Notes under the pieces: model-generated
Told to the model about the DNA's origin: nothing
Database searches by the model: none
What the model saw: the letters and a program-made list of their open reading frames with translations, nothing else
In this document: piece by piece, positions 1-64,000 of the stretch
Layout of the letters: every line of letters starts with the position of its first letter
Position numbering within the stretch: the first letter of the stretch is position 1
Translations under genes and position numbers: made by a program
From: Streptomyces indicus
Lineage (GTDB): Bacteria; Actinomycetota; Actinomycetes; Streptomycetales; Streptomycetaceae
Assembly: GCF_900100315.1 (NCBI RefSeq)
Contig: NZ_FNFF01000001.1
Coordinates: 1 to 64,000, forward strand
Length of the DNA stretch: 64,000 nt
Reading direction: 5' to 3'

Positions 1-1
1 C

Positions 2-298
2 GCCGATGCCCGGGCACTCAACGCGGCGGCAGCCGCCGGACATGCGAAGCCTGCGCTGGGAGACGAACGCGCCGAATGGTGCCTGACCAAGGCCGCACCT
101 GTCCGGGACGCGCTGGGCGTACTGGCCACCGATGCGATCCGGGTCCTTGGGGGTCCCGACCGCGGACGGGTCAAGAAGTGCGAAGGCCCGGGGTGTGCAG
201 GGTTGTTCCTGGACAGCAGCCGCGCGAACAACCGCCGCTGGTGCTCCATGAACACCTGCGGCAACAAGGTCAAGAAGGCACGCATCGCCACGAGTTAA
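2..298 (+). CDS. CGNR zinc-finger protein, C-terminal part (5' truncated by window edge)
   Basis: The open frame enters from the left edge and stops with TAA at 296-298, so only about 98 C-terminal residues are visible. The end carries a CGNR-type zinc finger: CEGPGCAGLF, then a basic stretch, then RRWCSMNTCGNKVK. The four cysteines and the CGN triplet are the family hallmark. In family members this finger follows an ABATE domain, and the proteins are thought to be stress-linked DNA-binding regulators. The ABATE domain would lie outside the window. Next gene starts 158 bp downstream on the same strand with no clear link. Confidence 0.85.
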   Translation, partial: ADARALNAAAAAGHAKPALGDERAEWCLTKAAPVRDALGVLATDAIRVLGGPDRGRVKKCEGPGCAGLFLDSSRANNRRWCSMNTCGNKVKKARIATS

Positions 299-456
299 CC
301 CGGGCCAGGACAGAGTGTCGGTCAACCGGCGGTATCAGCCCCATCCCTCCAGGCCACAGCTGCTCATCGGCAGGGCGAGGTCCATAGACGAAAGTCAGGT
401 GGTCATCGACAGGTGGCCGATGCCCGCGCGTCGGGGCGGTCCGTAGCGTCCTGAGC

Positions 457-1599
457 ATGAACGCCGGAACACATTCAAAGACTGGTGGGCAGCAGCTCGA
501 CACGGCTCGCCGCGGCGAGCACCGGTCAGGAGAGGCAGCGGTACGCGCGGTGCGGCTGCGCCACCGGCTGCTGCCGGTGGCCGGTGTGCTGGTCCTGTCC
601 CCGCTGGCTGCGGAGTTCCTGATCGGGTACGACGCGGGGAGCGGCCATCAGGCGGGGATGCTGTCCGTACTGCCGCTGATCGCCTGCCTGTACGGCACGG
701 TCGCCGTGCTGATCCGCGAGGCCGCCCGTCGAACGGGGCGCGGCTGGCCGACCATCCTGCTGCTCGGTACGGCGTTCGGTCTCATCCAGGCCGGGCTGAT
801 CGACCAGGGCCTGTTCAACCCCGCGTACATCGACGATCCCTCCTGGACGCAGGAGCGGCAGGCCACCCTCGTCCCGTTCCTCGGGCTGAGCGCCGCCCAG
901 CTGCTCAACTTCGTCGGCGGGCACGTGATCTGGAGCTTCGCCGCGCCCATCGCCGTGATCGAGGCCTGCGCACCGCGGCAGGCCGGCCGGCCGTGGCTGG
1001 GGCGCACCGGGATCGCCGTGCTGGTGCTGCTGTATCTGGCGGCCGCGGCGGTTTTCCACTTCAACCCCGGCAGTGCCACGCCGTTCACGGCGGCTCCTGG
1101 GCAGTTGATCGGCACCGCAGTGGTCGTCGTCGGTCTCACCGTGGCGGCCTTCGCGCTGCCGCGCCGCGGTGTCGTCGTGGCGGGCCGTGTCCCGCCCCCG
1201 TGGCTCGTCGCAGGCGCCGCCTTGACGGTGCTCCTCCTTCACACGCTGCTGCCGGCGACGTGGCTCGGTGTGACGGTGGATCTGGTGCTTCTGTCCCTGC
1301 TCGGCGGGCTGCTGCTGCGCTGGTCCGGACGCCGGGCGTGGCATCGCGTGCACGTGCTGACGGTGGGCGGCGCCGCGTTGCTCGCCCGGGCCGTCCTGGC
1401 CTTCACGGTCGAGCCGTGGGGCGAGGCCGACTACGCCGTGAAGTACATGTCCAACGCTCTCGTGCTGACCATCGTCGTCGCGCTGCTCGCGTGGGCGTGG
1501 CGCCGTACGGCGCGCACCGAAAGGACTTCGGCGGACGGCGCGACTCGCCGGACCGCGCGTTCGGATGCCGCCGCGGGCCGTACGCCGCGCAGCCGCTGA
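457..1599 (+). CDS. Polytopic membrane protein, function unknown
   Basis: A 380-residue protein with a polar N-terminus of about 36 residues, then roughly nine hydrophobic segments (for example LLPVAGVLVLSPLAAEFLI, GIAVLVLLYLAAAAV and the last, ALVLTIVVALLAWAW), and an Arg/Thr-rich tail of about 30 residues. No transporter or enzyme motif is evident; some resemblance to intramembrane-protease-like or unassigned DUF membrane families is possible but I cannot name one. The ATG has only a weak ribosome site. It converges with the kinase gene on the other strand, with 73 bp between the stops. Confidence 0.75.
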   Translation: MNAGTHSKTGGQQLDTARRGEHRSGEAAVRAVRLRHRLLPVAGVLVLSPLAAEFLIGYDAGSGHQAGMLSVLPLIACLYGTVAVLIREAARRTGRGWPTILLLGTAFGLIQAGLIDQGLFNPAYIDDPSWTQERQATLVPFLGLSAAQLLNFVGGHVIWSFAAPIAVIEACAPRQAGRPWLGRTGIAVLVLLYLAAAAVFHFNPGSATPFTAAPGQLIGTAVVVVGLTVAAFALPRRGVVVAGRVPPPWLVAGAALTVLLLHTLLPATWLGVTVDLVLLSLLGGLLLRWSGRRAWHRVHVLTVGGAALLARAVLAFTVEPWGEADYAVKYMSNALVLTIVVALLAWAWRRTARTERTSADGATRRTARSDAAAGRTPRSR

Positions 1600-1672
1600 T
1601 CGCGAGAAGGCCGAGCTTCTTCATGGTCCTGTCCGCCCGTGTCCGGCCATCCGGCCGCCGGCAGCGCGCCGC

Positions 1673-3244
1673 TCACATCTGCCAGTACTGACCGGTGAAG
1701 TGGCCGCATGGCCTAAGGACCAGGTCGACGTAGACGGCCGGAGGGCCGTTCGTGTCCAGGCAGAGTCCGCTCTCGGTGTTGACGAACCGGCCGTTCTCGC
1801 TGTCGTGGCGCCAGAGTTGGCCGCTGTAGTGGCCACAGGGGTTGAGGACGGCCCGGACACCGGCGGCGGGCTTGCCGTCCGTGTCGAGACACAGGTCGCT
1901 GGGGGTGTTGGTGAAGTGCTGGCCCGTGCCGTCGTAGCTCCATTGCTGGCCGCTGAAGTTGCCGCAGGAGCGGAGTTGCAGGTTGAGTCCGGGACGCTGC
2001 GGACCGTTGGTGTCCACGCACAGTCCGCTGTGGCTGTTCCTGAGCGCGCCCGTGGACGAGAAAGGCGTGGGCTGCGCTTGAGCCGGGGTCGTGCTGGAGG
2101 GGGTCGCGTCCTGCGTGGTCGGCTGTGCCGAGGTCTCCGGGGGTGACGAAGGCGGCGTCGCGGGCGACTCAGGTGCAGACGTAGCGGTGGCTGTGGGAGC
2201 AGACCCGGACGCGGTGCCGCCGGATTCCGAGGAGTGGCCGCGATCGGGCAGGACGGCCCACAGGAGCCCCACCATCGCCGCGAGGAGCACCGCGAGAGAA
2301 GTCCACGCCGCAATCCAGGGGCGACGCGGCCTCGGCAGCGGGGGCGGGGAAGGGGAAGGGGAAGGGGAAGGTTCGGGCATCTGCCACGCCGTGGCCAGCA
2401 CGGTACTGACCTCGTCGGCGTCGACGCGCGTCCCGCCGCCACCGCTGCCGGCGAGTGCGGCGAGGAGTTCCTCCGCGCTGGGCCGCTGCTCGGGCGACGG
2501 TGACAGCGCCGAGGTCAGAAGCGCTCGGAGATGCGCCGGAACTCCGTCGAGATCGGGTTCCTCGTGCTCTATCCGGTGCAGCAGCGCCGCGACCGGTCCC
2601 GTCCCGAAGGGCGGACGTCCGGTGGTGGCGAAGGCAACCGTCAGCGCCCACGCGAACACGTCGGCAGGCGGGCCTGCCTGGCCGCTGAGCTGCTCAGGTG
2701 CCATGTAGCCGACGGTGCCGACCGCCACGCCGGTACGGGTCAGCGCGGTCGCGTCGGCTGCCTGCGCGATACCGAAGTCGATGACCTTCGGGCCCTGGTC
2801 CGAGAGCAGTACGTTGCCGGGCTTGAGGTCCCGATGCACCACGCCGGCGCCGTGGATCGCCGCGAGTGCCTCCGCGAGGCCGAGGGCGAAGCCGTGCGCC
2901 ATGTCGCCGCGCAGCGGCCCGTACTCGGCGACATGCTCCGCGAGGGTGGGGCCGGGGACGTACTCCATGACGGCGAACGGCCTGCTGGCGTCGACGTCGA
3001 CGGCCAGCACGCGGGCCGTGCAGGCGCCCTGGACGCGCAGCAGCGCCGCTGCCTCACGCCGGAACCGCGCCCGGAACTCGGCGTCGTCGGCCAGGTCCTC
3101 CCGTAGTCGCTTGAGGGCGACCGGCGCGCCGTCGGCGGCGTGCGCCAGGTAGACGACGCCCATGCCGCCCGCGCCCAGCCGGCCCACCAGCGTCCACCCG
3201 CCGATGCGCCGCGGGTCCCCCGCGCGCAGCCCGCTCCAGCTCAC
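1673..3244 (-). CDS. Ser/Thr protein kinase with extracytoplasmic ricin-type lectin domain
   Basis: 523 residues from a GTG at 3244, chosen because AGGAGG sits 6 nt upstream; the frame stays open further up but has no ribosome site there. Order: PknB-type kinase at about residues 12-270 (GAGGMG glycine loop, catalytic HRDLKPGN, DFG, APE), a Ser/Pro linker, one membrane helix (about 310-335), a Thr/Ser/Pro stalk, then a beta-trefoil ricin B domain (about 395-523) with three QxW-like repeats (QQW, QLW, QYW) and paired Cys. By analogy with PknB-PASTA kinases, the outer lectin probably senses a glycan and the inner kinase relays it. Replacing PASTA by ricin is unusual. Gene is monocistronic by appearance. 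Confidence 0.92.
   Translation of the reverse strand: MSWSGLRAGDPRRIGGWTLVGRLGAGGMGVVYLAHAADGAPVALKRLREDLADDAEFRARFRREAAALLRVQGACTARVLAVDVDASRPFAVMEYVPGPTLAEHVAEYGPLRGDMAHGFALGLAEALAAIHGAGVVHRDLKPGNVLLSDQGPKVIDFGIAQAADATALTRTGVAVGTVGYMAPEQLSGQAGPPADVFAWALTVAFATTGRPPFGTGPVAALLHRIEHEEPDLDGVPAHLRALLTSALSPSPEQRPSAEELLAALAGSGGGGTRVDADEVSTVLATAWQMPEPSPSPSPSPPPLPRPRRPWIAAWTSLAVLLAAMVGLLWAVLPDRGHSSESGGTASGSAPTATATSAPESPATPPSSPPETSAQPTTQDATPSSTTPAQAQPTPFSSTGALRNSHSGLCVDTNGPQRPGLNLQLRSCGNFSGQQWSYDGTGQHFTNTPSDLCLDTDGKPAAGVRAVLNPCGHYSGQLWRHDSENGRFVNTESGLCLDTNGPPAVYVDLVLRPCGHFTGQYWQM
2346..2371 (+). repeat. GGGGAA hexanucleotide microsatellite inside the kinase gene
   Basis: Four perfect copies of GGGGAA plus two bases. 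On the coding (minus) strand they encode alternating Ser-Pro in the linker just before the kinase membrane helix. Because the unit is 6 bp, gain or loss would change linker length without a frameshift. Confidence 0.9.
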
Positions 3245-3599
3245 TCGGCTCCTCCTGACACGGTCGGGTCCGGACCTCAACTCGGCTGTGCACACGCCTC
3301 GTTGATACTGCCATCGATGGCCGACCCCCATGGTTCGGAGGCTTCATCACGTCGATGCTCGGGAGCACCGCGCCGCTCCGGCCGGGACCGATGCCGGTGT
3401 ACGTAGGTCGCCTCGTCACGCAGAGGCTGGTCCTGGTGTCCGCCGGGTGGTCGTGCCGCTCCCGGTTGATTGCCTTCACCGCGCATCGAGCTCGTTTCTG
3501 AGTGACGCTGGAACGTACGCGGACGAGGTGAACCGGCCAGGCGCAGGCGCAGCGGACCGGAGGAGACCAGCGGAGACCGGAAGGGACCCGGAGGTGACG
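3245..3599. promoter_or_regulatory. Divergent intergenic region, kinase / PHP gene
   Basis: 355 bp between two divergently transcribed genes, so it must hold both promoters. The kinase ribosome site AGGAGG is at 3251-3256 (minus strand). I see no convincing conserved gene here; frames running through it have no ribosome site and give Arg/Pro-rich low-complexity translations. Confidence 0.5.
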
Positions 3600-4628
3600 A
3601 TGGAGCCCGTCGAGGCGCTGGAGCGGATCGCGTTTCTGCTGGAGCGGGGGCGGGCGCCCACGTACCGGGTGCGGGCGTTTCGTACGGCGGCCTCTGTCGT
3701 GCGCGGGCTCGGCGAGGGTGAGGTCGAGCGGCGTGCCGCCGATGGGTCGCTGGAGTCGCTGAAAGGCATCGGGCCCAAGACCGCCGCGGTGATCCGGGAG
3801 GCGCTGGGCGGCCAGGTGCCCCGCTATCTCGAGCGGCTGGAGGGCGAAGCCGGTGCGCCGATCGCCGAGGGCGGCAGCGAGCTGCGGGCGCTGCTGCGCG
3901 GTGACTGTCATCTGCACTCCGACTGGTCGGACGGGGGCAGCAGCATCGAGGAGATGGGCCGGGCCGCGCGGGAGATCGGGCACGAGTGGGCCGTGCTCAC
4001 CGACCACTCGCCGCGGTTGACCATCGCGCGCGGCCTGTCGCCGCAGCGGCTGCGTGAGCAGTTGGACGTGGTCGCGCAGCTGAACGAAGGCTGGGCGCCG
4101 TTCCGGCTGCTGACCGGGATCGAATGCGACATCCTCGAGGACGGTTCGCTGGATCAGGAGCCCGAGCTGCTCGACCGGCTCGATGTGGTGGTCGTGTCGG
4201 TCCATTCGAAGCTGCGGATGGACGCGGCCGCGATGACCCGGCGGATGGTCCGCGCGGTCGGCGATCCGCGGGCGGACGTCCTCGGGCACTGTACGGGGCG
4301 GCTCGTCACGGGGCGCGGCCGGCCGGAGTCGCAGTTCGACGCGGATGCGGTGTTCGCCGCGTGCGCGGAAGCGGGGACGGCGGTGGAGATCAACAGCAGG
4401 CCCGAGCGGCTCGACCCGCCGCGGCGGCTGCTGCGCCAGGCGGTCGATGCCGGGGTGCTGTTCGCCGTGGACACCGACGCCCATGCGCCCGGCCAGCTGG
4501 ACTGGCAGATCATCGGCTGTGCCCGCGCGGAGGAGTGCGGGGTTCCCGCCGAGCGTGTCGTGAACACCTGGGCGATGGACGATCTGCTCGCGTGGACGCG
4601 TGCAAGCCGGGCACGCTCCGGATCCTGA
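3600..4628 (+). CDS. PHP-domain metal-dependent phosphoesterase with N-terminal helix-hairpin-helix
   Basis: 342 residues from ATG 3600; GTG at 3594 in the same frame is an alternative, with GGAGG just upstream of the ATG. The first 80 residues resemble the helical 8-kDa/HhH region of family X DNA polymerases (LKGIGPKTAAVIREAL is a helix-hairpin-helix). Residues from 102 form a PHP domain: DCHLHSDWSDG, TDHSP (from 134), a late DVLGH and DTDAHAPGQL supply metal-binding His/Asp. It looks like a PolX-type protein without the polymerase palm, as found in many actinobacteria, so DNA-repair 3' end or phosphate processing is inferred, not proven. Confidence 0.88.
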   Translation: MEPVEALERIAFLLERGRAPTYRVRAFRTAASVVRGLGEGEVERRAADGSLESLKGIGPKTAAVIREALGGQVPRYLERLEGEAGAPIAEGGSELRALLRGDCHLHSDWSDGGSSIEEMGRAAREIGHEWAVLTDHSPRLTIARGLSPQRLREQLDVVAQLNEGWAPFRLLTGIECDILEDGSLDQEPELLDRLDVVVVSVHSKLRMDAAAMTRRMVRAVGDPRADVLGHCTGRLVTGRGRPESQFDADAVFAACAEAGTAVEINSRPERLDPPRRLLRQAVDAGVLFAVDTDAHAPGQLDWQIIGCARAEECGVPAERVVNTWAMDDLLAWTRASRARSGS

Positions 4629-4682
4629 CGCGTCCGGGGTGCTGTTTTCGGCTCCTCCGGTAGCGCGCGGCTGTCGCGAGGG

Positions 4683-4916
4683 CTACTTGGGGGCGTCGTC
4701 AGCGCGCTCCGCCTCGGGGGTGCGGCGCAGCTGCCACGCGCCGAAGGCGGTGCCGAGTGCGCCACCCGCGAAAGCTGCCGCAGCCGTCCAGCCGCCGCTG
4801 CCCGTCAGCCCCACCGCAAACAGCGCGCTCGCGAACGCGCCGATGAATGTGTACATCACGAGAACGAAGCCCGCTGCCAGGTGGCGGTCCCGCAGCGGCG
4901 GGATGCCTCCGTTCAC
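4683..4916 (-). CDS. Small two-helix membrane protein
   Basis: 77 residues from a GTG at 4916. Two hydrophobic stretches (GFVLVMYTFIGAFASALFAV and TAAAAFAGGALGTAFGAW) are followed by a charged tail ending RADDAPK. The GTG overlaps the stop of the preceding 36-residue frame as GTGA, so translation is probably coupled. Family not recognised. An alternative reading is that this and the upstream peptide are one ancestral gene split by a frameshift. Confidence 0.6.
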   Translation of the reverse strand: MNGGIPPLRDRHLAAGFVLVMYTFIGAFASALFAVGLTGSGGWTAAAAFAGGALGTAFGAWQLRRTPEAERADDAPK

Positions 4917-5023
4917 CGCTCCGCACCCATACAGGCGCCCAGGCCTCCGAACAGGCCCATGGCGATGTGGCTCGCGGCGGGGTGTACGCGCGTGACCTGC
5001 GCATGGTTGCGGCGAGGGTGCAT
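4913..5023 (-). CDS. 36-residue peptide, upstream partner of the small membrane protein
   Basis: ATG at 5023 has a strong site, GGGAGGA, 7 nt upstream. The frame encodes 36 residues ending in a Gly-rich hydrophobic stretch (IAMGLFGGLGACMGAER) and stops with a TGA overlapping the next GTG by 4 nt. The good ribosome site and the exact overlap argue for translation. It could be a coupled leader or the first part of a frameshifted gene. Confidence 0.5.
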   Translation of the reverse strand: MHPRRNHAQVTRVHPAASHIAMGLFGGLGACMGAER

Positions 5024-5102
5024 GAGGTCCTCCCGGTCGCGTCGGTGACTGTTCTCCCGTCACTTTCGCTTGTCCCGGGACGGCCGCATCAATCCTGAGC
5101 GG

Positions 5103-5378
5103 TCAAGGGCGCGGGTTGCCCTGCTCCGGGTCGTCGTCCGGGGTCTGCCATCCCTCGCCGCGCTGTGCCTGGCGGTCGGTGGAGCCGGGGCTGCGGCCGG
5201 ATGTGGTACCCGGCTGGCTGCGCCTGCGCCGGGCTGCGCGGCGCTGCCCCATGAGGAACATGCCGAGCAGCATCAGGACCAGGATGACGCCCACGATGAT
5301 CAACCAGAGCGAGGCCGTGCTGGAGGCGGCGAGGACGGTGAGGTCGGTGAGGTCGGTGTGAGTCTGCATGATCGACAT
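5103..5378 (-). CDS. DUF6479-like small membrane protein
   Basis: 91 residues: a short N-terminus rich in Thr, one membrane helix (SLWLIIVGVILVLMLLGMFL), then a strongly basic segment (RRAARRRRS) and a polar Pro/Gly tail. This layout, helix then Arg cluster then acidic-polar tail, matches the Streptomyces DUF6479 family, whose role is unknown. Start ATG 5378 follows GAGGGG at good spacing. It stands alone between two other minus-strand genes. Confidence 0.7.
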   Translation of the reverse strand: MSIMQTHTDLTDLTVLAASSTASLWLIIVGVILVLMLLGMFLMGQRRAARRRRSQPGTTSGRSPGSTDRQAQRGEGWQTPDDDPEQGNPRP

Positions 5379-5496
5379 GTACCCCCTCAGCGCCTGCCCA
5401 GCACGATTTGTTCGCCCGGCTCATTCAGCGCGGTCGCTGCGGTCGCGTCAGCGAAGCGCACGGCTGCGACCGTACGGCTCGGCGGCTCGGGCGGGC

Positions 5497-5919
5497 TCAG
5501 TCGGTCGACAGGGCCTCGATCAGGCGGCCTGACGTCGGGGCGTCCAGGGCACGGGCGACGTCCGCGAGCGCGACCATGCCCACCAGGTCCGTGCCGTCGA
5601 TCACCGGAAGGCGCCGGACCTTGTGCCGGGTCATGGTGGAGAAGATCTCGTCCGCGCCGTCGTCCGCGCCGATGGTCACGGCTTCGCCCTGGGCCAGGGT
5701 GCCCATCTCCACTTCCGCCGGGTCGAGGCCCTTGCCGAGGACGCTCACGACGATGTCACGGTCGGTCACCACTCCGACCAGCCGGTTGTTCACCCCGCAG
5801 ATCGGCAGGGCGCCCACACCCAGGTCCGTCATCTTGCGGGCAGCGTCCAGGGCGTTGTCGTGGGCCTGCACGCATTCGGCGCCTGCGGTCATGATGTCCC
5901 GGGCCTTCGTGGCGGGCAT
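5497..5919 (-). CDS. CBS-domain-pair protein
   Basis: 140 residues made of two CBS domains (about 5-60 and 75-135), including the repeated pattern VVTDRDIVV and MVALADVA. Such stand-alone CBS pairs bind adenosine nucleotides and often accompany stress or redox control (hypoxic response protein 1-like). Start is uncertain: ATG 5919 lies 13 nt from GAGAGG, while an in-frame GTG at 5928 lies only 4 nt from it. No partner gene is adjacent. Confidence 0.88.
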   Translation of the reverse strand: MPATKARDIMTAGAECVQAHDNALDAARKMTDLGVGALPICGVNNRLVGVVTDRDIVVSVLGKGLDPAEVEMGTLAQGEAVTIGADDGADEIFSTMTRHKVRRLPVIDGTDLVGMVALADVARALDAPTSGRLIEALSTD

Positions 5920-6065
5920 GCGGATCACCGTTCCTCTCTGAGGGTGGGACAAGGGCGGCAGCCCCGGAGCCGGGGCTGCGAGTCGGGTGACCATCTGCAT
6001 GACCTGCGAAACAGGGAGGGGCCGGATTCCTCGGGAGCCTTGGAGTCCGGTCGCCCACGACAACA

Positions 6066-6112
6066 GGAGGGGAAGGCGCATGACCTCCCCAGGTGCATCC
6101 GCCTTCCCCTCC
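6066..6112. repeat. Long inverted repeat (13-bp perfect outer arms)
   Basis: Outer arms GGAGGGGAAGGCG (6066-6078) and its exact complement (6100-6112); inner ACCT/AGGT pairs around CCCC extend the stem. Placed about 140 bp upstream of the CBS gene, so it could be a terminator for the upstream minus-strand transcript or a structured leader of the CBS transcript. Confidence 0.6.
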
Positions 6113-6202
6113 CTCGCCTCGGCGCCTACCCGGACGCAGCAGGAGCATGTCCGTGCGAGGCCCCGGTTGTTGCCGGATTCGGCCCCAGCAAGCGCCCGCG
6201 AC

Positions 6203-6243
6203 GGGGCTGTCCTTCCGCTCCCCCGGGGCGGAAGGACAGCCCC
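6203..6243. terminator. Hairpin terminator after the secreted protein gene
   Basis: Perfect 16-bp arms: 6203-6218 (GGGGCTGTCCTTCCGC) and 6228-6243, with a 9-nt loop. It sits about 90 bp past the stop of the minus-strand gene ending at 6332. No T-run, as is usual for Streptomyces. Confidence 0.7.
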
Positions 6244-6280
6244 GCCAGGCCCCCGTTCACTGCGGTCGTGGGCCGGCCGT

Positions 6281-6336
6281 CGGTCAGTCGGTCAGTCGGT
6301 CAGTCGGTCAGTCGGTCAGTCGGTCAGTCGGTCAGT
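6281..6336. repeat. Seven perfect 8-bp tandem repeats overlapping a stop codon
   Basis: CGGTCAGT repeated seven times without mismatch over 56 bp. The minus-strand stop TGA (6332-6334) and part of the last Tyr codon lie in the final unit, so the array begins exactly at the gene end and runs into its 3' untranslated region. Confidence 0.97.
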
Positions 6337-7015
6337 ACAGCTTGTTCACGGCCGCCGTCGTGGTCTTCCTGAAGGCGGCCACGGGCGCGTCGGCGAAGTC
6401 GCCCATCTGTCCCCACTGCACGACGGTCACGGTCCTGCCGTCCCGCCCGACCGAGTAGAGGGAGATGTCGATGGCGCCCCAGGAGGTCTCGGTGTGCACG
6501 CCTCGTACGCGTGCCCCTTCCTCGACGGCCAGCTTCCCGTAGTCGCGGCCCTGGGCCTGCACCTCGGGCGAGCCTTGCTCGATGCGGCCGGGGCAGGTGC
6601 GGATCAGGTCGTCGTAGTGCTTGGCCAGGGCCGCGGCGTGTGCGGACGTGTCCGCGACGACGGTCAGCTGCACGGCGCCTGTGTCGAGGTCGGTACGGAA
6701 CTCCCGGTGCCGGTAGGCGTAGGAGGGCACGCCCTCGGTGCTCACGCAGGTGCCGAGCTGCTCCGGAAATCCTTCGGTGACCGGCCCGGCGGTCCAGGTC
6801 GAGGACGGGTGCGGCGGGAGCTGGGACGGAGACAGGAACGCGGGCGAAGCGGCCTTCGTGACGGCGGCCTTCGTGACGGCGGCCTTCGCAGCGGCCGCCT
6901 TCGCCGCTGCCTCCTTCGGCGTGGCGCCGGCAGCGGGTGCGGCGAGGGTCGCGCCGGCCGTGAGGGCGGCGACGGCGAGTGCGGCGTAGGCGCCGGTGCG
7001 GATGCGCTTGGACAT
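6332..7015 (-). CDS. Secreted protein of unknown function (PknH-sensor-like)
   Basis: 227 residues. Start ATG 7015 is preceded by a GGGGGAA ribosome site and opens a Sec signal peptide (basic MSKRIRT, hydrophobic Ala/Leu core, AAPAAGA cleavage region). An Ala/Lys repeat follows (AAKAAVTKAAVTKAA), likely a wall-spanning stalk. The mature part has two Cys (LGTCVS, IRTCPG) and resembles the extracellular PknH-like/lipoprotein sensor fold seen in many actinobacterial exported proteins; this match is by pattern only. The stop codon lies inside an 8-bp tandem repeat. Divergent from the membrane-anchored HTH gene. Confidence 0.75.
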   Translation of the reverse strand: MSKRIRTGAYAALAVAALTAGATLAAPAAGATPKEAAAKAAAAKAAVTKAAVTKAASPAFLSPSQLPPHPSSTWTAGPVTEGFPEQLGTCVSTEGVPSYAYRHREFRTDLDTGAVQLTVVADTSAHAAALAKHYDDLIRTCPGRIEQGSPEVQAQGRDYGKLAVEEGARVRGVHTETSWGAIDISLYSVGRDGRTVTVVQWGQMGDFADAPVAAFRKTTTAAVNKLY

Positions 7016-7207
7016 GGGTGTTCCCCCGTGGAGACGTGCATGGATGTGAAGTGCGCAGCGAGGCCGGCTGGTCGGCCGGCGCCTGTTCGGTGCGACACCA
7101 AGAGCATCAGCGGTCACAGCGGCCAGCCGCAACAGCCGACAGCCGATCGGGCAAGGTGGAACCATCCCAGGCCCTTTGACGTGCAGGTATGTGGGTGCCT
7201 GGGATGC

Positions 7208-7225
7208 CGTCCCGGGCCCGGGACG
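7208..7225. promoter_or_regulatory. 18-bp perfect palindrome upstream of the HTH-TM gene
   Basis: CGTCCCGGGCCCGGGACG is self-complementary over all 18 bp and lies 31-48 bp before the GTG start at 7256, in the divergent region shared with the secreted-protein gene. Placement fits an operator, possibly for autoregulation, though GC-rich palindromes arise easily here. Confidence 0.45.
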
Positions 7226-7255
7226 CGGTGGCGTCGTACGAGGAACGGGGAATCT

Positions 7256-8644
7256 GTGTCCGCACAGGGCGGTGGCAGCGGTGCAGGCCGCGACGACGGG
7301 ACCGAGGCGGCGACGGACGATGTGGCCCGGTTCGCGGCGCTGCTCGAGGCGTTGAAGGAGGGCACGGACCGCAGCTACGGCTCGTTGGCCCGGCGTCTGG
7401 GCATGAACACCTCTACGTTGCACCGCTATTGCGCGGGCGAGACGGTGCCGGTCGACTTCGCCCCCGTGGAGCGGTTCGCGTCCTTGTGCGGTGCGAGTGC
7501 GGAGCAACGCCTGGAGCTGCACCGTCTGTGGCTCCTGGCCGTGGAAGCCCGCCAACGTCCGCGTCCGGCGAAGGCAGTTGGGAGCGCTGCTTCCGTGCCC
7601 GCGGCACCTGTCGCCCCGAGGGAAGCGGAAGCGGAAACCCGAGTGGACGGTCCCGCCGCCGACGCGCCGGTGGCGTCTGCCGCACCCCTCGTCTCGCCCG
7701 CTCCCGACCGTCGCCCCTGGTACCGCCGTGGACGTCTCATGGCGGGGCTCGTCTCCGCCGGTGCGGTGCTCGCGACGCTCGGGGCGTTCTCCGCGTTTCC
7801 GGATCGGGGGCAGCCCTCGGGCAGCGGTCCCGATCGGGTCTCCGGTACGGCGCAGAGCCGCGTACCCGGGAATCAAGGCCCCTCGCCGAGTCCGAGCGAC
7901 GCCAGTCCCGTTCCCCCGTCGGCTTCCGGCTCCAGCACCCCCACTCAGCAGCCGGACGACGCCTCCAGCCCGTCCGGGCCGAAGTCCGGGTCGAAGTCCG
8001 AGCCGCCTCGCGGTCAGGGGAACAGCGCCCTGCCGATCTCTTGGGCCGTCAACTCCCATGCCTGGAAGTTCGGTTGTGGTCACGACTATGTGATCGCCAA
8101 GCCGCCGGGCGAGGTGCCCCCTCCCCCGGTGCCGCAGGACGCCGGGTCCTGGGCGGCGTCGCAGAGTGCGTTGCACGGCGGCGAGACGCTGCTGCGCCTT
8201 ACGGTCCAGGGGCGGGACACCACGGCCGTCGTCCTCGAGGCGCTGCGCGTCCGCGTCATCGGCCGTGCTGCGCCCGCCCAGGGGCACGCGTACGCCATGG
8301 ATGCGGGCTGCGGCGGTGCGCTCACTCCGCGGTCGTTCGCCGTCGATCTGGACAAGGACAGGCCGATCGTCCGTCCGGTCGCCGGGAACGACTCCGGCAC
8401 GCCGATCCCCGCCGCGCGCCTGCCCTACCGCGTCTCAGCGAAGGACCCCGAGGTGCTCCTGGTCTCGGCCGCGACCGGCTCGTGCGACTGCAGGTGGTAC
8501 CTCGAGCTCGAGTGGTCGTCCCAGGGCCGCACGGGCACCGTCCGCATCGACGACCACGGCCGCCCCTTCCGTACCACTGCGATCAGCGGTCTTCCCCGCT
8601 ACACCTACAACACCCTCGACCGCCGCTGGGAGGACCTCACGTAG
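7256..8644 (+). CDS. Membrane-anchored HTH regulator with extracytoplasmic domain
   Basis: 462 residues from GTG 7256 (GAGGAACGGGGA upstream). An N-terminal helix-turn-helix region spans about 20-95 (SYGSLARRLGMNTSTLHRYC resembles the XRE-like domain of Streptomyces regulators). A Pro/Ala linker leads to one membrane helix at about 161-181, then a Ser/Pro stalk and an outer domain of about 220 residues with Cys pairs (FGCGHDY, DAGCGG, GSCDCRW). The layout suggests a one-component transmembrane regulator (ToxR/CadC-like principle) that reads the cell surface directly. The ligand is unknown. The neighbouring divergent secreted protein is a candidate target or partner. Confidence 0.82.
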   Translation: MSAQGGGSGAGRDDGTEAATDDVARFAALLEALKEGTDRSYGSLARRLGMNTSTLHRYCAGETVPVDFAPVERFASLCGASAEQRLELHRLWLLAVEARQRPRPAKAVGSAASVPAAPVAPREAEAETRVDGPAADAPVASAAPLVSPAPDRRPWYRRGRLMAGLVSAGAVLATLGAFSAFPDRGQPSGSGPDRVSGTAQSRVPGNQGPSPSPSDASPVPPSASGSSTPTQQPDDASSPSGPKSGSKSEPPRGQGNSALPISWAVNSHAWKFGCGHDYVIAKPPGEVPPPPVPQDAGSWAASQSALHGGETLLRLTVQGRDTTAVVLEALRVRVIGRAAPAQGHAYAMDAGCGGALTPRSFAVDLDKDRPIVRPVAGNDSGTPIPAARLPYRVSAKDPEVLLVSAATGSCDCRWYLELEWSSQGRTGTVRIDDHGRPFRTTAISGLPRYTYNTLDRRWEDLT

Positions 8645-8689
8645 GCAGGATTCCCCGGCCGCGTCCGACGCGTGGCGCGCGGCGCAGCA

Positions 8690-8728
8690 GTGCGGGCCAC
8701 GGAGACCGGATGCCTCCGTGGCCCGCAC
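8690..8728. terminator. Bidirectional hairpin terminator
   Basis: Perfect 15-bp arms GTGCGGGCCACGGAG (8690-8704) and its complement (8714-8728) with a 9-nt loop, placed between the convergent stops at 8644 and 8761. Confidence 0.8.
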
Positions 8729-8760
8729 GCGTGGTTCGTGCCGCCCTTCATGCCATCTGC

Positions 8761-10533
8761 CTACGGCAGGGTCCATTTCTGGTTGGGGCCGGTGTGGCAG
8801 GTCCACAGATGGACCACCGTGCTGTCGTTCCACGTACCGCCCGACGCATCAAGGCACTTCGCGGACTGCGGATTGCGGACCGTGCCGTCCGCCTGCGGAG
8901 CCCACTTCTGCGCACCCGAGCCGTTGCACGTCCACAACTGGATCTTCGTACCGTCCGCGCTCGCACCACCGGACACATCCAGGCACTTGCCCAACGCCCG
9001 CAGGGTCTGGTCCACGGCCACGGTCCACTGCTGCGCCGCCGAGGTGTTGCAGGTGTAGATCTGCACCTGCGTCCCGTCCGCACTCGCCGCGCCCCGCACA
9101 TCGAGGCACTTGCCGTTCACGCCCTTGACCGGTCCCGTGCGGGGTGTCGGATCGGGGGTGCCCGTCTGTTTGATGCGGACGTTGCGGAAGGAAACCTCGT
9201 CTCCGCTGCCATGGTTCTGGAGTCCGATGTGGCCCTGTTTCAGGCTGCGTGCGGGGTCCGTGTTGGTGAAGTCGTTGATCTTCCGGCCGTTGAGGAAGAT
9301 CTCCAGGCGTTCACCGGTGACGCGGAGTTCGTACGTGTTCCACTCCCCCGGCGGGTTCAGGGCCGCGTCGCGGGCGGCGAGGTCGGCCGACTTGAAGCCG
9401 TACACCGAACCCGTGGTGCGGTCGGCGGTGTCCGTCGCGTCGATCTGGATCTCGTAGCCGTTGTTCACCGCCGACCAGGGGTCGTCGGAGGCCGGGAAGC
9501 CCAGGAACACACCGGAGTTGTCGTCGCCGGCCATCCGCCAGTCGAGCTTGAGCGAGTAGTCCCCGGTGAACTCCTTCGCCTGGTACCACAGCATGCCGAG
9601 GCCGTCGTACGAGGTGAGCGTCCCGTCGGCAAGGGTGAAGCCGCCGGGGCCCGCCTGCTTCCAGCCGGTGGTGGAGGAGCCGTTGAACAGGGAGGCGTAG
9701 CCGGTCTCCGGACGGCAGTCCGCCTCCGTCATCCCGGCCGCCCAGCGGATGCCGCCGAGCAGGTGCCGGGTGAACGCCGTTTCCGTGTACGACCCTTCGG
9801 TGTGGCCGCCTCCGGTGTAGAAGGCGCGTCCGCCCTGGTAGTCCTTGCACCAGGCGATCGGATGGTCGCCCGCCATGGAGCCGCCGGAGTAGCTGGACTC
9901 GTCGAGCGCCGCCAGGACATGGGCCGAACTGCGGGGGTTGGAGCGGTAGTTGTACCACTCGTCGGTGCGCTGCCAGGTCGCCGGCAGATGGGCGGTGGCG
10001 TCGTGCGCGCGGTCCTCGACCTTGACCGTGGCCGACTGGATCGCGGGATGGGACTGGAACAGCGCCCCGGCCAGACCGTTGTAGAAGGGCCAGTCGTACT
10101 CGGTGTCGGCGGCCGCGTGGATGCCCACGTACCCGCCCCCGGCCTTGATGTAGCCCTCGAACGCGGTCTGTTGAGCGCCGTCCAGAACGTCGCCGGTCGT
10201 CGACAGGAAGACGACCGCCTTGTACTGGGCGAGGTTGCCCGAGGTGAAGGCCGCGGCGTTCTCGGTCGCGTCCACGGTGAAGTTGTTCGCCGCGCCGAGG
10301 GTGCGCAGGGCCGTGAGTCCCTCGTCGATGGAGGAGTGCCGGAAGCCCGCCGTCTTGGAGAAGACGAGGATCTTGTACGCAGGGTCGGCGGCGATGCGGG
10401 TCTGCTGCGCGGTGGGCGGGGCCTTCGGTGCGGTGGGCTGCGCCATGGCCTGCGGGCTCAGCAGCAGGGCCGCGCCCGCGCACAGGCCGAGCAGGGCTCT
10501 GGCGCGTGAGCGTGTGAAGCGTCTCGTTCGCAT
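8761..10533 (-). CDS. Secreted ThuA - DUF1080 - ricin lectin protein
   Basis: 590 residues. Start ATG 10533 with AGGAGG 11 nt upstream; an earlier in-frame GTG overlaps that site and is unlikely. After a signal peptide (ends about QAMAQP) comes a ThuA-like domain (about 45-265; ILVFSKTAGFRHSSI, GGGYVGIHAA, WCKDYQGGRAFYTGGGH), then a DUF1080/3-keto-disaccharide hydrolase-like domain (about 275-450; SLFNGSSTTGWK, NSGVFLGFP, GYEIQI) and a C-terminal ricin B domain (about 465-590; QQW, QKW). Probably a secreted enzyme acting on oxidised or keto sugars while bound to polysaccharide. It is second in an operon, 21 bp after the sugar dehydrogenase gene. Confidence 0.9.
   Translation of the reverse strand: MRTRRFTRSRARALLGLCAGAALLLSPQAMAQPTAPKAPPTAQQTRIAADPAYKILVFSKTAGFRHSSIDEGLTALRTLGAANNFTVDATENAAAFTSGNLAQYKAVVFLSTTGDVLDGAQQTAFEGYIKAGGGYVGIHAAADTEYDWPFYNGLAGALFQSHPAIQSATVKVEDRAHDATAHLPATWQRTDEWYNYRSNPRSSAHVLAALDESSYSGGSMAGDHPIAWCKDYQGGRAFYTGGGHTEGSYTETAFTRHLLGGIRWAAGMTEADCRPETGYASLFNGSSTTGWKQAGPGGFTLADGTLTSYDGLGMLWYQAKEFTGDYSLKLDWRMAGDDNSGVFLGFPASDDPWSAVNNGYEIQIDATDTADRTTGSVYGFKSADLAARDAALNPPGEWNTYELRVTGERLEIFLNGRKINDFTNTDPARSLKQGHIGLQNHGSGDEVSFRNVRIKQTGTPDPTPRTGPVKGVNGKCLDVRGAASADGTQVQIYTCNTSAAQQWTVAVDQTLRALGKCLDVSGGASADGTKIQLWTCNGSGAQKWAPQADGTVRNPQSAKCLDASGGTWNDSTVVHLWTCHTGPNQKWTLP
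8762..9075 (-). repeat. Ricin-domain direct repeat, copy A
   Basis: 314 bp matching 10556-10869 (offset 1794) with one mismatch, at 8828/10622, which changes Asn to Ser. Covers most of the ricin module of the ThuA-DUF1080 gene. Confidence 0.95.
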
Positions 10534-10554
10534 GATGCGGTGCACCTCCTTCCG

Positions 10555-13413
10555 TTACGGCAGGGTCCATTTCTGGTTGGGGCCGGTGTGGCAGGTCCAC
10601 AGATGGACCACCGTGCTGTCGCTCCACGTACCGCCCGACGCATCAAGGCACTTCGCGGACTGCGGATTGCGGACCGTGCCGTCCGCCTGCGGAGCCCACT
10701 TCTGCGCACCCGAGCCGTTGCACGTCCACAACTGGATCTTCGTACCGTCCGCGCTCGCACCACCGGACACATCCAGGCACTTGCCCAACGCCCGCAGGGT
10801 CTGGTCCACGGCCACGGTCCACTGCTGCGCCGCCGAGGTGTTGCAGGTGTAGATCTGCACCTGCGTCCCATCCGCGGTCGCGGCGCCTCGCACATCGAGG
10901 CACTTGCTGTTCACGCCTTTCACGAGGCCGGTGCGGGCGGTGGGTGTGCCGGTGGTGAAGGAGAACTCGTCCACGTCGAAGAGCGAGCCGGTGCCGCCCT
11001 TGAAGACGAGGTAGAGCGTGGTCGAACCGGCAGGCTGGTTGCTCAGGTTGGCGGTGACGTCCTGGAAGGTCTCCCAGCCGCCGGTCACCGGCACGGTCGC
11101 GGTACCGAGCAGGGTGCCCGTGGCCGAGCCCGCGCGGACCTCGATGGTGCCGCCGGCGCCGCCGGACGAGACCCGTGCCGTGAACTTCGTGGCGTTGGTC
11201 AGGGCGTACGGCGTGAAGGAGATCCAGTCGCCGTTGTCGATGTAGCCGACGGTCTTCCCGCCGTGCGCCGGGGTGTGGCTGACGACCTGCACGCCCGAGG
11301 ACGACCCGTAGTGCTCGCCCTGGCGGTGGCTGGGCTGGACCACGTGCTGGTCATGGGTGGTCAGCGCGGGCTGGCCGTTCGCTCCCTTGTCGGTGTACTC
11401 GGCGTCGATGACCCCGAATATGTTCGCGTTCGGGTCGTGCTCGCCGTCCGCCAAGGTCTGAAGGGTGCCCGAGCAGCCGGTGGCCAAGGTCTGCGGATGG
11501 CCGTGGCTGTCGTGGCCGACGATGAAGGTGACCTTGACCTTCGAGCAGTCGATCGTCCCGTCCTCGGGGTCGGTCACCGTCACCTTGAACGGGATCGCCG
11601 CGCCGAAGTCGTAGATCGCCCCGTCCAGGGGGAGGTCGACGCGGACGGAGGGCGCGGTGTTGCCCACGGTGATCTGCACGGACGCGGTCGCCGACTTGCC
11701 GGTCGAGTCCGTCACCTTGAGCGTCGCCGTGTACTGGCCGTTCGCGGTGTACGTGTGGGAGGGGTTGGCGGCCGTGGAGGTTCCGCCGTCGCCGAAGGTC
11801 CACGCGTACGTCAGCGCGTCGCCGTCGGCATCGGACGTACCGGCCGAGGAGAAGGCCACCGCGAGCGGCGCCTTGCCCGAGGTCACGTTCGCCTTGGCCT
11901 GCGCGACCGGGGCGTGACCGCCGGTGACGTGCTCGATGCGGTACAGGGCCGAGTTGGCGTCGCCGTTGAAGTAGCCGGTGCCGTAGTCGAGGACGTACAG
12001 CGCGCCGTCCGGCCCGAAGGCCATGTCCATCACCTGGGTGCCGGTCCAGGGGAAGGCGTTGATGGACTGCACCGTCCCGTCGGCCGCCTGCTCGACGCGC
12101 TTGATCCAGCGCCGGCCGAACTCACCGGCGAAGAAGTCCCCGTCGTAGGACTCGGGGAACTTCACGTCCGAGGTCGAGGCGGCGTCGTAGCGGTAGACGG
12201 GTCCGCCCATCGGCGATTCCGAGCCGGAGCCGAACTCCGGTACCGAGCCTCCGTCGTACGGGATCCAGGCTGCCTGCGCGGGCGGCAGATCGGTGAGGCC
12301 GGTGTTGCGCGGGGAGTTGTTCTTCGGTGCGGCGCAGTCGAACTTCGCGCCGGAGGTGCCGGTGGCGAAGTTGTAGTCCACATAGGCGTCGTTCTTGCCG
12401 GTGCAGTACGGCCAGCCGTAGTTGCCGGCCTTCGTGACGCGCGCGAACTCCACCTGTCCCGCGGGGCCCCGGGTGGCGCTGGCGGTGCCGGCGTCGGGGC
12501 CGTAGTCGCCCACGTAGACGATGCCGGTGGTCTTGTCGACGCTCATGCGGAACGGGTTGCGGAAGCCCATCGCGTAGATCTCAGGGCGGGTCTTCGCGGT
12601 GCCCGGCGCGAACAGGTTGCCGGTCGGTGTGGAGTAGGTGCCGTCCGCGTTGACCTTGATGCGCAGGATCTTGCCGCGCAGGTCGTTGGTGTTGCCGGAG
12701 CTGCGCTGGGCGTCGTAGGCGGGGTTGCGGTTGGCGCGCTCGTCGATCGGGGTGTAGCCGTCGGAGGCGAACGGGTTGGTGTCGTCGCCCGTCGACAGGT
12801 AGAGGTTGCCGGCCTTGTCGAAGTCGATGTCGCCTCCGACGTGGCAGCAGATGCCGCGCGAGGCGGGCACGTCGAGGATCTTCTTCTCGCTGGCCAGGTC
12901 GAGGGTGCCGTCCTGCTTGAGGACGAAGCGCGACAGCCGGTTCACGCCGTCGAACGGTGCGAAGTCGGCGGCGGCACCCTCGGCCGGGGCATCGCCCGCG
13001 GGGGTGGTCAACTTCGGTGCGTAGTACAGGAATACGTACCGGTTCGACGCGAATCCCGGGTCGACACCGACGCCTTGCAGCCCTTCTTCGTCGTGGCTAT
13101 ACACGTCGAGCTTGCCGGCGACCTTGGTGGTGCCTGCCGCGTCGGTCAGCCGCAGCGTGCCGTCGCGCGAGGTGTGCAGGACCGAGCGGTCCGGCAGCAC
13201 GGCCATGGTCATGGGCTCGCCGGTTTCGGCGACTCCCTTGGCCAGGGTGACCTGCTGGAACTCCTCCGCGGCGGCGGCCAGTTCGTCCTCGGCGGCCGCC
13301 GCCACCGGGCTGAGGGCGCCGGCCGCGAGCAGTGCGGGGACGAGCAGCGCCAGCAAGCGGCGGAGTCGGGCGGGTCTCGGTGCTCTCGTGGATCTGGACG
13401 TGCGTGTGCGCAC
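10555..13413 (-). CDS. Secreted PQQ-type sugar dehydrogenase - PKD - CBM6 - ricin protein
   Basis: 952 residues from GTG 13413 behind GGGAGG. Signal peptide (Arg-rich start, LLALLVPALLAAGAL, SPVAAAAE), then a glucose/sorbosone dehydrogenase-like six-bladed propeller (about 55-500; HDEEGLQGVGVDP, RGKILRI, YAMGFRNPFR, YDGDFFAGEFGRRW), a PKD domain (about 503-585), an unassigned beta region, a CBM6-like module (about 690-825; YIDNGDWISF) and a ricin B domain (about 830-952). Likely oxidises sugars at or outside the envelope while anchored to polysaccharide by three binding modules. Promoter-proximal gene of the pair; CCHVGGDIDF and Asp-rich loops could hold calcium. PQQ use is inferred from the family. 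Confidence 0.92.
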   Translation of the reverse strand: MRTRTSRSTRAPRPARLRRLLALLVPALLAAGALSPVAAAAEDELAAAAEEFQQVTLAKGVAETGEPMTMAVLPDRSVLHTSRDGTLRLTDAAGTTKVAGKLDVYSHDEEGLQGVGVDPGFASNRYVFLYYAPKLTTPAGDAPAEGAAADFAPFDGVNRLSRFVLKQDGTLDLASEKKILDVPASRGICCHVGGDIDFDKAGNLYLSTGDDTNPFASDGYTPIDERANRNPAYDAQRSSGNTNDLRGKILRIKVNADGTYSTPTGNLFAPGTAKTRPEIYAMGFRNPFRMSVDKTTGIVYVGDYGPDAGTASATRGPAGQVEFARVTKAGNYGWPYCTGKNDAYVDYNFATGTSGAKFDCAAPKNNSPRNTGLTDLPPAQAAWIPYDGGSVPEFGSGSESPMGGPVYRYDAASTSDVKFPESYDGDFFAGEFGRRWIKRVEQAADGTVQSINAFPWTGTQVMDMAFGPDGALYVLDYGTGYFNGDANSALYRIEHVTGGHAPVAQAKANVTSGKAPLAVAFSSAGTSDADGDALTYAWTFGDGGTSTAANPSHTYTANGQYTATLKVTDSTGKSATASVQITVGNTAPSVRVDLPLDGAIYDFGAAIPFKVTVTDPEDGTIDCSKVKVTFIVGHDSHGHPQTLATGCSGTLQTLADGEHDPNANIFGVIDAEYTDKGANGQPALTTHDQHVVQPSHRQGEHYGSSSGVQVVSHTPAHGGKTVGYIDNGDWISFTPYALTNATKFTARVSSGGAGGTIEVRAGSATGTLLGTATVPVTGGWETFQDVTANLSNQPAGSTTLYLVFKGGTGSLFDVDEFSFTTGTPTARTGLVKGVNSKCLDVRGAATADGTQVQIYTCNTSAAQQWTVAVDQTLRALGKCLDVSGGASADGTKIQLWTCNGSGAQKWAPQADGTVRNPQSAKCLDASGGTWSDSTVVHLWTCHTGPNQKWTLP
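10556..10869 (-). repeat. Ricin-domain direct repeat, copy B
   Basis: Partner of 8762-9075. Identity is 313 of 314 bp, then falls off sharply past 10870, so the match ends inside the domain and not at a gene boundary. Confidence 0.95.
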
Positions 13414-13896
13414 GGGTGCCTCCCGTTGGGGGGTGAAATGCCTGAACAGGACGGGCAAGGGAGAGCTGGGCGCGCGCCGTCGCGCCTCGACGGACCGGCA
13501 CCCACCGACGGGTTGACCGGTCCATTTCAGGAAGCTAGCGGCCTTGGTCCGATCCGGGAAGCCCTTCCGCATGCGTGCTCGCTACTTTTCCCACGGCCAG
13601 GACAAAGGGATGAGATCCATTGGGAGTTCCCGCGCGGGCCGGTCGCCTGCCGTCGGGACGACCGGCCGTGTGCGGGTGCAATGACCGGCGGCGGTCCACC
13701 GGCCGCGGAGGGGCCTCAGGCTGCCGCCGGGCCACGGAGGGCCTCAGGATGCCGGGGCGGTTCCGGGGGAAGGCAGGCAGCGTCCCCGCCGACCGGCGTT
13801 CACGGTGGCTGCCGGTGCGCAAGCCGGCGAACGGAGCTGTCGGTCGGTCTCCGCGGCTTCGGCTCCGGCCCGGGAGGATTCTCGGCCCGTGCGAAT
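13414..13896. other. 483-bp intergenic region, no gene seen
   Basis: Between two minus-strand genes, downstream of the STAS-ANTAR-GAF gene and upstream of the sugar dehydrogenase operon, whose promoter it should contain. The GGGAGG ribosome site of that operon is at about 13417-13422. Frames in the region give Arg/Gly/Pro-rich translations without homologous features. No clear operator or hairpin noticed. Confidence 0.5.
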
Positions 13897-15165
13897 TCAG
13901 GCACCGGGCCGCGCAGCCGGACCGGCCGCGCCCGAAGCGTGCGTACGCAGGTGTTCCAGCGCCCGGACGACGACCGTACGCCCGTACCAAGCCCGCCATC
14001 TGCCCAGATCCGAGGCCAGCGTCTCCAAGGCGTCACGCTGCGTCCTGACGGGCCAGGCGACAGACCGGCGCCGGTGCACGGTGATGACGCCGACGCACAC
14101 CCCGCCCTCGTCGCGGACGGGTACCGCGAGCATGGCGCGGGTTCCCGCGAGGCGTGCCAGTTTCCCCTGGGACGTCCGGGCGAACGTCGGGTCCTCGGCG
14201 ATGTCGGGAAGGAGCACCGGCCCGTTGCGCAACCGGACCAGACCGCAGAGCGCCGGCGGTCCGCTCACCTGGGCCACGCAGTCGCGGTACGTGGCGTCCA
14301 GACCCGACTGCCCTTCGAGGAAAAGGGAGTTGGAGCGGGCCTGATCGGCAAGGTGGATCTCCACCGCGTCGGCTCCGGACAGAGTGAGCGCCTCGCTCGC
14401 GACGGCGCGCAGCAGCGCACTGTGATTCGCCAGGTCCAGCGCCGGTCCGTCCAGCAGCTCCAGTTCCGGCTGCGCGGCAGGCGCCCGATCGGCGTCCCAC
14501 GTGCCCGTTCCGGTCGGCTCCGGCTCGGTGACGACGGCCGATGCCAGCACGCGCAGCGGAACATTGCAGTGCTGGGACGACGCCTTCAGGAGTTTGAAGG
14601 CGTCGGCGGGTGCGGCAAGGCCGTAGCGCTCGACGAGGATGCCCTGGGCGACGCCGATCAGTGCCGCGGAGCGCGATCTCGCCCGCAGTCCGAACACCTC
14701 GGTGCGCAGGTCCCGTCTTTCGGAGGGAACGAGGCCGTCGGGTCTGCGGTGCACCGCGGGCGAGCCGGGCAGCGCCGCCGTATCCATGCCGGCCAGCGCG
14801 GCAGCGAGCGTGGGGAACACGGTGAGCCCCGGAGGCGGGGGAGCCTCAAGGAGCCGCCGTACGTGGGACTGCGGGATGACCGCATGCACCGGACCGCCCA
14901 GGAGGCGGGCGAGCAGCGCCACGGCCCGCGTACCGGCGGCGCTGACCAGCTGCAGATCCGACAGGTCGAGCACCAATCCGCGCTTGGCCCCGCCCGCGGC
15001 GGCGACCGCGTCCATGAGCTTGTCGGCCAAAGACGTGGCCGCGGCGGCATCGAGCAGGCCGGACAGGCACACCATGTGAACCGACATGGACGAATGAGCC
15101 GCATCTGAAGAGACGTCAGACACGGTGTGCAGGCGCAGAAACTGCGTGGTGAGATCGGTGGGCAT
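13897..15165 (-). CDS. STAS - ANTAR - GAF regulator
   Basis: 422 residues from ATG 15165 (GGGGAG upstream). N-terminal STAS domain (about 25-125) with the conserved Ser region DLQLVSAAGTRAVALL, as in anti-anti-sigma factors; a central ANTAR-like helical segment (about 170-225; RSRSAALIGVAQGILVERYG) that in the family binds RNA antiterminator hairpins; a C-terminal GAF domain (about 265-395; GTRAMLAVPVRDEGGVCVGV). This combines a partner-switch module with an RNA-binding module and a small-molecule sensor. Likely a cytoplasmic stress or nutrient regulator. No cognate anti-sigma gene is adjacent. Confidence 0.85.
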   Translation of the reverse strand: MPTDLTTQFLRLHTVSDVSSDAAHSSMSVHMVCLSGLLDAAAATSLADKLMDAVAAAGGAKRGLVLDLSDLQLVSAAGTRAVALLARLLGGPVHAVIPQSHVRRLLEAPPPPGLTVFPTLAAALAGMDTAALPGSPAVHRRPDGLVPSERRDLRTEVFGLRARSRSAALIGVAQGILVERYGLAAPADAFKLLKASSQHCNVPLRVLASAVVTEPEPTGTGTWDADRAPAAQPELELLDGPALDLANHSALLRAVASEALTLSGADAVEIHLADQARSNSLFLEGQSGLDATYRDCVAQVSGPPALCGLVRLRNGPVLLPDIAEDPTFARTSQGKLARLAGTRAMLAVPVRDEGGVCVGVITVHRRRSVAWPVRTQRDALETLASDLGRWRAWYGRTVVVRALEHLRTHASGAAGPAARPGA

Positions 15166-15464
15166 GCGAACGCTCCCCTTCGTCGGGTGGCGGCCGCTTC
15201 TTGACCTCGAAGTGAATCTTGCACGTCGAAGACCTGCGCAGCAAACCCTTGCCGTCGCAGCGCATGGCCGCGGCGCCTCAACTCGCGTGGCGCGGGCCCG
15301 TACACGGAACCGGTGAGAGCCTGGATGTGCGGCCTCACCGCACACGCGACGGGCCGGGGCCGCGCGCACGGAGGGGCACGGTCCGCTGAATTTCTTTGTG
15401 TGAGCAGGCGGGTCCGGGGCAAATGTGGCGGCAGTTCCGTCCGTCACACAGCGAGGAGCCCGCC

Positions 15465-15698
15465 GTGCTCATGCCCGACCCCAAGTTCGTCCGCACCCTC
15501 CTGAGCCGTTACGCCGATCTGCAGATGCGCGCCGCGGAGAAGCCGGACCCGGAGGTGCAAGGCCAACTGGACGACGTGGTCTACACGTTGTGCATCAGCA
15601 CCGGGACCCAGACGATCCGGGAAGCCTTGGCCGCGGCCGACCTCGTCCTGGAGCAGGCGGCGGCCAAGACCGCGAGTCGCCCCGCACAGGCGGCCTGA
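15465..15698 (+). CDS. DUF5133 family protein, copy 1
   Basis: 77 residues from GTG 15465 with GAGGAG 6 nt upstream. Core LMPDPKFVRTLLSRYADLQM and YTLCISTGTQTIREAL defines the actinobacterial DUF5133 family, function unknown, often near stress or regulatory genes. A second copy is at 35942-36199, with the same motif order and a divergent tail. Divergently transcribed from the STAS-ANTAR-GAF gene, with 299 bp between starts. Confidence 0.85.
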   Translation: MLMPDPKFVRTLLSRYADLQMRAAEKPDPEVQGQLDDVVYTLCISTGTQTIREALAAADLVLEQAAAKTASRPAQAA

Positions 15699-15841
15699 TC
15701 CGTGCGGCAGCCCTGGCACGGCGTCCCCTCGCGCCTGATCTCCGTCATCCGCGTGGCACCGATGCCGCAGCGCCGCGGGCTGCCAGGCTGATCAAGGCTG
15801 TCTGTACAGCCCGACAGAACCGACAGAACCGAGGGGACCGC

Positions 15842-16348
15842 GTGGCCACCGACAAGCAGAGCGTCGTAGAACTGATCCTCGACGATCACCGGCGGATGGA
15901 AGAGCTGTTCCACCGCATGCGCAACGTCGAGGAGGACCGCGGCAAGGCGCTGCGGGAATTCGCCGATCTGCTGATCGCGCACGGTGAAGCGGAGGAGGCC
16001 GAGGTCTATCCCGCGCTCAAGCGCTTCCGTGACATCGACAACGAAGAAGTGCAGCACGGGGTGAAGGAGCACGCCGAGGGCAACGAAGCACTTCTGGCCC
16101 TGCTCGAGGTGCCCGTGGTCGGCTCGGAGGACTGGGACGAGAAGCTGGAGAAGCTCTCCGAGGCGATCACGCACCACCTCGACGAGGAGGAGCGGACGAT
16201 TCTCAACGGAGCCCGGGAGAACGTCCCGGGCGAGCGGCTCGCGGAGCTCGGCGCTGCCTTCGTCGAGGCCCGCGCGCGGCATCTGGACGCGGGGTGCGGC
16301 GAGATCGAGAACGTGCGGCGCGTCGTGGCCGACGGCCCCGACACCTGA
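15842..16348 (+). CDS. Hemerythrin-domain protein
   Basis: 168 residues from GTG 15842 (GAGGGGA upstream). Hemerythrin HHE signature: DDHRRMEELFHRM, HGEAEEAEVYPAL, VKEHAEGNEALL and THHLDEEERTIL place the His and Glu ligands of a di-iron centre on a four-helix bundle. In actinobacteria such proteins respond to oxygen, peroxide or NO. No fused signalling domain. Follows DUF5133 copy 1 by 143 bp on the same strand. Confidence 0.92.
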   Translation: MATDKQSVVELILDDHRRMEELFHRMRNVEEDRGKALREFADLLIAHGEAEEAEVYPALKRFRDIDNEEVQHGVKEHAEGNEALLALLEVPVVGSEDWDEKLEKLSEAITHHLDEEERTILNGARENVPGERLAELGAAFVEARARHLDAGCGEIENVRRVVADGPDT

Positions 16349-16354
16349 TGCGTG

Positions 16355-16374
16355 CCGAACCGTTCGCGGTTCGG
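16355..16374 (+). terminator. Hairpin with TTCG tetraloop
   Basis: CCGAACCG-TTCG-CGGTTCGG immediately after the hemerythrin stop: 8-bp perfect stem with an extra-stable UUCG loop. Good short terminator for that gene. Confidence 0.7.
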
Positions 16375-16461
16375 AATTGAGGCCGACGTCTGCCCAGGGG
16401 CGGTGGTGCGACAGGACCACCGGCGCGCAAAAGCGGCATATCGGTGTCTTACGGTGGCTTC

Positions 16462-17559
16462 ATGGCAGGCAGCACAGACAGCACACCGTCCCCGCTCCCC
16501 CACGCGCACGGAGCCCACGGCCGGGCTCCCTCCCCCGCCGAACGGTGGCGGCGCTTCAAAGAGGGTCCGTTCCTGCCCGCCACCGTGCTGCTGTTCATCC
16601 TCGCCACGGCCGCCGGTCTGTTCGCGGGCAGCTACACGTACTCCATGGCCAACCCCACGCCGCGGCACATCCCCACCGCGGTCGTCGGCTCCTGGGACTC
16701 CGGCCGGAGCGCGCAGTTCGTCGCCGGCATGGAGCAGGCGCTGAACGCGTCGCTGGAGCTCAAGTCCTACGCCGACGAGGGTGCGGCCCGGGCTGCCGTG
16801 GACGAGCAGCGGGTGTTCGCCGTCCTGCAGCACGCGGACCAGGGCCGCGTGACGCTCGACGTCGCCGGCGCTTCCGGCGCGTCGGTGGCCCAACTGCTGC
16901 AGCAGGCCGCACCCGCCGTCGGCGAACAGGTCGGCGTCCCTGTCACTGTCCAGGACATCAAGCCGATGCAGCCCGGGGATCCGCGCGGCCTGGCGATCTT
17001 CTACATCTCGCTCGCGGCAGTGATCATCGGCTTCGTCGGAGCGATCCAGCTCAGCGTCCACGCTCGCGACCTCAACCCCACCGAACGCATCGCTTTCACC
17101 GCCGGCTACGCCCTCCTGGGCGGATTCGCCATCGCGGCCGTCGTGGACTGGCTCCTTGACGCGGTGGACCTGCCGTTTGTGCACTCGTGGCTGATCCTCG
17201 CCCTGACGATGTTCGCGTCGGGCATGGTCTTCACGATGTTCAACACCCTCTTCGGCCGGTGGGCGATGCTGCCGACCTGGGGCCTCATGGTGCTGCTCGG
17301 CAACCCCTCGTCGGGCGGCGCGGTCTCCTGGCCGCTGCTGCCCTCGCCCCTGGGGATCCTCGGCCAGTGGCTGCCGCCGGGCGCCTCGGTCAACGCGCAG
17401 CACACAGCCGTGTACTTCGGCGGCCACCAGCACGTGTTCCCCTATCTCGTCCTCGCCGCCTGGGCGCTGGTCTCCAGCGCGGTGTTCTGGACCTGGCGCC
17501 ACCGCCATCCCGGAGGCAGAGCGACGACCGCCGCGCACGCGGCAGCGCCTGCAGGCTGA
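16462..17559 (+). CDS. DUF3533 / YhgE-like ABC-2-type membrane protein
   Basis: 365 residues from ATG 16462; GTG 16444 is possible but neither has a convincing ribosome site. One helix near the N-terminus (LPATVLLFILATAAGLFAGSY) is followed by a large extracytoplasmic region (about 75-175; PRHIPTAVVG) and then about five helices in the C-terminal half (IFYISLAAVIIGFVGAIQL, NPSSGGAVSWPLLPSPLG). This is the layout of DUF3533 and YhgE/Pip-like proteins related to ABC-2 permeases. No ATPase is adjacent. Possible roles are export or envelope maintenance. Converges with the sigma-factor gene. Confidence 0.75.
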   Translation: MAGSTDSTPSPLPHAHGAHGRAPSPAERWRRFKEGPFLPATVLLFILATAAGLFAGSYTYSMANPTPRHIPTAVVGSWDSGRSAQFVAGMEQALNASLELKSYADEGAARAAVDEQRVFAVLQHADQGRVTLDVAGASGASVAQLLQQAAPAVGEQVGVPVTVQDIKPMQPGDPRGLAIFYISLAAVIIGFVGAIQLSVHARDLNPTERIAFTAGYALLGGFAIAAVVDWLLDAVDLPFVHSWLILALTMFASGMVFTMFNTLFGRWAMLPTWGLMVLLGNPSSGGAVSWPLLPSPLGILGQWLPPGASVNAQHTAVYFGGHQHVFPYLVLAAWALVSSAVFWTWRHRHPGGRATTAAHAAAPAG

Positions 17560-17616
17560 AGATCGGGCGCTACGCGGGCTTGAACGCCGGATGCTGCGTG
17601 GGCTCGACTTCGGGCG

Positions 17617-18486
17617 CTACGTGGTGGACATCAGCCCGGCGCGGAGCCTGGCGAGGATGCGGGCGATCAGCCGCGAGACATGCATCTGGGACACACCGAG
17701 GTCGTCGGCGATCTCCTGCTGGGTGCGCTCCTCGACGAAGCGGAGATGGATGATCCTGCGGTCCCGGGCTTCGAGACCGGAGATCAGCGGGGCCAACGAC
17801 CGGTAGTTGTCGATGAGTTCGTACGCGGTCTCCTCCACGCCGAGGAAGTCGGCGAGGTGGGCATCCGCCTCGTCGGCGCGGCCCGTCACCGGTGCGTCGA
17901 GCGACGAGGTGCTGTACCCGTTGGCGGCCTTCTGGGCCTCGGCGACCTCCGCCGGCTCGAGCTGCATCAGCGCGGCGAGTTCGGCCGTCGTGGGCGGCCG
18001 GCCCAGGCGGGACTGCAGTTCCTCGGTGGCCTTGGACAGCTCGGCGCGGGCCTCCTGAAGGCGGCGCGGGACGTGCACGGCCCACGTGGTGTCGCGGAAG
18101 AAGCGCTTGATCTCGCCGACGATGTACGGGACGGCGAAGGTGCTGAACTCCACCTCGCGGGAGAGCTCGAACCGGTCGATGGCCTTGATGAGGCCGATGG
18201 TGCCGACCTGGACGATGTCCTCCATCTCGTCCTGGCCGCGGTGCTTGAAGCGCGAGGCGGCGTAGCGGACGAGGGAGAGGTTGATCTCGATCAGCACATT
18301 GCGCACGTACTGGTACTCGTGGGTGCCTTCGTCGAGGCGGGTGAGCCGGTCGAACAGGACCCTGCCCACGTCCCGCGCGTCGCGAGGAGCGACGGAGGCG
18401 GGGTCCGCACAGGCACGCGCGAGCAGCTGGTCCCGGACCGGCCGTACGGCAGGACCGGTGCGCTCGGGCGTCGTCACGTCGTTCAT
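17617..18486 (-). CDS. SigB/SigF-family RNA polymerase sigma factor
   Basis: 289 residues. Regions 2 (NLSLVRYAASRF, GTIGLIKAIDRF, FSTFAVPYIVGEIKRFFRD), 3 (VPRRLQEARAEL) and 4 (LRFVEERTQQEIADDLGVSQ with the HTH) are all present, in the form typical of Streptomyces group 3 stress and sporulation sigmas such as SigB, SigF and SigG. Members are held by anti-sigma kinases and freed by STAS antagonists. Several such partners occur in this window (20663-21127, 45203-45592) but none is in the same operon. ATG 18486 follows AGGGGGA. Divergent from a small HTH gene over an AT-rich region. Confidence 0.93.
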   Translation of the reverse strand: MNDVTTPERTGPAVRPVRDQLLARACADPASVAPRDARDVGRVLFDRLTRLDEGTHEYQYVRNVLIEINLSLVRYAASRFKHRGQDEMEDIVQVGTIGLIKAIDRFELSREVEFSTFAVPYIVGEIKRFFRDTTWAVHVPRRLQEARAELSKATEELQSRLGRPPTTAELAALMQLEPAEVAEAQKAANGYSTSSLDAPVTGRADEADAHLADFLGVEETAYELIDNYRSLAPLISGLEARDRRIIHLRFVEERTQQEIADDLGVSQMHVSRLIARILARLRAGLMSTT

Positions 18487-18596
18487 GAGGATCCCCCTGT
18501 GAGGTGGGCCTTGCCGCCGCGTGTCGCACCGGACCTGTCCGGTCCGGGCCCACGCCGGCGCGTACCCCCAGCTTGATACGAACTTGGAATCACGTC

Positions 18597-18617
18597 AATG
18601 AATACCAGAAATTCATT
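18597..18617. promoter_or_regulatory. AT-rich palindrome AATGAAT-N7-ATTCATT
   Basis: Perfect 7-bp arms (18597-18603 and 18611-18617) in the divergent region between the sigma-factor gene and the winged-helix gene. Such an A/T palindrome is rare in this composition and well placed to be an operator for the adjacent HTH protein. Confidence 0.6.
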
Positions 18618-18657
18618 TCGTGTTTCACGCCGGAGTGCGGGTTCTAAGATGGGGCCC

Positions 18658-18990
18658 ATGGAGGAGCAGACCGCGTCCCACACCGGCTGGACGTTCTTGA
18701 CCAACCACGCCCGTGTCCTGGCGGCCGTCGCCGAGAACCGGCAGATCCGCATGCGTGATCTCGCCGCACACTGCCGCCTGACCGAGCGCGCCGTGCAGCG
18801 CATCATCACGGACCTGGAAGACGCCGGTTACCTCTCGCACACCCGGCAGGGGCGCAGCAATGTCTACGCGGTCGATCCCTCGAAGATCCTGCGGCACCCG
18901 GCCGAAGCGGACGTGAGCGTGGCCTCGCTCCTCGCGGTGCTCGCGCGGGACGATGCCGGCCGCACGACTCCGGCCCTGCCGGTTGCCTGA
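18658..18990 (+). CDS. Small winged-helix regulator
   Basis: 110 residues from ATG 18658; ATG 18649 in frame is an alternative, and no ribosome site is obvious, so the transcript may be nearly leaderless. A winged helix covers about 10-75: NHARVLAAVAENRQIRMRDLA, LTERAVQRIITDLEDAGYL and wing HTRQGRSNVYAVD. Similar MarR/ArsR-like single-domain proteins are common in Streptomyces. It faces the SigB-type gene across an AT-rich palindrome and may control itself and that sigma gene. Confidence 0.85.
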   Translation: MEEQTASHTGWTFLTNHARVLAAVAENRQIRMRDLAAHCRLTERAVQRIITDLEDAGYLSHTRQGRSNVYAVDPSKILRHPAEADVSVASLLAVLARDDAGRTTPALPVA

Positions 18991-19231
18991 CTCCACCCTC
19001 CGCCGTCCGCCCTCCTGCGCGCGCTCCCCGACTGCTCCGTCGGCGGCTGCGGCGCGGACGGGCGCACGCTCGCTGCGGCCGGGCGCCTCTGCGCAGGGTG
19101 TGCGCCCCCTCCAAGGGGTTCAGGCCGCTCCCGCCCGGGATAAGACTCAAGCGCGCGAATCCGTGCCTTCGAGCGGAGCGTCGCAGAACCAGGCTCTTCA
19201 GATCCGGGCTCTTACGTGAAGGAGTCATGCC

Positions 19232-19639
19232 ATGGCGTCTTTCGACACCGGGCGGCTGTGCGCGATCGTCAAGATCCTCGACCAGGCGGGGGCCCATCTG
19301 CGGCTCGCCGCGGGGGAACAGGCGCACCGGGCCGACAGCACCGACACGTCGGCGATCACCTCGCTGCTCGCGCTCGCCGAACGGGCCGCGAGCGGTGTGC
19401 GCCGCGCGATCGCGCATCTGCACGCGGGCGAGACCGGCCAGGCGCAGCTCGCCCTCCAGGTCGCGGGGAGCGGGGTGGGCCTCGACGTCCCGTCCGTTCC
19501 GGGCCCGCTGCCCGGCCGGGTGACCACGGCCCTGCAGCTGATGCGGGGCATCTCCGGCTTCTTCACGCCGGACACGGAGGAGTTCCTGGTGCGGCAGTTG
19601 AGGCCGGCGGGAGGGCGTGTGGTGGCCGGGGCGCACTAG
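19232..19639 (+). CDS. Hypothetical protein, 135 residues
   Basis: Good ribosome site GAAGGAG 7 nt before ATG 19232. Soluble, Ala-rich and mostly helical by composition (CAIVKILDQAGAHLRLAAG, ITSLLALAERAASGVRRAI). No cysteine pair, signal peptide or catalytic motif. It may be a small actinobacterial family, but I do not recognise it. The next same-strand gene starts 133 bp later. Confidence 0.65.
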   Translation: MASFDTGRLCAIVKILDQAGAHLRLAAGEQAHRADSTDTSAITSLLALAERAASGVRRAIAHLHAGETGQAQLALQVAGSGVGLDVPSVPGPLPGRVTTALQLMRGISGFFTPDTEEFLVRQLRPAGGRVVAGAH

Positions 19640-19772
19640 CCTCGGCGCCCTTCGGCACGTGGGCGAGGTCCTGGTACAGCGCGGTCCTGGTCCGGCGCGG
19701 GCCCGTGTTTGGCCCAGAGGGTCTCGGGCAGTCGGGACACAGTCCGCTCACCAGGCAACGAAGGGACTGCAC

Positions 19773-19946
19773 ATGAGTGCCGGAGAAAAGGCCAAGGCGA
19801 AGGCGGAGCAGATCGCGGGCAAGCTCGTGAAGAAGGGCGCCCACGCCCTCGGCGACGACAAGACCGCGGCCAAGGGCGCCGCCCTGGAGACCCGGGGCAA
19901 GGCCCGCGCGGGCAAGGAGAAGGGCAAGGACACCTTCAAGCGCTGA
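19773..19946 (+). CDS. CsbD-like stress protein, copy 1
   Basis: 57 residues, one third Lys, with Ala and Gly: KAKAKAEQIAGKLVKKGAHA and TRGKARAGKEKGKDTFKR. This is the CsbD-like composition of actinobacterial general stress proteins, usually under SigB-type control. Start ATG 19773 with GAAGGG upstream. A homologous gene is at 47712-47885. Confidence 0.75.
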   Translation: MSAGEKAKAKAEQIAGKLVKKGAHALGDDKTAAKGAALETRGKARAGKEKGKDTFKR

Positions 19947-20093
19947 GCCCGAGAACTGCCGGACATGCGGGGAACGCCTGCCCCACCGCCATGGGGAGCG
20001 ACTGCCCCGCCGACATGCAGCGTGGTGCCCCGGCCTGCGGATTCGCGGGCCGGGGCGCCGCCGTACCGCCCCCACCGGGGCTCGGGGAGAGCG

Positions 20094-20492
20094 ATGTCCG
20101 AACAGGAGATCACGCGGCGGGAGGCGCTCCAGCTGAGCGTCGACTTGGGCGAGCAGGCCGAGCGCGAGCGGCGCACACCGTACGCGCTGTATGTGGTGTT
20201 CGAGCTCCGCTCCCACGCCGCCGCTGAGGCCTTCGACCAGCTCGTCGCGGAGGCCCTCATCGGCATCGGGGACGAGACGGGCACGCTCGTCTACACCGTG
20301 CACACGCCCGAGGAGCAGCCGCTGACCCGCGTCTTCTACGAGTTGTACGCGGATCGGGACGCCTTCGTGGAACACGAACGGCAGCCGCATACGCGGCGCA
20401 TGCTGAGGGAGCGCGAGCAGTACCTGGCCGCTCCGCCGAAGGTCGTGTTCCTCCACCAGCACATGGGGAAGCTGCCGCACGGTCCGCTGTAG
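20094..20492 (+). CDS. Antibiotic biosynthesis monooxygenase-like (ABM) protein
   Basis: 132 residues from ATG 20094 with GGGGAGA upstream. A single ferredoxin-like ABM domain at about 30-125: YALYVVFELRSHAAAEAFDQ, ETGTLVYTVHTPEEQP, FYELYADRDAFVEHERQPHT. The pattern resembles YgiN/quinol monooxygenases and small heme- or quinone-handling enzymes. Active-site identity cannot be fixed from sequence alone. Converges with the anti-sigma-type ATPase gene. Confidence 0.82.
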   Translation: MSEQEITRREALQLSVDLGEQAERERRTPYALYVVFELRSHAAAEAFDQLVAEALIGIGDETGTLVYTVHTPEEQPLTRVFYELYADRDAFVEHERQPHTRRMLREREQYLAAPPKVVFLHQHMGKLPHGPL

Positions 20493-20662
20493 CTGCTGCC
20501 GCGGGTGGCGGCCGTTTCGACGCGTACCGCGGCGGCCTCCCTCGCTCACGGTTCGAACCAGGGAAGCCTGGACGGGGCAGCCCCCCGGGGTGCGGCTGCA
20601 CTCGGCCTGCCCATTGGGTCCCCCACTGACCAGCCCTTACACCTCTGCTGGGCGGAGGACCC

Positions 20663-21127
20663 TCAGCCGGCTCCCAGGCCGCCGAGGTCGTCGGCGAGTG
20701 TGATCGAGGTGGTGATGCGCTTGCCGACGGGTTCGCGGTGGATCGCGAAGCTCTGGCTGACCGACATGACGATCTCCAGACCGTGCTGACCGATACGGGT
20801 CGGGTCCGGTCCGAAGATCTCCGGTGGGGTCGGGTTGCTGTCCCACACGCTCACCTCGACCGCACCACCGTCCAGCTCCAGCGTGAGCAGGCAGGGTCCG
20901 GGGGCGTATTTCCGCGCATTGGTGACCAGTTCACTGACCACCAGCTGCACGGTGCCCATCGCCCGCGACGACACCGGCAGGCCGTGCACCGCCTGCACAT
21001 CCATCAGGAAGGTGCGCGCGAGGTCCCGGGCCACCGCGATGCCTTCGCTGCTCTCGAAGGCACCGGACACCGAGACGCCGGCGTCCTGCGACACGTGCTC
21101 CACCTCTTCGGGTACGTACCTCTTCAT
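20663..21127 (-). CDS. Anti-sigma-type ATP-binding protein (HATPase_c_2)
   Basis: 154 residues; ATG 21127 with AGGAG 4 nt upstream. GHKL ATPase fold of the SpoIIAB/RsbW class: N-box VVSELVTNARKYA, G1 box VWDSNPTPPE, G2 box GQHGLEIVMSVS. Streptomyces carries dozens of these; many lack a known sigma partner and may act on STAS proteins. Transcribed with the response-regulator gene upstream (77 bp gap), which suggests they work in one pathway. Confidence 0.88.
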   Translation of the reverse strand: MKRYVPEEVEHVSQDAGVSVSGAFESSEGIAVARDLARTFLMDVQAVHGLPVSSRAMGTVQLVVSELVTNARKYAPGPCLLTLELDGGAVEVSVWDSNPTPPEIFGPDPTRIGQHGLEIVMSVSQSFAIHREPVGKRITTSITLADDLGGLGAG

Positions 21128-21204
21128 ACCGCTCCTGCCCGCGCTCCAAGGTGCTGCGGTCCACTTACCCCGGGACCTCCGCCTCAGTCACACCATTGTG
21201 CGCC

Positions 21205-21633
21205 TCATGCCTTCGGGAGCTTGGTGACGGTGTCGAGGTAGAACGCGTCGATGCTCTGGACCGCCGCTTCGAAGTCCTCGAGATTCACCGGCTTGGTGAC
21301 GTACGCGTTCGCGTGCTTCTGATAGGCGTCCGTGACGTCGTCCGGAGCGGAGGACGTGGTCAGGATCACCACGGGAACGGCCCGCAGGTCGGGGTCGTCC
21401 TTGAGGATGCTCAGCAGCTCCCGGCCGTTCATCCGGGGCATGTTGAGGTCCAGGACGATCAGGTCGGGCTTCGGGTTCGCCGGGTCGCGGAGGTACTCGA
21501 GCGCCGCGACGCCGTCCTCGACCTGGGTGAGATTGCGGGTGCCGCGCTCGGCCAGGGTGTCCTGGATGAGCATGGCGTCGGCCGCGTCGTCCTCGACGAG
21601 CAGGACGTCGTACGCGCGGGGGGTGGTGATCAT
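21205..21633 (-). CDS. Single-domain response regulator (Rcp1-like)
   Basis: 142 residues, receiver domain only: acidic pocket E14-D15-D16, phosphoacceptor D62 (LIVLDLNMPRMNG), T92, K114 (YVTKPVN). The insert-bearing form with YLRDPANPKPDLIVLDLNMP is typical of Rcp1-type regulators that pair with phytochrome-like histidine kinases. Its ATG overlaps the stop of the upstream HTH gene as ATGA, so the two are translationally coupled. The divergent histidine kinase gene at 22107 is the natural partner. Confidence 0.92.
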   Translation of the reverse strand: MITTPRAYDVLLVEDDAADAMLIQDTLAERGTRNLTQVEDGVAALEYLRDPANPKPDLIVLDLNMPRMNGRELLSILKDDPDLRAVPVVILTTSSAPDDVTDAYQKHANAYVTKPVNLEDFEAAVQSIDAFYLDTVTKLPKA

Positions 21634-21995
21634 GATTCGTTGCTCCGTGGGGCGAGAAGGGGGTGCGGGCGGGCGGGTCCGGTGGGCAGGCCGGGCCATC
21701 GGCGGCGAGCGCCCTGACGGCTGAGCTGCGCCGCCGCGCCGATCTGCGGGTAACCGGCCCCTGCCGTGGCCGCGTCGCGGGCGGCCCCGTACTGGAGCTC
21801 CTTCACGGCCTTCTGCAGGTGGGAGAGGATCCGCAGGCGACGCAGCGCCTGTGGGTGCACCTCTGTGTGGCAGTCCCGGTCCGGAGAATACGTCAGCCTT
21901 GCCGCCAGCTCGTCCGCCAGGACGTCGAGGGCTTCGACCGCGAGACGGGCGAGTTCCTCGTCGCTCGGACGGTGCTCGTGCGCAGGCGGCGGCAT
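21630..21995 (-). CDS. Small helix-turn-helix protein coupled to the response regulator
   Basis: 121 residues from ATG 21995 (no strong ribosome site). The segment GYPQIGAAAQLSRQGARRRWPG is a sigma-like/XRE-type HTH seen in small Streptomyces proteins, with an N-terminal helical region rich in Ala/Leu/Arg. The tail is Pro/Arg-rich and its stop overlaps the response-regulator start by 4 nt. It lies next to a 16-bp palindrome (22024-22039) it could bind. Confidence 0.72.
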   Translation of the reverse strand: MPPPAHEHRPSDEELARLAVEALDVLADELAARLTYSPDRDCHTEVHPQALRRLRILSHLQKAVKELQYGAARDAATAGAGYPQIGAAAQLSRQGARRRWPGLPTGPARPHPLLAPRSNES

Positions 21996-22023
21996 GCGGT
22001 CACCGTAGGGCACCTGCCGCGGT

Positions 22024-22039
22024 GACAACAACTGTTGTC
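22024..22039. promoter_or_regulatory. Palindrome GACAAC-AACT-GTTGTC
   Basis: Perfect 6-bp arms around 4 nt, in the 111-bp divergent gap between the HTH/response-regulator operon and the histidine kinase operon. ACAAC/GTTGT half-sites recur in actinobacterial operators. A -10-like TACAGT lies at 22048-22053 toward the kinase gene. Could control both operons. Confidence 0.55.
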
Positions 22040-22106
22040 CGGTGCCGTACAGTGTCGACGCCGCGCGCCCCCAGCGTCCGGATCAGCGTGAAGGAGCCCA
22101 GGTCGT

Positions 22107-23690
22107 ATGCCAATTGGCGCCGCGCCGGATACGAGGTCCGGCATATCCCGGTGGACCACGCGGCGCTGGCTGCGGGTCGGCGTCACGATCACGTCGGTGG
22201 TCCTGCTGCTGCTCGGGGGCGCGGGCCTGTGGGCTCTGCAGCGCTCCGGCGACCTGACGGACGAAGTGGTGGAGGTGCGCTCCCCCGCCCTGTTCAACGC
22301 CGTCCGCCTGGAGGCCGCGCTCGTCAACCAGGAGACGGGGGTACGCGGTTACGGGCTCTCGGGTGAGCGGGAGTTCCTGCTCCCCTACACCCAAGGACTC
22401 GACGAGGAGCGGACCGCCCTGCGGACGCTGGACGGTCTGACCCGCGAGTCCGGCACGGCACAGCGGGATCTCGCCGTCGTACGCGAGCGGATCGAGGCCT
22501 GGCAGCAGAAGGTGGCCCGGCCGGTCGCCGACGCCGATCCGGCCGCCGCGGTCGCCACGGCGGCCGAGCGGGCCGCGGACGGCAAAGTCCTGTTCGACGC
22601 CGTACGGAAGGCGCTCGACGACCAGCAGGAGCACCTGATCGCCGCCCGCGCGAGGGCGGGCGAGCAGCTCGATTCCGCGCAGACGCTGCGCACTTGGGTG
22701 TTCGCCGCCATCACGGCGGTCATCGTGGCCGTGGCCTTCATCGTCTTCGCCGCGCTGCGCCGCGGTGTCACCGACCCGCTCGGCGGGATCGCGCAGGCCG
22801 CGCGGGACGTGAGCCGCGGCCGTTTCGACCGCGCCGTGCCCGCGAGCGGTCCCGCGGACCTGCAACAGCTGGCCCGGGACGTGGACGCCATGCGTCGGCG
22901 TCTGGTGGAGGAGCTCGAACGGAGCGAGCAGGACCGGCAGTTGCTGGATCAGCAGGCGGCGGACCTGCGGCGGTCCAACGCCGAGCTGGAGCAGTTCGCG
23001 TACGTGGCCTCGCACGACCTCCAGGAGCCGCTGCGCAAGATCTCCAGCTTCACGCAGCTCCTGCAACGACGGTACGGGGACAAGCTCGACGAACGCGCGG
23101 ACCAGTACATCGCGTTCGCCGTGGACGGCGCCAACCGGATGCAGATCCTCATCAACGACCTGCTGGCCTTCTCGCGCGTGGGCCGCGTGGACAGCGACCT
23201 GTCCGAGGTGGATCTGGAGGAGTCCTTCAAGGGGGCGCTGGACTCACTCAGTGTCGCCCTGGAGGAGACCGGTGCGCGGGTGGAGCACGACCCGCTGCCG
23301 ACCATCACCGGCAGTCCGCACCAACTCGGTCTGCTCTGGCAGAACCTGCTGTCGAACGCGCTGAAGTTCCGCGCGCCCGACCGGCCGCCGCACATCAAGG
23401 TGACGGTCGCCCAGGAGGGCGAGCAGTGGCGTTTCACGGTGCGCGACAACGGCATCGGGATCGCACCGGAGTTCCGCGAGAAGGTGTTCATCATCTTCCA
23501 GCGGCTGCACACCCGTGACGCCTATCCCGGTACCGGGATAGGTCTGGCCATGTGCAAGAAGGCCGTCGAGTTCCACGGGGGCACCATTCACGTCGACCCG
23601 GTCGAGGGGGACGGCGCCGCCATCAGTTTCACCCTCCCTGATCAAGGCCCCGTACGCGCGGATGAGATCGGAGCACCGACATCGCCATGA
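22107..23690 (+). CDS. CHASE3-HAMP sensor histidine kinase
   Basis: 527 residues; ATG 22107 with GAAGGAG 10 nt upstream. Membrane helices at about 22-44 and 196-218 bracket a CHASE3 sensor domain (about 50-190). A HAMP domain follows (about 219-272), then coiled coil, HisKA with phosphoacceptor H303 (ASHDLQEPLRK) and HATPase (WQNLLSNALKF, DNGIGI, YPGTGIGLAMCKK). DLQEPLRK is the HisKA form of bacteriophytochrome-like kinases that use Rcp1-type regulators, matching the divergent gene at 21205-21633. Overlaps the phosphatase gene by ATGA. Confidence 0.95.
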   Translation: MPIGAAPDTRSGISRWTTRRWLRVGVTITSVVLLLLGGAGLWALQRSGDLTDEVVEVRSPALFNAVRLEAALVNQETGVRGYGLSGEREFLLPYTQGLDEERTALRTLDGLTRESGTAQRDLAVVRERIEAWQQKVARPVADADPAAAVATAAERAADGKVLFDAVRKALDDQQEHLIAARARAGEQLDSAQTLRTWVFAAITAVIVAVAFIVFAALRRGVTDPLGGIAQAARDVSRGRFDRAVPASGPADLQQLARDVDAMRRRLVEELERSEQDRQLLDQQAADLRRSNAELEQFAYVASHDLQEPLRKISSFTQLLQRRYGDKLDERADQYIAFAVDGANRMQILINDLLAFSRVGRVDSDLSEVDLEESFKGALDSLSVALEETGARVEHDPLPTITGSPHQLGLLWQNLLSNALKFRAPDRPPHIKVTVAQEGEQWRFTVRDNGIGIAPEFREKVFIIFQRLHTRDAYPGTGIGLAMCKKAVEFHGGTIHVDPVEGDGAAISFTLPDQGPVRADEIGAPTSP

Positions 23691-24904
23691 CCGTGATCCC
23701 TGTGCCCGGATCGTCGAAGTGCCGGATCCTGCTCGTCGAGGACGACGACGGTGATGCCCTTCTCGTCGAGGAGCTGCTGCTCGACACCGACCTCGACCAC
23801 AGCCTCGTGCACCGCCGGACCCTCGCCGACGCACGCGCCGAACTCGCCGAGCAGGGCGCGGACTGCGTCCTGCTCGATCTGCACCTGCCGGACGCCTCAG
23901 GGCTCAACGCCGTCGAGGCCGTACTGAAGTCGTCGGCGGACGCGGCGGTGATCGTCCTGACCGGGCTGGCCGAATCCCAGGCCGGCGTCGAGGCGCTCGC
24001 CGCGGGGGCCCAGGACTATCTGGTCAAGGGCAAGGTGGAGCCCGAGCTGCTGCAGCGCGCGGTCCGCTACGCCGTCCAGCGCAAGCAGGCCGAACGCGCC
24101 AACTCCGACCTCCGGGCCGGCCGCCTGCGCGCCGCGGAGAACGCGCGGCTCGAGCGCGGCCTGCTGCCGGATCCGATGCTCCGCTCCCCCGGCGTCACCG
24201 CGACCAGCCGCTACCTGCCCGGGCGCGAACAGGCCCTGCTCGGCGGCGACTTCCTCGACGTGGTCGAGACCGAAGACGGCCGGGTGCACGCGATCATCGG
24301 CGACGTCAGCGGGCACGGTGCGGACGCCGCCGCGCTGGGGGTGTGCCTGCGCATCGCCTGGCGCTCCCTCACGCTGGGCGGCCACCGCGGTGTGGAACTC
24401 CTCGCTCTGATGGAACGCATGCACGTGGCGGAGCGCAGTACGGAGGACCTCTTCACGACCATCACCCTGCTCACCCTCGACCGCGCCACGGCCACCGCCA
24501 CGCTGCATCTCGCGGGCCACCACGGCCCGTTGCTGACCGAGCACGGGCGCACCCGGGAGGTGCCCGCCCGGCTCGGTCTGGCGCTCGGCGTCAGACCCGG
24601 CCAGCGGCGGTGGTACGCCACCGAGATCCCTCTGCCGGCCGCGGGCGCGCTGACTCTGTACACGGACGGACTCGTCGAGGGGTACGACGGGGACGAGGGG
24701 CAGCGGCTCGGCCTCGAAGGCCTGCTGCCCCTCATGGACGGGTCGCCGGACACCGACCCGGCGGCGCATCTCGACCGGATCATCGCCGAGGCCCGGCGGC
24801 GCAACGACGGGCGCCATACGGACGATCTGGCGGTCCTGCGCCTGGACTGGACCGGTCTGCCGTCGGTGCCGCGTCAGGCGTCCGCGCTCCACGTGCCGGC
24901 CTGA
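23687..24904 (+). CDS. Receiver - SpoIIE-type PP2C phosphatase
   Basis: 405 residues; the ATG overlaps the kinase stop by 4 nt. N-terminal receiver (D20-D21, phosphoacceptor D64 in LLDLHLPDASG, T92, K114) and C-terminal PPM/SpoIIE phosphatase with intact metal sites (LGGDFLDVVE with D188 and D191, GDVSGHGADAAAL at 205-217, DDLAVLRLDW near the end). This is the RssB/RsbU-like form that links a phosphorelay to dephosphorylation of STAS antagonists and so releases a SigB-type sigma factor. The kinase directly upstream is the likely phosphodonor. Confidence 0.95.
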   Translation: MTVIPVPGSSKCRILLVEDDDGDALLVEELLLDTDLDHSLVHRRTLADARAELAEQGADCVLLDLHLPDASGLNAVEAVLKSSADAAVIVLTGLAESQAGVEALAAGAQDYLVKGKVEPELLQRAVRYAVQRKQAERANSDLRAGRLRAAENARLERGLLPDPMLRSPGVTATSRYLPGREQALLGGDFLDVVETEDGRVHAIIGDVSGHGADAAALGVCLRIAWRSLTLGGHRGVELLALMERMHVAERSTEDLFTTITLLTLDRATATATLHLAGHHGPLLTEHGRTREVPARLGLALGVRPGQRRWYATEIPLPAAGALTLYTDGLVEGYDGDEGQRLGLEGLLPLMDGSPDTDPAAHLDRIIAEARRRNDGRHTDDLAVLRLDWTGLPSVPRQASALHVPA

Positions 24905-24958
24905 GACCGGGCCCTTCCGGCCACCGGTCCGTCTGCCCGGATGCCGGGCGTGCGGACG

Positions 24959-25126
24959 CTACTCCTCGTCGTGTGCGGGCACCACGACGAGGAAGGCGTC
25001 CGACTCGAGGTCCATGACCACCGACGCGGGCTCGCCCGCGGCACGGTGGGCCGCCGCGCACTCCTCCGCCGGCCACGATCCACGCGGAGCCCCCGCCGGA
25101 AATCGCTCCAGGACCTTCGCACCCAT
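24959..25126 (-). CDS. Small hypothetical protein
   Basis: 55 residues from ATG 25126, with GGAGGTG 8-10 nt upstream. Segments KVLERFPAGAPRGSWPAEEC and VMDLESDAFLVVVPAHDEE look like a compact soluble domain. The frame is open further upstream and the added residues (FEVDVRGEDFPVRPRISGG) look protein-like, so the true start may be TTG 25198 or ATG 25237, though neither has a fitting ribosome site. No family assigned. Confidence 0.55.
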   Translation of the reverse strand: MGAKVLERFPAGAPRGSWPAEECAAAHRAAGEPASVVMDLESDAFLVVVPAHDEE

Positions 25127-25461
25127 GGTGGCAACACCTCCGCTGATCCGCGGGCGGACCGGGAAGTCCTCGCCGCGGACATCGACCTCGAACGTCAACT
25201 CCCTTATGAGGCGCCTTCCCCCGGACTTCACGGGCATGTACGGCTGCTTCGCGACAAGTCCGCCGACATCGGCCCGTCCCGCCTCCTCGCGACGGCTTGC
25301 GGCCATCGACCGTCGACGCGGCACGCATATGCCCTGCGGACCGGGGCACATGGGTGGAGCGTCACACCGGCCGGACGCCGTCAGCGCTGGGCGAAGAAGT
25401 GACCGGCCGTGGACGCGGTCACGCGCGTGCCACACCACAGACTCGGAAGATCGGATACGTG
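25127..25461. other. Divergent intergenic region
   Basis: 335 bp between a minus-strand and a plus-strand small gene; it may in part be coding if the minus-strand gene starts upstream (see that entry). Otherwise I see no RNA gene, operator or repeat. Confidence 0.4.
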
Positions 25462-25617
25462 ATGATTGTTCTCGGACTCATTCTGCTGCTCATCGGCATG
25501 CTGGTGGGCGTGTCCCTGCTGACGACCGTCGGCGGCATCCTCATCGTGGTCGGCGCGATCCTGTGGGTCCTCGGTGCGACGGGCCGCGCGGTCGGCGGAC
25601 GCAAGCACTACTTCTGA
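25462..25617 (+). CDS. DUF6131-like small membrane protein
   Basis: 51 residues: two hydrophobic helices (IVLGLILLLIGMLVGVSLL and VGGILIVVGAILWVLG) followed by a short basic tail GRAVGGRKHYF. This is the pattern of the actinobacterial DUF6131 family, unknown function, often stress-inducible. GTG 25459 just before the ATG may be the actual start; GGAAGA lies about 10 nt upstream. Confidence 0.75.
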   Translation: MIVLGLILLLIGMLVGVSLLTTVGGILIVVGAILWVLGATGRAVGGRKHYF

Positions 25618-25677
25618 CCCGTACCCGTACATCGATCACCGGCAGGTCACCGGCCACCGGCACGCCATGCACCGGAC

Positions 25678-25708
25678 GGGCTGCGCGGAGGCTCCCTCCG
25701 CGCAGCCC
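25678..25708. terminator. Bidirectional hairpin terminator
   Basis: Perfect 12-bp arms GGGCTGCGCGGA (25678-25689) and complement (25697-25708), 7-nt loop, between convergent genes ending at 25617 and 25713. Confidence 0.8.
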
Positions 25709-25712
25709 CGGT

Positions 25713-26021
25713 TCAGACGGCCATGCCATAGACGATCGTGAACACCGTGCCGAGCGAACCGATGATGAACACGCCCGTCAGGCCGGCCACGATCAGTCCC
25801 TTGCCCTGCTCGGCGCTGAAGGTGTCCCGCAGGGCGGTGGCGCCGATCCGTTGCTTGGCCGCGCCCCAGATGGCGATGGCCAGGCAGATCAGGATGGCGG
25901 TCGCCATCACGATCTGCACCATCGTGCGGGCCTCGGCGCCGAGGCTGCCGAACGGGCCCCAGTCCGGGGCGATTCCACCGATGATGGTGGTGATGTCGCC
26001 CTCTTCCGCTGCGATCCGCAT
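25713..26021 (-). CDS. Two-helix integral membrane protein, pilin-subunit-like
   Basis: 102 residues; ATG 26021 with GAAGGGG 6 nt upstream. Two long hydrophobic helices (TMVQIVMATAILICLAIAIWG and GLIVAGLTGVFIIGSLGTVF) separated by a basic loop. The size, two-helix layout and loop resemble small conserved membrane proteins of actinobacterial conjugation modules (VirB2/DUF6112-like), but no other transfer gene is nearby, so the role is open. Possibly a remnant or a repurposed protein. Confidence 0.6.
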   Translation of the reverse strand: MRIAAEEGDITTIIGGIAPDWGPFGSLGAEARTMVQIVMATAILICLAIAIWGAAKQRIGATALRDTFSAEQGKGLIVAGLTGVFIIGSLGTVFTIVYGMAV

Positions 26022-26247
26022 GCCGCACCCCTTCACTGTCGCGCTGTCACGCAGCCGGCAGGGAAGCAGCCCGCCGGGTGCGCTCCGGGCCTCCTGCGAT
26101 TTCCTCAGGTGGTCATGGGCCGGGTCAAGAGGGTGTCCACCGCTCGTCGCGGCGGGACCCCGCCCGGCGGCGCCGGCGCGACGCGTGTCCGGCCGGGGAT
26201 CGCGGGTATTCGGGCGGGCGACGCACCGACGAGACCTTGGAGGCCAG

Positions 26248-26391
26248 ATGCCCGGCATCCTCAACCGCATCAAGCGGTACAGCCGCACCCCGCAGGGGCG
26301 GCGCACCATCGCCTCGGCGCAGCGCGCGGCCCGCGACCCGCGCAAGCGCGCCCAGGCGCGCTCGCTCCTCGGCCGGTTGCGCCGCCGCTGA
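26248..26391 (+). CDS. Small highly basic protein
   Basis: 47 residues, about one third Arg/Lys (ILNRIKRYSRTPQGRRTIAS, PRKRAQARSLLGRLRRR). GGAGG lies 4 nt before ATG 26248. No fold assigned; likely nucleic-acid binding or structural in role by charge alone. Similar short Arg-rich proteins are common in Streptomyces. Confidence 0.6.
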   Translation: MPGILNRIKRYSRTPQGRRTIASAQRAARDPRKRAQARSLLGRLRRR

Positions 26392-26512
26392 GAGCGGACC
26401 GCTTACCCCGGCCGCGGCGTGGCTCGATGAACGTCCGCGGCCCGGGAGTCGAGACCGGAGAGTGCGGTCGACGCGTCGGCAGGATCGCCACGCGCCGGCC
26501 GCACTCCGCGTC

Positions 26513-27979
26513 TCAGCCGATGGGAACGGTCAGCTGTGACTGGTTGCCGATGCCCACCGTGCTCGGCCCGTTGCCTATCGCGTTCCACACCTCGACGCGC
26601 ACGGTGCCGTTGGTCATCGTGCCGTGCGTGCCGGTGGCGGAGCGGAGACCGCGTGTGTGCGTGTAGTGCTCGTAGCCCGGCACCGGGTCGGTGGCGAAGT
26701 AGTGGTACGTCTCCGCGCGTTCCCAGCTGCCGTCGCCCGTCCGGTCGTAACTCACCCTTATCTGCTGCCCGTTGGCGACGGTCGTACCGGCGTCGACGAA
26801 GAGGTCGAACTGCGTCGAGCCGCCCGTGTACGCGCCGCTGACGCCTGTCGCCGTGAAGACCTGCGGGTTGTGCGGGGTGCCGTCACGGTTCACGCCGCCC
26901 GCCGAGGCGAGCGTGACGGTCGAGGCGGACGGCTGGGCGGCGCCGAGCGTGCCGCCGCTGCGCAGGTGGAGTGCGGTCGGGTCACCGGGATCGGGGCCGG
27001 GGTCCGTGCCGCCGCCCCGGGTCCACACCGCCACGTAGTCCACCAGCATCGGGCGGCCCGACACGGTCTCCGCGACCGGGGTGGCGTGGCCCGCGACACC
27101 GTCGGGGAAGGCGCCGCCCATCGCCACGTTGAGCAGGATGAAGTAGCCGGCGTGGCTGGTCATGTTCTGCCACGCCTCGGCGCCGACCCGGTTCTCGTCG
27201 ACGCTCTGGTACAGCTGCCCGTCGACGTACCAGCGCAACACGTTGGGGCTGACGCTGCGGTCCCATTCGAAGCGGTACGTGTGGAAGGCGGACTGGCAGC
27301 TCGCGCCCGGGCAGGCCCGGCTCGCTCCGATGCCCTGGGTCTCGTTGCAGGGGCCGCCCGGGTTCACGCCGCAATGCAGCACGCCCCAGACGGAGTTGAT
27401 CCCGTTGACGTTCTCCATGATGTCGAACTCGCCGATGGCCGGCCAGTTCCAGTAGTTGCCGCGGTACGGTGCGCCGAGCGCCCAGAAGGCCGGCCAGTAG
27501 CCGAGGGCCTGCCTGCCGGTGACGTTCGGCATCTGAATGCGGCCCTCGATGGCGAGCGTGCCGCCCGCGGGTGCCTTGAAGTCGGCGCGGCGGGTCTCGA
27601 TGCGGCCCGAAGTCCAGTTGCCCGCGCTGTCCTTGAGTGGGGTGATCCGGAGGTTGCCCGCGCCGTCGAGGCTGAGGTTGGACGGGTTCGCGGTGTAGTT
27701 CTGGATCTCGCCCGTGCCCCAGTTCGCGGGTCCGCCGGGGTAGTTGTGGCCGGTGTCGATCTGCCAGTTCGCGGACGAGGGCAGCGTGTTGCCCGGCCCG
27801 GTGAAGTCGTCGCTCCACTGCAAGGTCCAGCCGGGCGGGGGCGGCGGCACGTCTCCGCGCGCGTCGGCGGGCAGCATCACGGTGACGACCCCGACCGCCG
27901 CGAGGGCCGCGATCAGCGCGGCTCTCCAGCGGCTCAGGGCCCGGGGATGGGCGGCGGACGTCGTACGGCTCGTTCTCAT
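26513..27979 (-). CDS. Secreted GH16 endo-beta-1,3-glucanase with C-terminal glucan-binding domain
   Basis: 488 residues. Signal peptide 1-41 (ALIAALAAVGVVTVMLPADA). GH16 catalytic domain at about 50-325 with the active-site signature GEFDIMENV (E184 nucleophile, D186, E189 acid/base) and substrate-cleft aromatics (YWPAFWALG, WYVDGQ). The C-terminal 140 residues (LHLRSGGTLG, FDLFVDAGTT, SYDRTGDGSWER) look like a CBM56-type beta-1,3-glucan binding module. Expected substrate is laminarin or fungal wall glucan. ATG 27979 follows GGAGG by 4 nt. A CebR-like operator lies 33-46 bp upstream, implying sugar-responsive repression. Confidence 0.93.
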   Translation of the reverse strand: MRTSRTTSAAHPRALSRWRAALIAALAAVGVVTVMLPADARGDVPPPPPGWTLQWSDDFTGPGNTLPSSANWQIDTGHNYPGGPANWGTGEIQNYTANPSNLSLDGAGNLRITPLKDSAGNWTSGRIETRRADFKAPAGGTLAIEGRIQMPNVTGRQALGYWPAFWALGAPYRGNYWNWPAIGEFDIMENVNGINSVWGVLHCGVNPGGPCNETQGIGASRACPGASCQSAFHTYRFEWDRSVSPNVLRWYVDGQLYQSVDENRVGAEAWQNMTSHAGYFILLNVAMGGAFPDGVAGHATPVAETVSGRPMLVDYVAVWTRGGGTDPGPDPGDPTALHLRSGGTLGAAQPSASTVTLASAGGVNRDGTPHNPQVFTATGVSGAYTGGSTQFDLFVDAGTTVANGQQIRVSYDRTGDGSWERAETYHYFATDPVPGYEHYTHTRGLRSATGTHGTMTNGTVRVEVWNAIGNGPSTVGIGNQSQLTVPIG

Positions 27980-28415
27980 GGCGCCTCCGTGGGGCGTGGG
28001 CCGGTGGGGGGTGAGAGCGCTCCCACGGTTCTTGTATTCAAGGAATCCGGTGCCGTCTATGGCATGACTCGGCCAAGTTTTGAAGGCGACGAGGTCGTCA
28101 GGGGGCGGGTGTGGCGTGGGCGTGCGCCGCGCGTTCGCGGTCTGTTCAGGGAGTTACGGAGCGGCGGGGACCAGGTGCCCCGGTGTCGCCCGAAGTGTGA
28201 GCCCACCCATATGACCCGGCGCACACCCTAAGGACGCTAGTAGAGCCGCCGGCCCTGGGCAGAGGGGCGAGGGCGCCGAGGGGGCGGATTTCGCGACGCC
28301 GTCTGCTGCCCGGGGTAGTACGTGCCGCCTTTGCGTCGGTCCGCTCGCCGGCGTTAGGGCTGGCTGATGTTCCCCGTACAGCCGGGAGCACCGGCCGGAG
28401 GAGAAAGGTCAGCAC
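27980..28415. promoter_or_regulatory. Divergent control region, glucanase / LCP gene
   Basis: 436 bp holding promoters of both genes and the CebR-like box at 28012-28025. A locally AT-rich stretch (28028-28085, containing TTCTTGTATTCAAGGAA) is a likely promoter area. No coding region is convincing. Confidence 0.55.
28012..28025. promoter_or_regulatory. CebR-like operator TGAGAGCGCTCCCA
   Basis: Matches the published CebR (LacI family) box TGGGAGCGCTCCCA at 13 of 14 positions, 33-46 bp upstream of the GH16 start codon. LacI regulators of Streptomyces bind such boxes and are released by cello- or gluco-oligosaccharides. Confidence 0.7.
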
Positions 28416-29582
28416 ATGGCGCAGAAGCACCGCCCTCACCGTCACGCGGCGCAGCCGGACGGCGCTGCACCAGGCTCGCGTGACAGACCTTCGCTGCCCG
28501 GCACCGGCCGCAAGACGCACGGCCGATCGCGGCACAAATCCCGCGGCAGGAAGCTGCGTTACGTGGCCTGGGGCGCCTTGGGCCTCGTGCTCGCCACCGG
28601 CGGAGGCCTCGCCTACGCATGGCAGCACCTCGACGGCAACATCGCGTCCACGGACCTCGACGCCGCACTCGGCGGGGACCGGCCTGCCGCGCAGCGCGGC
28701 GGGGCGCAGAACATCCTGCTGCTCGGCTCCGACTCCCGTGCGGGCACGCACGGCGCGTACGGATCCGGCGTGGCCGGAGCGCGCGCCGACACGGCGATGG
28801 TCCTGCACGTCGACAAGAGCCACCGGAAGGCCTCCGTGGTCAGCATCCCGCGCGACACCCTGGTCGAGCGGCCCGCGTGTCCGAAGTCCGGCGGGGGCAG
28901 CGCTCCCGGCGCACGGCAGGCGATGTTCAACTCCTCGTACGCGGTCGGCGGCCCTGCCTGCACCGTGAAGACGGTCGAGCAGATGTCCGGCCTGCGCATG
29001 GACCACTACCTCGAGGTGGACTTCAAGGGGTTCCGGAAGCTCGTCGACGAGCTCGGCGGCGTCGACCTCACCACCCGCACGGCCATCAAGGACCACAACA
29101 GCGGCCTGTCCCTCACCGCGGGCAAGCACCGGCTCGACGGTGAGCAGTCCCTCGCGCTCGTCCGCACCCGGCACGGCGTGGGCGACGGCAGCGATCTCGG
29201 CCGGATCCAGCTCCAGCAGGCGTTCGTCAAGGCACTGATCCACCGGGCGCACGCCGTCGACCCGCTGGGCGACCCGGCGCAGTCCTACGCGCTCGCCGAC
29301 ACCGCGACCAAGAGCATCCGCACGGACTCCGAGCTGGCGTCGGCAGGCAAGCTGCTCGGTCTGGCGAAGGACCTCGACGGCATCAGCCCCGAGCGCACCC
29401 GGATGCTCACCCTGCCCGTCACGTACGACGCGCGGGACGCAGGGCGGGTCCTGCCCCTGGACAAGGCGTCGGACCAGGTGTGGACGGCCCTGCGGCACGA
29501 CCGGCCCGTCCCGGCGGATGCCACGTCGTCGTCCGTCGGCGACCAGGGGAAGACGCCCCTGTCCTCGGGCGGACGCGCGTGA
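28416..29582 (+). CDS. LytR-CpsA-Psr (LCP) family cell-wall ligase
   Basis: 388 residues. Basic cytoplasmic N-terminus of about 50 residues, one membrane helix (YVAWGALGLVLATGGGLAYA), then an extracytoplasmic LCP domain (about 95-330): ILLLGSDSR, ARADTAMVLHVD, VVSIPRDTLV, LVDELGGVDL and LVRTRHGVGDGSDLGRIQLQ carry the conserved Asp and Arg that bind polyprenyl pyrophosphate. LCP proteins attach teichoic acids or other glycopolymers to peptidoglycan. GGAGGAGAAAGG precedes ATG 28416. Converges closely (13 bp) with the DUF6629 gene. Confidence 0.93.
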   Translation: MAQKHRPHRHAAQPDGAAPGSRDRPSLPGTGRKTHGRSRHKSRGRKLRYVAWGALGLVLATGGGLAYAWQHLDGNIASTDLDAALGGDRPAAQRGGAQNILLLGSDSRAGTHGAYGSGVAGARADTAMVLHVDKSHRKASVVSIPRDTLVERPACPKSGGGSAPGARQAMFNSSYAVGGPACTVKTVEQMSGLRMDHYLEVDFKGFRKLVDELGGVDLTTRTAIKDHNSGLSLTAGKHRLDGEQSLALVRTRHGVGDGSDLGRIQLQQAFVKALIHRAHAVDPLGDPAQSYALADTATKSIRTDSELASAGKLLGLAKDLDGISPERTRMLTLPVTYDARDAGRVLPLDKASDQVWTALRHDRPVPADATSSSVGDQGKTPLSSGGRA

Positions 29583-29595
29583 CGGCAGGGCGGGA

Positions 29596-30252
29596 CTATC
29601 GCAAGCCGGCCGGCCGTACGAGAGGTGAGGCAGCCGACGGCCGTACGGTGCCGGTCCACCGGTAGAGGACCAAGGAGCAGACCGCGGCCCACGCGCACCA
29701 CGTCGAGATGAATTCCATCCGCCACACCACCGCACACAGTGCCGCCCCGATTCCGGCCAGGAGCCCGAGCAGGACGAGGCCCTTGTCTCCGGACATCAGC
29801 AGCGCCCCGACGGTCGACAGGAGGTAGGCGCCCAGCAGCAGGGGCGCGTACGGAAGGCCGATGGCGTAGCCCATCGTGTGGCCGCGGATCTCGGCCACGA
29901 CCGGTGTCGTGGCCAGGGTGTGGGCGAGGGCGGTCGAGGTGAGGACCCCGGCCGCCACGGGGAGCAGCAGACGGCGGCGCGCCCGGTCCGGAGCGGCGCA
30001 CAGCACGCCGAGAGAAACCCACAGGGGCAGCAGGGGCAGGGCGATCACCGCCCAGGCGGTGGTGGCGGGGCCGCTGCCGCCCCCGGCGTTCCAGATGACC
30101 GCCTCGATCACTTGGTGCGCCCCGAGGAGCAGCGGGAGCGCGGCCAGTGGCACCGCGCGGCGGCGCCGGCGGGCCGCCCGGATCACGCAGGCCGCGCCGA
30201 CGGTCGTGATGATCCCGCCCGCGACGAGATCGGCCGAGGCGCTCCAGCACAT
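29596..30252 (-). CDS. DUF6629 family membrane protein
   Basis: 218 residues beginning MCWSASADLVAGGIITTVG, the signature of Streptomyces DUF6629 proteins. About seven hydrophobic helices with short loops; a conserved His-rich helix end (LLLGAHQVIEAVIWNAGG) and GHTMGYAIGLPYA could bind a ligand or metal. Function unknown. Ribosome site is weak (AGGAC). Lies 13 bp from the convergent LCP gene. Confidence 0.82.
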   Translation of the reverse strand: MCWSASADLVAGGIITTVGAACVIRAARRRRRAVPLAALPLLLGAHQVIEAVIWNAGGGSGPATTAWAVIALPLLPLWVSLGVLCAAPDRARRRLLLPVAAGVLTSTALAHTLATTPVVAEIRGHTMGYAIGLPYAPLLLGAYLLSTVGALLMSGDKGLVLLGLLAGIGAALCAVVWRMEFISTWCAWAAVCSLVLYRWTGTVRPSAASPLVRPAGLR

Positions 30253-30361
30253 ACGCGCCACGCTACGTCCTGGGCTCGGGGCGCGCGCCGCGGGCGCGGC
30301 CGCACAGGGATCGTGCCGGGACCTGTCCGGCCGTGCCCAGGCCTGGCCCGCCTGGCCGTGC

Positions 30362-31351
30362 CTAGCCTTGGCCCGGATCCCGCGGAGTGTGCTGATCCGT
30401 GTAATGCGCCCTGAGCAGGTCGATGCCCCAGTCGTGGCGCAGGTGCCGCCACACCGAGTGGGCGTGGTTGCCGTCGTCCTGGGTGTTGTCGTACTCGATG
30501 AGGAACTCGGGTGTCCGTACGCAGTAGTAGTGCCGGTCACCGGGATCCGTTCCTCCGGCCCAGGCGAAGGAGATCCCGTCCAGGCCGCGTCGGCGGAGTT
30601 CGGACCAGCAGGCCTGTGCGTAGGCGGCGGGGGCGCGGTCGAGGTAGCGGTGCACGAGGCGTTCGACGAGCTGCTGCTGCGGGGTGGTCATGGCGTCGTA
30701 GGTGAGGCCGGGAGGAAGGACGCCGGGGTCGGCGAACGGGTCGTCGCGGGTGAGGATGTCGTCCGGCGGTTCGGTGGCGAAGATCGCCGAGGTGCGTCGC
30801 GTGCGGTCCAGGCCGGTGACCAGTTCGCGGGCCAAGTCCTCTTCCGGGCCGAGCAGTCGGCGACCCGCGTGCGGGCCTTCGGCGATCCGGGCCGGCTCCG
30901 CGCCGATGAAGTGGGGCGTGACCCGTACGTCTTCGCCGGCCACCACGACGTGGACGGCGAGGTGGTGGCCGTTCATCCGCCAGCCCCAGGGACCGTCCGT
31001 GTCCGGATCTCCAAGGAGCCGCAGCCAGTACCGGTCCGGGCCCGGTGCGCCGACGAGTTCACGGCGGTGCCGCTCCACTTCGATGGCGCCCAGGGCGAGT
31101 TCCGCGCCGAGGGTGCCGTGCGCGGCGGCCAGGACCCCGTCGACCGCCGCACGCTGTTCGCCGTCCAGCGCTTCGGTGGACAACCCGGGCCGCGAGCCCG
31201 GCAGATACGTCCACTCCCGCAGCTCGGGCGCGTCGAGGCGGCTCGGCGCCGTCCGCAGTTCCCGCACCTGCTCCGGGTCAAGCACCTTCAGCAACGCGTG
31301 TACAGCCGCCCGTAGTTCGGCCGCTGTCGACTCCGCTCCGGTCCCGCCCAT
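30362..31351 (-). CDS. DUF3500 family protein
   Basis: 329 residues; ATG 31351 follows GAGGAGG by 5 nt. Matches the DUF3500 pattern: GPWGWRMNGHHLAVHVVV, VTPHFIGAEPARI, SFAWAGGTDPGDRHYYCVRT and FLIEYDNTQDDGNHAHSVWR. The His/Asp/Asn-rich C-terminal segment suggests metal or substrate binding; the family has no firmly assigned reaction. It lies 103 bp after the sucrase/ferredoxin-like gene on the same strand and may be the last gene of the repeat-protein operon. Confidence 0.85.
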   Translation of the reverse strand: MGGTGAESTAAELRAAVHALLKVLDPEQVRELRTAPSRLDAPELREWTYLPGSRPGLSTEALDGEQRAAVDGVLAAAHGTLGAELALGAIEVERHRRELVGAPGPDRYWLRLLGDPDTDGPWGWRMNGHHLAVHVVVAGEDVRVTPHFIGAEPARIAEGPHAGRRLLGPEEDLARELVTGLDRTRRTSAIFATEPPDDILTRDDPFADPGVLPPGLTYDAMTTPQQQLVERLVHRYLDRAPAAYAQACWSELRRRGLDGISFAWAGGTDPGDRHYYCVRTPEFLIEYDNTQDDGNHAHSVWRHLRHDWGIDLLRAHYTDQHTPRDPGQG

Positions 31352-31454
31352 CGTTCCTCCTCGCCGCCGTGCACCCCGAGGGCTGTGCTGCTTCCCCTGG
31401 GCTCCCGGGATCTGTCATGCGTCCTCGTCGGGAAGGCTACTTCGCCGTCCGGCG

Positions 31455-32384
31455 TCAGAACCGGTCGCCGTCGCGTTCCGTGCGCTGTCCGTCCACCGAG
31501 ACCGAGGCGGCCTCGTAGACGACGGTGGAGCTCATGGAGATTCCCTTGCAGGTCAGTTGGCGCGCCGGCGTCCGACGGGAGCGCACCTCCACGTCGTAGA
31601 CGCTCGCCCGCGGGGTGCGCTCGCGCAGGCGGACGTGCCAGTGGTCGCCGTCGCGCGAGGTGTGCTCGACCGCGTAGTGGTGCCGTCCCGCCGGACCGAA
31701 GCGGGCGAGCAGCGCGATGACCGCGGTCTGCTGCGGCGGGAAGAGGTTCGTGTAGCCCCGCAGATGCTCGGCGTGCACGCGGTCGGCCAGATGCTCCTCG
31801 ACGACCGCGACGGCGGAGGCGGCGTCGAGGTTGCCGTAGTACACGCCGTCGGGTGCGACGACGACGTTGGCGGCGAACCTGTCGCCCCCGATGTGCGTGC
31901 ATTCCCAGACCAGTTCGGGCCAGCGCTCGCTCAACGCCCGGGCCACCGGCCGTCCCCGCACGGCACAGCACACGTCGTGCAGGCCGTGGGCGCAGACGAG
32001 GACGACGGGCGGAGCGGCGCTGTCACCGGGTGCGGCGAGGGCGTCGACGATGCCGCCGAGGTCCCGGTCGTGCGTCCAGGTGCCCCAACTCTGGCGGTGG
32101 GCGCCCTCGTTGTCGTGGTGCAGCACGGCCCACCGCCGGGGTCCTTCGGGGGTGTGCCGGCCGTGGCGGCGGATCAGGAGGATGCGGGCCCGCAGCGCCT
32201 GGGCGGCGGAGAACACGCGTTGCCGGGTGCCGGGTTCGAGCGGAAGGCCGTCGAAGCCGTTGGGCGGCCAGCCTCCCCGGTACTCGATGAGGATCCAGGT
32301 CGTGCCGTATGGTGCCGTGCCCGCGAGCGGATCCTTCCGCTGCCTCGCGGCTTCGGCGCAGAAGAACCCGGGGGACTTGGTCAT
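31455..32384 (-). CDS. Sucrase/ferredoxin-like (thioredoxin-fold) protein
   Basis: 309 residues from ATG 32384; GTG 32391 is an alternative. Family signature of Suc_Fer-like proteins: VCAHGLHDVCCAVRGRPV (C131, C139, C140) and CTHIGGDRFAANVVV (C162, H164), likely ligands of a [2Fe-2S] cluster in a thioredoxin-like ferredoxin fold. Such proteins may donate electrons. It begins 10 nt after the stop of the JmjC oxygenase gene, so the pair is almost certainly cotranscribed, and it could keep the oxygenase iron reduced. That role is inference. Confidence 0.88.
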   Translation of the reverse strand: MTKSPGFFCAEAARQRKDPLAGTAPYGTTWILIEYRGGWPPNGFDGLPLEPGTRQRVFSAAQALRARILLIRRHGRHTPEGPRRWAVLHHDNEGAHRQSWGTWTHDRDLGGIVDALAAPGDSAAPPVVLVCAHGLHDVCCAVRGRPVARALSERWPELVWECTHIGGDRFAANVVVAPDGVYYGNLDAASAVAVVEEHLADRVHAEHLRGYTNLFPPQQTAVIALLARFGPAGRHHYAVEHTSRDGDHWHVRLRERTPRASVYDVEVRSRRTPARQLTCKGISMSSTVVYEAASVSVDGQRTERDGDRF

Positions 32385-32394
32385 CGCCCCCACG

Positions 32395-33648
32395 TCACGA
32401 TCCGTCGGGCACCGCTACGCCCGCGCGCAGCAGCCGTTCGGCGAGGCCGAGGCCGAGCTCGTACGCGGCGTGCGGGCGGCCGTCCAGCAGGACGGTCACC
32501 GCCGGCAGCTCATCCTCGGGGAAGTCGAGCCACCCCGCCCGGGTGCGCAGACGCCGCCCGTCCAGGCGTGCCTCCAGGGCCTCGCGGAGCCGGACCTGCG
32601 TATCGGGGGTGAGGCCTTTGAGGGCCGCGAGCTGGGCCAGTGGTCCCAGCGGGGCGGGGCGGGCCTGGGCGCGCCGGGCGCGGTGGAACAGCGGTGCGGG
32701 ATCGGTCTCGGTCAGGGCGGCGACGAGGCGTCGGCGGACGAGGTCGAGGTCCGCGCCGGGGCCCTCGGCACCGAGTGGCAGGGAGGCGCGCATCTCGGGG
32801 TCCTCGCGCAGCAACGCCAGGGCGGACTGGGCGAGTTGTTCGGCCAGCGCGTGGCGCGTCCAGGTGTGGACGCCGAGTGTCAGGTGGATCGACACGGCGC
32901 CCTGCGCCTGGGCCGCGTGCAGCCAGCCGCGCGGCAGGTAGAGGACGTCGCCCGGTTCGAGCACCGTGTCCAGGTACGGATCGTCCTTGGCCGCCTGCGC
33001 GACCGCCGCGCGGTGGTCGGTCCAGGGCTGGTCGCGCAGCGGGTCGGGGTGGACGGGCTCGTGGATCATCCAGCGCTTGGTGCCCGCGATCTGGAGGACG
33101 AAGACGTCGTGGACGTCGTAGTGGTCGTCGAACCCGCGGTTCTGCGGCGGTGTGATGTAGGCGTTGGCCTGCACGGGGTGTCCGAGTTCGGTGCCGAGGC
33201 GGGCGGCGAGGTCCGCCACCGGCTCCCAGGTGCGGTGCAGGGCTTGCAGGACGAGGGTGGCGCCGTCCGCGAAGCTGCGCCACAGGGCGGTGTCGTCGAG
33301 CTGGTCGCCGATCGATGCCCCGACACCCGCCGGGGACGTGAACGAGGCTTCCGGAAGCGTGGCTCCGTCCTTGGCCACGCGGAGGAACGGGGTCCGCAGA
33401 CCGCGGCGGGCGATGAGCTCGTCGACGGCGTCGGCGGAGAACAGGTCGCCGAAGTCGTCGGCGGCGCGGGTGAGCAGCGGCGCGCGCGACCAGTGGTCGC
33501 GGGCGAACTCCTCGCGGGTCAGGCGCGTCAGGCGTCCGAGCGGGACGCCGCCGCCCGGCTGGGCGTCGGCGTCCCGCTGTTCACGGGGAGGCGTGCTCCG
33601 CTGTTCACGGGGAGGCGTGCTCCGCTGTTCACGGGGAGGCGTGCTCAA
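32395..33648 (-). CDS. JmjC/cupin_4 2-oxoglutarate-dependent oxygenase (ribosomal-oxygenase-like)
   Basis: 417 residues from TTG 33648, chosen because AAGGA sits 8 nt upstream and no ATG or GTG follows before the conserved domain. After three STPPREQR repeats (about residues 2-25) comes a JmjC domain of the NO66/MINA/YcfD class: facial triad H176-x-D178 (DDHYDVHD) and H244 (LPRGWLHAA), likely 2-oxoglutarate Lys191 (GTKRW), then a C-terminal winged-helix-like region as in ribosomal oxygenases. Family members hydroxylate His or Arg in protein substrates. Directly follows a His-containing repeat protein; the stop codon of that gene overlaps this ribosome site. Confidence 0.92.
   Translation of the reverse strand: MSTPPREQRSTPPREQRSTPPREQRDADAQPGGGVPLGRLTRLTREEFARDHWSRAPLLTRAADDFGDLFSADAVDELIARRGLRTPFLRVAKDGATLPEASFTSPAGVGASIGDQLDDTALWRSFADGATLVLQALHRTWEPVADLAARLGTELGHPVQANAYITPPQNRGFDDHYDVHDVFVLQIAGTKRWMIHEPVHPDPLRDQPWTDHRAAVAQAAKDDPYLDTVLEPGDVLYLPRGWLHAAQAQGAVSIHLTLGVHTWTRHALAEQLAQSALALLREDPEMRASLPLGAEGPGADLDLVRRRLVAALTETDPAPLFHRARRAQARPAPLGPLAQLAALKGLTPDTQVRLREALEARLDGRRLRTRAGWLDFPEDELPAVTVLLDGRPHAAYELGLGLAERLLRAGVAVPDGS
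33574..33645. repeat. Three perfect 24-bp tandem repeats at the oxygenase 5' end
   Basis: CCGCTGTTCACGGGGAGGCGTGCT copies at 33574-33597, 33598-33621 and 33622-33645 are identical (unit split here only for description: CCGCTGTTCACG then GGGAGGCGTGCT). In frame they encode STPPREQR three times at the N-terminus. Copy number could vary without frameshift. Confidence 0.95.
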
Positions 33649-33659
33649 ACGCGGCGTCC

Positions 33660-33977
33660 TTACTGGTCCGCCGCACCGTCGGCACCGCCGTCGTGGACGC
33701 CCGGTGTACCCGCGGCGCCACCGTCGGCCGGTCCCTCCGCGCCGCCGTCGGCTCCCCCGTCGTGGACACCCGGCGTGCCTGCGGCACCACCGTCGGCCGG
33801 GCCTTCCGCCCCGCCGTCGGCGCCGCCGTCGTGGACGCCCGGAGTCCCTGCGGCGCCACCGTCCGCGGGCCCCTCCGCTCCGCCGTCGGCTCCCCCGTCA
33901 TGGACGCCTGGCGTGCCCGCGGCACCGCCGTCGGCGGGGCCTTCGGTCCCCATCGGGTCCTGCTCGGGGTTCGTCAT
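33660..33977 (-). CDS. Four-repeat Gly/Ala/Asp protein, likely oxygenase substrate (BatC-like)
   Basis: 105 residues with a strong AGGAGGAGAC before ATG 33977. A short leader MTNPEQDPMGT is followed by four 23-residue repeats starting at residues 12, 35, 58 and 81, each containing EGPADGGAAG, TPGVHDGG and a final AD segment. No Cys, Lys, Arg or aromatic residue occurs, and each repeat has one His. No signal peptide. The next gene, a JmjC oxygenase, starts 11 nt after the stop. Similar repeat proteins in streptomycetes are annotated BatC-like or hypothetical, as I recall. Candidate hydroxylation substrate or peptide precursor; this role is inferred from context. Confidence 0.85.
   Translation of the reverse strand: MTNPEQDPMGTEGPADGGAAGTPGVHDGGADGGAEGPADGGAAGTPGVHDGGADGGAEGPADGGAAGTPGVHDGGADGGAEGPADGGAAGTPGVHDGGADGAADQ
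33675..33944. repeat. Four 69-bp coding repeats, divergent at third codon positions
   Basis: Units at 33876-33944, 33807-33875, 33738-33806 and 33675-33737 (last one partial). In the GTPGVHD segment, Thr is ACG/ACT/ACG/ACA, Gly is GGC/GGG/GGC/GGT and His is CAT/CAC/CAC/CAC for units 1-4, with the same amino acids throughout. Confidence 0.95.
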
Positions 33978-34233
33978 GTCTCCTCCTGGAAGTCGACGGT
34001 CGGGAAGGGACGGGAGCGTCGAGTACCCGTGCGCCCCCGTTTCATCACCTTCCTCACCAAACTCACCCACTCGGCTCCGGGCAGCAACCGGAGCACCGTG
34101 GCTTCGGCGGCCTTCCCCTCGCGCTTCCGGGCAAGATTTTTGCCCCGTATTCGGCGATTAACGGCCGTATTGCCGGTTACTGGGTCCGTACGGCCGGCAA
34201 ACGGCCCGACACCGACGAACAGGAGGCAGAACC
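33978..34233. promoter_or_regulatory. Divergent region, repeat-protein operon / DJ-1 gene
   Basis: 256 bp with a locally AT-richer stretch (34130-34180, AAGATTTTTGCCCCGTATTC). An inverted pair TTGCCGG (34170-34176) / CCGGCAA (34194-34200) lies 34-64 bp before the DJ-1 gene. It should carry promoters for both units. Confidence 0.5.
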
Positions 34234-34797
34234 ATGGCTGCGGAAGCTCTCGGCGACCGGCGCGTCCTGGTCATCACGACCAATTACGGCGTCGAACAGG
34301 ACGAGCTCGTGGCACCGGTCGAGCACCTGCGCGACAAGGGCGTACGGGTGGACATCGCGGCAACCGAGAAGGACAGCATCGTCACGCTGGTCGGCGACCG
34401 CGACCCCGGCAAGCACGTGCCCGCGACGCACGCCCTGGCCGATGTCCGCGCCGACGACTACGACCTGCTCCTGATCCCCGGCGGCACCATCAACGCGGAC
34501 ACCCTGCGCCTCCAGGACGCGGCCCTCGACGCGCTGAAGGCCTTCGTCTCCTCCGGACGCCCGGTGGCCGCGATCTGCCACGGTCCGTGGGTGGCTGTCG
34601 AGGCGGATGTCGTACGGGGCAAGACGCTCACCTCGTACCCGTCCACGGCCACGGACGTGCGCAACGCCGGAGGCACGTGGGTGGACAAGGAGGTGCAGGT
34701 CTGCGAGGCGAACGGCTGGAGGCTGATCACCTCGCGCAAGCCCGACGACCTGCCCGCGTTCCTCGACGCGGTCGACGAGGCGCTCCAGACCGGCTGA
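34234..34797 (+). CDS. DJ-1/PfpI family protein
   Basis: 187 residues; AGGAGG 9 nt before ATG 34234. DJ-1/PfpI fold: VLVITTNYGVEQDELVAPVE, LLLIPGGTINADTLR, nucleophile elbow AICHGPWV with C115-H116, and Glu21. Members act as glyoxalase III, deglycase or stress chaperone-like hydrolases. Promoter is divergent from the repeat-protein operon. Its stop is 2 bp from the convergent LigD-type polymerase stop. Confidence 0.92.
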   Translation: MAAEALGDRRVLVITTNYGVEQDELVAPVEHLRDKGVRVDIAATEKDSIVTLVGDRDPGKHVPATHALADVRADDYDLLLIPGGTINADTLRLQDAALDALKAFVSSGRPVAAICHGPWVAVEADVVRGKTLTSYPSTATDVRNAGGTWVDKEVQVCEANGWRLITSRKPDDLPAFLDAVDEALQTG

Positions 34798-34799
34798 CG

Positions 34800-35723
34800 T
34801 CAGGTCTTGAGGCCCCGCAGCGCCGCGCGAGCCGGTTCGAGCGAGCGTCCCTGGCGGGCCAGATCGCCCCAGGGCTCGGTGCGGGCCTGGTCGAGGGCGT
34901 CGGCGATGGTCCAGCGCCGCGCCGTGAGCCCGGGGTCGTCGAGCTGGTCCCAGGCGATCGGCGTGGCCACGGGGGCGCCGGGCTTGGCGCGCACCGTGTA
35001 GGGCGTGACGGCTGTCTGTGCGTAGGCGTTGCGCTGCACGTCGAGGTACAGGCGGTCACCCCGGTCCGCCTTGCGCGGGGCGGTGGTGAGTTGGTCGGGG
35101 TGGGCGGTGGCGAGGGCGTCGGCGGCCTCCTTGGCGAAGTCGTGCACCTCGTCGAAGGTGTGGCTGCCTTTGAGGACGGCCACGACGTGCAGGCCGCGCG
35201 AACCTGTGGTCATCGCCCCGGACGCGAGCCCGATCCGTTCAAGGAGTTCGTGGACCTGACGGGCCGCCGTGCGGACCGCCTCGAAGTCGCCCTCGCCGGA
35301 GGGGTCGAGGTCGAACACCACCCGGTCCGGGCAGCGGAAATCCGGGACCCTGGACTGCCAGCGGTGCAGCGTGACGGCCGCCTGGTCGACCAGGTAGATC
35401 AGCGTCGCCGTGTCGTCGCACACCGGGTGCACGACGCTGCCGCCCTCCTTGGGCACCTCGACCCGCTGGATCCAGTCGGGGAAGTGCTTGGAGACGTTCT
35501 TCTGCATGATGCGGGAGCCGTCGAGGCCGTCGGGAAGGCGTTCGAGCATCAGCGGTCGACCGCGCAGGTGCGGCAGCATGAACGGCGCGATCTCCCGGTG
35601 GTACGCGACGAGATCGCCTTTGGTGACCGGCTCACCGGTGTCCCCCGCGGGCAGCAGGGTCTTGTCCTGGCGGTGCAGCGTCAGCGTGTGTCGGCCGACC
35701 CTGAGGGACTGCGTCTCCGGCAT
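34800..35723 (-). CDS. Stand-alone LigD-type polymerase domain (NHEJ primase-polymerase)
   Basis: 307 residues, ATG 35723 with GGAGGTG upstream. Archaeo-eukaryotic primase fold of LigD polymerase: KTLLPAGD start, MLERLPDGLDGSRIMQKNV, VTLHRWQSR (H120), metal pair D138-x-D140 (VVFDLDPS), TGSRGLHVVAVL and DRLYLDVQRNAYAQT with the third Asp. It fills in ends during Ku-dependent break repair. Neither a ligase or nuclease domain nor a Ku gene is in this window, so it acts as a separate polypeptide as in other Streptomyces. Confidence 0.93.
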   Translation of the reverse strand: MPETQSLRVGRHTLTLHRQDKTLLPAGDTGEPVTKGDLVAYHREIAPFMLPHLRGRPLMLERLPDGLDGSRIMQKNVSKHFPDWIQRVEVPKEGGSVVHPVCDDTATLIYLVDQAAVTLHRWQSRVPDFRCPDRVVFDLDPSGEGDFEAVRTAARQVHELLERIGLASGAMTTGSRGLHVVAVLKGSHTFDEVHDFAKEAADALATAHPDQLTTAPRKADRGDRLYLDVQRNAYAQTAVTPYTVRAKPGAPVATPIAWDQLDDPGLTARRWTIADALDQARTEPWGDLARQGRSLEPARAALRGLKT

Positions 35724-35941
35724 CGGAGAGCACCTCCAACGTTCCGATCGCTAATCTCGTCGTGCGCAGCGCGCAGCCCGGGTACCCATGGCGATCGCCT
35801 GCGACACGCGGCCATCACGCTCCCGCCCGACGCAGCGGTCGGCGGGCCCGGGTGAGTGATGCATGTCCCTGCGAAAGCTGGGAATCCGGAGTTTCGCTCG
35901 ATCCGCCGTCGACCGAACATCAAGAGGAACGGGGGCTGCCC

Positions 35942-36199
35942 ATGCTGATGCCCGACCCGGGATTCGTCAGATCGCTGCTGAGCCGTTATGCGGAGTTGCA
36001 GATGCGCTGCTCGGAGCGGCCGGACCTGAAGTTGCGGTGGCAACTCGACGACGTGACCTACACGTTGTGCGTGGCCACCGGCACCCGGGACATCCGCGAG
36101 GCGCTCGCGGTGGCCGACCGCGTCCTGGAGCGCTCGGCGCAGGGCACCGCGGCGGGCGACCGTTCCGGGGGTCCGGCCGCCGACGCGGCCACCCCCTGA
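35942..36199 (+). CDS. DUF5133 family protein, copy 2
   Basis: 85 residues from ATG 35942 (GAGGAACGGGGG upstream). Shares LMPDPGFVRSLLSRYAELQM and YTLCVATGTRDIREALAVAD with copy 1 at 15465-15698, with substitutions spread over the protein and a longer Ala/Pro tail. Two paralogues within 21 kb suggest an older duplication. Function unknown. Divergent from the LigD-type gene. Confidence 0.85.
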   Translation: MLMPDPGFVRSLLSRYAELQMRCSERPDLKLRWQLDDVTYTLCVATGTRDIREALAVADRVLERSAQGTAAGDRSGGPAADAATP

Positions 36200-36263
36200 G
36201 GACGCCCGAGGTTCACCGGTCCTTCCCCCGGCAGGTGCCGGGCAGCGCGCGGCGGTCTGTCGT

Positions 36264-37490
36264 TCACAGGAAACGCCGGATGGGCAGCATCGCGGCCTCC
36301 GCTGCGCGCTGAAGGACCGGCCGCCGTCGCCAGCGGCCGTCCTCGATCAGGACGCTGGACTCCAGATCGCGCGCGAAGTCGGCGTCCAGCTCGGCCGTGA
36401 ACGCGCTGTCGAGCACGGCGAGCATGATCTCTTCGTCGTGGTCGAGCGAGCGCCGGTTGAAGTTGGTCGAGCCGATCAAGGCGGCGGTCCGGTCGACGGT
36501 GACGACCTTCGCGTGCATCATCGTCGGCTGGTACTGGTGGATGCGGACACCACAGGCGAGCAACTCCTCGTAGTGGTGCTGGCCCGAAAGGCGGCACACC
36601 CCCTTGTCGGTGTACGGGCCCGGCAGCAGGATCTCCACCTCGACCCCGCGGCGGGCGGTCGCACAGAGCAGGTCGACGAAGTACTGGTCCGGTGCGAAGT
36701 AGGCCGTGGCCAGGCGGACGCGCTCCTCGGCGGATTCCAGCACCACTCGGAGCAGGGTCTGCATGTCCTGCCAGCCGAAGCCGGCCGAGCCGCGGACCAC
36801 CTGGACGACCGCGTCTCCCTGCGCCTCGTGGTGGATGAACCGGTCGTGTCCGTCGAAGAGTTCGTCGTGGCACTCGGCCCACGTCTGCGCGAAGGCCGCC
36901 GCGATGCCGTCGACGGCCGGGCCACGTACGGCGACGTGCGTGTCACGCCACTCGCGCTCGTTGCGGGCGTCGCCGCACCACTCCTCGGCGATCCCCACTC
37001 CCCCGGTGAAGGCCACCGTCTCGTCGATCACCAGCACCTTCCGGTGGCAGCGGTGGTTCTGCTTGAGCGGCGACAGGTACAAGGGCCTGCGGAACCAGGC
37101 GACGTGCACGCCGGCCCGGTCCATCTCCTCCAGCAGGTGCTTCTCGATGAGCCGGCTGCCGAACCCGTCCAGGAGCAGCCGCACGCGAAGACCCGCCCGA
37201 GCCCGCTCGGAGAGCGCCTGCGCGAACTGCCGGGCGATGTCGCCCTTCCAGTACACGAACGTCATCATGTCGACGGTGTGCTCGGCGCCCCGGATCCGCT
37301 CCAGCATCGCGGGGAAGATCTCGTCGCCGTTGCGCAGCGGGACGAGCGCGTTCCCCTCGGTCGCGGCGATACCGAGCAGGCGCTCCAGGCGTCGCCGTAT
37401 ACGTGCGGCCCGCTCCTCGAACAGCGCGGGATCGATCCGGCTGTCGCGCAGACCGGCAGCGTTCTCACCGGTGTCGTGGACCGTCGACAT
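36264..37490 (-). CDS. Cardiolipin synthase-like phospholipase D protein
   Basis: 408 residues; ATG 37490 after AGGTGGGGA. Two complete HKD motifs: HRKVLVID (H149, K151, D156) with GGVGIAEE after it, and HAKVVTVD (H326, K328, D333) with GSTNFNRRS after it. Unlike classic Cls, no N-terminal membrane helices are visible, so it resembles the soluble or peripheral YwiE/ClsB type. Expected to join phosphatidyl groups to make cardiolipin or to act on phosphodiesters. Confidence 0.92.
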   Translation of the reverse strand: MSTVHDTGENAAGLRDSRIDPALFEERAARIRRRLERLLGIAATEGNALVPLRNGDEIFPAMLERIRGAEHTVDMMTFVYWKGDIARQFAQALSERARAGLRVRLLLDGFGSRLIEKHLLEEMDRAGVHVAWFRRPLYLSPLKQNHRCHRKVLVIDETVAFTGGVGIAEEWCGDARNEREWRDTHVAVRGPAVDGIAAAFAQTWAECHDELFDGHDRFIHHEAQGDAVVQVVRGSAGFGWQDMQTLLRVVLESAEERVRLATAYFAPDQYFVDLLCATARRGVEVEILLPGPYTDKGVCRLSGQHHYEELLACGVRIHQYQPTMMHAKVVTVDRTAALIGSTNFNRRSLDHDEEIMLAVLDSAFTAELDADFARDLESSVLIEDGRWRRRPVLQRAAEAAMLPIRRFL

Positions 37491-37636
37491 GTCCCCACCT
37501 GGTCCTGGTCCGAGCCCCTGCCGCCCCGGCCGTACGGGTCGGGGTTCGCAGCGGACCCGTGCGGCCGTTCCCGCACGTACCCCGTCCCCGTACGGGCATT
37601 CGAAACCCGCCCGGTGCGCGGGGTGGGTGCTGTCCG

Positions 37637-38101
37637 TCAGGCGCGCGCCCGCAGCGCCGCCAGGGCGCGGTCGGCGTGCACGCCCATGCGGATCTCGCTG
37701 CGGACGACCTCGAGCACGGTGCGGTCGACGTCGATGACGAAGGTGACGCGCTTGGTCGGCAGGACCGAGAAGCCGCGCGCGACACCGAGCTTCGTCCGTA
37801 CCTTCCCGTCGGGGTCGGACAGCAGGGGCATCCCGAGCGAGTGCCGCTCGGCGAACTCCTGCTGGCGTTCCACCGGGTCCGAGCTGACGCCCACCGGCCG
37901 GGCGCCGACCGCCGCGAACTCGGCGGCCAGATCACGGAAATGGCAGGCCTCGGCGGTGCAGCCCGGGGTGAGCGCGGCGGGGTAGAAGAACAGCACCACG
38001 GGCCCGTCCGCGAGCAGCTCGCCCAGCGTGCGGGGCGTGCCCGTCTCGTCGTCGAGGGTGAAGTCCTCGATCTTGTCGCCGACTTCGACGCGCGTGCTCA
38101 T
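37637..38101 (-). CDS. bcp: Bcp/PrxQ-type peroxiredoxin
   Basis: 154 residues. Peroxidatic C48 and resolving C53 in the Bcp form TPGCTAEACHFRD, preceded by VVLFFYPAALTPG. The C-terminal part has TKRVTFVIDVDRTV. It reduces peroxides with thioredoxin as donor. Its ATG overlaps the stop of the DoxX-like gene by 4 nt (ATGA), so the two are translated together. Confidence 0.93.
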   Translation of the reverse strand: MSTRVEVGDKIEDFTLDDETGTPRTLGELLADGPVVLFFYPAALTPGCTAEACHFRDLAAEFAAVGARPVGVSSDPVERQQEFAERHSLGMPLLSDPDGKVRTKLGVARGFSVLPTKRVTFVIDVDRTVLEVVRSEIRMGVHADRALAALRARA

Positions 38102-38478
38102 GAGCGGCCCTCCGGGTTCTTCGCCACGTGGAGCGCCCAGCGGATCAGCGGGACCTGCGCCGGGAGGCGCAGCAGCGCGGCTGTTTTCAGTGCTGTGGAT
38201 CGGTGCTGCCAGTCGACGGCCATCTGCACGTTCGCCGGCAGGACCGCGACGAAGAACCCCGCCGTGGCCAGGGCAGCCGTGCGGCGGGTGCGCGGTGCGA
38301 GGAGACCGGCCGCGAGGGCGAGTTCGACCGCGGCGCTGCCGTAGGTCCAGGTGCGCGGCGAGCCGGGAAGGGCCCGCGGCACGATCGCGTCGAACTGCCG
38401 TGGGGCGACGCCGTGCGCCACCGCCGCCCCCGCGAGCAACCCGGCCAGGTACAGCGGGGATCGTGATGACCGTGCCAT
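38098..38478 (-). CDS. DoxX-like membrane protein
   Basis: 126 residues; GGAGGAGGGG 1-4 nt before ATG 38478. Four hydrophobic segments with a DoxX-type pattern (LAGLLAGAAVAHGVAP, AAVELALAAGLLAPR, ATAGFFVAVLPANVQMAVDW). In actinobacteria, DoxX proteins occur in oxidative-stress membrane complexes with thiol enzymes, which fits its 4-nt overlap with the peroxiredoxin gene downstream. Confidence 0.82.
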   Translation of the reverse strand: MARSSRSPLYLAGLLAGAAVAHGVAPRQFDAIVPRALPGSPRTWTYGSAAVELALAAGLLAPRTRRTAALATAGFFVAVLPANVQMAVDWQHRSTALKTAALLRLPAQVPLIRWALHVAKNPEGRS

Positions 38479-38546
38479 GCCCCTCCTCCGACGATCCCGT
38501 CACCTTACTGGAAGGTAAGTTCAGCGGGCGAGAGGGAGATCGACGG

Positions 38547-38630
38547 GATCGACGTCACGTGCGACGCGATCGATGTCACTTGCGACGCGATCGCTGTCAC
38601 TTGCGGCGCGATCGACGTCACTTGCCCGGT
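38547..38630. repeat. Four imperfect 21-bp tandem repeats at a gene end
   Basis: Units at 38547, 38568, 38589 and 38610, each GATCG(A/C)(C/T)GTCAC plus a TTGCGACGC-like half. The fourth holds the TGA stop (38618-38620) of the next minus-strand gene; the rest lie in its 3' region, just upstream of the DoxX gene. Period is two helical turns. Confidence 0.9.
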
Positions 38631-39769
38631 CCGCGAAGCCGGCCGAACGCCTTGGTGAGGGCGCTGAAGGGCGAAGCGTCAGGCTTGGCGGGCAGGAGCG
38701 AGGGGGCGAGGGGCTGCCCGTCGCCGTCGGTCGCCTCGGCCAGGGCCGCCTTGAGCGCTTCGGTGGCCTCGCGGTAACGGTCACGCGACTGCGTCATGGC
38801 CTCCAGCGCCTCGGCGTAGTGATGGACCATCCGCCGGGCGTGAGCGAGCTCCTCGTCGGGGGTGTACAGGTGCCGGCCCCGGCGCAGACGGGTCAGCGCG
38901 GCTTCGCCTTCCGGGGCCATGGGGCGCGGCAGACCGGCGAGCTCGACGATCCTGGCGATGAGGTCGGCCGGCGCGGAGCCGTCCAGGAACACCGTGTGGA
39001 GCGTGAAGCGCTCGCCGTCGTACGCGTCACCGGGCTCACCGGCCGGCAGCACCACGGCGCCGCCGCGCGGCAGGTGCACACCCCGCTCCTTGCGCAGGGC
39101 GAAGTCGGCTATCTGCGCCTGCTGGGGTGTGGCGCGGTGCTCGATCACCTGGTGGCGCAGGCTCGGCGGCAGGAACGACAGGAGCGGCTCGCGACCGCGT
39201 ACGTCCGGGGTCATCGCCTCGTGCACCACGAGATGGAGGCACCAGCTCCGTCTCGCGCACTCCCTGAGCCGCTCGCGCAGCTCGTCGTCGTCCTCCGGCA
39301 GGTAATTGGTGGTGCCGAGGCGCAGGCCCGGCACCATGTCGTGGTCCCAGTCCACGTGGGTGCCGTCCGGCCAGAACATCGTGGCGGGCGAAGGCCAGTC
39401 CGTATCCCAGCGCCCTTCCGCCTCCGCCGCCAGGATCCAGGTGACGGCGCCCTGCTGGTGCCGGCGCCCCTCTTCGTCGTACGTGGTCAGCTGGGCCCGC
39501 ACCGCGACACCGTCCGCCACCCGCCAGCGCGCCTCGAACACGCGCCGGGCGGAGGAGCCGGGATCGGCGGCGGAGTCCCGCGGATACAGCACGGTGGAAC
39601 GCGCCGCCTCCTCGGGCTCGAGCTCGACGAAGTCCTCCAGGACTCCGGCGGCCTTGAGCGCGATCAAGTTGCGCCGGGCGTCCAGCTCGGGATCCGGGCC
39701 AAGATGACGGCCGCGCGCCAGCCATGCCGTATCGGGGACGAAGGTCGGGGAAGTCGTCTGCTTGGCCAT
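38618..39769 (-). CDS. Hypothetical protein, 383 residues
   Basis: Soluble, acidic/basic mixed protein with Trp and Tyr scattered evenly and good Streptomyces codon bias throughout. Segments such as DTDWPSPATMFWPDGTHVDW, RSWCLHLVVHEAMTPD and ERFTLHTVFLDG suggest a beta-rich N-terminal region, and the C-terminal 60 residues (HHYAEALEAMTQSRDRYREA) look coiled-coil. Not recognised. Ribosome site near ATG 39769 is weak. Its stop lies in a 21-bp repeat array. Confidence 0.75.
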   Translation of the reverse strand: MAKQTTSPTFVPDTAWLARGRHLGPDPELDARRNLIALKAAGVLEDFVELEPEEAARSTVLYPRDSAADPGSSARRVFEARWRVADGVAVRAQLTTYDEEGRRHQQGAVTWILAAEAEGRWDTDWPSPATMFWPDGTHVDWDHDMVPGLRLGTTNYLPEDDDELRERLRECARRSWCLHLVVHEAMTPDVRGREPLLSFLPPSLRHQVIEHRATPQQAQIADFALRKERGVHLPRGGAVVLPAGEPGDAYDGERFTLHTVFLDGSAPADLIARIVELAGLPRPMAPEGEAALTRLRRGRHLYTPDEELAHARRMVHHYAEALEAMTQSRDRYREATEALKAALAEATDGDGQPLAPSLLPAKPDASPFSALTKAFGRLRGPGK

Positions 39770-39950
39770 GAAGTCGATCTCTGCGGGGGCAGGGGCTCGC
39801 TCCAGTATGAGCGGGGCCGGGCGGAGACCGAGAGGTGGGTGGTGATCTCCGGGCGCGGGGCGGTCGGGTACGGTGCCGCCTTCCCGGGGCCTCGGCCCGC
39901 CACCAGGCCGGATCAGTCGGCCACGGACCGAACCGGCCACCGGCCTCTGC

Positions 39951-39984
39951 ACCGGCACCGGCACCGGCACCGGCACCGGCACCG
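39951..39984. repeat. ACCGGC hexanucleotide repeat
   Basis: ACCGGC repeated 5.7 times without mismatch in the 237-bp gap between the hypothetical gene (start 39769) and the oxidoreductase stop (40007). Non-coding in the accepted frames. Confidence 0.9.
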
Positions 39985-40006
39985 AAGGAGAACCCCCACC
40001 ACCGGT

Positions 40007-43000
40007 TCACCGCGCCAGAGCATCCAGTGCCGCGCGGGCCCCCTCGCGGTACTCCGCCACCCGCGCCATCTTGATGTGCTCGTATCCGCGGATGGTCTGC
40101 GGCAGCTCGGCCAGCCGCAGGACCTCCTCGGCGTTGTCCGCCGTCAGCCGGTCCAGGGCCTCGCGGATCAGCCGCTGGTACTCCGTGACGAGCGCCCTTT
40201 CGGTGCGCCGCACCTCGGTGTGCGCGAAGGGGTCGAGCGGGGTGCCGCGCAGGCGGCGGCCCGCTCGCAGCAGCCGGAAGGCCGGGTCGGCGGTGCGCTT
40301 CAGCCGGAGCTTGCGGTCGATGCCGAGGGCGCGGAGCACCGGCGGGTGCAGCAGCACCGACACCCGGGCTTCAGGTCCGAACTCGGCGCGGATACGGTCC
40401 TGTTCGGAGGGGTCGAGGTGCAGGCGGGCCACTTCGTACTCGTCCTTGTACGCCATCAGCTGGTGCAGGGACACCGCGAACGCCCGGGCGATGCGCCGTC
40501 CGGACCGCTCCCCCGCGCGTGCGGTCGCGAGGGCGGTGACGGCCTCGACCGCGTGGCGGTAGCGGCGGGCGTAGGCGCTGTTCTGATACGCGGTGAGGTC
40601 CTCGGTCCGTACGGCGACGGTCTCCTCCAGCGTGCTGCTCACGGAAGGTGCGGTGGGCTGCGCGGGGGCGGTGGCCCGGCGTACCGCCTCGGGGTCGTGC
40701 ACGGCCGCGCGGCCCCAGCGGAAGGCGGCCAGGTTCTTGGCCACGGAGGCGCCGTTGAGTTCGACCGCGCGTTCCACGGCCTGTGCGCTGACCGGCAGGC
40801 AGCCGTGCTGGTAGGCGGCGCCGAGCAGCAGCATGTTGGCCGGCATGTGGTCGCCGAGGAGCTGCTCGGCCAGGCCTTGGGCGTCCAGCGCCCACGGTGT
40901 TTCCCCGCCGGTCGCGGAGGCGATCCGTACGAGCGCGTCCTGCGGGCTGCCGGGGACGGCCACCTGCCGGGTGATCATGGCGGCGGTGGGGACGACCGCC
41001 GTGTTGACGACGGCGAGGGTCCGCTCGGGCCGGCACACCGCCAGGGTTGCCTCGGCGGCCGCGCCGAGCAGGTCGAAGCCGAGCAGGACGTCGATGCCGC
41101 CGCCGGAGGCCCGTACGGATCCCGTGACCGGGTCCTTGCCGATGCGGACGTCACTGACGACGGGCCCGCCCTTCTGCGCCAGGCCGGTCTGGTCGAGTCC
41201 GGCCGCGTGCAGTCCGTCCAGATGCGCGGCCATCTGAAGGATCTGGGAGACGGTGACGACGCCGGTGCCGCCGATGCCGGGCATGCGCACCACCGTCTCG
41301 CGTCCGCCGAAGCGGTCGGGGGGTTCCGGCAGGCCGCCGGGGGGCTCGGGGATGTCCCGGGCGGAGGACGGCGCGGCCGCGGGGCCGGGCTCCACGAGCA
41401 GGAAGGAGGGGCAGTCGCCCTTGAGGCAGCTCAGGTCGGAGTTGCAGGAGGGCTGGTGGATCCGGGTCTTGCTGCCGAACTCGGTCGTGACGGGCTGCAC
41501 GGACAGGCACGTCGACTGCTCGGCGCAGTCGCCGCACCCTTCGCAGACCCGTTCGTTGACGACCACTTTGGCGGCCGGTGCGGGCAGCAGTCCGCGCTTG
41601 CGCATCCGGCGTTCCTCGGCGGCGCAGCGGTCGTCATGGATCAGCACCGTCACGCCATCGACCGCAGCCAAGTCGGCCTCCACCGCGGCGAGTTCGTCGC
41701 GGTGGCGCACGCTCGCGCACGGATCGAGCCGCACCCCGCGGTAGCTCTTCGGCTCGTCCGTGGTGATCACGATGCGCCGTACGCCTTCGAGCGCGAGGAG
41801 CCGGGTGAGCGCGGGCAGGGAGAGGGCGCCTTCGACGTCCTGTCCGCCGGTCATCGCGACGGCCTGGTTGTACAGGAGCTTGTACGTCATCGTCACGCCG
41901 GCCGCGACGGCGGCGCGCACCGCGAGGGAGCCGGAGTGGTGGAAGGTGCCGTCACCGAGGTTCTGCACGAAGTGCCGGTCGTCGGTGAACGGGGCGAGGC
42001 CGAACCACTGCGCCCCCTCGCCGCCCATCTGCGTCAGGCCGACGAGGTTACCGCGCGCGCCGCTGTCGTCCAGGGCGACCATGGCGTGGCAGCCGATGCC
42101 CACGCCGACGAGGGTGTCCTGGGCCGTGCGGGTGGAGCGGTTGTGCGGACAGCCGGAACAGAAGAACGGGGTGCGGTCGGCGACCACCGGCAGCAGACGG
42201 GGCGCGGACGGCCGCGGCTTCGTCGCCGCGGTGGCCGCGGGACGCGGCAGGTGCTCGGCTCCGACGAGTGCGGTGAGCGCTCGGGCGACGTCCTGCGCCT
42301 TGAGCGTGCCGCGCACCGGCAGCAGGGTGCGCCCCTGCGCGTCGCGGCGCCCGAGAACCTGCGGGGCTCCGGCCCGTCCGTACAGGGCTTGTTTGACGTG
42401 TCCTTCGAGGAAGTCGGTCTTGTCCTCCACGACCAGGACGCGGTCGAGTCCTTCGGTGAGTTCGGCGATGTGCGCGGCGTCGAGCGGGTAGGGCATGCCG
42501 AGCGCGATGAGCCGCAGGCCGAGCCGTTCCGTCTCCGCCTCGTCGAGGCCGAGATCGCTCAGGGCGCGCCGTACGACGGGAAAGGAGGTGCCCGCGGCGA
42601 TGACGCCGAGCCGTGCGTGCCGGGCGGAGGAGACGATCCGGTTGATGCCGTGCTCGCGGGCGTAGGCACGGGCGATGGCCAGCCGACGGGTCAGCAGGTC
42701 CTCCTCGGCGTCCAGTGCGGCGGGGCCGACGAGCACAGGTGCCGCCCCCAGGGGCCTGCGCTGCGGTACGGGGATGTCGCGGTGCAGCTCGGCGAGATCG
42801 ACGGTGGCCGAGGAGTCCGCGACGTCGGCGATGATCCTGAGGCCGGTCCACAGTCCCCCGGCCCTGGACAGGGCGACGGCGTGCAGCCCGTACTCGACCA
42901 CCTCGCGCACCGTGCCGGGCGCGAACAGCGGCAGGGCGAGGCTCTGGCACATGGCCTCGCAACTGCTGGGCAGCGTGGAGGACTTGCAGTCCGGGTCGTC

Positions 43001-43441
43001 GCCGATCCAGGCGACGGCGCCGCCCAGCGGCTCGGTGCCCGCGGTGGTGGCGTGCCGGATGGCGTCGGCGGCACGGTCCAGACCCGGGTTCTTGCCGTAC
43101 CAGAACCCGGTGACCCCCTCGTGCCGTCCGCCCGGCAGCCGCCCGAGATGCTGTGTGCCGCCCACCGCGGTGGCCGCAAGCTCCTCGTTCAGTCCGGCCC
43201 GGAAGACCACTCCCTCCTCGTCGAGATACCGGGAGGCCCGGCCCATCTCCAGGTCCACGCCGCCCAGCGGCGAGCCCTGGTAGCCGGAGACGAACACCCG
43301 GGTGTCCAGGCCCCGTCGGCGGTCCAAGCGGCGCTGTTCGAGCGTGAGGCGCACCAGGGCCTGCACCCCGGACATCAAGGCGCGGCCTTCGGAGGCCGTG
43401 TACTTGTCGTCGAGCGACGGGGTGCGGCCGAGAACACTCAC
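40007..43441 (-). CDS. Indolepyruvate ferredoxin oxidoreductase (fused subunits)
   Basis: 1144 residues from GTG 43441 with GGAGGAAT upstream. Order: N-terminal alpha-like TPP/CoA region (SEGRALMSGVQALVRLTLEQ), central TPP-binding part (FFCSGCPHNRST, GIGCHAMVALDD, GEGAQWFGLAPF), an iron-sulfur stretch (CEGCGDCAEQSTCLSVQP, then CNSDLSCLKGDCPSF), and a C-terminal gamma-like domain (GIGGTGVVTVSQILQMAA) with a DUF6537-like tail. It converts aryl pyruvates from amino-acid breakdown to aryl-acetyl-CoA using ferredoxin. The divergent Lrp-type regulator probably controls it. Confidence 0.95.
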   Translation of the reverse strand: MSVLGRTPSLDDKYTASEGRALMSGVQALVRLTLEQRRLDRRRGLDTRVFVSGYQGSPLGGVDLEMGRASRYLDEEGVVFRAGLNEELAATAVGGTQHLGRLPGGRHEGVTGFWYGKNPGLDRAADAIRHATTAGTEPLGGAVAWIGDDPDCKSSTLPSSCEAMCQSLALPLFAPGTVREVVEYGLHAVALSRAGGLWTGLRIIADVADSSATVDLAELHRDIPVPQRRPLGAAPVLVGPAALDAEEDLLTRRLAIARAYAREHGINRIVSSARHARLGVIAAGTSFPVVRRALSDLGLDEAETERLGLRLIALGMPYPLDAAHIAELTEGLDRVLVVEDKTDFLEGHVKQALYGRAGAPQVLGRRDAQGRTLLPVRGTLKAQDVARALTALVGAEHLPRPAATAATKPRPSAPRLLPVVADRTPFFCSGCPHNRSTRTAQDTLVGVGIGCHAMVALDDSGARGNLVGLTQMGGEGAQWFGLAPFTDDRHFVQNLGDGTFHHSGSLAVRAAVAAGVTMTYKLLYNQAVAMTGGQDVEGALSLPALTRLLALEGVRRIVITTDEPKSYRGVRLDPCASVRHRDELAAVEADLAAVDGVTVLIHDDRCAAEERRMRKRGLLPAPAAKVVVNERVCEGCGDCAEQSTCLSVQPVTTEFGSKTRIHQPSCNSDLSCLKGDCPSFLLVEPGPAAAPSSARDIPEPPGGLPEPPDRFGGRETVVRMPGIGGTGVVTVSQILQMAAHLDGLHAAGLDQTGLAQKGGPVVSDVRIGKDPVTGSVRASGGGIDVLLGFDLLGAAAEATLAVCRPERTLAVVNTAVVPTAAMITRQVAVPGSPQDALVRIASATGGETPWALDAQGLAEQLLGDHMPANMLLLGAAYQHGCLPVSAQAVERAVELNGASVAKNLAAFRWGRAAVHDPEAVRRATAPAQPTAPSVSSTLEETVAVRTEDLTAYQNSAYARRYRHAVEAVTALATARAGERSGRRIARAFAVSLHQLMAYKDEYEVARLHLDPSEQDRIRAEFGPEARVSVLLHPPVLRALGIDRKLRLKRTADPAFRLLRAGRRLRGTPLDPFAHTEVRRTERALVTEYQRLIREALDRLTADNAEEVLRLAELPQTIRGYEHIKMARVAEYREGARAALDALAR

Positions 43442-43548
43442 GGATTCCTCCACGGCGAGGGAAGGGCGGGGAGCGCGGACACTCCCAGCACACAACTCGC
43501 CCGCGTGGCACGCAAGACCTGGCCGTACTGTCGCGGGCAAGACGCAAA

Positions 43549-43573
43549 CAACCCGTGGAAATCACGGCTGTTG
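43549..43573. promoter_or_regulatory. Imperfect palindrome CAAC-CCGTG-N5-CACGG-N2-GTTG
   Basis: Inverted halves CAACCCGTG (43549-43557) and CACGG-CT-GTTG (43563-43573) in the 253-bp divergent region between the oxidoreductase and Lrp-type genes. Position and size fit an Lrp/AsnC operator. Confidence 0.5.
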
Positions 43574-43694
43574 CTTGATTTCATTGCGCGGAAGAGGAAG
43601 GCCCGCAGGGTTGCGGCAGCCCCGCGCGACCACCTCCCTGCCCTGATCGGGACGCGCGAGAACGAGAAGCCGGGACGCGAGACGGAGGCCGCTG

Positions 43695-44141
43695 ATGGCG
43701 AGTCACGAACTGGACGACACCGACCACCAGTTGCTGCGCCTCCTCCAGGCCGACGGCCGACGCACCTTCTCGGAGATGGCCCCCGAGGTCGGCCTCTCCG
43801 TGGCCGCGGTCAAGCGCCGCGTCGACCGCATGCGCGAGTCGGGGGTCATCAAGGGCTTCACGGTGCAGGTCGACCACGCGAAACTCGGCCGGGGCATCGA
43901 GGCGTTCACCGAACTGCGCTTCGCCGGGACGACCAGCGTCGGGGACATCCTGGCGAGCGCCTCGCGGGCCCCCGAGGTCCAGGCGGTGTTCACCATCGCG
44001 GGCGACCTGGACGCCCTCGTGCACATGCGGGTGCGGGACATCGCGCATCTGCAGGAGGTCATCGACCGGTTGCGCGGTTCCGGCAAGGTCATCGGCACGA
44101 GGACGCTGATGGTGCTCGGCTCGTGGACCCGGGACGACTGA
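43695..44141 (+). CDS. Lrp/AsnC family regulator
   Basis: 148 residues; GGAGG 6 nt before ATG 43695. N-terminal winged HTH (DTDHQLLRLLQADGRRTFSE, LSVAAVKRRVDRMRESGVI) and C-terminal RAM effector domain (about 68-145; VFTIAGDLDALVHMRVRDIA). Lrp regulators bind amino acids and form octamers. Divergence from the indolepyruvate oxidoreductase, which degrades aromatic or branched amino-acid keto acids, makes that gene the prime target. Confidence 0.93.
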   Translation: MASHELDDTDHQLLRLLQADGRRTFSEMAPEVGLSVAAVKRRVDRMRESGVIKGFTVQVDHAKLGRGIEAFTELRFAGTTSVGDILASASRAPEVQAVFTIAGDLDALVHMRVRDIAHLQEVIDRLRGSGKVIGTRTLMVLGSWTRDD

Positions 44142-44239
44142 ACACACGATGCCACCCGCTCCCAATCCCCCGCCACTGCCGCGCACTTGGACCGGATCGC
44201 GACGGACTGTGCTCCGACGGCTCCACACCGTTGCATCAT

Positions 44240-44251
44240 TGGTGTAGACCA
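44240..44251. promoter_or_regulatory. dre-like operator TGGTGTAGACCA
   Basis: Differs at one position from the core TGGTCTAGACCA of the DasR dre site. Lies 46-57 bp before the TTG start of a GntR/UTRA regulator, in the same family as DasR. A TTGCAT -35-like element is at 44231-44236. Could be bound by DasR or by the product of the gene itself. Confidence 0.7.
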
Positions 44252-44296
44252 TTCTATGTTCGTGCCGTCCGCTTTCCGCAGTCGTGGAGGTGCCCG

Positions 44297-45076
44297 TTGA
44301 CGCCCGATCCCGCACCGACCTACCGCCGTATCGCCGATGACCTGGCAGCGGAGATCACCTCCGGCCGCCTCCCGGACAGCAGCCGGCTGCCGCCGGAGCG
44401 TGAACTCTCCGAGCACTTCGGCGTGGCACGCCAGACCATCCGCGCGGCCCTCGAACTCCTGCGCAGCCAGGGCTTCGTGACCACCGGCCGCCGGGGCACC
44501 TACGTCAGCGCGGACCGGCCGCAGGCCCCGGCCGCGCCGCGCGAAGCGGACGACACCGCCCTGTCGCCCTTCCTGCCCGCGCAGGAACACACCCTCGTAC
44601 GCGGCACCTTGTTCACCGCCACCGTGGATCCCTCGCTGGCCGCCGCGCTCGGAACCGCGCCGGGCACCTCCGTTCTGCAGTACCGGCACAGCACCACCTC
44701 ACCCCTGGGCGCCGACGCGAGCCAGACCCGGAGTGCCATCACCTACTTCACACCCGCGGCGGTGCGGAAGATCCCGGAGCTCCACCGGTACCTGCGTCGC
44801 GTGCCCGTCGGCAATCCGGATCTGAGCGCCCTGCCCCTGTGGTTCAGGCGCCAGGGCATCCAGCCGGTCCTGCGCGAGTCCGTGACCGTCAGGCGGCCCG
44901 CACCGGGGAACAGAACCGCACCCACCGGCCTCAGCGTCCGCCGCTGGTGCCACACCCAGCACCAACTCCTGCTGGCGCTCACGGACTTCACCGTCCCCGT
45001 GGCCTGGAGCGAGATCACACTCGAGTACACCGCTCCCGCCCACAGCGCGCATCGCTACGCGACCCCGACGCGATGA
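44297..45076 (+). CDS. GntR family regulator, HutC/UTRA subfamily
   Basis: 259 residues from TTG 44297, chosen for GGAGGTG 4-6 nt upstream. N-terminal GntR winged helix (TYRRIADDLAAEITSGRLPD, PPERELSEHFGVARQTIRAA, GRRGTYVS) and a C-terminal UTRA ligand-binding domain (about 95-245; VLQYRHSTTS, VPVAWSEITLEY). UTRA regulators sense amino sugars, histidine metabolites or fatty acids. A dre-like operator lies just upstream, which suggests autoregulation or DasR control. No metabolic gene is adjacent. Confidence 0.9.
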   Translation: MTPDPAPTYRRIADDLAAEITSGRLPDSSRLPPERELSEHFGVARQTIRAALELLRSQGFVTTGRRGTYVSADRPQAPAAPREADDTALSPFLPAQEHTLVRGTLFTATVDPSLAAALGTAPGTSVLQYRHSTTSPLGADASQTRSAITYFTPAAVRKIPELHRYLRRVPVGNPDLSALPLWFRRQGIQPVLRESVTVRRPAPGNRTAPTGLSVRRWCHTQHQLLLALTDFTVPVAWSEITLEYTAPAHSAHRYATPTR

Positions 45077-45202
45077 AGCCGGAAACCAACGCTTCGATTG
45101 AGGACGTCTTCCGAGGTCATCCACGCACCTGCGGCGGGTACACCTGACCGGAAGAGTGGTGCTCCGCTTCCTGCACAGGCGTTTCCGTGCAACTATCACC
45201 CC

Positions 45203-45592
45203 ATGACAACTTTTGCCGGGTGGAAAGGCAGGCGTGCTGCCGCCACTTGGCGCATCGAGGCAGGCACCGCGGTGGTCACGCTCCACGGCGAACTCGACAT
45301 CGACGCCGTACCGGCGGTACGGGACACGCTCAGAACGGCCGCGGCGGCCGCACCCGATCTCGTCCTCGATCTGTCGCAGGTGGGATTCGCCGACTCCAGC
45401 GTCCTCAACCTGGTGTTATGGGCGCGTATCACGCTCGGCCCGCGTCTTGCCGGACCGCTGCCCGCGCAACTGGCCCGCCTGTTCGACATCGCCGGCACCG
45501 ATGTCGTCCGCTCGTCCTTCCCCGACGTGACGGCCGCCCTCGCGGCAGGCCGTTCGCAGGTCCCTGACGCACAGCCCCTGCCGGACGGCTGA
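45203..45592 (+). CDS. STAS-domain anti-anti-sigma-like protein
   Basis: 129 residues. STAS fold of SpoIIAA type: TAVVTLHGELDIDAVPAVRD, LVLDLSQVGFADSSVLNLVL with the expected phosphorylatable Ser in FADSSVLN. Such proteins antagonise RsbW-type anti-sigma kinases. The ATG has no ribosome site (GTGCAACTATCACCCC before it), so the transcript may be leaderless. Next door but opposite is a MarR gene, then a SpoIIE-type protein. Confidence 0.88.
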   Translation: MTTFAGWKGRRAAATWRIEAGTAVVTLHGELDIDAVPAVRDTLRTAAAAAPDLVLDLSQVGFADSSVLNLVLWARITLGPRLAGPLPAQLARLFDIAGTDVVRSSFPDVTAALAAGRSQVPDAQPLPDG

Positions 45593-45606
45593 GACAGACC
45601 CGGCGC

Positions 45607-46143
45607 TCAGGCCGAATGCTCCGCGTCCGCGTCCGAAGCCCCGTCCGCGGGCGGGTGCGCGGCGTCGCGGAAGGCCGCAAGGCCGAGCCCCATGGCCTCC
45701 AACGCGGCGGGATGCATGGCGGCCAGCGTCCGCTGCAGGTTCTCCTCGCGTCGCGCCCGCAGATCCCGCAGGTAGCCGCTGCCGCGCTTGGACAGGCTCA
45801 GACACACCTCGCGACGGCTCGACCGACTCGGCACCCGCTCGAGATAGCCGAGCGCATGCAGCCGGTCGCACAGCCGACTGACCGACGAGGGCGCGGCGCC
45901 CAGCTCATCGCTCAGGGTGCGCAGGTTGATGCCCTCGTCACGGTCCAAGATGTACATCACCCGCAGTTGGGAGCTGGACACCGGCGCCGTGGGGGCGGCG
46001 TCACGGCCCGCCTCCCACAACACCTCAAGGAGTTCGATGACTTCTCGTGCCGCACGGGCGACGTGCGGGCCCGCGGCGGGTGTTCCGGCTGCGGTGCCGT
46101 CGTCCGTGACACCGTGCAGCAGCCTTCCTTGACGCTGTTGCAT
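45607..46143 (-). CDS. MarR family regulator
   Basis: 178 residues; ATG 46143 with GGAGG 8 nt upstream (an in-frame GTG at 46152 overlaps that site). MarR winged helix: SSQLRVMYILDRDEGINLRT, LSDELGAAPSSVSRLCDRL and wing VPSRSSRREVCLSLS, with flanking dimer helices. The tail is acidic and Ala-rich. Divergent from the SpoIIE-type gene (57 bp), which is the likely target together with itself. Confidence 0.9.
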   Translation of the reverse strand: MQQRQGRLLHGVTDDGTAAGTPAAGPHVARAAREVIELLEVLWEAGRDAAPTAPVSSSQLRVMYILDRDEGINLRTLSDELGAAPSSVSRLCDRLHALGYLERVPSRSSRREVCLSLSKRGSGYLRDLRARREENLQRTLAAMHPAALEAMGLGLAAFRDAAHPPADGASDADAEHSA

Positions 46144-46200
46144 GAAACCCACCTCCCTCGCTTCGTCATCGTCACTTCACCAGCAAGGCGGATTCGATCA

Positions 46201-47379
46201 ATGGACCGGTTCACCGTCGTGGAGCGCGCCCTGCGCGCGGCCGCGCCCCACGCTCTGCTCGATGCGCTCCGCAGCGCTCTGCAGGAGTGCTACGCGGCAC
46301 AGTCGGTCGACCTGCTGATGGCCGATTACGCCATGACCATACTTCAACCGGTCACCCGGCTCCCCTACACGGATGAGCCTCTTTCGGTGTTCAACTCGCC
46401 TGCGGGGCGCGCGTTCGGCGCCCAGGAGGTGATCCCCGTGGACGGCCCGGACGCCGGCCAGGTGACGGCCCACTTGCCGGTGACGGTACGCGGCGACCGT
46501 ATCGGCGTGCTGTCCGTCGTGCTCGCGCGCGCCGCCGCCGATGCGTCCGTCGTGACCGAACTGCGGGAACTGGCCGAGGTCCTCGGCCGGGAAATCGTGG
46601 TGGCCGACCGCGACACCGATCTGTATCTCCAGGCGCGAAGAGCCAGTCGGCTGACCCTCGCCGCCGAGATCCAGTGGCAACTGCTGCCCGGCCGCTCCTG
46701 CGCGCGGCCCGAGTACGAGCTCGGGGCCCAGCTGGAGCCCGCGTACGCCATCCACGGCGACAACTTCGACTGGTCGACCTCGGCCGATCATCTGACGCTG
46801 ACCCTGGCCAACGGCATGGGTGAGGGCATCGAGGCCGCCCTGCTCACCAACCTCACGGTCAACGCCCTGCGCAACGCCCGCCGGGCCGGCCTCGACCTCG
46901 CGGGTCAAGCGGCCCTGGCGGACCAGGCCGTCTTCGGCGCGTACCAGGGCCGCGCGCATATCGCCGCCTTGATGCTCCGCTTCGACCTGGCGACCGGCCA
47001 CATCGAAGCGCTCGACGCCGGTTCGCCGAAGATCTGGCGGCTGCGGCAGGGCGAGGTGGAACCCCTCCTCCTGGAGGCCCAGTTGCCCCTGGGCATGTTC
47101 GAGGAGACCGTCTACACCCCGCAGTCGCTGCCCCCGGTGCTGCCCGGGGACCGGCTGCTCTTCGTCAGCGACGGCGTGTACGACGCCCTCTCGCCGCTGG
47201 GCGAGCGCTACAGCCGCCGTGCCCTGCAGCGCGCCCTGCTCAACACCCGCCTGCTGCCGCCCACCCAGGTACCTCGATCCGTACTGGAGCAGGTCGTCAG
47301 CTACCGGGACTCCGTCGAGCCCGACGACGACGCCATGGTGGTCTGCATGGACTGGCACGGCCGCCCGGACGCGACCTGA
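46201..47379 (+). CDS. GAF-like - SpoIIE/PP2C-type protein with altered metal site
   Basis: 392 residues, ATG 46201 (AAGGCGG upstream). A GAF-like N-terminal region (about 10-135; QSVDLLMADYAMTILQPV, HLPVTVRGDRIGVLSVVLAR) and a SpoIIE phosphatase domain (about 150-385). Motif 1 keeps D187 and D190 (HGDNFDW) and the late DDDAMVV is present, but the usual GDxxGHG motif reads ANGMGEG with N204 in place of Asp, so one metal ligand is lost. It may be weakly active or act by binding a STAS protein. Next to a STAS gene and MarR. Confidence 0.85.
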   Translation: MDRFTVVERALRAAAPHALLDALRSALQECYAAQSVDLLMADYAMTILQPVTRLPYTDEPLSVFNSPAGRAFGAQEVIPVDGPDAGQVTAHLPVTVRGDRIGVLSVVLARAAADASVVTELRELAEVLGREIVVADRDTDLYLQARRASRLTLAAEIQWQLLPGRSCARPEYELGAQLEPAYAIHGDNFDWSTSADHLTLTLANGMGEGIEAALLTNLTVNALRNARRAGLDLAGQAALADQAVFGAYQGRAHIAALMLRFDLATGHIEALDAGSPKIWRLRQGEVEPLLLEAQLPLGMFEETVYTPQSLPPVLPGDRLLFVSDGVYDALSPLGERYSRRALQRALLNTRLLPPTQVPRSVLEQVVSYRDSVEPDDDAMVVCMDWHGRPDAT

Positions 47380-47650
47380 GGCCACCGGTCGAGGCCATCA
47401 CTGCCGGGGAGCGCCATGCCGCGCATAGCGGGACATATCCGGGGCACCCGAGGCCCGTGGGCGTCCTCCCGCCTCGCCTGCCCGACCCCTGGTCACGGCC
47501 GGCGATGCGGAACGCCCGGAGTTGGGGTGACACCGTCCCCGGGGCGTTCAACGCCTCGGGGACGATCCTTGTCCGGTCCCTCCTGCGTCGAGTCGAACCG
47601 TTCCCGGCTCACCCCACCGCACCCTGGCCCCAGGCAGGGACCAGGCGCGG
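47380..47650. other. Convergent intergenic region
   Basis: About 330 bp between the phosphatase-like gene and the CsbD gene; the last part is the terminator below. A tight inverted pair around GTCCCCGGGGCGTTCAACG (47530-47565) may be a second, weaker hairpin. No gene or RNA recognised. Confidence 0.4.
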
Positions 47651-47693
47651 AAAAGGCCGGTGGGCGGCCCCTGTCCGGGGCCGCCCACCGGCC
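47651..47693 (-). terminator. Rho-independent terminator of the CsbD gene
   Basis: Perfect 17-bp arms (47655-47671 and 47677-47693, starting GGCCGGTGGGCGGCCCC) with a 5-nt loop, then TTTT on the minus strand (47651-47654). It begins 19 bp after the CsbD stop. A rare textbook stem plus U-tract for this genome. Confidence 0.9.
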
Positions 47694-47711
47694 TGGTGCG
47701 GTCCGCGCCGC

Positions 47712-47885
47712 TCAGCGCTTGCCCACGTCCTTGATCTTCTCCTTGGCCTCGCGGGCGTGCCCCGTCTTCTTCTCGGCGGCGCCCTCGGCCTCCAGCCGCT
47801 CGTTGCCCGTCGCGCGGCCGGCCGCTTCCTTCACCGCGCCCTTGGCCTGCTCCGTCTTGGCCTTGGCCTTCTGGTCACCAGACAT
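47712..47885 (-). CDS. CsbD-like stress protein, copy 2
   Basis: 57 residues in a frame easily missed because it is short: MSGDQKAKAKTEQAKGAVKE, then AAGRATGNERLEAEGAAEKT and a Lys-rich end KEKIKDVGKR. The KGxxKExxGxxTGNxxLxxEG pattern is the true CsbD signature, clearer than in copy 1 at 19773. CsbD proteins are SigB-regulated general stress proteins in Bacillus. Followed by a strong terminator. Confidence 0.88.
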   Translation of the reverse strand: MSGDQKAKAKTEQAKGAVKEAAGRATGNERLEAEGAAEKKTGHAREAKEKIKDVGKR

Positions 47886-48038
47886 TCCCGCTCACGGCTC
47901 CGTCAGGTTCGAGGATCATGTGCACACCGTCCGACTGACCGCTCAAGGAGTGCGTAAACCCGCCCCTCACACCACAACTGCCACAGAAGCCTCAGGACGC
48001 ACTGCCTGCTCGACGGTTCCCGGGGTACACGGTGCCGG

Positions 48039-49364
48039 GTGACGACTTCCGCTGACCGGGCCGGCACGGATCGGCCCGCACCACCGCTCAAGAAGGCGCT
48101 GACCACGCCGCTGCTCTATTTCTTCATCCTCGGCGACGTACTCGGCGCCGGGGTCTACGTGCTGGTCGGGCAGGTGGCGGCCGACTCCGGCGGTGCCGTG
48201 TGGGCGCCGCTGGTGGCCGCCCTGTGTCTGGCCCTGCTGACCGCCGCGGCCTACGCCGAGCTGGCCACCAAGTATCCGCGCGCCGGCGGCTCCTCCCACT
48301 ACGCGACGGTGGCCTTCGGCCCGTTCACCGGATTCCTCACAGGCTTCTGCATGCTCGCCGCCGGCATCGTCTCGGTGGCCGCGCTGGCGCGGGGATTCGG
48401 CGGGGACTACCTGACCGAGTTCGTCAGCTTGCCGATCGTGCTGGTCCTCGTCGTCTTCCTGGTGGCTCTGGCGGCCCTCAACGCCCGCGGCATCAGCGAG
48501 TCCACCCGGGCCAATGTGGTCGCCACACTCGTCGAAGTCGGCGGGCTGCTGCTTGTCATCGGCCTGGGCGCCTGGATCGTGCTGCGCGGCGACGGCGACC
48601 TCGGCCGGCTCACCGACCTCGGGACCGAGCAGGCGGGACCCGCGTCCGCCCTGTTCGCCGGGGCGGTGCTCGCCTACTACTCCTTCGTCGGCTTCGAGAC
48701 CTCCGTCAACGTCGCCGAGGAGACGCTCGACCCGCATCGCTCGTACCCCAGGGCGCTCTTCGGCGCCCTGCTCACGGCGGGGGCGGTGTACGCGCTGGTC
48801 GGGGCGGCGGCAGCGGCGGCGGTGCCGACAGCGAAGCTGGCCGAGTCCTCCGGCCCGCTCCTGGAGGTCGTGAAGGAAGCGGGCGGGGTGCCCACGGAAC
48901 TCTTCAGCGCCATCGCGCTGGTGGCCGTGGCCAACGGCGCGCTGCTCACGGGCATCATGTCGTCCCGTCTGGCCTACGGCATGGCACGGGACGGACTTCT
49001 GCCGGGCTTCCTCACCAAGGTCCTGCCCGGCAGACGCACGCCCTGGGCGGCCATCGCCTCCACGACCACCCTCTCGCTGCTCCTGGCCCTGACCGGCGAG
49101 GTGGACACGCTCGCGGCCACGCTGGTGCTGCTCCTGCTGGTGGTCTTCTTCCTCGTCAACGTCTCGCTCCTCGTCCTGCGCCGCGACCCCGTCGCGCAGC
49201 CCCACTTCCGGGCGCCGACCGCCGTCCCGGTCCTGGGCGCCGCCTCCTGCGTCCTGCTCGCCACGCAGATCGAGAAGGACGTCTGGATCCGCGGGCTCCT
49301 CATCGTGGCCGTCGGCGCGGTGCTGGGCGCGGTCGCCGCCGTACGTGCGCGGCGCAGCCGTTGA
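48039..49364 (+). CDS. APC superfamily amino-acid permease
   Basis: 441 residues from GTG 48039 (weak ribosome site). Twelve hydrophobic helices; helix 1 LYFFILGDVLGAGVYVLVGQ carries the GxG substrate turn of APC transporters, then YAELATKYPRAGGSSHYA and GFETSVNVAEETLDPHRSYP, a signature of the family. Proton- or exchange-driven import of an amino acid is expected, substrate unknown. Monocistronic, ended by a strong hairpin. Confidence 0.92.
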   Translation: MTTSADRAGTDRPAPPLKKALTTPLLYFFILGDVLGAGVYVLVGQVAADSGGAVWAPLVAALCLALLTAAAYAELATKYPRAGGSSHYATVAFGPFTGFLTGFCMLAAGIVSVAALARGFGGDYLTEFVSLPIVLVLVVFLVALAALNARGISESTRANVVATLVEVGGLLLVIGLGAWIVLRGDGDLGRLTDLGTEQAGPASALFAGAVLAYYSFVGFETSVNVAEETLDPHRSYPRALFGALLTAGAVYALVGAAAAAAVPTAKLAESSGPLLEVVKEAGGVPTELFSAIALVAVANGALLTGIMSSRLAYGMARDGLLPGFLTKVLPGRRTPWAAIASTTTLSLLLALTGEVDTLAATLVLLLLVVFFLVNVSLLVLRRDPVAQPHFRAPTAVPVLGAASCVLLATQIEKDVWIRGLLIVAVGAVLGAVAAVRARRSR

Positions 49365-49381
49365 CGGCCCGCTCGAGTGAC

Positions 49382-49420
49382 GCGCAGGGCCCGTTCCTTC
49401 CGGCCGAAGGAACGGGCCCT
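49382..49420. terminator. Bidirectional hairpin terminator
   Basis: Perfect 17-bp arms GCAGGGCCCGTTCCTTC (49382-49398) and complement (49404-49420), 5-nt loop, between the convergent stops at 49364 and 49442. Confidence 0.9.
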
Positions 49421-49441
49421 GCCTGGCGACGCAGCACTGCG

Positions 49442-49705
49442 TCAGCGCGAGCGTCCGGTGACCACGCGGTACAGGAGCAGCACGATCACCGATCCGACGA
49501 CCGCGGCGATCCAGGTCGAGAGGTGGAAGAAGCCGTTGATCGACTCGACGCCGAAGACCGCCTTGCCCAGCCAGCCGCCCAGCAGACCGCCGACGATGCC
49601 GATGAGCATCGTCACGAGGCAGCCACCGGGATCCTTGCCGGGGGTGAGAGCCTTGGCGATGGCTCCGGCGATCAGGCCGATCAGAACCCAGGCGATGATG
49701 CCCAC
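49442..49705 (-). CDS. GlsB/YeaQ/YmgE family stress membrane protein
   Basis: 87 residues from GTG 49705 with AAGGAC 6 nt upstream. Three short helices with the family glycine pattern: GIIAWVLIGLIAGAIAKAL, GGCLVTMLIGIVGGLLGGWL and TWIAAVVGSVIVLLLY. These proteins (formerly called transglycosylase-associated) are induced by general stress in many bacteria, biochemical role unclear. Confidence 0.92.
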   Translation of the reverse strand: MGIIAWVLIGLIAGAIAKALTPGKDPGGCLVTMLIGIVGGLLGGWLGKAVFGVESINGFFHLSTWIAAVVGSVIVLLLYRVVTGRSR

Positions 49706-49864
49706 GAGATGTCCTTGTCCGTTGTCCGTACGGCAGCCCGGTCGGGTGCCCGAACATCCGCTGCCCGCCGCCGGCGCACCGCTCACCTGCCGAAAGTCCC
49801 GAGGATCAGGGACTTCCGCCCCGTGTGGATCACCCCGCACCGACGGGCTTCGTCCGCACCGGCG

Positions 49865-50329
49865 TCAGGCGCGTACGAACCCGGCCAACTCCTGCGCGAT
49901 ATGCGGCAGTTCATCGAGCAGGTCCCGCGTCGCGAACTCGTGGTCCGCGTAGTCGAATCCCGGCGTGACCACCTCGGCCACGAGCCCGTGCGTCGCCCCG
50001 CCGGTCAGCCGTGACGCCTTCCACCACATTCCGGGCACCAGGAGGAAGCGTTCCGCCTCCGCGCCCAGCACCGTGCGGTGGAGTTCGCCGTCCGGGTCGA
50101 CCGTGACGTACTCCAGAGGCCCGCCGTCGATGAGGAAGTGGAGGATGTCGCTGCGGTTGCGGTGCAGGTGGCCGCTCGGTTGTTTCTCGTCGAGCAGGTA
50201 GTGGATCGAGGTGGCCGAGGGGCGGGGACCGTGCTCGGTCTGCATGCTGTGCGGCGAGGTGTAGATGCGCCGGAAGTAGCCGCCCTCGCCGTGCGGTTCC
50301 AGGCCGAGTGCGGCCGTCCAGTCCTTCAC
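49865..50329 (-). CDS. DUF985 cupin protein
   Basis: 154 residues from GTG 50329 (GGAGGTCACC). RmlC-like cupin of the cupin_5/DUF985 family: EPHGEGGYFRRIYTSP, SATSIHYLLDEKQPSGHLHR, EVVTPGFDYADHEFATRDLL. His and Glu in SGHLHRNRSDILHF may hold a metal. Function unknown, possibly sugar-related. Divergent from the GNAT gene by 122 bp. Confidence 0.9.
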   Translation of the reverse strand: MKDWTAALGLEPHGEGGYFRRIYTSPHSMQTEHGPRPSATSIHYLLDEKQPSGHLHRNRSDILHFLIDGGPLEYVTVDPDGELHRTVLGAEAERFLLVPGMWWKASRLTGGATHGLVAEVVTPGFDYADHEFATRDLLDELPHIAQELAGFVRA

Positions 50330-50451
50330 GGTGACCTCCGGGTGCGGTGGGCGTCCTGGGCCGACCAGGGTACGGAGCTGCGCGGGTCCACCGGCCCGCG
50401 GTCGCGGATAAATCGTTCGTGCCGCCCCACTCCTTCGGCCATGATCGGCTC

Positions 50452-51015
50452 GTGGACACGTATCTCGAGACCGAACGCCTGGCCCTGCGCCCGTTCACCG
50501 CCGACGACGCCGGCCTGCTGATCGAGCTGGACAGCGACCCCGCGGTGATGCGGTTCCTGTCCGGTGGCCGGCCGACCGCGCCGGAGACCGTGCGCGAGCA
50601 GCACCTGCCCCGGATCCGTGCCGGTTACGAGAAGTGGGCCGGCCGGTTCGGCGTGTTCGCCGCGTACGAGAAGGAGGGCGGTGCGTTCATCGGCTGGTTC
50701 CTGCTGCGCCCGGAGCCCGACGGGCCGCTCGACGAAGCCGAACTCGGCTACCGGCTGCGGCAGTCGGCCTGGGGCAGGGGCTACGGGACCGAGGGCTCGC
50801 GCGGCCTGCTCGACAAGGCGTTCGGCGAGCTGGGCCTGCGCCGGGTGTGGGCCGAGACGATGGCGTTGAACCACCGCTCCCGCAGCATCATGGAGAAGCT
50901 CGGCATGACGTTCGCGCGCGCACTGCCCACGCCCGAGGACATGCTGATGGTCGAGGGCGCCGACCAGGGCGGTGTGCGGTACGAGATCACCGCGGAGCAG
51001 TGGCGGGCGGGGTGA
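50452..51015 (+). CDS. GNAT acetyltransferase (RimJ/RimL-like)
   Basis: 187 residues from GTG 50452, a common start form (VDTYLETERLALRPFTADDA), although the ribosome site is poor. GNAT motifs: YRLRQSAWGRGYGTEGSRGL forms the acetyl-CoA loop (Q/RxxGxG/A), followed by VWAETMALNHRSRSIMEKLG typical of RimJ/RimL-like N-acetyltransferases. Substrate not predictable. Confidence 0.9.
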   Translation: MDTYLETERLALRPFTADDAGLLIELDSDPAVMRFLSGGRPTAPETVREQHLPRIRAGYEKWAGRFGVFAAYEKEGGAFIGWFLLRPEPDGPLDEAELGYRLRQSAWGRGYGTEGSRGLLDKAFGELGLRRVWAETMALNHRSRSIMEKLGMTFARALPTPEDMLMVEGADQGGVRYEITAEQWRAG

Positions 51016-51158
51016 CCGGTGGCGGGGCTGCCTGGGTGACCGGAGTCGGGGCCGCCGGGCGGTAAGTCCAACATCGGCCCCGCCTTTGTCCATGGGCCCG
51101 CCCGCCGCGTACGCACCATCGTGACGGCCACTGGTTCCGTCCCGAGAAGGGGTGCGCA

Positions 51159-54100
51159 GTGCAGCCGTCGCAGAACATCCAGGGCCCGAGCCGCCGAGCG
51201 GTCGTCGTCACGGGGGCCGCCGCCGGGGCCGCTCTCACGCTGGGCCTGCCGGGATCCGCCGGAGCGGAACCGCACGCCGCGGCGGAGGCGACGCTCCGGT
51301 CCGCCGAGCTCGAGGTGCAGGTCGACACCGGATTCCCGCGCATCATCCGCTACACCGACCGCACCTCCGGAGCCGTCCTGCACGGCCAGACCGACCCGGT
51401 CACCACCCTGCTCGTCGACGGCAACACCCATACTCCCGAGGTGAGTTCACAGCACGCGGACGACCGCATCACGTACACCCTCGTCCTCGACGGAGGCACG
51501 CGGATCCGCGCCGAGATCGCCGTCGAGGGGCGCCGGGTGCACTGGCGCATCACCGAGATCGCCGACACCGCCGCGCTGCGCGTGGGGACGCTCCAGATCC
51601 CCTCCCTCGCGTTCCTGTCCGTACGCAGCGACCAGCCGGGCGCCGCACTGCTCGCCGCCCGGATCCAGCTGGACAAGGCCAAGAGCGGGGACACCCTGGT
51701 CGCGGTCACCCCGCAGACCCCCGCCGAGGCCGCGACCGGCTGCGCCTATGCCGTCGTCGCCCACGACGGGCTCGCCGGCGCGATCGAGACCAACACCGTG
51801 TACGACAAGCCCGATTCGGCCGCGGGCACGACGTGGGAGAACGGCCGGCTGTGGCGTACGACGGTGAAGACCCCGGCGGGCGTGGAGGCGCGCCTGGCGG
51901 CCGGGCAGTGGACCCACCGGGCCGCGACCTCGCCCGTCGACGCCACCGAGCCGCTCCCCCGGGCCACGGTCATCATCACCGGCGACCGCAACGGCGACGG
52001 CAAGGTGGACTGGCAGGACGCCGCCATCGCCTACCGCGACCTCATGGACGTGCCGATCGGCGCCCGCGAGCAGCACCTGAGAGTCGTCCCGCACATCCCG
52101 TTCAACTTCGCCTCGCAGGCCACCAATCCCTTCCTGCTCACCCTCGACCACGTCAAGCGGATCTCGCTCGCCACGGACGGGCTGCGCCAGTACACGCTGC
52201 TCAAGGGCTACCAGTCGGAGGGCCACGACTCGGCCCACCCCGACTACGCGGGCAACCACAACATGCGCGCGGGCGGCCTCCGCGACCTCAACACCCTGGT
52301 ACGCGAGGGCAGGAAGTGGGGCAGCGACTTCGGTGTGCATGTGAACGCCACCGAGTCCTACCCGGTCGCCAACGCCTTCTCGGAGACCCTCGTCGACAAG
52401 ACGAACGAGCAGTGGGACTGGCTCGACCAGAGCTACCGCATCGACTCCCGCCGCGACCTCGTGTCCGGGGACATCATCAAGCGCTTCGCGGACCTGCGCG
52501 CCGAGACGGATCCGGCCCTCAACACCCTCTACATCGACGTGTTCCGCGAGTCCGGCTGGAACTCCGACCGGCTCCAGCGCGCCCTGCGCGAGCAGGGCTG
52601 GATCGTGACGACCGAGTGGGGCCACGGCCTGGAGCGGTCCGCCGTCTGGGCGCACTGGGCCACCGAGACCGACTACGGCCCCGACACCTCACGCGGCATC
52701 AACTCGCAGCTCATCCGGTTCATCCACAACCACCACAAGGACGTTTTCGCCGACAAGTGGCCCACCCTGCTGGGCATTCCGCGCACCGGGAACTTCGAGG
52801 GGTGGGTCGGCAAGACGGACTGGAACACCTTCTACGAGCTCATCTGGACTGAATCCCTGCCGGCGAAGTACCTCCAGGCATATCCGATCAAGTCCTGGTC
52901 CGCGCACGAGATCGGCTTCTTCGGCCCGACCGGCACCACCGTCTCGGACGCGACGGGCCGGCGGGTGATCACCACGGACGGACGGATCGTCTACGACGAC
53001 GGGAACTATCTGCTGCCGTGGGAGCCCCGTGAGGCCACGGACCCGCGGAAGCTGTACCACTACGCGCCCAAGGGCGGCACCAGCACCTGGCAGCTGCCGC
53101 GCGGCTGGGCGGGCGCCAGGTCGGTGGCCGTCTACGAACTCACCGACCAGGGCCGGGTGCATGTCTCCGACGTCGCCGTGCGCGGCGGGAAGGTGACGCT
53201 CAAGGCCACCGCCGGCCGCCCCTACGTGGTCTACCGCAGCCGAGTACCGGCAGCGGGCGACCCCGACTGGGGGCAGCACACGCCGCTGCACGATCCGGGC
53301 TTCAACTCCGGTTCCCTGAAGGGCTGGACGGTGTCCGGGCCCGCTTCGGTGGAGCTGAGCGAGCTGGGCGACTACGAGCTGGTGATCGGCCCGGGAGGCG
53401 CCGCCGCAGTCGGCCAGCGCGTCTCCCGGCTGGCACCCGGCACGTACGCGGCGTCCGTGCAGGTCGAGGTCGGCGCGAAGGCCGGCGAGACGCGCAAGGC
53501 ATCGCTGGAGGTGCGGACCGGCGACGGGGTGGTCGCGGCGAACTGGACGGCCACCTCCACCGCAGGCAACTACGTGGCGGCCGACCGCAAGCACGGCACC
53601 CGCTTCCAGCGCATGTTCACCTACTTCACCGTGCCCGAGGGCGGTGGTCCGGTCGACCTGACGCTGCGGGCCGCGGCGGGACGGGCGCGGGTCCGTTTCG
53701 ACAACGTCCGGATCGTCTCCGCCCGGCGCTCCGCGAAGTCCGGGACGCTCGTGTACGAGGACTTCGAGTCGGTGCCGCAGGGCTGGGGCCCGTTCGTCAA
53801 GGGCGACGCGGGGGGCGCGAACGACCCGCGCACCCATATCGCGCAGCGGCACGCCCCGTACACGCAGCGCGGCTGGAACGGGAAGGCGATCGACGACGTC
53901 ATCGACGGTTCGGAGTCCCTGAAGTCCCGTGGCGAGAACGGCGGGTTGGTGTACCGCACGGTCCAGCACACCGTGCGATTCACGCCCGGCCGGAGCTACC
54001 GGGTGTCGTTCCGGTACGAGAACGAGAAGGCCGGGCAGTACGCCTGGATCACGGGCGTCGACTCCCCCGAGTCCCGCGAGCTGTCCCGTCAGCCGCTGCC

Positions 54101-54239
54101 GGTCGCCGTCGAACCCACCGTTCTGGCCTACGAGTTCACGGCACCGGACGCCGGTGAGGCGTGGGTGGGGCTGCGGAAGGTCGGGGAGGACGGGGTGGCG
54201 GAGTTCGTGCTGGACTCGTTCGAGGTGCGGGAGGTGTAG
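51159..54239 (+). CDS. Secreted GH101-like endo-alpha-N-acetylgalactosaminidase
   Basis: 1026 residues from GTG 51159 (GAAGGGG upstream). Tat-like signal (SRRAVVVTGAAAGAALTLGL, cleavage near GSAGAEPHA). N-terminal beta region (40-270), then a central barrel with GH101 features (PHIPFNFASQATNPFLLTLD, WGSDFGVHVNATESYP, NTLYIDVFRESGWNSDRLQR, where the Asp of YIDVF fits the nucleophile, and WIVTTEWGHGLE). C-terminal beta-sandwich modules follow (about 690-1026). GH101 enzymes release the O-linked Gal-GalNAc disaccharide from mucin-type glycoproteins. Stand-alone gene, ended by an imperfect hairpin. Confidence 0.88.
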   Translation: MQPSQNIQGPSRRAVVVTGAAAGAALTLGLPGSAGAEPHAAAEATLRSAELEVQVDTGFPRIIRYTDRTSGAVLHGQTDPVTTLLVDGNTHTPEVSSQHADDRITYTLVLDGGTRIRAEIAVEGRRVHWRITEIADTAALRVGTLQIPSLAFLSVRSDQPGAALLAARIQLDKAKSGDTLVAVTPQTPAEAATGCAYAVVAHDGLAGAIETNTVYDKPDSAAGTTWENGRLWRTTVKTPAGVEARLAAGQWTHRAATSPVDATEPLPRATVIITGDRNGDGKVDWQDAAIAYRDLMDVPIGAREQHLRVVPHIPFNFASQATNPFLLTLDHVKRISLATDGLRQYTLLKGYQSEGHDSAHPDYAGNHNMRAGGLRDLNTLVREGRKWGSDFGVHVNATESYPVANAFSETLVDKTNEQWDWLDQSYRIDSRRDLVSGDIIKRFADLRAETDPALNTLYIDVFRESGWNSDRLQRALREQGWIVTTEWGHGLERSAVWAHWATETDYGPDTSRGINSQLIRFIHNHHKDVFADKWPTLLGIPRTGNFEGWVGKTDWNTFYELIWTESLPAKYLQAYPIKSWSAHEIGFFGPTGTTVSDATGRRVITTDGRIVYDDGNYLLPWEPREATDPRKLYHYAPKGGTSTWQLPRGWAGARSVAVYELTDQGRVHVSDVAVRGGKVTLKATAGRPYVVYRSRVPAAGDPDWGQHTPLHDPGFNSGSLKGWTVSGPASVELSELGDYELVIGPGGAAAVGQRVSRLAPGTYAASVQVEVGAKAGETRKASLEVRTGDGVVAANWTATSTAGNYVAADRKHGTRFQRMFTYFTVPEGGGPVDLTLRAAAGRARVRFDNVRIVSARRSAKSGTLVYEDFESVPQGWGPFVKGDAGGANDPRTHIAQRHAPYTQRGWNGKAIDDVIDGSESLKSRGENGGLVYRTVQHTVRFTPGRSYRVSFRYENEKAGQYAWITGVDSPESRELSRQPLPVAVEPTVLAYEFTAPDAGEAWVGLRKVGEDGVAEFVLDSFEVREV

Positions 54240-54248
54240 CTCCGATCC

Positions 54249-54297
54249 GGAGGAGGGGTGCCGGGCGTACGGGCCTGCTCGCCCGCCCCTCTCCTCC
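54249..54297 (+). terminator. Imperfect hairpin after the GH101 gene
   Basis: GGAGGAGGGG (from 54249) pairs imperfectly with CCCCTCTCCTCC (to 54297); inner GGGCG/CGCCC pairs extend the stem. Ten bp past the stop. Confidence 0.5.
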
Positions 54298-54375
54298 GAG
54301 CGGCCCGCTCCCGCCGGAGGCGACCGGTTACAGTGCCCGCGACGGCATCGAGCCCGGCCTGTGGAATGGGGAAGC

Positions 54376-55593
54376 GTGACCGAGACCAGCGACACCCGCG
54401 CCGCCGGCAGCGCGGCGGACCCGCCCCGGCCCGGCGGCCTGCACCGGCTGATGCGCTACCTCCCCCTGATCGCGCCGGTGCTCCTGTGGGCCGTGCCGTG
54501 CTGGCTGCTCCTGCACGCGGGACAGCACTGGCCGCTCCCCGTCACGCTGACCGGCACCTTCCTGTTCGCGCTCGGCCTGGTCGGCATGCCGTTCGCGATG
54601 GTGCGCGGGCACGGCCGCCGGCAGCAGGACGCGGCGGCGATCGTGGGTGACTCGCTGCTGGGCGGGATCTGGGTTCTGTTCACCTGGTCGGTGCTGCTCG
54701 GGGTGCTGCTGCGGCTCGCCTTGACCGTGGCCGGCGTCGCCGACGGCGAAGGCCGGGCCCGGATCGTCACCTGGGCGGTCCTCGGGGTCACCGCCGCACT
54801 GCTGGCCTGGGGGTACGCCGAGGCGCGCCGGGTGCCGCGGGTGCGCCGCGTCGAGGTGCAACTCCCCCGTCTCGGCGCCGGGTTGGACGGCACCCGGGTC
54901 GCCCTGATCACCGACACGCACTACGGACCGCTCGACCGCGCCCGCTGGTCGGCGCGCGTCTGCGACACGGTGAACACGCTGGAGGCGGATCTGGTCTGCC
55001 ACACCGGCGACATCGCGGACGGCACGGCCGAGCGCCGCCGCGCCCAGGCCGCGCCCCTCGGCACGGTGCGCGCCACGCACGGACGGGTCTACGTCACCGG
55101 CAACCACGAGTACTACAGCGAGGCCCAGGGCTGGGTCGACCTCATGGACGAGCTGGGCTGGGAGCCGCTGCGCAACCGCCATGTGCTCGTCGAACGGGGC
55201 GGCGACACCCTCGTGGTGGCCGGCGTGGACGATGTCACCGCCGAATCCTCCGGCCTGCCCGGCCATCGGGCATCGCTCCAGCGGGCGCTCGACGGGGCCG
55301 ACCCCGCCCACCCGGTGCTGCTCCTGGCCCACCAGCCGAAGTTCATCGACCGGGCGGCGGCCGCCGGTGTCGATCTCCAGCTGTCCGGCCATACACACGG
55401 CGGCCAGATCTGGCCCTTCCACTACCTGGTCCGGCTCGACCAGCCCGCAGTGGCGGGTCTCAGCCGGCACGGCGACCGCACGCTGCTCTACACCAGCCGC
55501 GGGACCGGCTTCTGGGGGCCGCCGTTCCGCGTCTTCGCGCCCAGCGAGATCACGCTGCTGGTCCTGCGGGCGCCAGCGGCCGGCACGCCGTAA
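54376..55593 (+). CDS. Membrane metallophosphoesterase (YkuE/YaeI-like)
   Basis: 405 residues from GTG 54376 behind GGGGAAG. Four helices in the first 150 residues, then a calcineurin-like phosphoesterase domain: LITDTHYGPLD, VCHTGDIADGT, YVTGNHEYYSE, LSGHTHGGQIWPFHY, giving the two-metal site. Family members cleave phosphodiester or pyrophosphate bonds, for example in lipid A-like or UDP-sugar lipids. Followed at once by a hairpin. Confidence 0.93.
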   Translation: MTETSDTRAAGSAADPPRPGGLHRLMRYLPLIAPVLLWAVPCWLLLHAGQHWPLPVTLTGTFLFALGLVGMPFAMVRGHGRRQQDAAAIVGDSLLGGIWVLFTWSVLLGVLLRLALTVAGVADGEGRARIVTWAVLGVTAALLAWGYAEARRVPRVRRVEVQLPRLGAGLDGTRVALITDTHYGPLDRARWSARVCDTVNTLEADLVCHTGDIADGTAERRRAQAAPLGTVRATHGRVYVTGNHEYYSEAQGWVDLMDELGWEPLRNRHVLVERGGDTLVVAGVDDVTAESSGLPGHRASLQRALDGADPAHPVLLLAHQPKFIDRAAAAGVDLQLSGHTHGGQIWPFHYLVRLDQPAVAGLSRHGDRTLLYTSRGTGFWGPPFRVFAPSEITLLVLRAPAAGTP

Positions 55594-55613
55594 CCGCCGG
55601 GCGGGCCCGGCGG
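55594..55613. terminator. Bidirectional hairpin terminator
   Basis: CCGCCGGGC-GG-GCCCGGCGG directly after the TAA of the metallophosphoesterase, 9-bp perfect arms, between it and the convergent small gene ending at 55649. Confidence 0.7.
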
Positions 55614-55648
55614 TCGGCGGTACGGGAATCTTCGTCCGGGAACTCCGG

Positions 55649-55903
55649 TCAGCCGATCTCGGCGACCCAGCCGTACGGCAGTTCCTCGCCGTCGACCGTG
55701 ATCGCCTCGACCGTCCGGGTCTGCGGATCGATGTCCGCCTCGATGCCCTCGCCGACGTAGCGGGGGAATCCGCTCGCCCCGGTCTTGCCGGTGGCTTCGA
55801 CGGTGGCCGAGCGGAGCACTCCGCCGTGGTCGACGTGGTCATGGCTGTCGGTCAGTTGGGGCTTGAGGAGGACCGTGAAACGGGGGGTGGGGGCTGTCTG
55901 CAT
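55649..55903 (-). CDS. Small hypothetical protein
   Basis: 84 residues, ATG 55903 with a weak ribosome site. PRFTVLLKPQLTDSHDHVDH, ATVEATGKTGASGFPRYVGE and DGEELPYGWVAEIG look like a compact beta protein without signal peptide. Not recognised. Confidence 0.6.
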   Translation of the reverse strand: MQTAPTPRFTVLLKPQLTDSHDHVDHGGVLRSATVEATGKTGASGFPRYVGEGIEADIDPQTRTVEAITVDGEELPYGWVAEIG

Positions 55904-55991
55904 GCAGGGAGGCCTACCCCGCCCGGCCTGTGGTCCCGGCGCCCCGCCTCCCGCCGTCACCCGGCCGGCGCAGCCTCGGCCGGCGTGCGGC

Positions 55992-56168
55992 TCACCGGCG
56001 ACGGCGACGGCTGGACCAGGTGGTGCCAAGTCCCGCGACGTGCAAGGCCAGGAGGGTCAGGCCGAGCAGCATGAGGTTCGTGGAGCTGAAGACGTCGTTC
56101 GTGTCGACCTCCGCGGCGTTGAAGATGAACGCGAGGAAGAAGAACGCTGCCGCAGCGAATCCGAGCAT
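55992..56168 (-). CDS. Small two-helix membrane protein
   Basis: 58 residues, ATG 56168 with GGAAGG 7 nt upstream. Two hydrophobic helices (MLGFAAAAFFFLAFIFNAAE and TNLMLLGLTLLALHVAGLG) joined by an acidic loop VDTNDVFSS, then a basic tail SSRRRRR. Matches the size and layout of small actinobacterial membrane peptides; no function known. Confidence 0.7.
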   Translation of the reverse strand: MLGFAAAAFFFLAFIFNAAEVDTNDVFSSTNLMLLGLTLLALHVAGLGTTWSSRRRRR

Positions 56169-56334
56169 GGACGGGCCTTCCGGTCGTCGGGCCCGCCGGG
56201 GCGGCGGGCCGCTCTGTCGGAGACCGAGTTCCCTGGTCGGGGCGAGACACGCTCGTTGTGTGCCCATGGCGGGACGGAGGCCGGCGCACGGCCACCGGCC
56301 TCCGCCCGACCTCACACCAGGAAGCCGCCCACCC

Positions 56335-58410
56335 TCACGCCAGCAGATCGCCCAGCAGCTCCGCGAACTCGTCCGGCGTGACAAGCCGCACGCCCAGGTC
56401 CTCCGCCTTGGTCCGCTTGGAGCCCGCGCCCTCGCCGGCCACCACCATCGAGGTGCGCTTGGAGACGCTGGAGGAGGACTTGCCGCCCGCCCGCTCCACC
56501 AGTTCGTTCATCTGGTTGCGGCTGAGGTCCGCCAGCGCTCCGGTCATCGCGCCGGTGACGACCACGGTCATGCCGTCCAGGGGCCCGGCGGGCCGCTCGT
56601 CCGCCTCCTCCGCCTCCCCCTTCGGGGCCGGGCCGGTGGCGCCGGGCTCCGTCATGTTCACCCCGGCCGCCGCCAACTTGTCGATCACAGGCGCGAGTTC
56701 GGCCAGCTCGGCCACGATCACCGGGGACTTCTCCGGGCCGATGCCCTCCACCTCCTGGACGGCCTCCGCGTCGGCCGCGCGGATCGCGTCCATGGTGGCG
56801 AAGTGCCGGGCGATCCGGCGGGACATGGAGCGTCCGGTGCCGCGCACGCCGAGCGCGCACAGGACGCGCGAGAGCGGCTGGGCCTTGGCCCGCTCGATCG
56901 CGGCCAGCAGGTTGTCCGTGCTCGTCGGGCCCATCCGGTCGAGGGCGAGCAGCTGCTCGCGGGTGAGGGTGAACAGGTCGGCGAGGTCCGCGACGAGGCC
57001 CGCGTCGACGAGCTGGACGACGCGCGAGGCGCCGAGGCCCTCGATGTCGAGCTGGTCGCGTCCCGCGGCATAGCTGAGGGAGGCGACGAGGTGGCAGTTG
57101 CGGCCGCGCTCGCAGCGCCAGCGCTGCTCGCTGGTGTCGATCCCTGAGCCGCACTGCGGACACACCTCGGGGAATACGATCGGCTGCTCGTCACCCGTGC
57201 GCAGATGCGCGACGGGTGCCTCGATGCGCGGGATGATGTCGCCCGCCTTGTAGACCATCACCTGGTCGCCGATCCGCAGGTCGCGGCGGGCGATGTCGGC
57301 GGGATTGTGCAGCGTGGCGTACGTGACGGTGGAACCGTCGATCTCCACCGGCTCGAGCTCGGCGCGCGGGGCGATGACGCCGGTCCGCCCCACGTTCCAC
57401 TCCACCCCCACCAGCTTGGTGATCTTCTCCACGGCGGGCAGCTTGTAGGCGATGGCCCAGCGCGGGGCGCGGGTGCCGAAGCCCGCGTCCTGCTGGTCCG
57501 TGGCGAGGTCCGCCTTGACGACGATGCCGTCGATGCCGAAGGGCAGCTCGGCGCGGAGCGCCCCGATCTCCGCGATGCGCTCCTGCACCTCGTCGATGGT
57601 GGCCACCACCCGGTTCGGGACCTCGGTGGCGTCCGCGGTGTGCACACCGAGCGCGCCGACCAGCGTCATCAGCTCGCCGTGCGGCCGGGTGCGCAGCCGC
57701 TCCGCGAGCTCCTCCGCCGTGTGCTCGGCGGGGATCGCGCCGTATCCGAAGAACAGCATGCGCACCTTGTACGCGCGGTCCTTGGCGCGCAGGCTGCCGG
57801 CGGCGGCACTGCGCGCGTTGGCGAACGGCTCCCCGCCGTGGGCGGTGCGCGCTTCGTTGGCCGCCTCGAACTGCCGCGTGGTCATGAGGACTTCGCCGCG
57901 GATCTCCAGCGTGTACGGTTCGGCGAGCTCGGCGGGCAGGCCTTCGATGCTGTCGATGCCGTGCGAGACGTCCTCGCCGGCCGTGCCGTCGCCGCGGGTG
58001 ATGATGCGGGTGAGCCGGCCCTTGACGTAACGGGCGGCGATCGCCAGGCCGTCCAGCTTCGGCTCGACGCTCCATGCCGTGATCTCGCGGCCGATCCGCC
58101 GCTCCACCCCGGCGGCCCAGGCGGCGAACTGCTCGGCCGAGAAGACGTTGTCCAGCGAGAGCATCGGCACGGAGTGCGGCACGTCGCCCACCGCGGCGCC
58201 GCCCGCGACCTTGCCGGTGGGCGAGTCGGCGAGGACCTCGTCCGGGTGCTCCTTCTCGTACGCCTCGATGGCGCGCACCAACCGGTCGTAGCTGTCGTCG
58301 TCCAGAGCACTGTCGCCACCGGCGTAGTAGGCGGCGGCCGCCTTGGTGGCGGTCGCGACCGCGTCGGCGTAGGCGGAGGCGTCGGCGAGTACGGCAGAAG
58401 TCGTCGTCAT
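56335..58410 (-). CDS. ligA: NAD-dependent DNA ligase, LigA-type
   Basis: 691 residues from ATG 58410 (AGGA 8 nt upstream). Domain order of LigA: short Ia region ([20 protein letters not shown]), adenylation domain with K118 in [11 protein letters not shown] fold, Cys4 zinc finger (CPQCGSG, then RCERGRNC), helix-hairpin-helix ([18 protein letters not shown]) and C-terminal BRCT ([13 protein letters not shown]). Seals nicks using NAD. The N-terminal Ia region and the [16 protein letters not shown] segment differ somewhat from the house-keeping actinobacterial LigA as I recall it, so this may be a second LigA paralogue. Confidence 0.93.
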
Positions 58411-58613
58411 GGGCACCATCCTGCCGCTGACCACTGACAATCCGGAGCGCACGGCTCCGCCTGACGCACGGCCCCGACCGGGACCCGGACCGCATCAAGC
58501 CCTCAGGAGTGACCTCACCCGCACCCAGGCGGAAATGAGTATCCGCACTCAAGTCACGGCACCGTCCGGCGCGGACGATGGAGATCGTTCGCCGCCGACC
58601 ACAGGAGTGCCCG

Positions 58614-59282
58614 TTGCTCAGCCGCCTCGCCCGGACCCTCGTCCCCGCCGTCGGACACCTCAGGGTGACCGCGGACCCCGGCGCCTCGCTCGCCCCGGGC
58701 AGCCTGCTCGTCGCGAACCACACGTCGATGGCCGACCCCGCGATCGTGCTGGCCGCACTGGAACGCCTCGGCGTCCGGCCGGTGGTGATGGCCACCGCGG
58801 GCCTGTGGCGCATCCCGCTCCTCGGCGGACTCCTCACCCGCGGAGGGCACATTCCCGTACACCGCGGAGACCGGCGCGCGGCCGAGGCACTCGACCTCGC
58901 CGCCGCCGCACTCGACGCCGGCCGGCTCGTCCTCGTCTACGGCGAAGGCCGCCTGCCCACGCGCCGTGACGCCGCCGAACAGGCGCCCGAGGCCTTCCGC
59001 AGCGGCGTGGCCCGCCTCGTCGAGCGCACCGGCGCCCCGATCGTCCCGGTCGGACAGGCGGGGGCGCGCCGGGTCACGTCGGGGAGCGTGGCCAAGCAAC
59101 TGGCAGGTCTGGCCACCGCCCCGCTGCGGCGTCCGGAGCTGCACGTCCACGTGGGGGCGCCACTCGCCGCGGGTGGGTCCGGTCACCGTGCCGTCCGCAC
59201 ACAGCGGGCGCACGCCGCGGTGACGGCTGCGTGGCGCAGGGCGGCGGGCCACCTCGGCGAGGAGGCCGCACTCGCGGCCTGA
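58614..59282 (+). CDS. 1-acyl-sn-glycerol-3-phosphate acyltransferase-like (PlsC)
   Basis: 222 residues from TTG 58614, preferred because AGGAG lies 6 nt upstream; ATG 58578 in the same frame has none. PlsC motifs: NHTSMADP (the NHx4D catalytic motif), GGHIPVHRGD, VLVYGEGRLPTR in the place of FPEGTRS, and APIVPVGQ. Transfers an acyl chain to lysophospholipid at the membrane. Divergent from the ligase gene. Confidence 0.9.
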   Translation: MLSRLARTLVPAVGHLRVTADPGASLAPGSLLVANHTSMADPAIVLAALERLGVRPVVMATAGLWRIPLLGGLLTRGGHIPVHRGDRRAAEALDLAAAALDAGRLVLVYGEGRLPTRRDAAEQAPEAFRSGVARLVERTGAPIVPVGQAGARRVTSGSVAKQLAGLATAPLRRPELHVHVGAPLAAGGSGHRAVRTQRAHAAVTAAWRRAAGHLGEEAALAA

Positions 59283-59434
59283 CGGCAGGCCGTGGCCGCG
59301 CACACACGCACCCTCTGTCAGCGGTTGAAGGACCTCGCACCACAGGCCTGTTCACCTCCTGACCCGCATCGACGGCCGCCCCGTACGGCGCAGTGCAGCG
59401 CGCCCGCCGGACCCGGGCTGTCTTGACTGGTGCC

Positions 59435-60652
59435 GTGGACACTGATCAGCGGACCCCCGCCGCCGCGTACCGGAACCTGGTCATGGCGACCGTCGGGTTC
59501 ACGCTCACCTTCTGGGCCTGGGACCTGATCGCGCCCCTGGCGTCGGGGTACCGGGACCGGCTCGGCCTGAGTTCCTTCCAGCAGTCGCTGCTGGTCGCGA
59601 TCCCAGTACTCGTCGGATCGGTCGGGCGGATCCCCGCGGGCGCGCTGACCGACCGGTACGGGGCCCGGCTGATGTTCCCGCTGGTCTCCGCGCTCACCAT
59701 CGTTCCCGTCCTGTTGCTCATCCCCGTCAAGGACAGCTACGGCCTGCTGCTTGTGACCGCGCTGCTGCTTGGGCTCGGCGGCACGACGTTCGCCATCGGC
59801 GTGCCCCTGGTCAACTCCTGGTTTCCGCCCGGGCGCCGGGGGTTCGCCCTCGGCGTGTTCGGGATGGGCACCGGCGGCGTGGCGCTGTCGGGGTATTTCA
59901 CGCCGCGGATCGCCGCGCACGGCGAGAACCTGCCGTTCCTCGTCGTCGCCGGCGCGCTGGCGGCGTTCGCCGTCCTCGGCGCACTGCTGATCACCGACCA
60001 TCCCGACCGGAAGGTCCCCGCCGCCTCGCTCGGCTCCCGGCTGCGCCAGGCGGGCGGGCTGCGGGTCACCTGGGAGCTGTCGGCGCTCTACGCCATCGGC
60101 TTCGGCGGGGTCGTCGCCTTCGGCGTCTACCTCCCCACCTACCTCAAGACCTGGTACGACCTCTCCCCCACCGACGCGGGGACCAAGGCCGCGGGCTTCG
60201 CGCTGGTGACCGTGATCTTCCGGCCGATCGGCGGGCGCCTGTCGGACCGCTTCCACCCCGCCGTCGTAACCGCGGGAGCCCTGGCCGTGGTCGCCCTGTT
60301 CGCCGTGGTGCAGGCCTTCGACCCGCCGCTCGCGCCGTTCGCGACCATCGCGCTCCTGGTGATGGCCGCGGGTCTCGGCGCCGCCGGCGGCAGCGTCTTC
60401 GCCCTGGTCGCCCAGGTCACCCCGCAGCCCCAGGTGGGCAGCGTGACCGGCATCGTGGGCGCGATGGGCGGCCTGGGCGGCTTCGTGCCACCACTCCTGA
60501 TGGGCGCCATCTACAGCGCCAAGGACTCGTACTCCATCGGCTTCATGCTCCTGTCGGACCTGGCGCTGGCGGGCTGTGTGTACGCGTATCTCCGCATGCG
60601 CACGCCGAGCGCCCCGAGCACCGCGGCGCCGGCGCTTGGCCTCGACCGGTAG
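59435..60652 (+). CDS. MFS transporter, NarK-like nitrate/nitrite type
   Basis: 405 residues from GTG 59435 (no clear ribosome site, perhaps leaderless). Twelve hydrophobic helices; VGSVGRIPAGALTDRYGARL is the MFS loop 2-3 motif, and LLLGLGGTTFAIGVPLVNSW with FGMGTGGVAL resembles the NNP signature of nitrate/nitrite transporters. IGGRLSDRFHPAVV is the second loop copy. Substrate best guess nitrate or nitrite. No reductase gene is in the window. Confidence 0.88.
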   Translation: MDTDQRTPAAAYRNLVMATVGFTLTFWAWDLIAPLASGYRDRLGLSSFQQSLLVAIPVLVGSVGRIPAGALTDRYGARLMFPLVSALTIVPVLLLIPVKDSYGLLLVTALLLGLGGTTFAIGVPLVNSWFPPGRRGFALGVFGMGTGGVALSGYFTPRIAAHGENLPFLVVAGALAAFAVLGALLITDHPDRKVPAASLGSRLRQAGGLRVTWELSALYAIGFGGVVAFGVYLPTYLKTWYDLSPTDAGTKAAGFALVTVIFRPIGGRLSDRFHPAVVTAGALAVVALFAVVQAFDPPLAPFATIALLVMAAGLGAAGGSVFALVAQVTPQPQVGSVTGIVGAMGGLGGFVPPLLMGAIYSAKDSYSIGFMLLSDLALAGCVYAYLRMRTPSAPSTAAPALGLDR

Positions 60653-60664
60653 GCGCACGGATCC

Positions 60665-60886
60665 TCAGGGAGTCGCCTCCGAGTCCGCGGCATGCCGGCT
60701 GCGCGCCGCCGCGAGGGCGGCGTCGAAGTCCCGCTGCGTGTCGTCGCACCAGTGCAGGAGATCGGTCAGCACCCGGCGCAGGGACTCGCTCGGGCTGTGC
60801 CGCCAGCCGTCGGCGGAGAGGGTGTACGTCTCCAGTGCGGCGTTGGCGCGCCGCACCGCCGCGTCGTGCTCGTCCGTCGCTGCCAT
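60665..60886 (-). CDS. Small hypothetical helical protein
   Basis: 73 residues, AGGAG 7 nt before ATG 60886. HDAAVRRANAALETYTLSAD and RVLTDLLHWCDDTQRDFDAA suggest two or three amphipathic helices. Stops 12 bp from the convergent MFS gene. Short soluble proteins with a DLLHWCD element recur in actinobacteria; role unknown. Confidence 0.7.
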   Translation of the reverse strand: MAATDEHDAAVRRANAALETYTLSADGWRHSPSESLRRVLTDLLHWCDDTQRDFDAALAAARSRHAADSEATP

Positions 60887-61092
60887 GCGCAGGCTCCTGA
60901 CCTTGAGGTTCGGTGGTGTGGCCGAAGGAGGCCACCCATGAACTTTAAGGCATTGCAATTTTGGCCTCACTCCAAGTCCAGTAAGGCTCTCGGTCGCGGA
61001 CCGAGCGAGGCAACCGTTCCCGTCCCGGCGGCAACCGAGGAGTGGCAGGCTCTCCCCGCACGGGAGTCCCCCTCACCTCGAAGGACCCATCA

Positions 61093-62079
61093 GTGACCCC
61101 TCGTTCGCATCGCGGCCCGTCCCGCAGACGGCGCGCGCAGCGCAGGAGACGGACGTCCTCCATACGACGCCCCGCCCTGCGGCCCGCTCTTCTCGGCGTC
61201 GCCACCGTCTGCGCCGTGGCCGTCCTCGCGGCCGTCGTCATGGCGCTCGGCCCCGGGCGGGACACCTCCTCCGCCGGCTCTGCGGCAGCCACCGGGCCCG
61301 CGAGCCCACCCGCCGTCACCTCTCGCGCCACTGAATCGCCCACCCCGTCGCCCAAGGTCACAGCGGGCAGCAGGACTCCGACGCCGACCGCGAGCCGCAC
61401 CTCGAAGCGCCCCTCCGCCACGACACCTGCGGCCGGGAAGCCCGCCGCGGGAAGCGCAGCCGCCCTCGCCGGGCGGATCAGGCCGGGGGTCGCCTACCAG
61501 GGATCCGCCACGTTCTACGACGCCGGGGACGGCGACGGCGCCTGCTCGTTCGGGCCCGCGGGCGAGGTGCTGACCGCGGCCATGAACAGCACCGACTACG
61601 AGACGGCCAAGGCGTGCGGCGCCCACGTCCGGGTCCGCGCCGCGAACGGCGCGACCGTCACGGTCAGGATCACCAACGAGTGCCCGACCTGCCGCACGGG
61701 CCAACTCGACCTCAGCGCCGCGGCGTTCGCGCGGCTCGCCGCACCCGTCAAGGGGCAGATCCCGGTCACCTGGCAGCTGGTGAGCCCCGGCGCGGCCCAG
61801 CCGCTGTCGCTCCGGTACAAGACGGGTTCGAGCCGGTACTGGTGCGGGATCCAGGCACTCGGCCACCGCAACCCGGTGGCCCGCCTCGAAGTCCGCACCG
61901 GCGGCGTGTGGCGCGCGCTGCCCCGTACGGACTACAACTACTTCCTCGCCGAGGACGGCCGCGGCTGCGGGGGCGACATCCGGCTCACCGACATCTACGG
62001 CGAGCGGCTGGTGTTCACCGGGATCGCGATCCGGCCGAACACCGTCCAGGCGACCCGCGCCCAGTTCGCCGCCCGCTGA
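61093..62079 (+). CDS. Secreted expansin-like / double-psi beta-barrel protein
   Basis: 328 residues from GTG 61093 (AAGGA 7 nt upstream). A basic start (RRRRAQRRRRTS) and one membrane helix or signal (LLGVATVCAVAVLAAVVMAL) lead to a Thr/Pro/Ser stalk. The C-terminal 200 residues match bacterial expansins (EXLX1-like): YQGSATFYDAGDGDGACSFG, NECPTCRTGQLDLSAAAFAR with the key DLS Asp, then a second domain (YWCGIQALGH, DYNYFLAEDG). Expansins loosen polysaccharide networks without hydrolysis. Confidence 0.87.
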   Translation: MTPRSHRGPSRRRRAQRRRRTSSIRRPALRPALLGVATVCAVAVLAAVVMALGPGRDTSSAGSAAATGPASPPAVTSRATESPTPSPKVTAGSRTPTPTASRTSKRPSATTPAAGKPAAGSAAALAGRIRPGVAYQGSATFYDAGDGDGACSFGPAGEVLTAAMNSTDYETAKACGAHVRVRAANGATVTVRITNECPTCRTGQLDLSAAAFARLAAPVKGQIPVTWQLVSPGAAQPLSLRYKTGSSRYWCGIQALGHRNPVARLEVRTGGVWRALPRTDYNYFLAEDGRGCGGDIRLTDIYGERLVFTGIAIRPNTVQATRAQFAAR

Positions 62080-62183
62080 CGCCGAGGGCCCTGGCCCCTC
62101 CCCGGGCCGGAAAGCTGCCGGAAATCCGCAGGTCGGGCGTACAGTTCCGCGCACAAGATCCTGAGGCGATACGGGGAGGGTGC

Positions 62184-63317
62184 ATGGCAGTCCACGGCAC
62201 GGTGGCCGCCGGTTTCGAGGGCGTATGCGAGGAGTTCGCGTCGTTCCTGGAGCGCGAGGAGCACGACCCCGGGGCACAGCTGGTGGTGTACCGGGGTGGC
62301 GAGCGGGTCGTGGATCTGTGGTCGGCAGGCGTCACGGCCGAGTCGCTGCTGGCTGTGTTCTCCTCCACGAAGGGCGCGATGGCCCTGGTGGCCGCGCTCC
62401 TCGTGCAGGACGGCGTGCTCGACCTGGACCGCACGGTGGCCTCGTACTGGCCGGAGTTCGCCGGCCGCGGCAAGGACGGCATCACCCTGCGCGAGGTGCT
62501 CGCGCACCGGGCCGGGCTGGTCGGCATCGACCGCGGGTTCACCCGCGAGGAGCTGGCCGACGACCGGCGGATCGCCGAACTGCTCGCGGATCAGCGCCCG
62601 TTCTGGCAGCCGGGGCAGTTCTTCGGCTACCACGGCTATGTGATCGGCGCGCTGGTCGGCGAGGTGATCGTCCGCGCGACGGGGCGCACCCTTCAGGAGT
62701 GGTACGAGGAGCGGATCCGCGCCCCGTACGGGCTCGACCTGTGGCTGGGGCTGCCGGAGTCGGAGGAGCCGCGGTTCCTCAGCACGCTGCCGATGCTGAC
62801 CACGCCCGAGCAGCAGGCCGAGCTGGACGCCGCCCCGTACAGCAGGTTCAGCCTCGGCGGGATCGCGTTCAACGAGCACGCGCCCGACGCCGTCGAACTG
62901 GAGGAGTTCGTGAACGCGCGTCCGGTGCGGGCGAAGGGCCAGGCGTCGTGCGGCGGCATCGGGTCCGCGCGCGGCCTGGCCGGGATGTACGCGGCGGCAG
63001 CGTTCGGACTGGACGGGCGCGCCCCGCTCCTGGAGCCCAACACCGCCGCCGAGTTCGCCCGGATCCACTCGGCCGGTACGGATCTGGTGAGCGACTCGGT
63101 GAAGCAGTTCGGTCTCGGCTTCAACACCATCGCCGGCAGTTTCGCCTCCGTCGCCGCCGGTTCCTTCGGGCACAGCGGCGCCGCGGGCTCGCTCGCCTTC
63201 GCCGATCCGCGGCAGGGCTTCGCGTACGCGTACACCCGTCGCCGCTACGCCTACCCCGGTGGCGCAGCCCCGGAGAACGCGGGGCTGCTGTGGTCGGTGG
63301 CGCGGGCGCTGCGCTGA
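62184..63317 (+). CDS. Serine hydrolase of the beta-lactamase/esterase (class C-like) fold
   Basis: 377 residues; GGGGAGGG just before ATG 62184. Nucleophile motif S60-S-T-K63 (AVFSSTKGAMALVAAL), second element YHGY in PGQFFGYHGYVIGALVG, and a late HSG (GSFGHSGAAGSLAFADP) matching the KTG-like position. No signal peptide, so an intracellular esterase (EstB-like) or lactamase-fold peptidase is more likely than antibiotic resistance. Follows the expansin-like gene by 104 bp on the same strand. Confidence 0.92.
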   Translation: MAVHGTVAAGFEGVCEEFASFLEREEHDPGAQLVVYRGGERVVDLWSAGVTAESLLAVFSSTKGAMALVAALLVQDGVLDLDRTVASYWPEFAGRGKDGITLREVLAHRAGLVGIDRGFTREELADDRRIAELLADQRPFWQPGQFFGYHGYVIGALVGEVIVRATGRTLQEWYEERIRAPYGLDLWLGLPESEEPRFLSTLPMLTTPEQQAELDAAPYSRFSLGGIAFNEHAPDAVELEEFVNARPVRAKGQASCGGIGSARGLAGMYAAAAFGLDGRAPLLEPNTAAEFARIHSAGTDLVSDSVKQFGLGFNTIAGSFASVAAGSFGHSGAAGSLAFADPRQGFAYAYTRRRYAYPGGAAPENAGLLWSVARALR

Positions 63318-63425
63318 CGCGCGCGCTGCCCGTATGGCGCGACCGCGGGATGGCCGGGAGAGCCGCAACCGCGCCGGACCGTCAACGCGTCCTCGTCCCG
63401 GGGGACTTGAGAGCGGGGGCCGCGG

Positions 63426-64000
63426 ATGGAGACCAAGCGCGTCGAGACCGAGCCGTGTCCGCAGTGCGGCGCCGGGATGCCGGTGCACGCCGGCCATGTG
63501 GTGTGGTGCCGCGCCTGCGACTGGAACGTGGCGCCGGAACTGTTCGTGTTCGGCCTCGACCGCACCGCCGAGCGGCGCGCCGAGGTCGCCGGGCAGCGGG
63601 CCGAGCAGGTGTACCAGGAGCTGGTCAGGACCGGGGACTTCGGCCGCCGCTCGCGCTGGACGGCCGCGCGGATCGCCGCGTACGCCCTGTCCTGCGGTGT
63701 CACCGGCGCGGCCGTGGCGGTCGCGGCCGGTGCGGTGGCGCTGCTCGTCACCGGCTGGTGGAATCCGCTGAGTCTCGCGCTCGGGCTCGCCCTGCTGCTC
63801 TTCTCGGCGGTGCTGCGTCCTTGGGTGCCGCCTCTGCCGCGTCAACTGCCGCGTCTGGACCGGAAGTCCGCGCCCCGTCTGTTCGCGCTCGTCGACAAGG
63901 TGGCACGGGAGGTCGGCACGCGCGGCGTGGACCTGGTCGTCCTGGTGCCTGGCTTCAACGCGTACGTCACCTCGCGCCGCCCCCGGCAGCGGGTGCTGAC
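63426..64000 (+). CDS. M48-type peptidase, N-terminal part (cut by window edge)
   Basis: 191 residues seen from ATG 63426 (GCGGGGG upstream), still open at the right edge. An N-terminal zinc ribbon (CPQCGAGMPVHAGHVVWCRA with CDWN after it) precedes two hydrophobic helices (AYALSCGVTGAAVAVAAGAV and LSLALGLALLLFSAVL) and the start of a peptidase region (LVDKVAREVGTRGVDLVVLV, FNAYVTSRRP) like M48 HtpX proteins. The HExxH site would lie beyond the window. Zinc-ribbon M48 proteins of Streptomyces are membrane proteases of unknown target. Confidence 0.82.
   Translation, partial: METKRVETEPCPQCGAGMPVHAGHVVWCRACDWNVAPELFVFGLDRTAERRAEVAGQRAEQVYQELVRTGDFGRRSRWTAARIAAYALSCGVTGAAVAVAAGAVALLVTGWWNPLSLALGLALLLFSAVLRPWVPPLPRQLPRLDRKSAPRLFALVDKVAREVGTRGVDLVVLVPGFNAYVTSRRPRQRVL

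Follow-up and report, generated by a model that had tools for sequence, protein, structure and literature searches.

The window analysed here, a 64,000-nucleotide stretch of Streptomyces indicus DNA, carries a cassette of three genes, all on the (-) strand (coordinates are window positions). The first encodes a 105-residue Asp-repeat protein (33660..33977), the predicted substrate of the neighbouring oxygenase, and a homologous ORF adjoins the JmjC gene in other genomes. A strong Shine-Dalgarno sequence, AGGAGGAG, lies 5′ of its ATG (33980..33987). A ROX-type JmjC oxygenase gene (32395..33648) starts at a TTG 11 nt past the repeat-gene stop, and is followed after a further 10 nt by a gene for a Suc_Fer protein (31455..32384), using the ATG at 32384. 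The gene order and spacing given in an earlier, sequence-only reading of this DNA are therefore borne out, the three genes forming one operon.

The repeat protein opens with 11 residues, MTNPEQDPMGT (33945..33977), a candidate leader, followed by four units of 23 residues, as had been described. Unit 1 is EGPADGGAAGTPGVHDGGADGGA (33876..33944); units 2 (33807..33875) and 3 (33738..33806) are identical to it in protein despite 13 and 7 synonymous codon differences respectively, and unit 4 (33669..33737) differs by one Gly-to-Ala change. Pairwise, units 1-3 show 7-13 synonymous and 0 non-synonymous differences, and unit 4 shows 8-12 synonymous and 1 non-synonymous against the others. The differences are almost all synonymous, so the repetition is maintained at the protein level and is not a recent DNA duplication. 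A protein search with the repeat protein returned 70 matches, many of them tandem-repeat relatives at the protein level. Some of the matches carry the name 'BatC protein'.

The JmjC protein scored 100 bits against Pfam JmjC_2 (PF08007; cut-off 22). Its Fe(II)/2-oxoglutarate ligands H176-x-D178...H244 (H151/D153/H219 in the 392-residue numbering) are invariant in 36 aligned sequences, confirming the earlier claim of an intact triad. The model of the protein is NO66-like over ~370 residues, with the JmjC and C-terminal domains in the NO66 arrangement. Model residues 310-392 (32398..32646) lie inside this aligned stretch, which reaches the C-terminal end, presumably a winged helix as in NO66; this domain may be peptide-binding. 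The invariant N137 and Y139 align with the pocket Asn and Tyr of NO66, and the invariant Val108 aligns with NO66 Arg297. The protein is acidic, with a net charge of -12, which sits less easily with an acidic substrate, although it has seven invariant Arg (R60, R65, R114, R215, R262, R305 and R330). We found 117 plasmid records matching the JmjC protein; among the matches listed all were below 60% identity and none covered 80%, and they therefore look like distant JmjC paralogues. A plasmid-borne cassette was rejected on these grounds. Likewise, none of the three cassette proteins matched a PADLOC anti-phage defence model at E <= 0.001, and we rejected a defence system.

The Suc_Fer protein scored 66 bits against PF06999 (cut-off 34.9), and its C131, C139, C140 and H164 are invariant in 48 sequences. 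A thioredoxin-like [2Fe-2S] ferredoxin domain is predicted from the model at residues 125-211 (31752..32012), which contain these four invariant residues, and the protein is a predicted [2Fe-2S] protein. Apd1 and Aim32 are Suc_Fer proteins, or thioredoxin-like [2Fe-2S] ferredoxins, and the motif of Apd1 is HxGGH; the Suc_Fer sequences here have a conserved HxGGD instead. The family, the ferredoxin-like model domain and the conserved Cys/His are shared with thioredoxin-like [2Fe-2S] ferredoxins such as Aquifex ferredoxin (1m2a), whereas the additional N- and C-terminal parts and the recurring JmjC partner set the protein apart.

We searched 246 genomes of the class with a DNA pattern for the repeat gene, blind to JmjC. 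The pattern matched in 24 genomes; in 12 of these the matches fall in a tandem-repeat gene, and JmjC adjoins it in 12/12. Single matches are worthless, as a reversed control pattern matched in 35 genomes, once each. The other 12 genomes held scattered matches only, with no tandem-repeat ORF or JmjC within 1.5 kb (one of the two matches in G252 was inspected). Frames at three scattered-match loci (L068, L069 and L072) contain three dispersed, non-tandem D-x-G-A, and three scattered-match genomes (G114, G129 and G143) have the cassette elsewhere, with precursors outside the pattern. A JmjC-based search gave the 40 best-scoring of the same 246 genomes as our unselected set. The ORF upstream of JmjC is a D(G/S)G-repeat in 37 of these, an Asp-rich variant in 2 and absent in 1; counting the two variants, 39/40 have a repeat or Asp-rich gene beside JmjC. 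Suc_Fer lies downstream of the close JmjC homologue in 31/40, so the partner noted earlier recurs, and no linked Suc_Fer was seen in the other 9, which argues that Suc_Fer is not strictly required in cis. Only L130 (genome G131) has neither partner, and no DGGADGGAD-coding match was found in that genome. The Suc_Fer counts come from a profile built on trimmed frames, with which BLAST agrees for L001-L026. A wider set of 75 loci, with Suc_Fer in 64/75, was chosen and includes five lower-scoring loci for having Suc_Fer; hence the unselected counts are those from the 40 best genomes. One locus, L158, starts too close to its contig edge to judge.

The arrangement recurs in Streptomycetaceae, Micrococcaceae, Brevibacteriaceae, Nocardiaceae, Nocardioidaceae and Dermabacteraceae, and in further genomes of the class and phylum. 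No other neighbour was found in more than 4/48 flanks, and no transporter, exporter, peptidase or second oxidase recurs. Neither repeat gene nor Suc_Fer was found at 23 distant JmjC loci from relatives (0 in each case). These distant paralogues are preceded by short peptides that resemble a leader plus core and have Asp-rich ends, and an aldo/keto reductase follows in 4/4 loci scanned. Chance linkage was set aside by the JmjC-blind search and the flank comparison. The sequence-only reading had named missing linkage in other genomes as evidence against itself; the repeat gene and the oxygenase proved to be linked on both searches. A small precursor-like gene thus stands beside a modifying-enzyme gene, as in RiPPs, and we infer that the repeat protein is the precursor. 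That it is the substrate of the JmjC protein has good support; the residue and the chemistry proposed below are more tentative.

Precursor ORFs were chosen automatically, giving 73 from the 75 loci, with the wrong ORF for L008, no true precursor for L130 and extra N-terminal residues in rows WIN, L003, L007, L009, L016, L094, L107, L112, L123 and others. No ORF was returned for L006 (contig edge) and L120, and the repeat gene was observed in L006, L008 and L120. Across much of the window's clade the N-terminus resembles xxPEQDPN, and many relatives carry a D[DE]D[IM]xT-like motif there. A loose leader motif occurs in 32/73 ORFs, against 5.9 by shuffling, and is absent in 41/73, the window's clade included. 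This short region may be a leader held by the C-terminal domain of the oxygenase.

The sequence-only reading had placed hydroxylation on the His of each TPGVHDGG unit, with Asp or Pro as alternatives, after NO66 and MINA. These His hydroxylases are indeed the closest solved structures to the JmjC protein, and the NO66 pocket Asn and Tyr align with N137 and Y139. In 37 precursors the residue preceding DGGADG is H 94 times, A 91, Q 16, S 6 and X 1; His therefore fills 94/116 H/Q/S cases, but Q or S stands in the remaining 22. Moreover, His is lacking beyond residue 18 in 20/73 precursor ORFs (L113, L121 and L142, among them, have one before it) and altogether in 17/73; the natural precursors of L087 and L149 are His-free. 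In other classes His is missing from 7/8 precursors, and the cores there are Pro-poor. The target His that NO66/MINA chemistry would call for is not conserved in the precursors, and on conservation we rejected both His and Pro as the site; modification there seems quite improbable. The constant residue is Asp, which persists into the other classes, at ~7-32 per precursor within low-complexity repeats. Another chemistry on the same protein, be it cross-linking, Gly C-alpha oxidation that cleaves the chain or a route from Asp to aminomalonate, is in our view unlikely. Gly makes up the largest share of core residues (33.8%), and Gly, Ala and Ser/Thr are likewise persistent in the cores, which leaves room for C-alpha oxidation of Gly or another route. 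As far as the available accounts go, RiPP macrocyclisation is reported for a 2OG dioxygenase, and SmaO/SmaX in a graspetide cluster take Asp through hydroxylation to aminomalonate (cited in PMC13097080). The aldo/keto reductase behind the distant paralogues would suit a carbonyl intermediate at those loci. However, the JmjC fold is that of simple hydroxylases, and the lack of a second oxidase or peptidase recurring with the cassette speaks against such routes.

Alternatively, the repeat protein could be no substrate at all and instead serve the oxygenase and its Fe-S neighbour as an acidic carrier of metal or as a regulator. Its acidic low-complexity sequence, the two predicted iron proteins adjoining its gene and the lack of a recurring exporter or peptidase would fit, but the 4-residue Asp register looks substrate-like, as does a unit number that varies under protein-level constraint, and the distant paralogues stand behind leader-core-like peptides with Asp-rich ends. 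We think a carrier or regulator improbable. That JmjC is a ribosomal-protein oxygenase with incidental neighbours is very improbable indeed: the NO66/MINA/YcfD fold and Pfam family, and the close homologue L130 standing without the other two genes, would agree with this, yet the linkage of 12/12 and 39/40 holds amid differing flanks and is absent from the 23 distant loci.

In summary, we favour a conserved three-gene cassette in which an Asp-Gly-Gly-Ala repeat protein is oxidised by an NO66-like JmjC oxygenase, likely by repeated Asp beta-hydroxylation, with electrons from Suc_Fer, and we put the probability of this at roughly 0.57. The N-terminus would act as leader for the C-terminal domain, and the Fe(II)/2-oxoglutarate oxygenase would travel along the core hydroxylating Asp; among Asp oxidations, beta-hydroxylation of the repeat aspartates is probably the chemistry. 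Suc_Fer would be the reductant, supplying electrons that keep the oxygenase iron reduced. As no transporter or peptidase gene recurs in linkage with the cassette, the product may be an intracellular, acidic, possibly metal-binding hydroxylated peptide. More tentatively, and with the odds somewhat against it, the cassette may represent a widespread and undescribed actinobacterial ribosomal peptide class, defined by leader-guided processive Asp oxidation by an NO66-type JmjC with a dedicated [2Fe-2S] partner, whose poly-beta-hydroxyaspartyl products would bind metal (iron or calcium) inside the cell or report on Fe(II), O2 and 2-oxoglutarate. The core types covered by this broader proposal are (DGGA)n, (DGT/DGD)n and (DAD)n. 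The cassette-type oxygenase occurs in 40/246 sampled genomes, 39 with the repeat or Asp-rich gene, and its role is therefore unlikely to be marginal. For the bacterial proteins related to human ribosomal oxygenases this would supply a likely non-ribosomal substrate, encoded next door, and for the poorly understood Suc_Fer proteins a partner and hence a candidate job. To our knowledge, known members of the JmjC ribosomal-oxygenase fold hydroxylate His, Arg or ornithine, and none is known to act on Asp; if Asp is the target, this would be the first known aspartyl hydroxylase of this branch, with many sites per chain.

NO66 (RIOX1), MINA53 (RIOX2) and YcfD have ribosomal proteins as their substrates and modify His or Arg in them. 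The JmjC protein shares with them PF08007, a similar model and the same H-x-D...H triad, but differs in being fixed beside a non-ribosomal Asp-repeat gene, mostly also Suc_Fer, and in Val108 at the NO66 Arg position. Our literature search found no description of the cassette, its precursor type or the Suc_Fer partner, and the peptide words GGADGGA, DGGADG and GADGGAD matched only an unrelated pig-breeding text. The earlier statement that no such pathway is known thus holds for the cassette itself but not for JmjC tailoring of ribosomal peptides, which is already known; if our reading is true, the product would be a type of modified bacterial peptide not described before. The JmjC ornithine hydroxylases BipG/BpmG of biphenomycin biosynthesis modify a ribosomal precursor in vitro or on co-expression (PMC12707348, PMC12257519), a pairing of oxygenase and precursor that is predicted here. 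As described in the accessible parts of those papers, they act on a short FRF core, not a repeat protein, within a larger cluster that also encodes an MNIO, a radical SAM enzyme and a protease, and Suc_Fer is not mentioned. A 2025 paper on PF08007 proteins with RRE-like folds (PMC12710340) notes that the bacterial JmjC proteins nearest to RRE-fused eukaryotic ones, at ~30% identity, are found in RiPP-like settings. This fits a leader-binding C-terminal domain here; the accessible text mentions neither a precursor type nor an Asp repeat or a Suc_Fer partner. Lastly, the available excerpts describe Asp beta-hydroxylation and aminomalonate formation by SmaO/SmaX (Kim et al. 2025, as cited in PMC13097080) and Asp hydroxylation by PesHI (PMC13060819), resembling the beta-hydroxylation of Asp in a ribosomal peptide that we infer; in these excerpts SmaO/SmaX act at the peptide N-terminus and PesHI on one named residue, Asp21, whereas the cassette precursors would offer many Asp within a low-complexity repeat.

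The repeat gene (33660-33977), the JmjC_2 oxygenase gene (PF08007, 32395-33648) and the Suc_Fer gene (PF06999, 31455-32384) follow one another on the minus strand, with gaps of 11 nt and then 10 nt, and this arrangement and the four units noted in the sequence-only reading were recovered in the window. The repeat protein consists of MTNPEQDPMGT and four copies of EGPADGGAAGTPGVHDGGADGGA, of which units 1-3 are identical and unit 4 carries one change. Codon comparison of units 1-3 gave 7-13 synonymous differences and 0 non-synonymous differences. The DNA of the units has thus diverged with the protein unchanged and, judged by its codons, the repeat protein is a real product under selection. It hit no Pfam, NCBIfam or PADLOC family at E ≤ 0.001. 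The N-terminus of the JmjC ORF (33577-33648, minus strand) contains three direct copies of a 24-nt repeat (STPPREQR x3) versus a single similar copy, STPPHELR, in the close relative L001; the difference may come from a local expansion or from where the gene truly starts.

In the species-level genome collection, the repeat gene lies immediately upstream of JmjC in 19/19 loci, including one (L006) that is cut by a contig edge and in which the repeat tail is still visible. Suc_Fer follows immediately in 18/19, the last locus stopping within JmjC. Of 44 JmjC matches listed from 61 relatives, 30 were fetched; the cassette was found in all 7 with at least 48% identity and neither repeat gene nor Suc_Fer in the other 23. 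Since a scan starting from JmjC is biased towards close relatives, we searched in reverse with a JmjC-blind DNA pattern coding for EGPAD-x-GA. It matched in 24 of the 246 genomes of the class, and in 12 of these it marks a tandem-repeat ORF. A JmjC gene adjoins that ORF in 12/12, and therefore the proposed linkage of the two genes is conserved across genomes. The remaining 12 genomes had scattered matches, with no tandem-repeat ORF or JmjC inside the 1.5 kb fetched; the pattern run backwards as a control matched similarly scattered sites in 35 genomes by our count.

A JmjC profile at E ≤ 1e-40 matched 65/246 genomes (66 rows), with a clear step in score: 40 genomes reach at least 319 bits and none of the others exceeds 214. 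All of the upper 40 were fetched: 37 have an upstream ORF of D(G/S)G repeats, two (L135, L136) an Asp-rich ORF of different pattern and one (L130) neither, whilst Suc_Fer starts -7 to +52 nt from the JmjC stop in 31. The exception, L130, is a cassette-type JmjC lacking Suc_Fer, with an upstream acidic ORF of 95 aa that is of a different kind, and its genome (G131) has no match coding for DGGADGGAD. Among 10 of the 26 lower-scoring rows, Suc_Fer was present in six, five with a small Asp-rich ORF upstream and the sixth beginning at a contig edge; three of the four without Suc_Fer have, upstream, a peptide of 35-45 aa whose end is Asp-rich, and L145 has none. In 198 genomes of the phylum, matches at E ≤ 1e-60 in 8 from other classes gave nine JmjC loci. 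Seven of them have Suc_Fer and eight a small Asp-rich ORF upstream; the ninth locus lies close to a contig edge.

The sequence-only reading favoured His as the modified residue, and the predicted substrates (precursors) do not bear this out. The residue preceding DGGADG in 37 precursors is H (94), A (91), Q (16), S (6) or X (1). In a set of 73 precursor ORFs, which includes two mis-picked ORFs, 20 have no His past residue 18 and 17 are wholly His-free; composition past that residue is 18.3% Asp, 0.8% Asn and 2.8% His. Cores from other classes, like DGDGTDGTDGDSGDG, TDTDTTDSTDTDTTD or DADASDADAAD, have no DGGA repeats, carry Asp at each second to fourth position and lack His in 7/8 (L152 has one near the end). 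By this comparison, the common denominator is Asp amid small residues. A loose D[DE]DIxT-like N-terminal motif, found in 32/73 precursors where 200 shuffles gave 5.9 on average, looks like a leader; precursors of the window's clade have a short N-terminus unlike it.

A quick tree built from 85 JmjC rows puts the DGGA-type enzymes in a single group of 60 (SH-aLRT 99) that includes L130, and the DxD-type enzymes mostly in another of 13 (SH-aLRT 97). In the window's clade (25 rows, SH-aLRT 100), Streptomyces stands together with Rhodococcus, Arthrobacter, Brevibacterium, Brachybacterium and Aeromicrobium, and the cassette occurs in just 3/22 same-genus genomes of the class sample. Its distribution is therefore patchy, and it has probably been transferred between families. 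When all ORFs of at least 100 aa in 48 loci were compared, the three cassette genes, together with alternate or antisense frames that overlap them, were the only families to recur beyond four loci. Four families outside the cassette are each shared among 3-4 loci that include less closely related ones (L008/L014/L015/L018; L011/L013/L133; L095/L096/L137; L014/L015/L094), and the others are common to close kin only. No exporter or peptidase gene recurs beside the cassette, and thus the product may stay in the cell.

We propose that the JmjC oxygenase would oxidise the repeat protein at Asp by beta-hydroxylation, with Suc_Fer as reductant. That the repeat protein is the substrate is very likely and its oxidation at Asp is probable; for beta-hydroxylation of Asp overall we estimate a probability of about 0.57, and a reductant role for Suc_Fer has an even chance. 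Beta-hydroxyaspartate is a metal ligand in siderophores, and so metal binding by the product would be a natural guess.

Distant JmjC paralogues without Suc_Fer also have short upstream peptides, leader-like at the N-terminus and Asp-rich at the end (e.g. SDGGGTGRSDGND, DSDGTDSSSDFI), which points to a wider family of JmjC enzymes directed at Asp, although long branches leave relations unsure in that part of the tree. Peptides of 43-58 aa with such N-termini and ends (SDGGGTGRSDGND, SDNTGGKSDMNDT, SDITSSQNSAGDDGDNRD) lie just upstream of JmjC in L031, L034, L035, L036, L037, L038, L040, L046-L049 and L141. An aldo/keto reductase gene is downstream in 4/4 distant loci scanned (L031, L036, L046, L141), and these peptides are possibly a further family. 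The paralogues L144 and L146 have a 35-aa peptide ending DSDGTDSSSDFI and DSDGTDGSSDFI, respectively, with a DrrA-like ABC transporter gene near the former and an FhuF-like ferric reductase gene near the latter. Public-database relatives of the repeat protein (P0014, P0062, P0064) are labelled 'BatC protein', a label to which no function could be traced. In another, the metagenomic ORF P0027 on an 854-base contig, an apparent JmjC start is joined to repeat sequence, which may be an assembly artefact or a fusion.

The idea that no such pathway exists in the literature holds in part. Published work describes hydroxylation of a ribosomal precursor by a JmjC enzyme in biphenomycin biosynthesis (PMC12707348, PMC12257519), and Asp hydroxylation in ribosomal peptides with other partners (as cited in PMC13097080; PMC13060819). 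An Asp-repeat precursor together with JmjC and Suc_Fer was not described in the literature searched, most subscription papers lying outside it, and there is a real chance that the cassette represents a new class of modified peptide beside these known systems.
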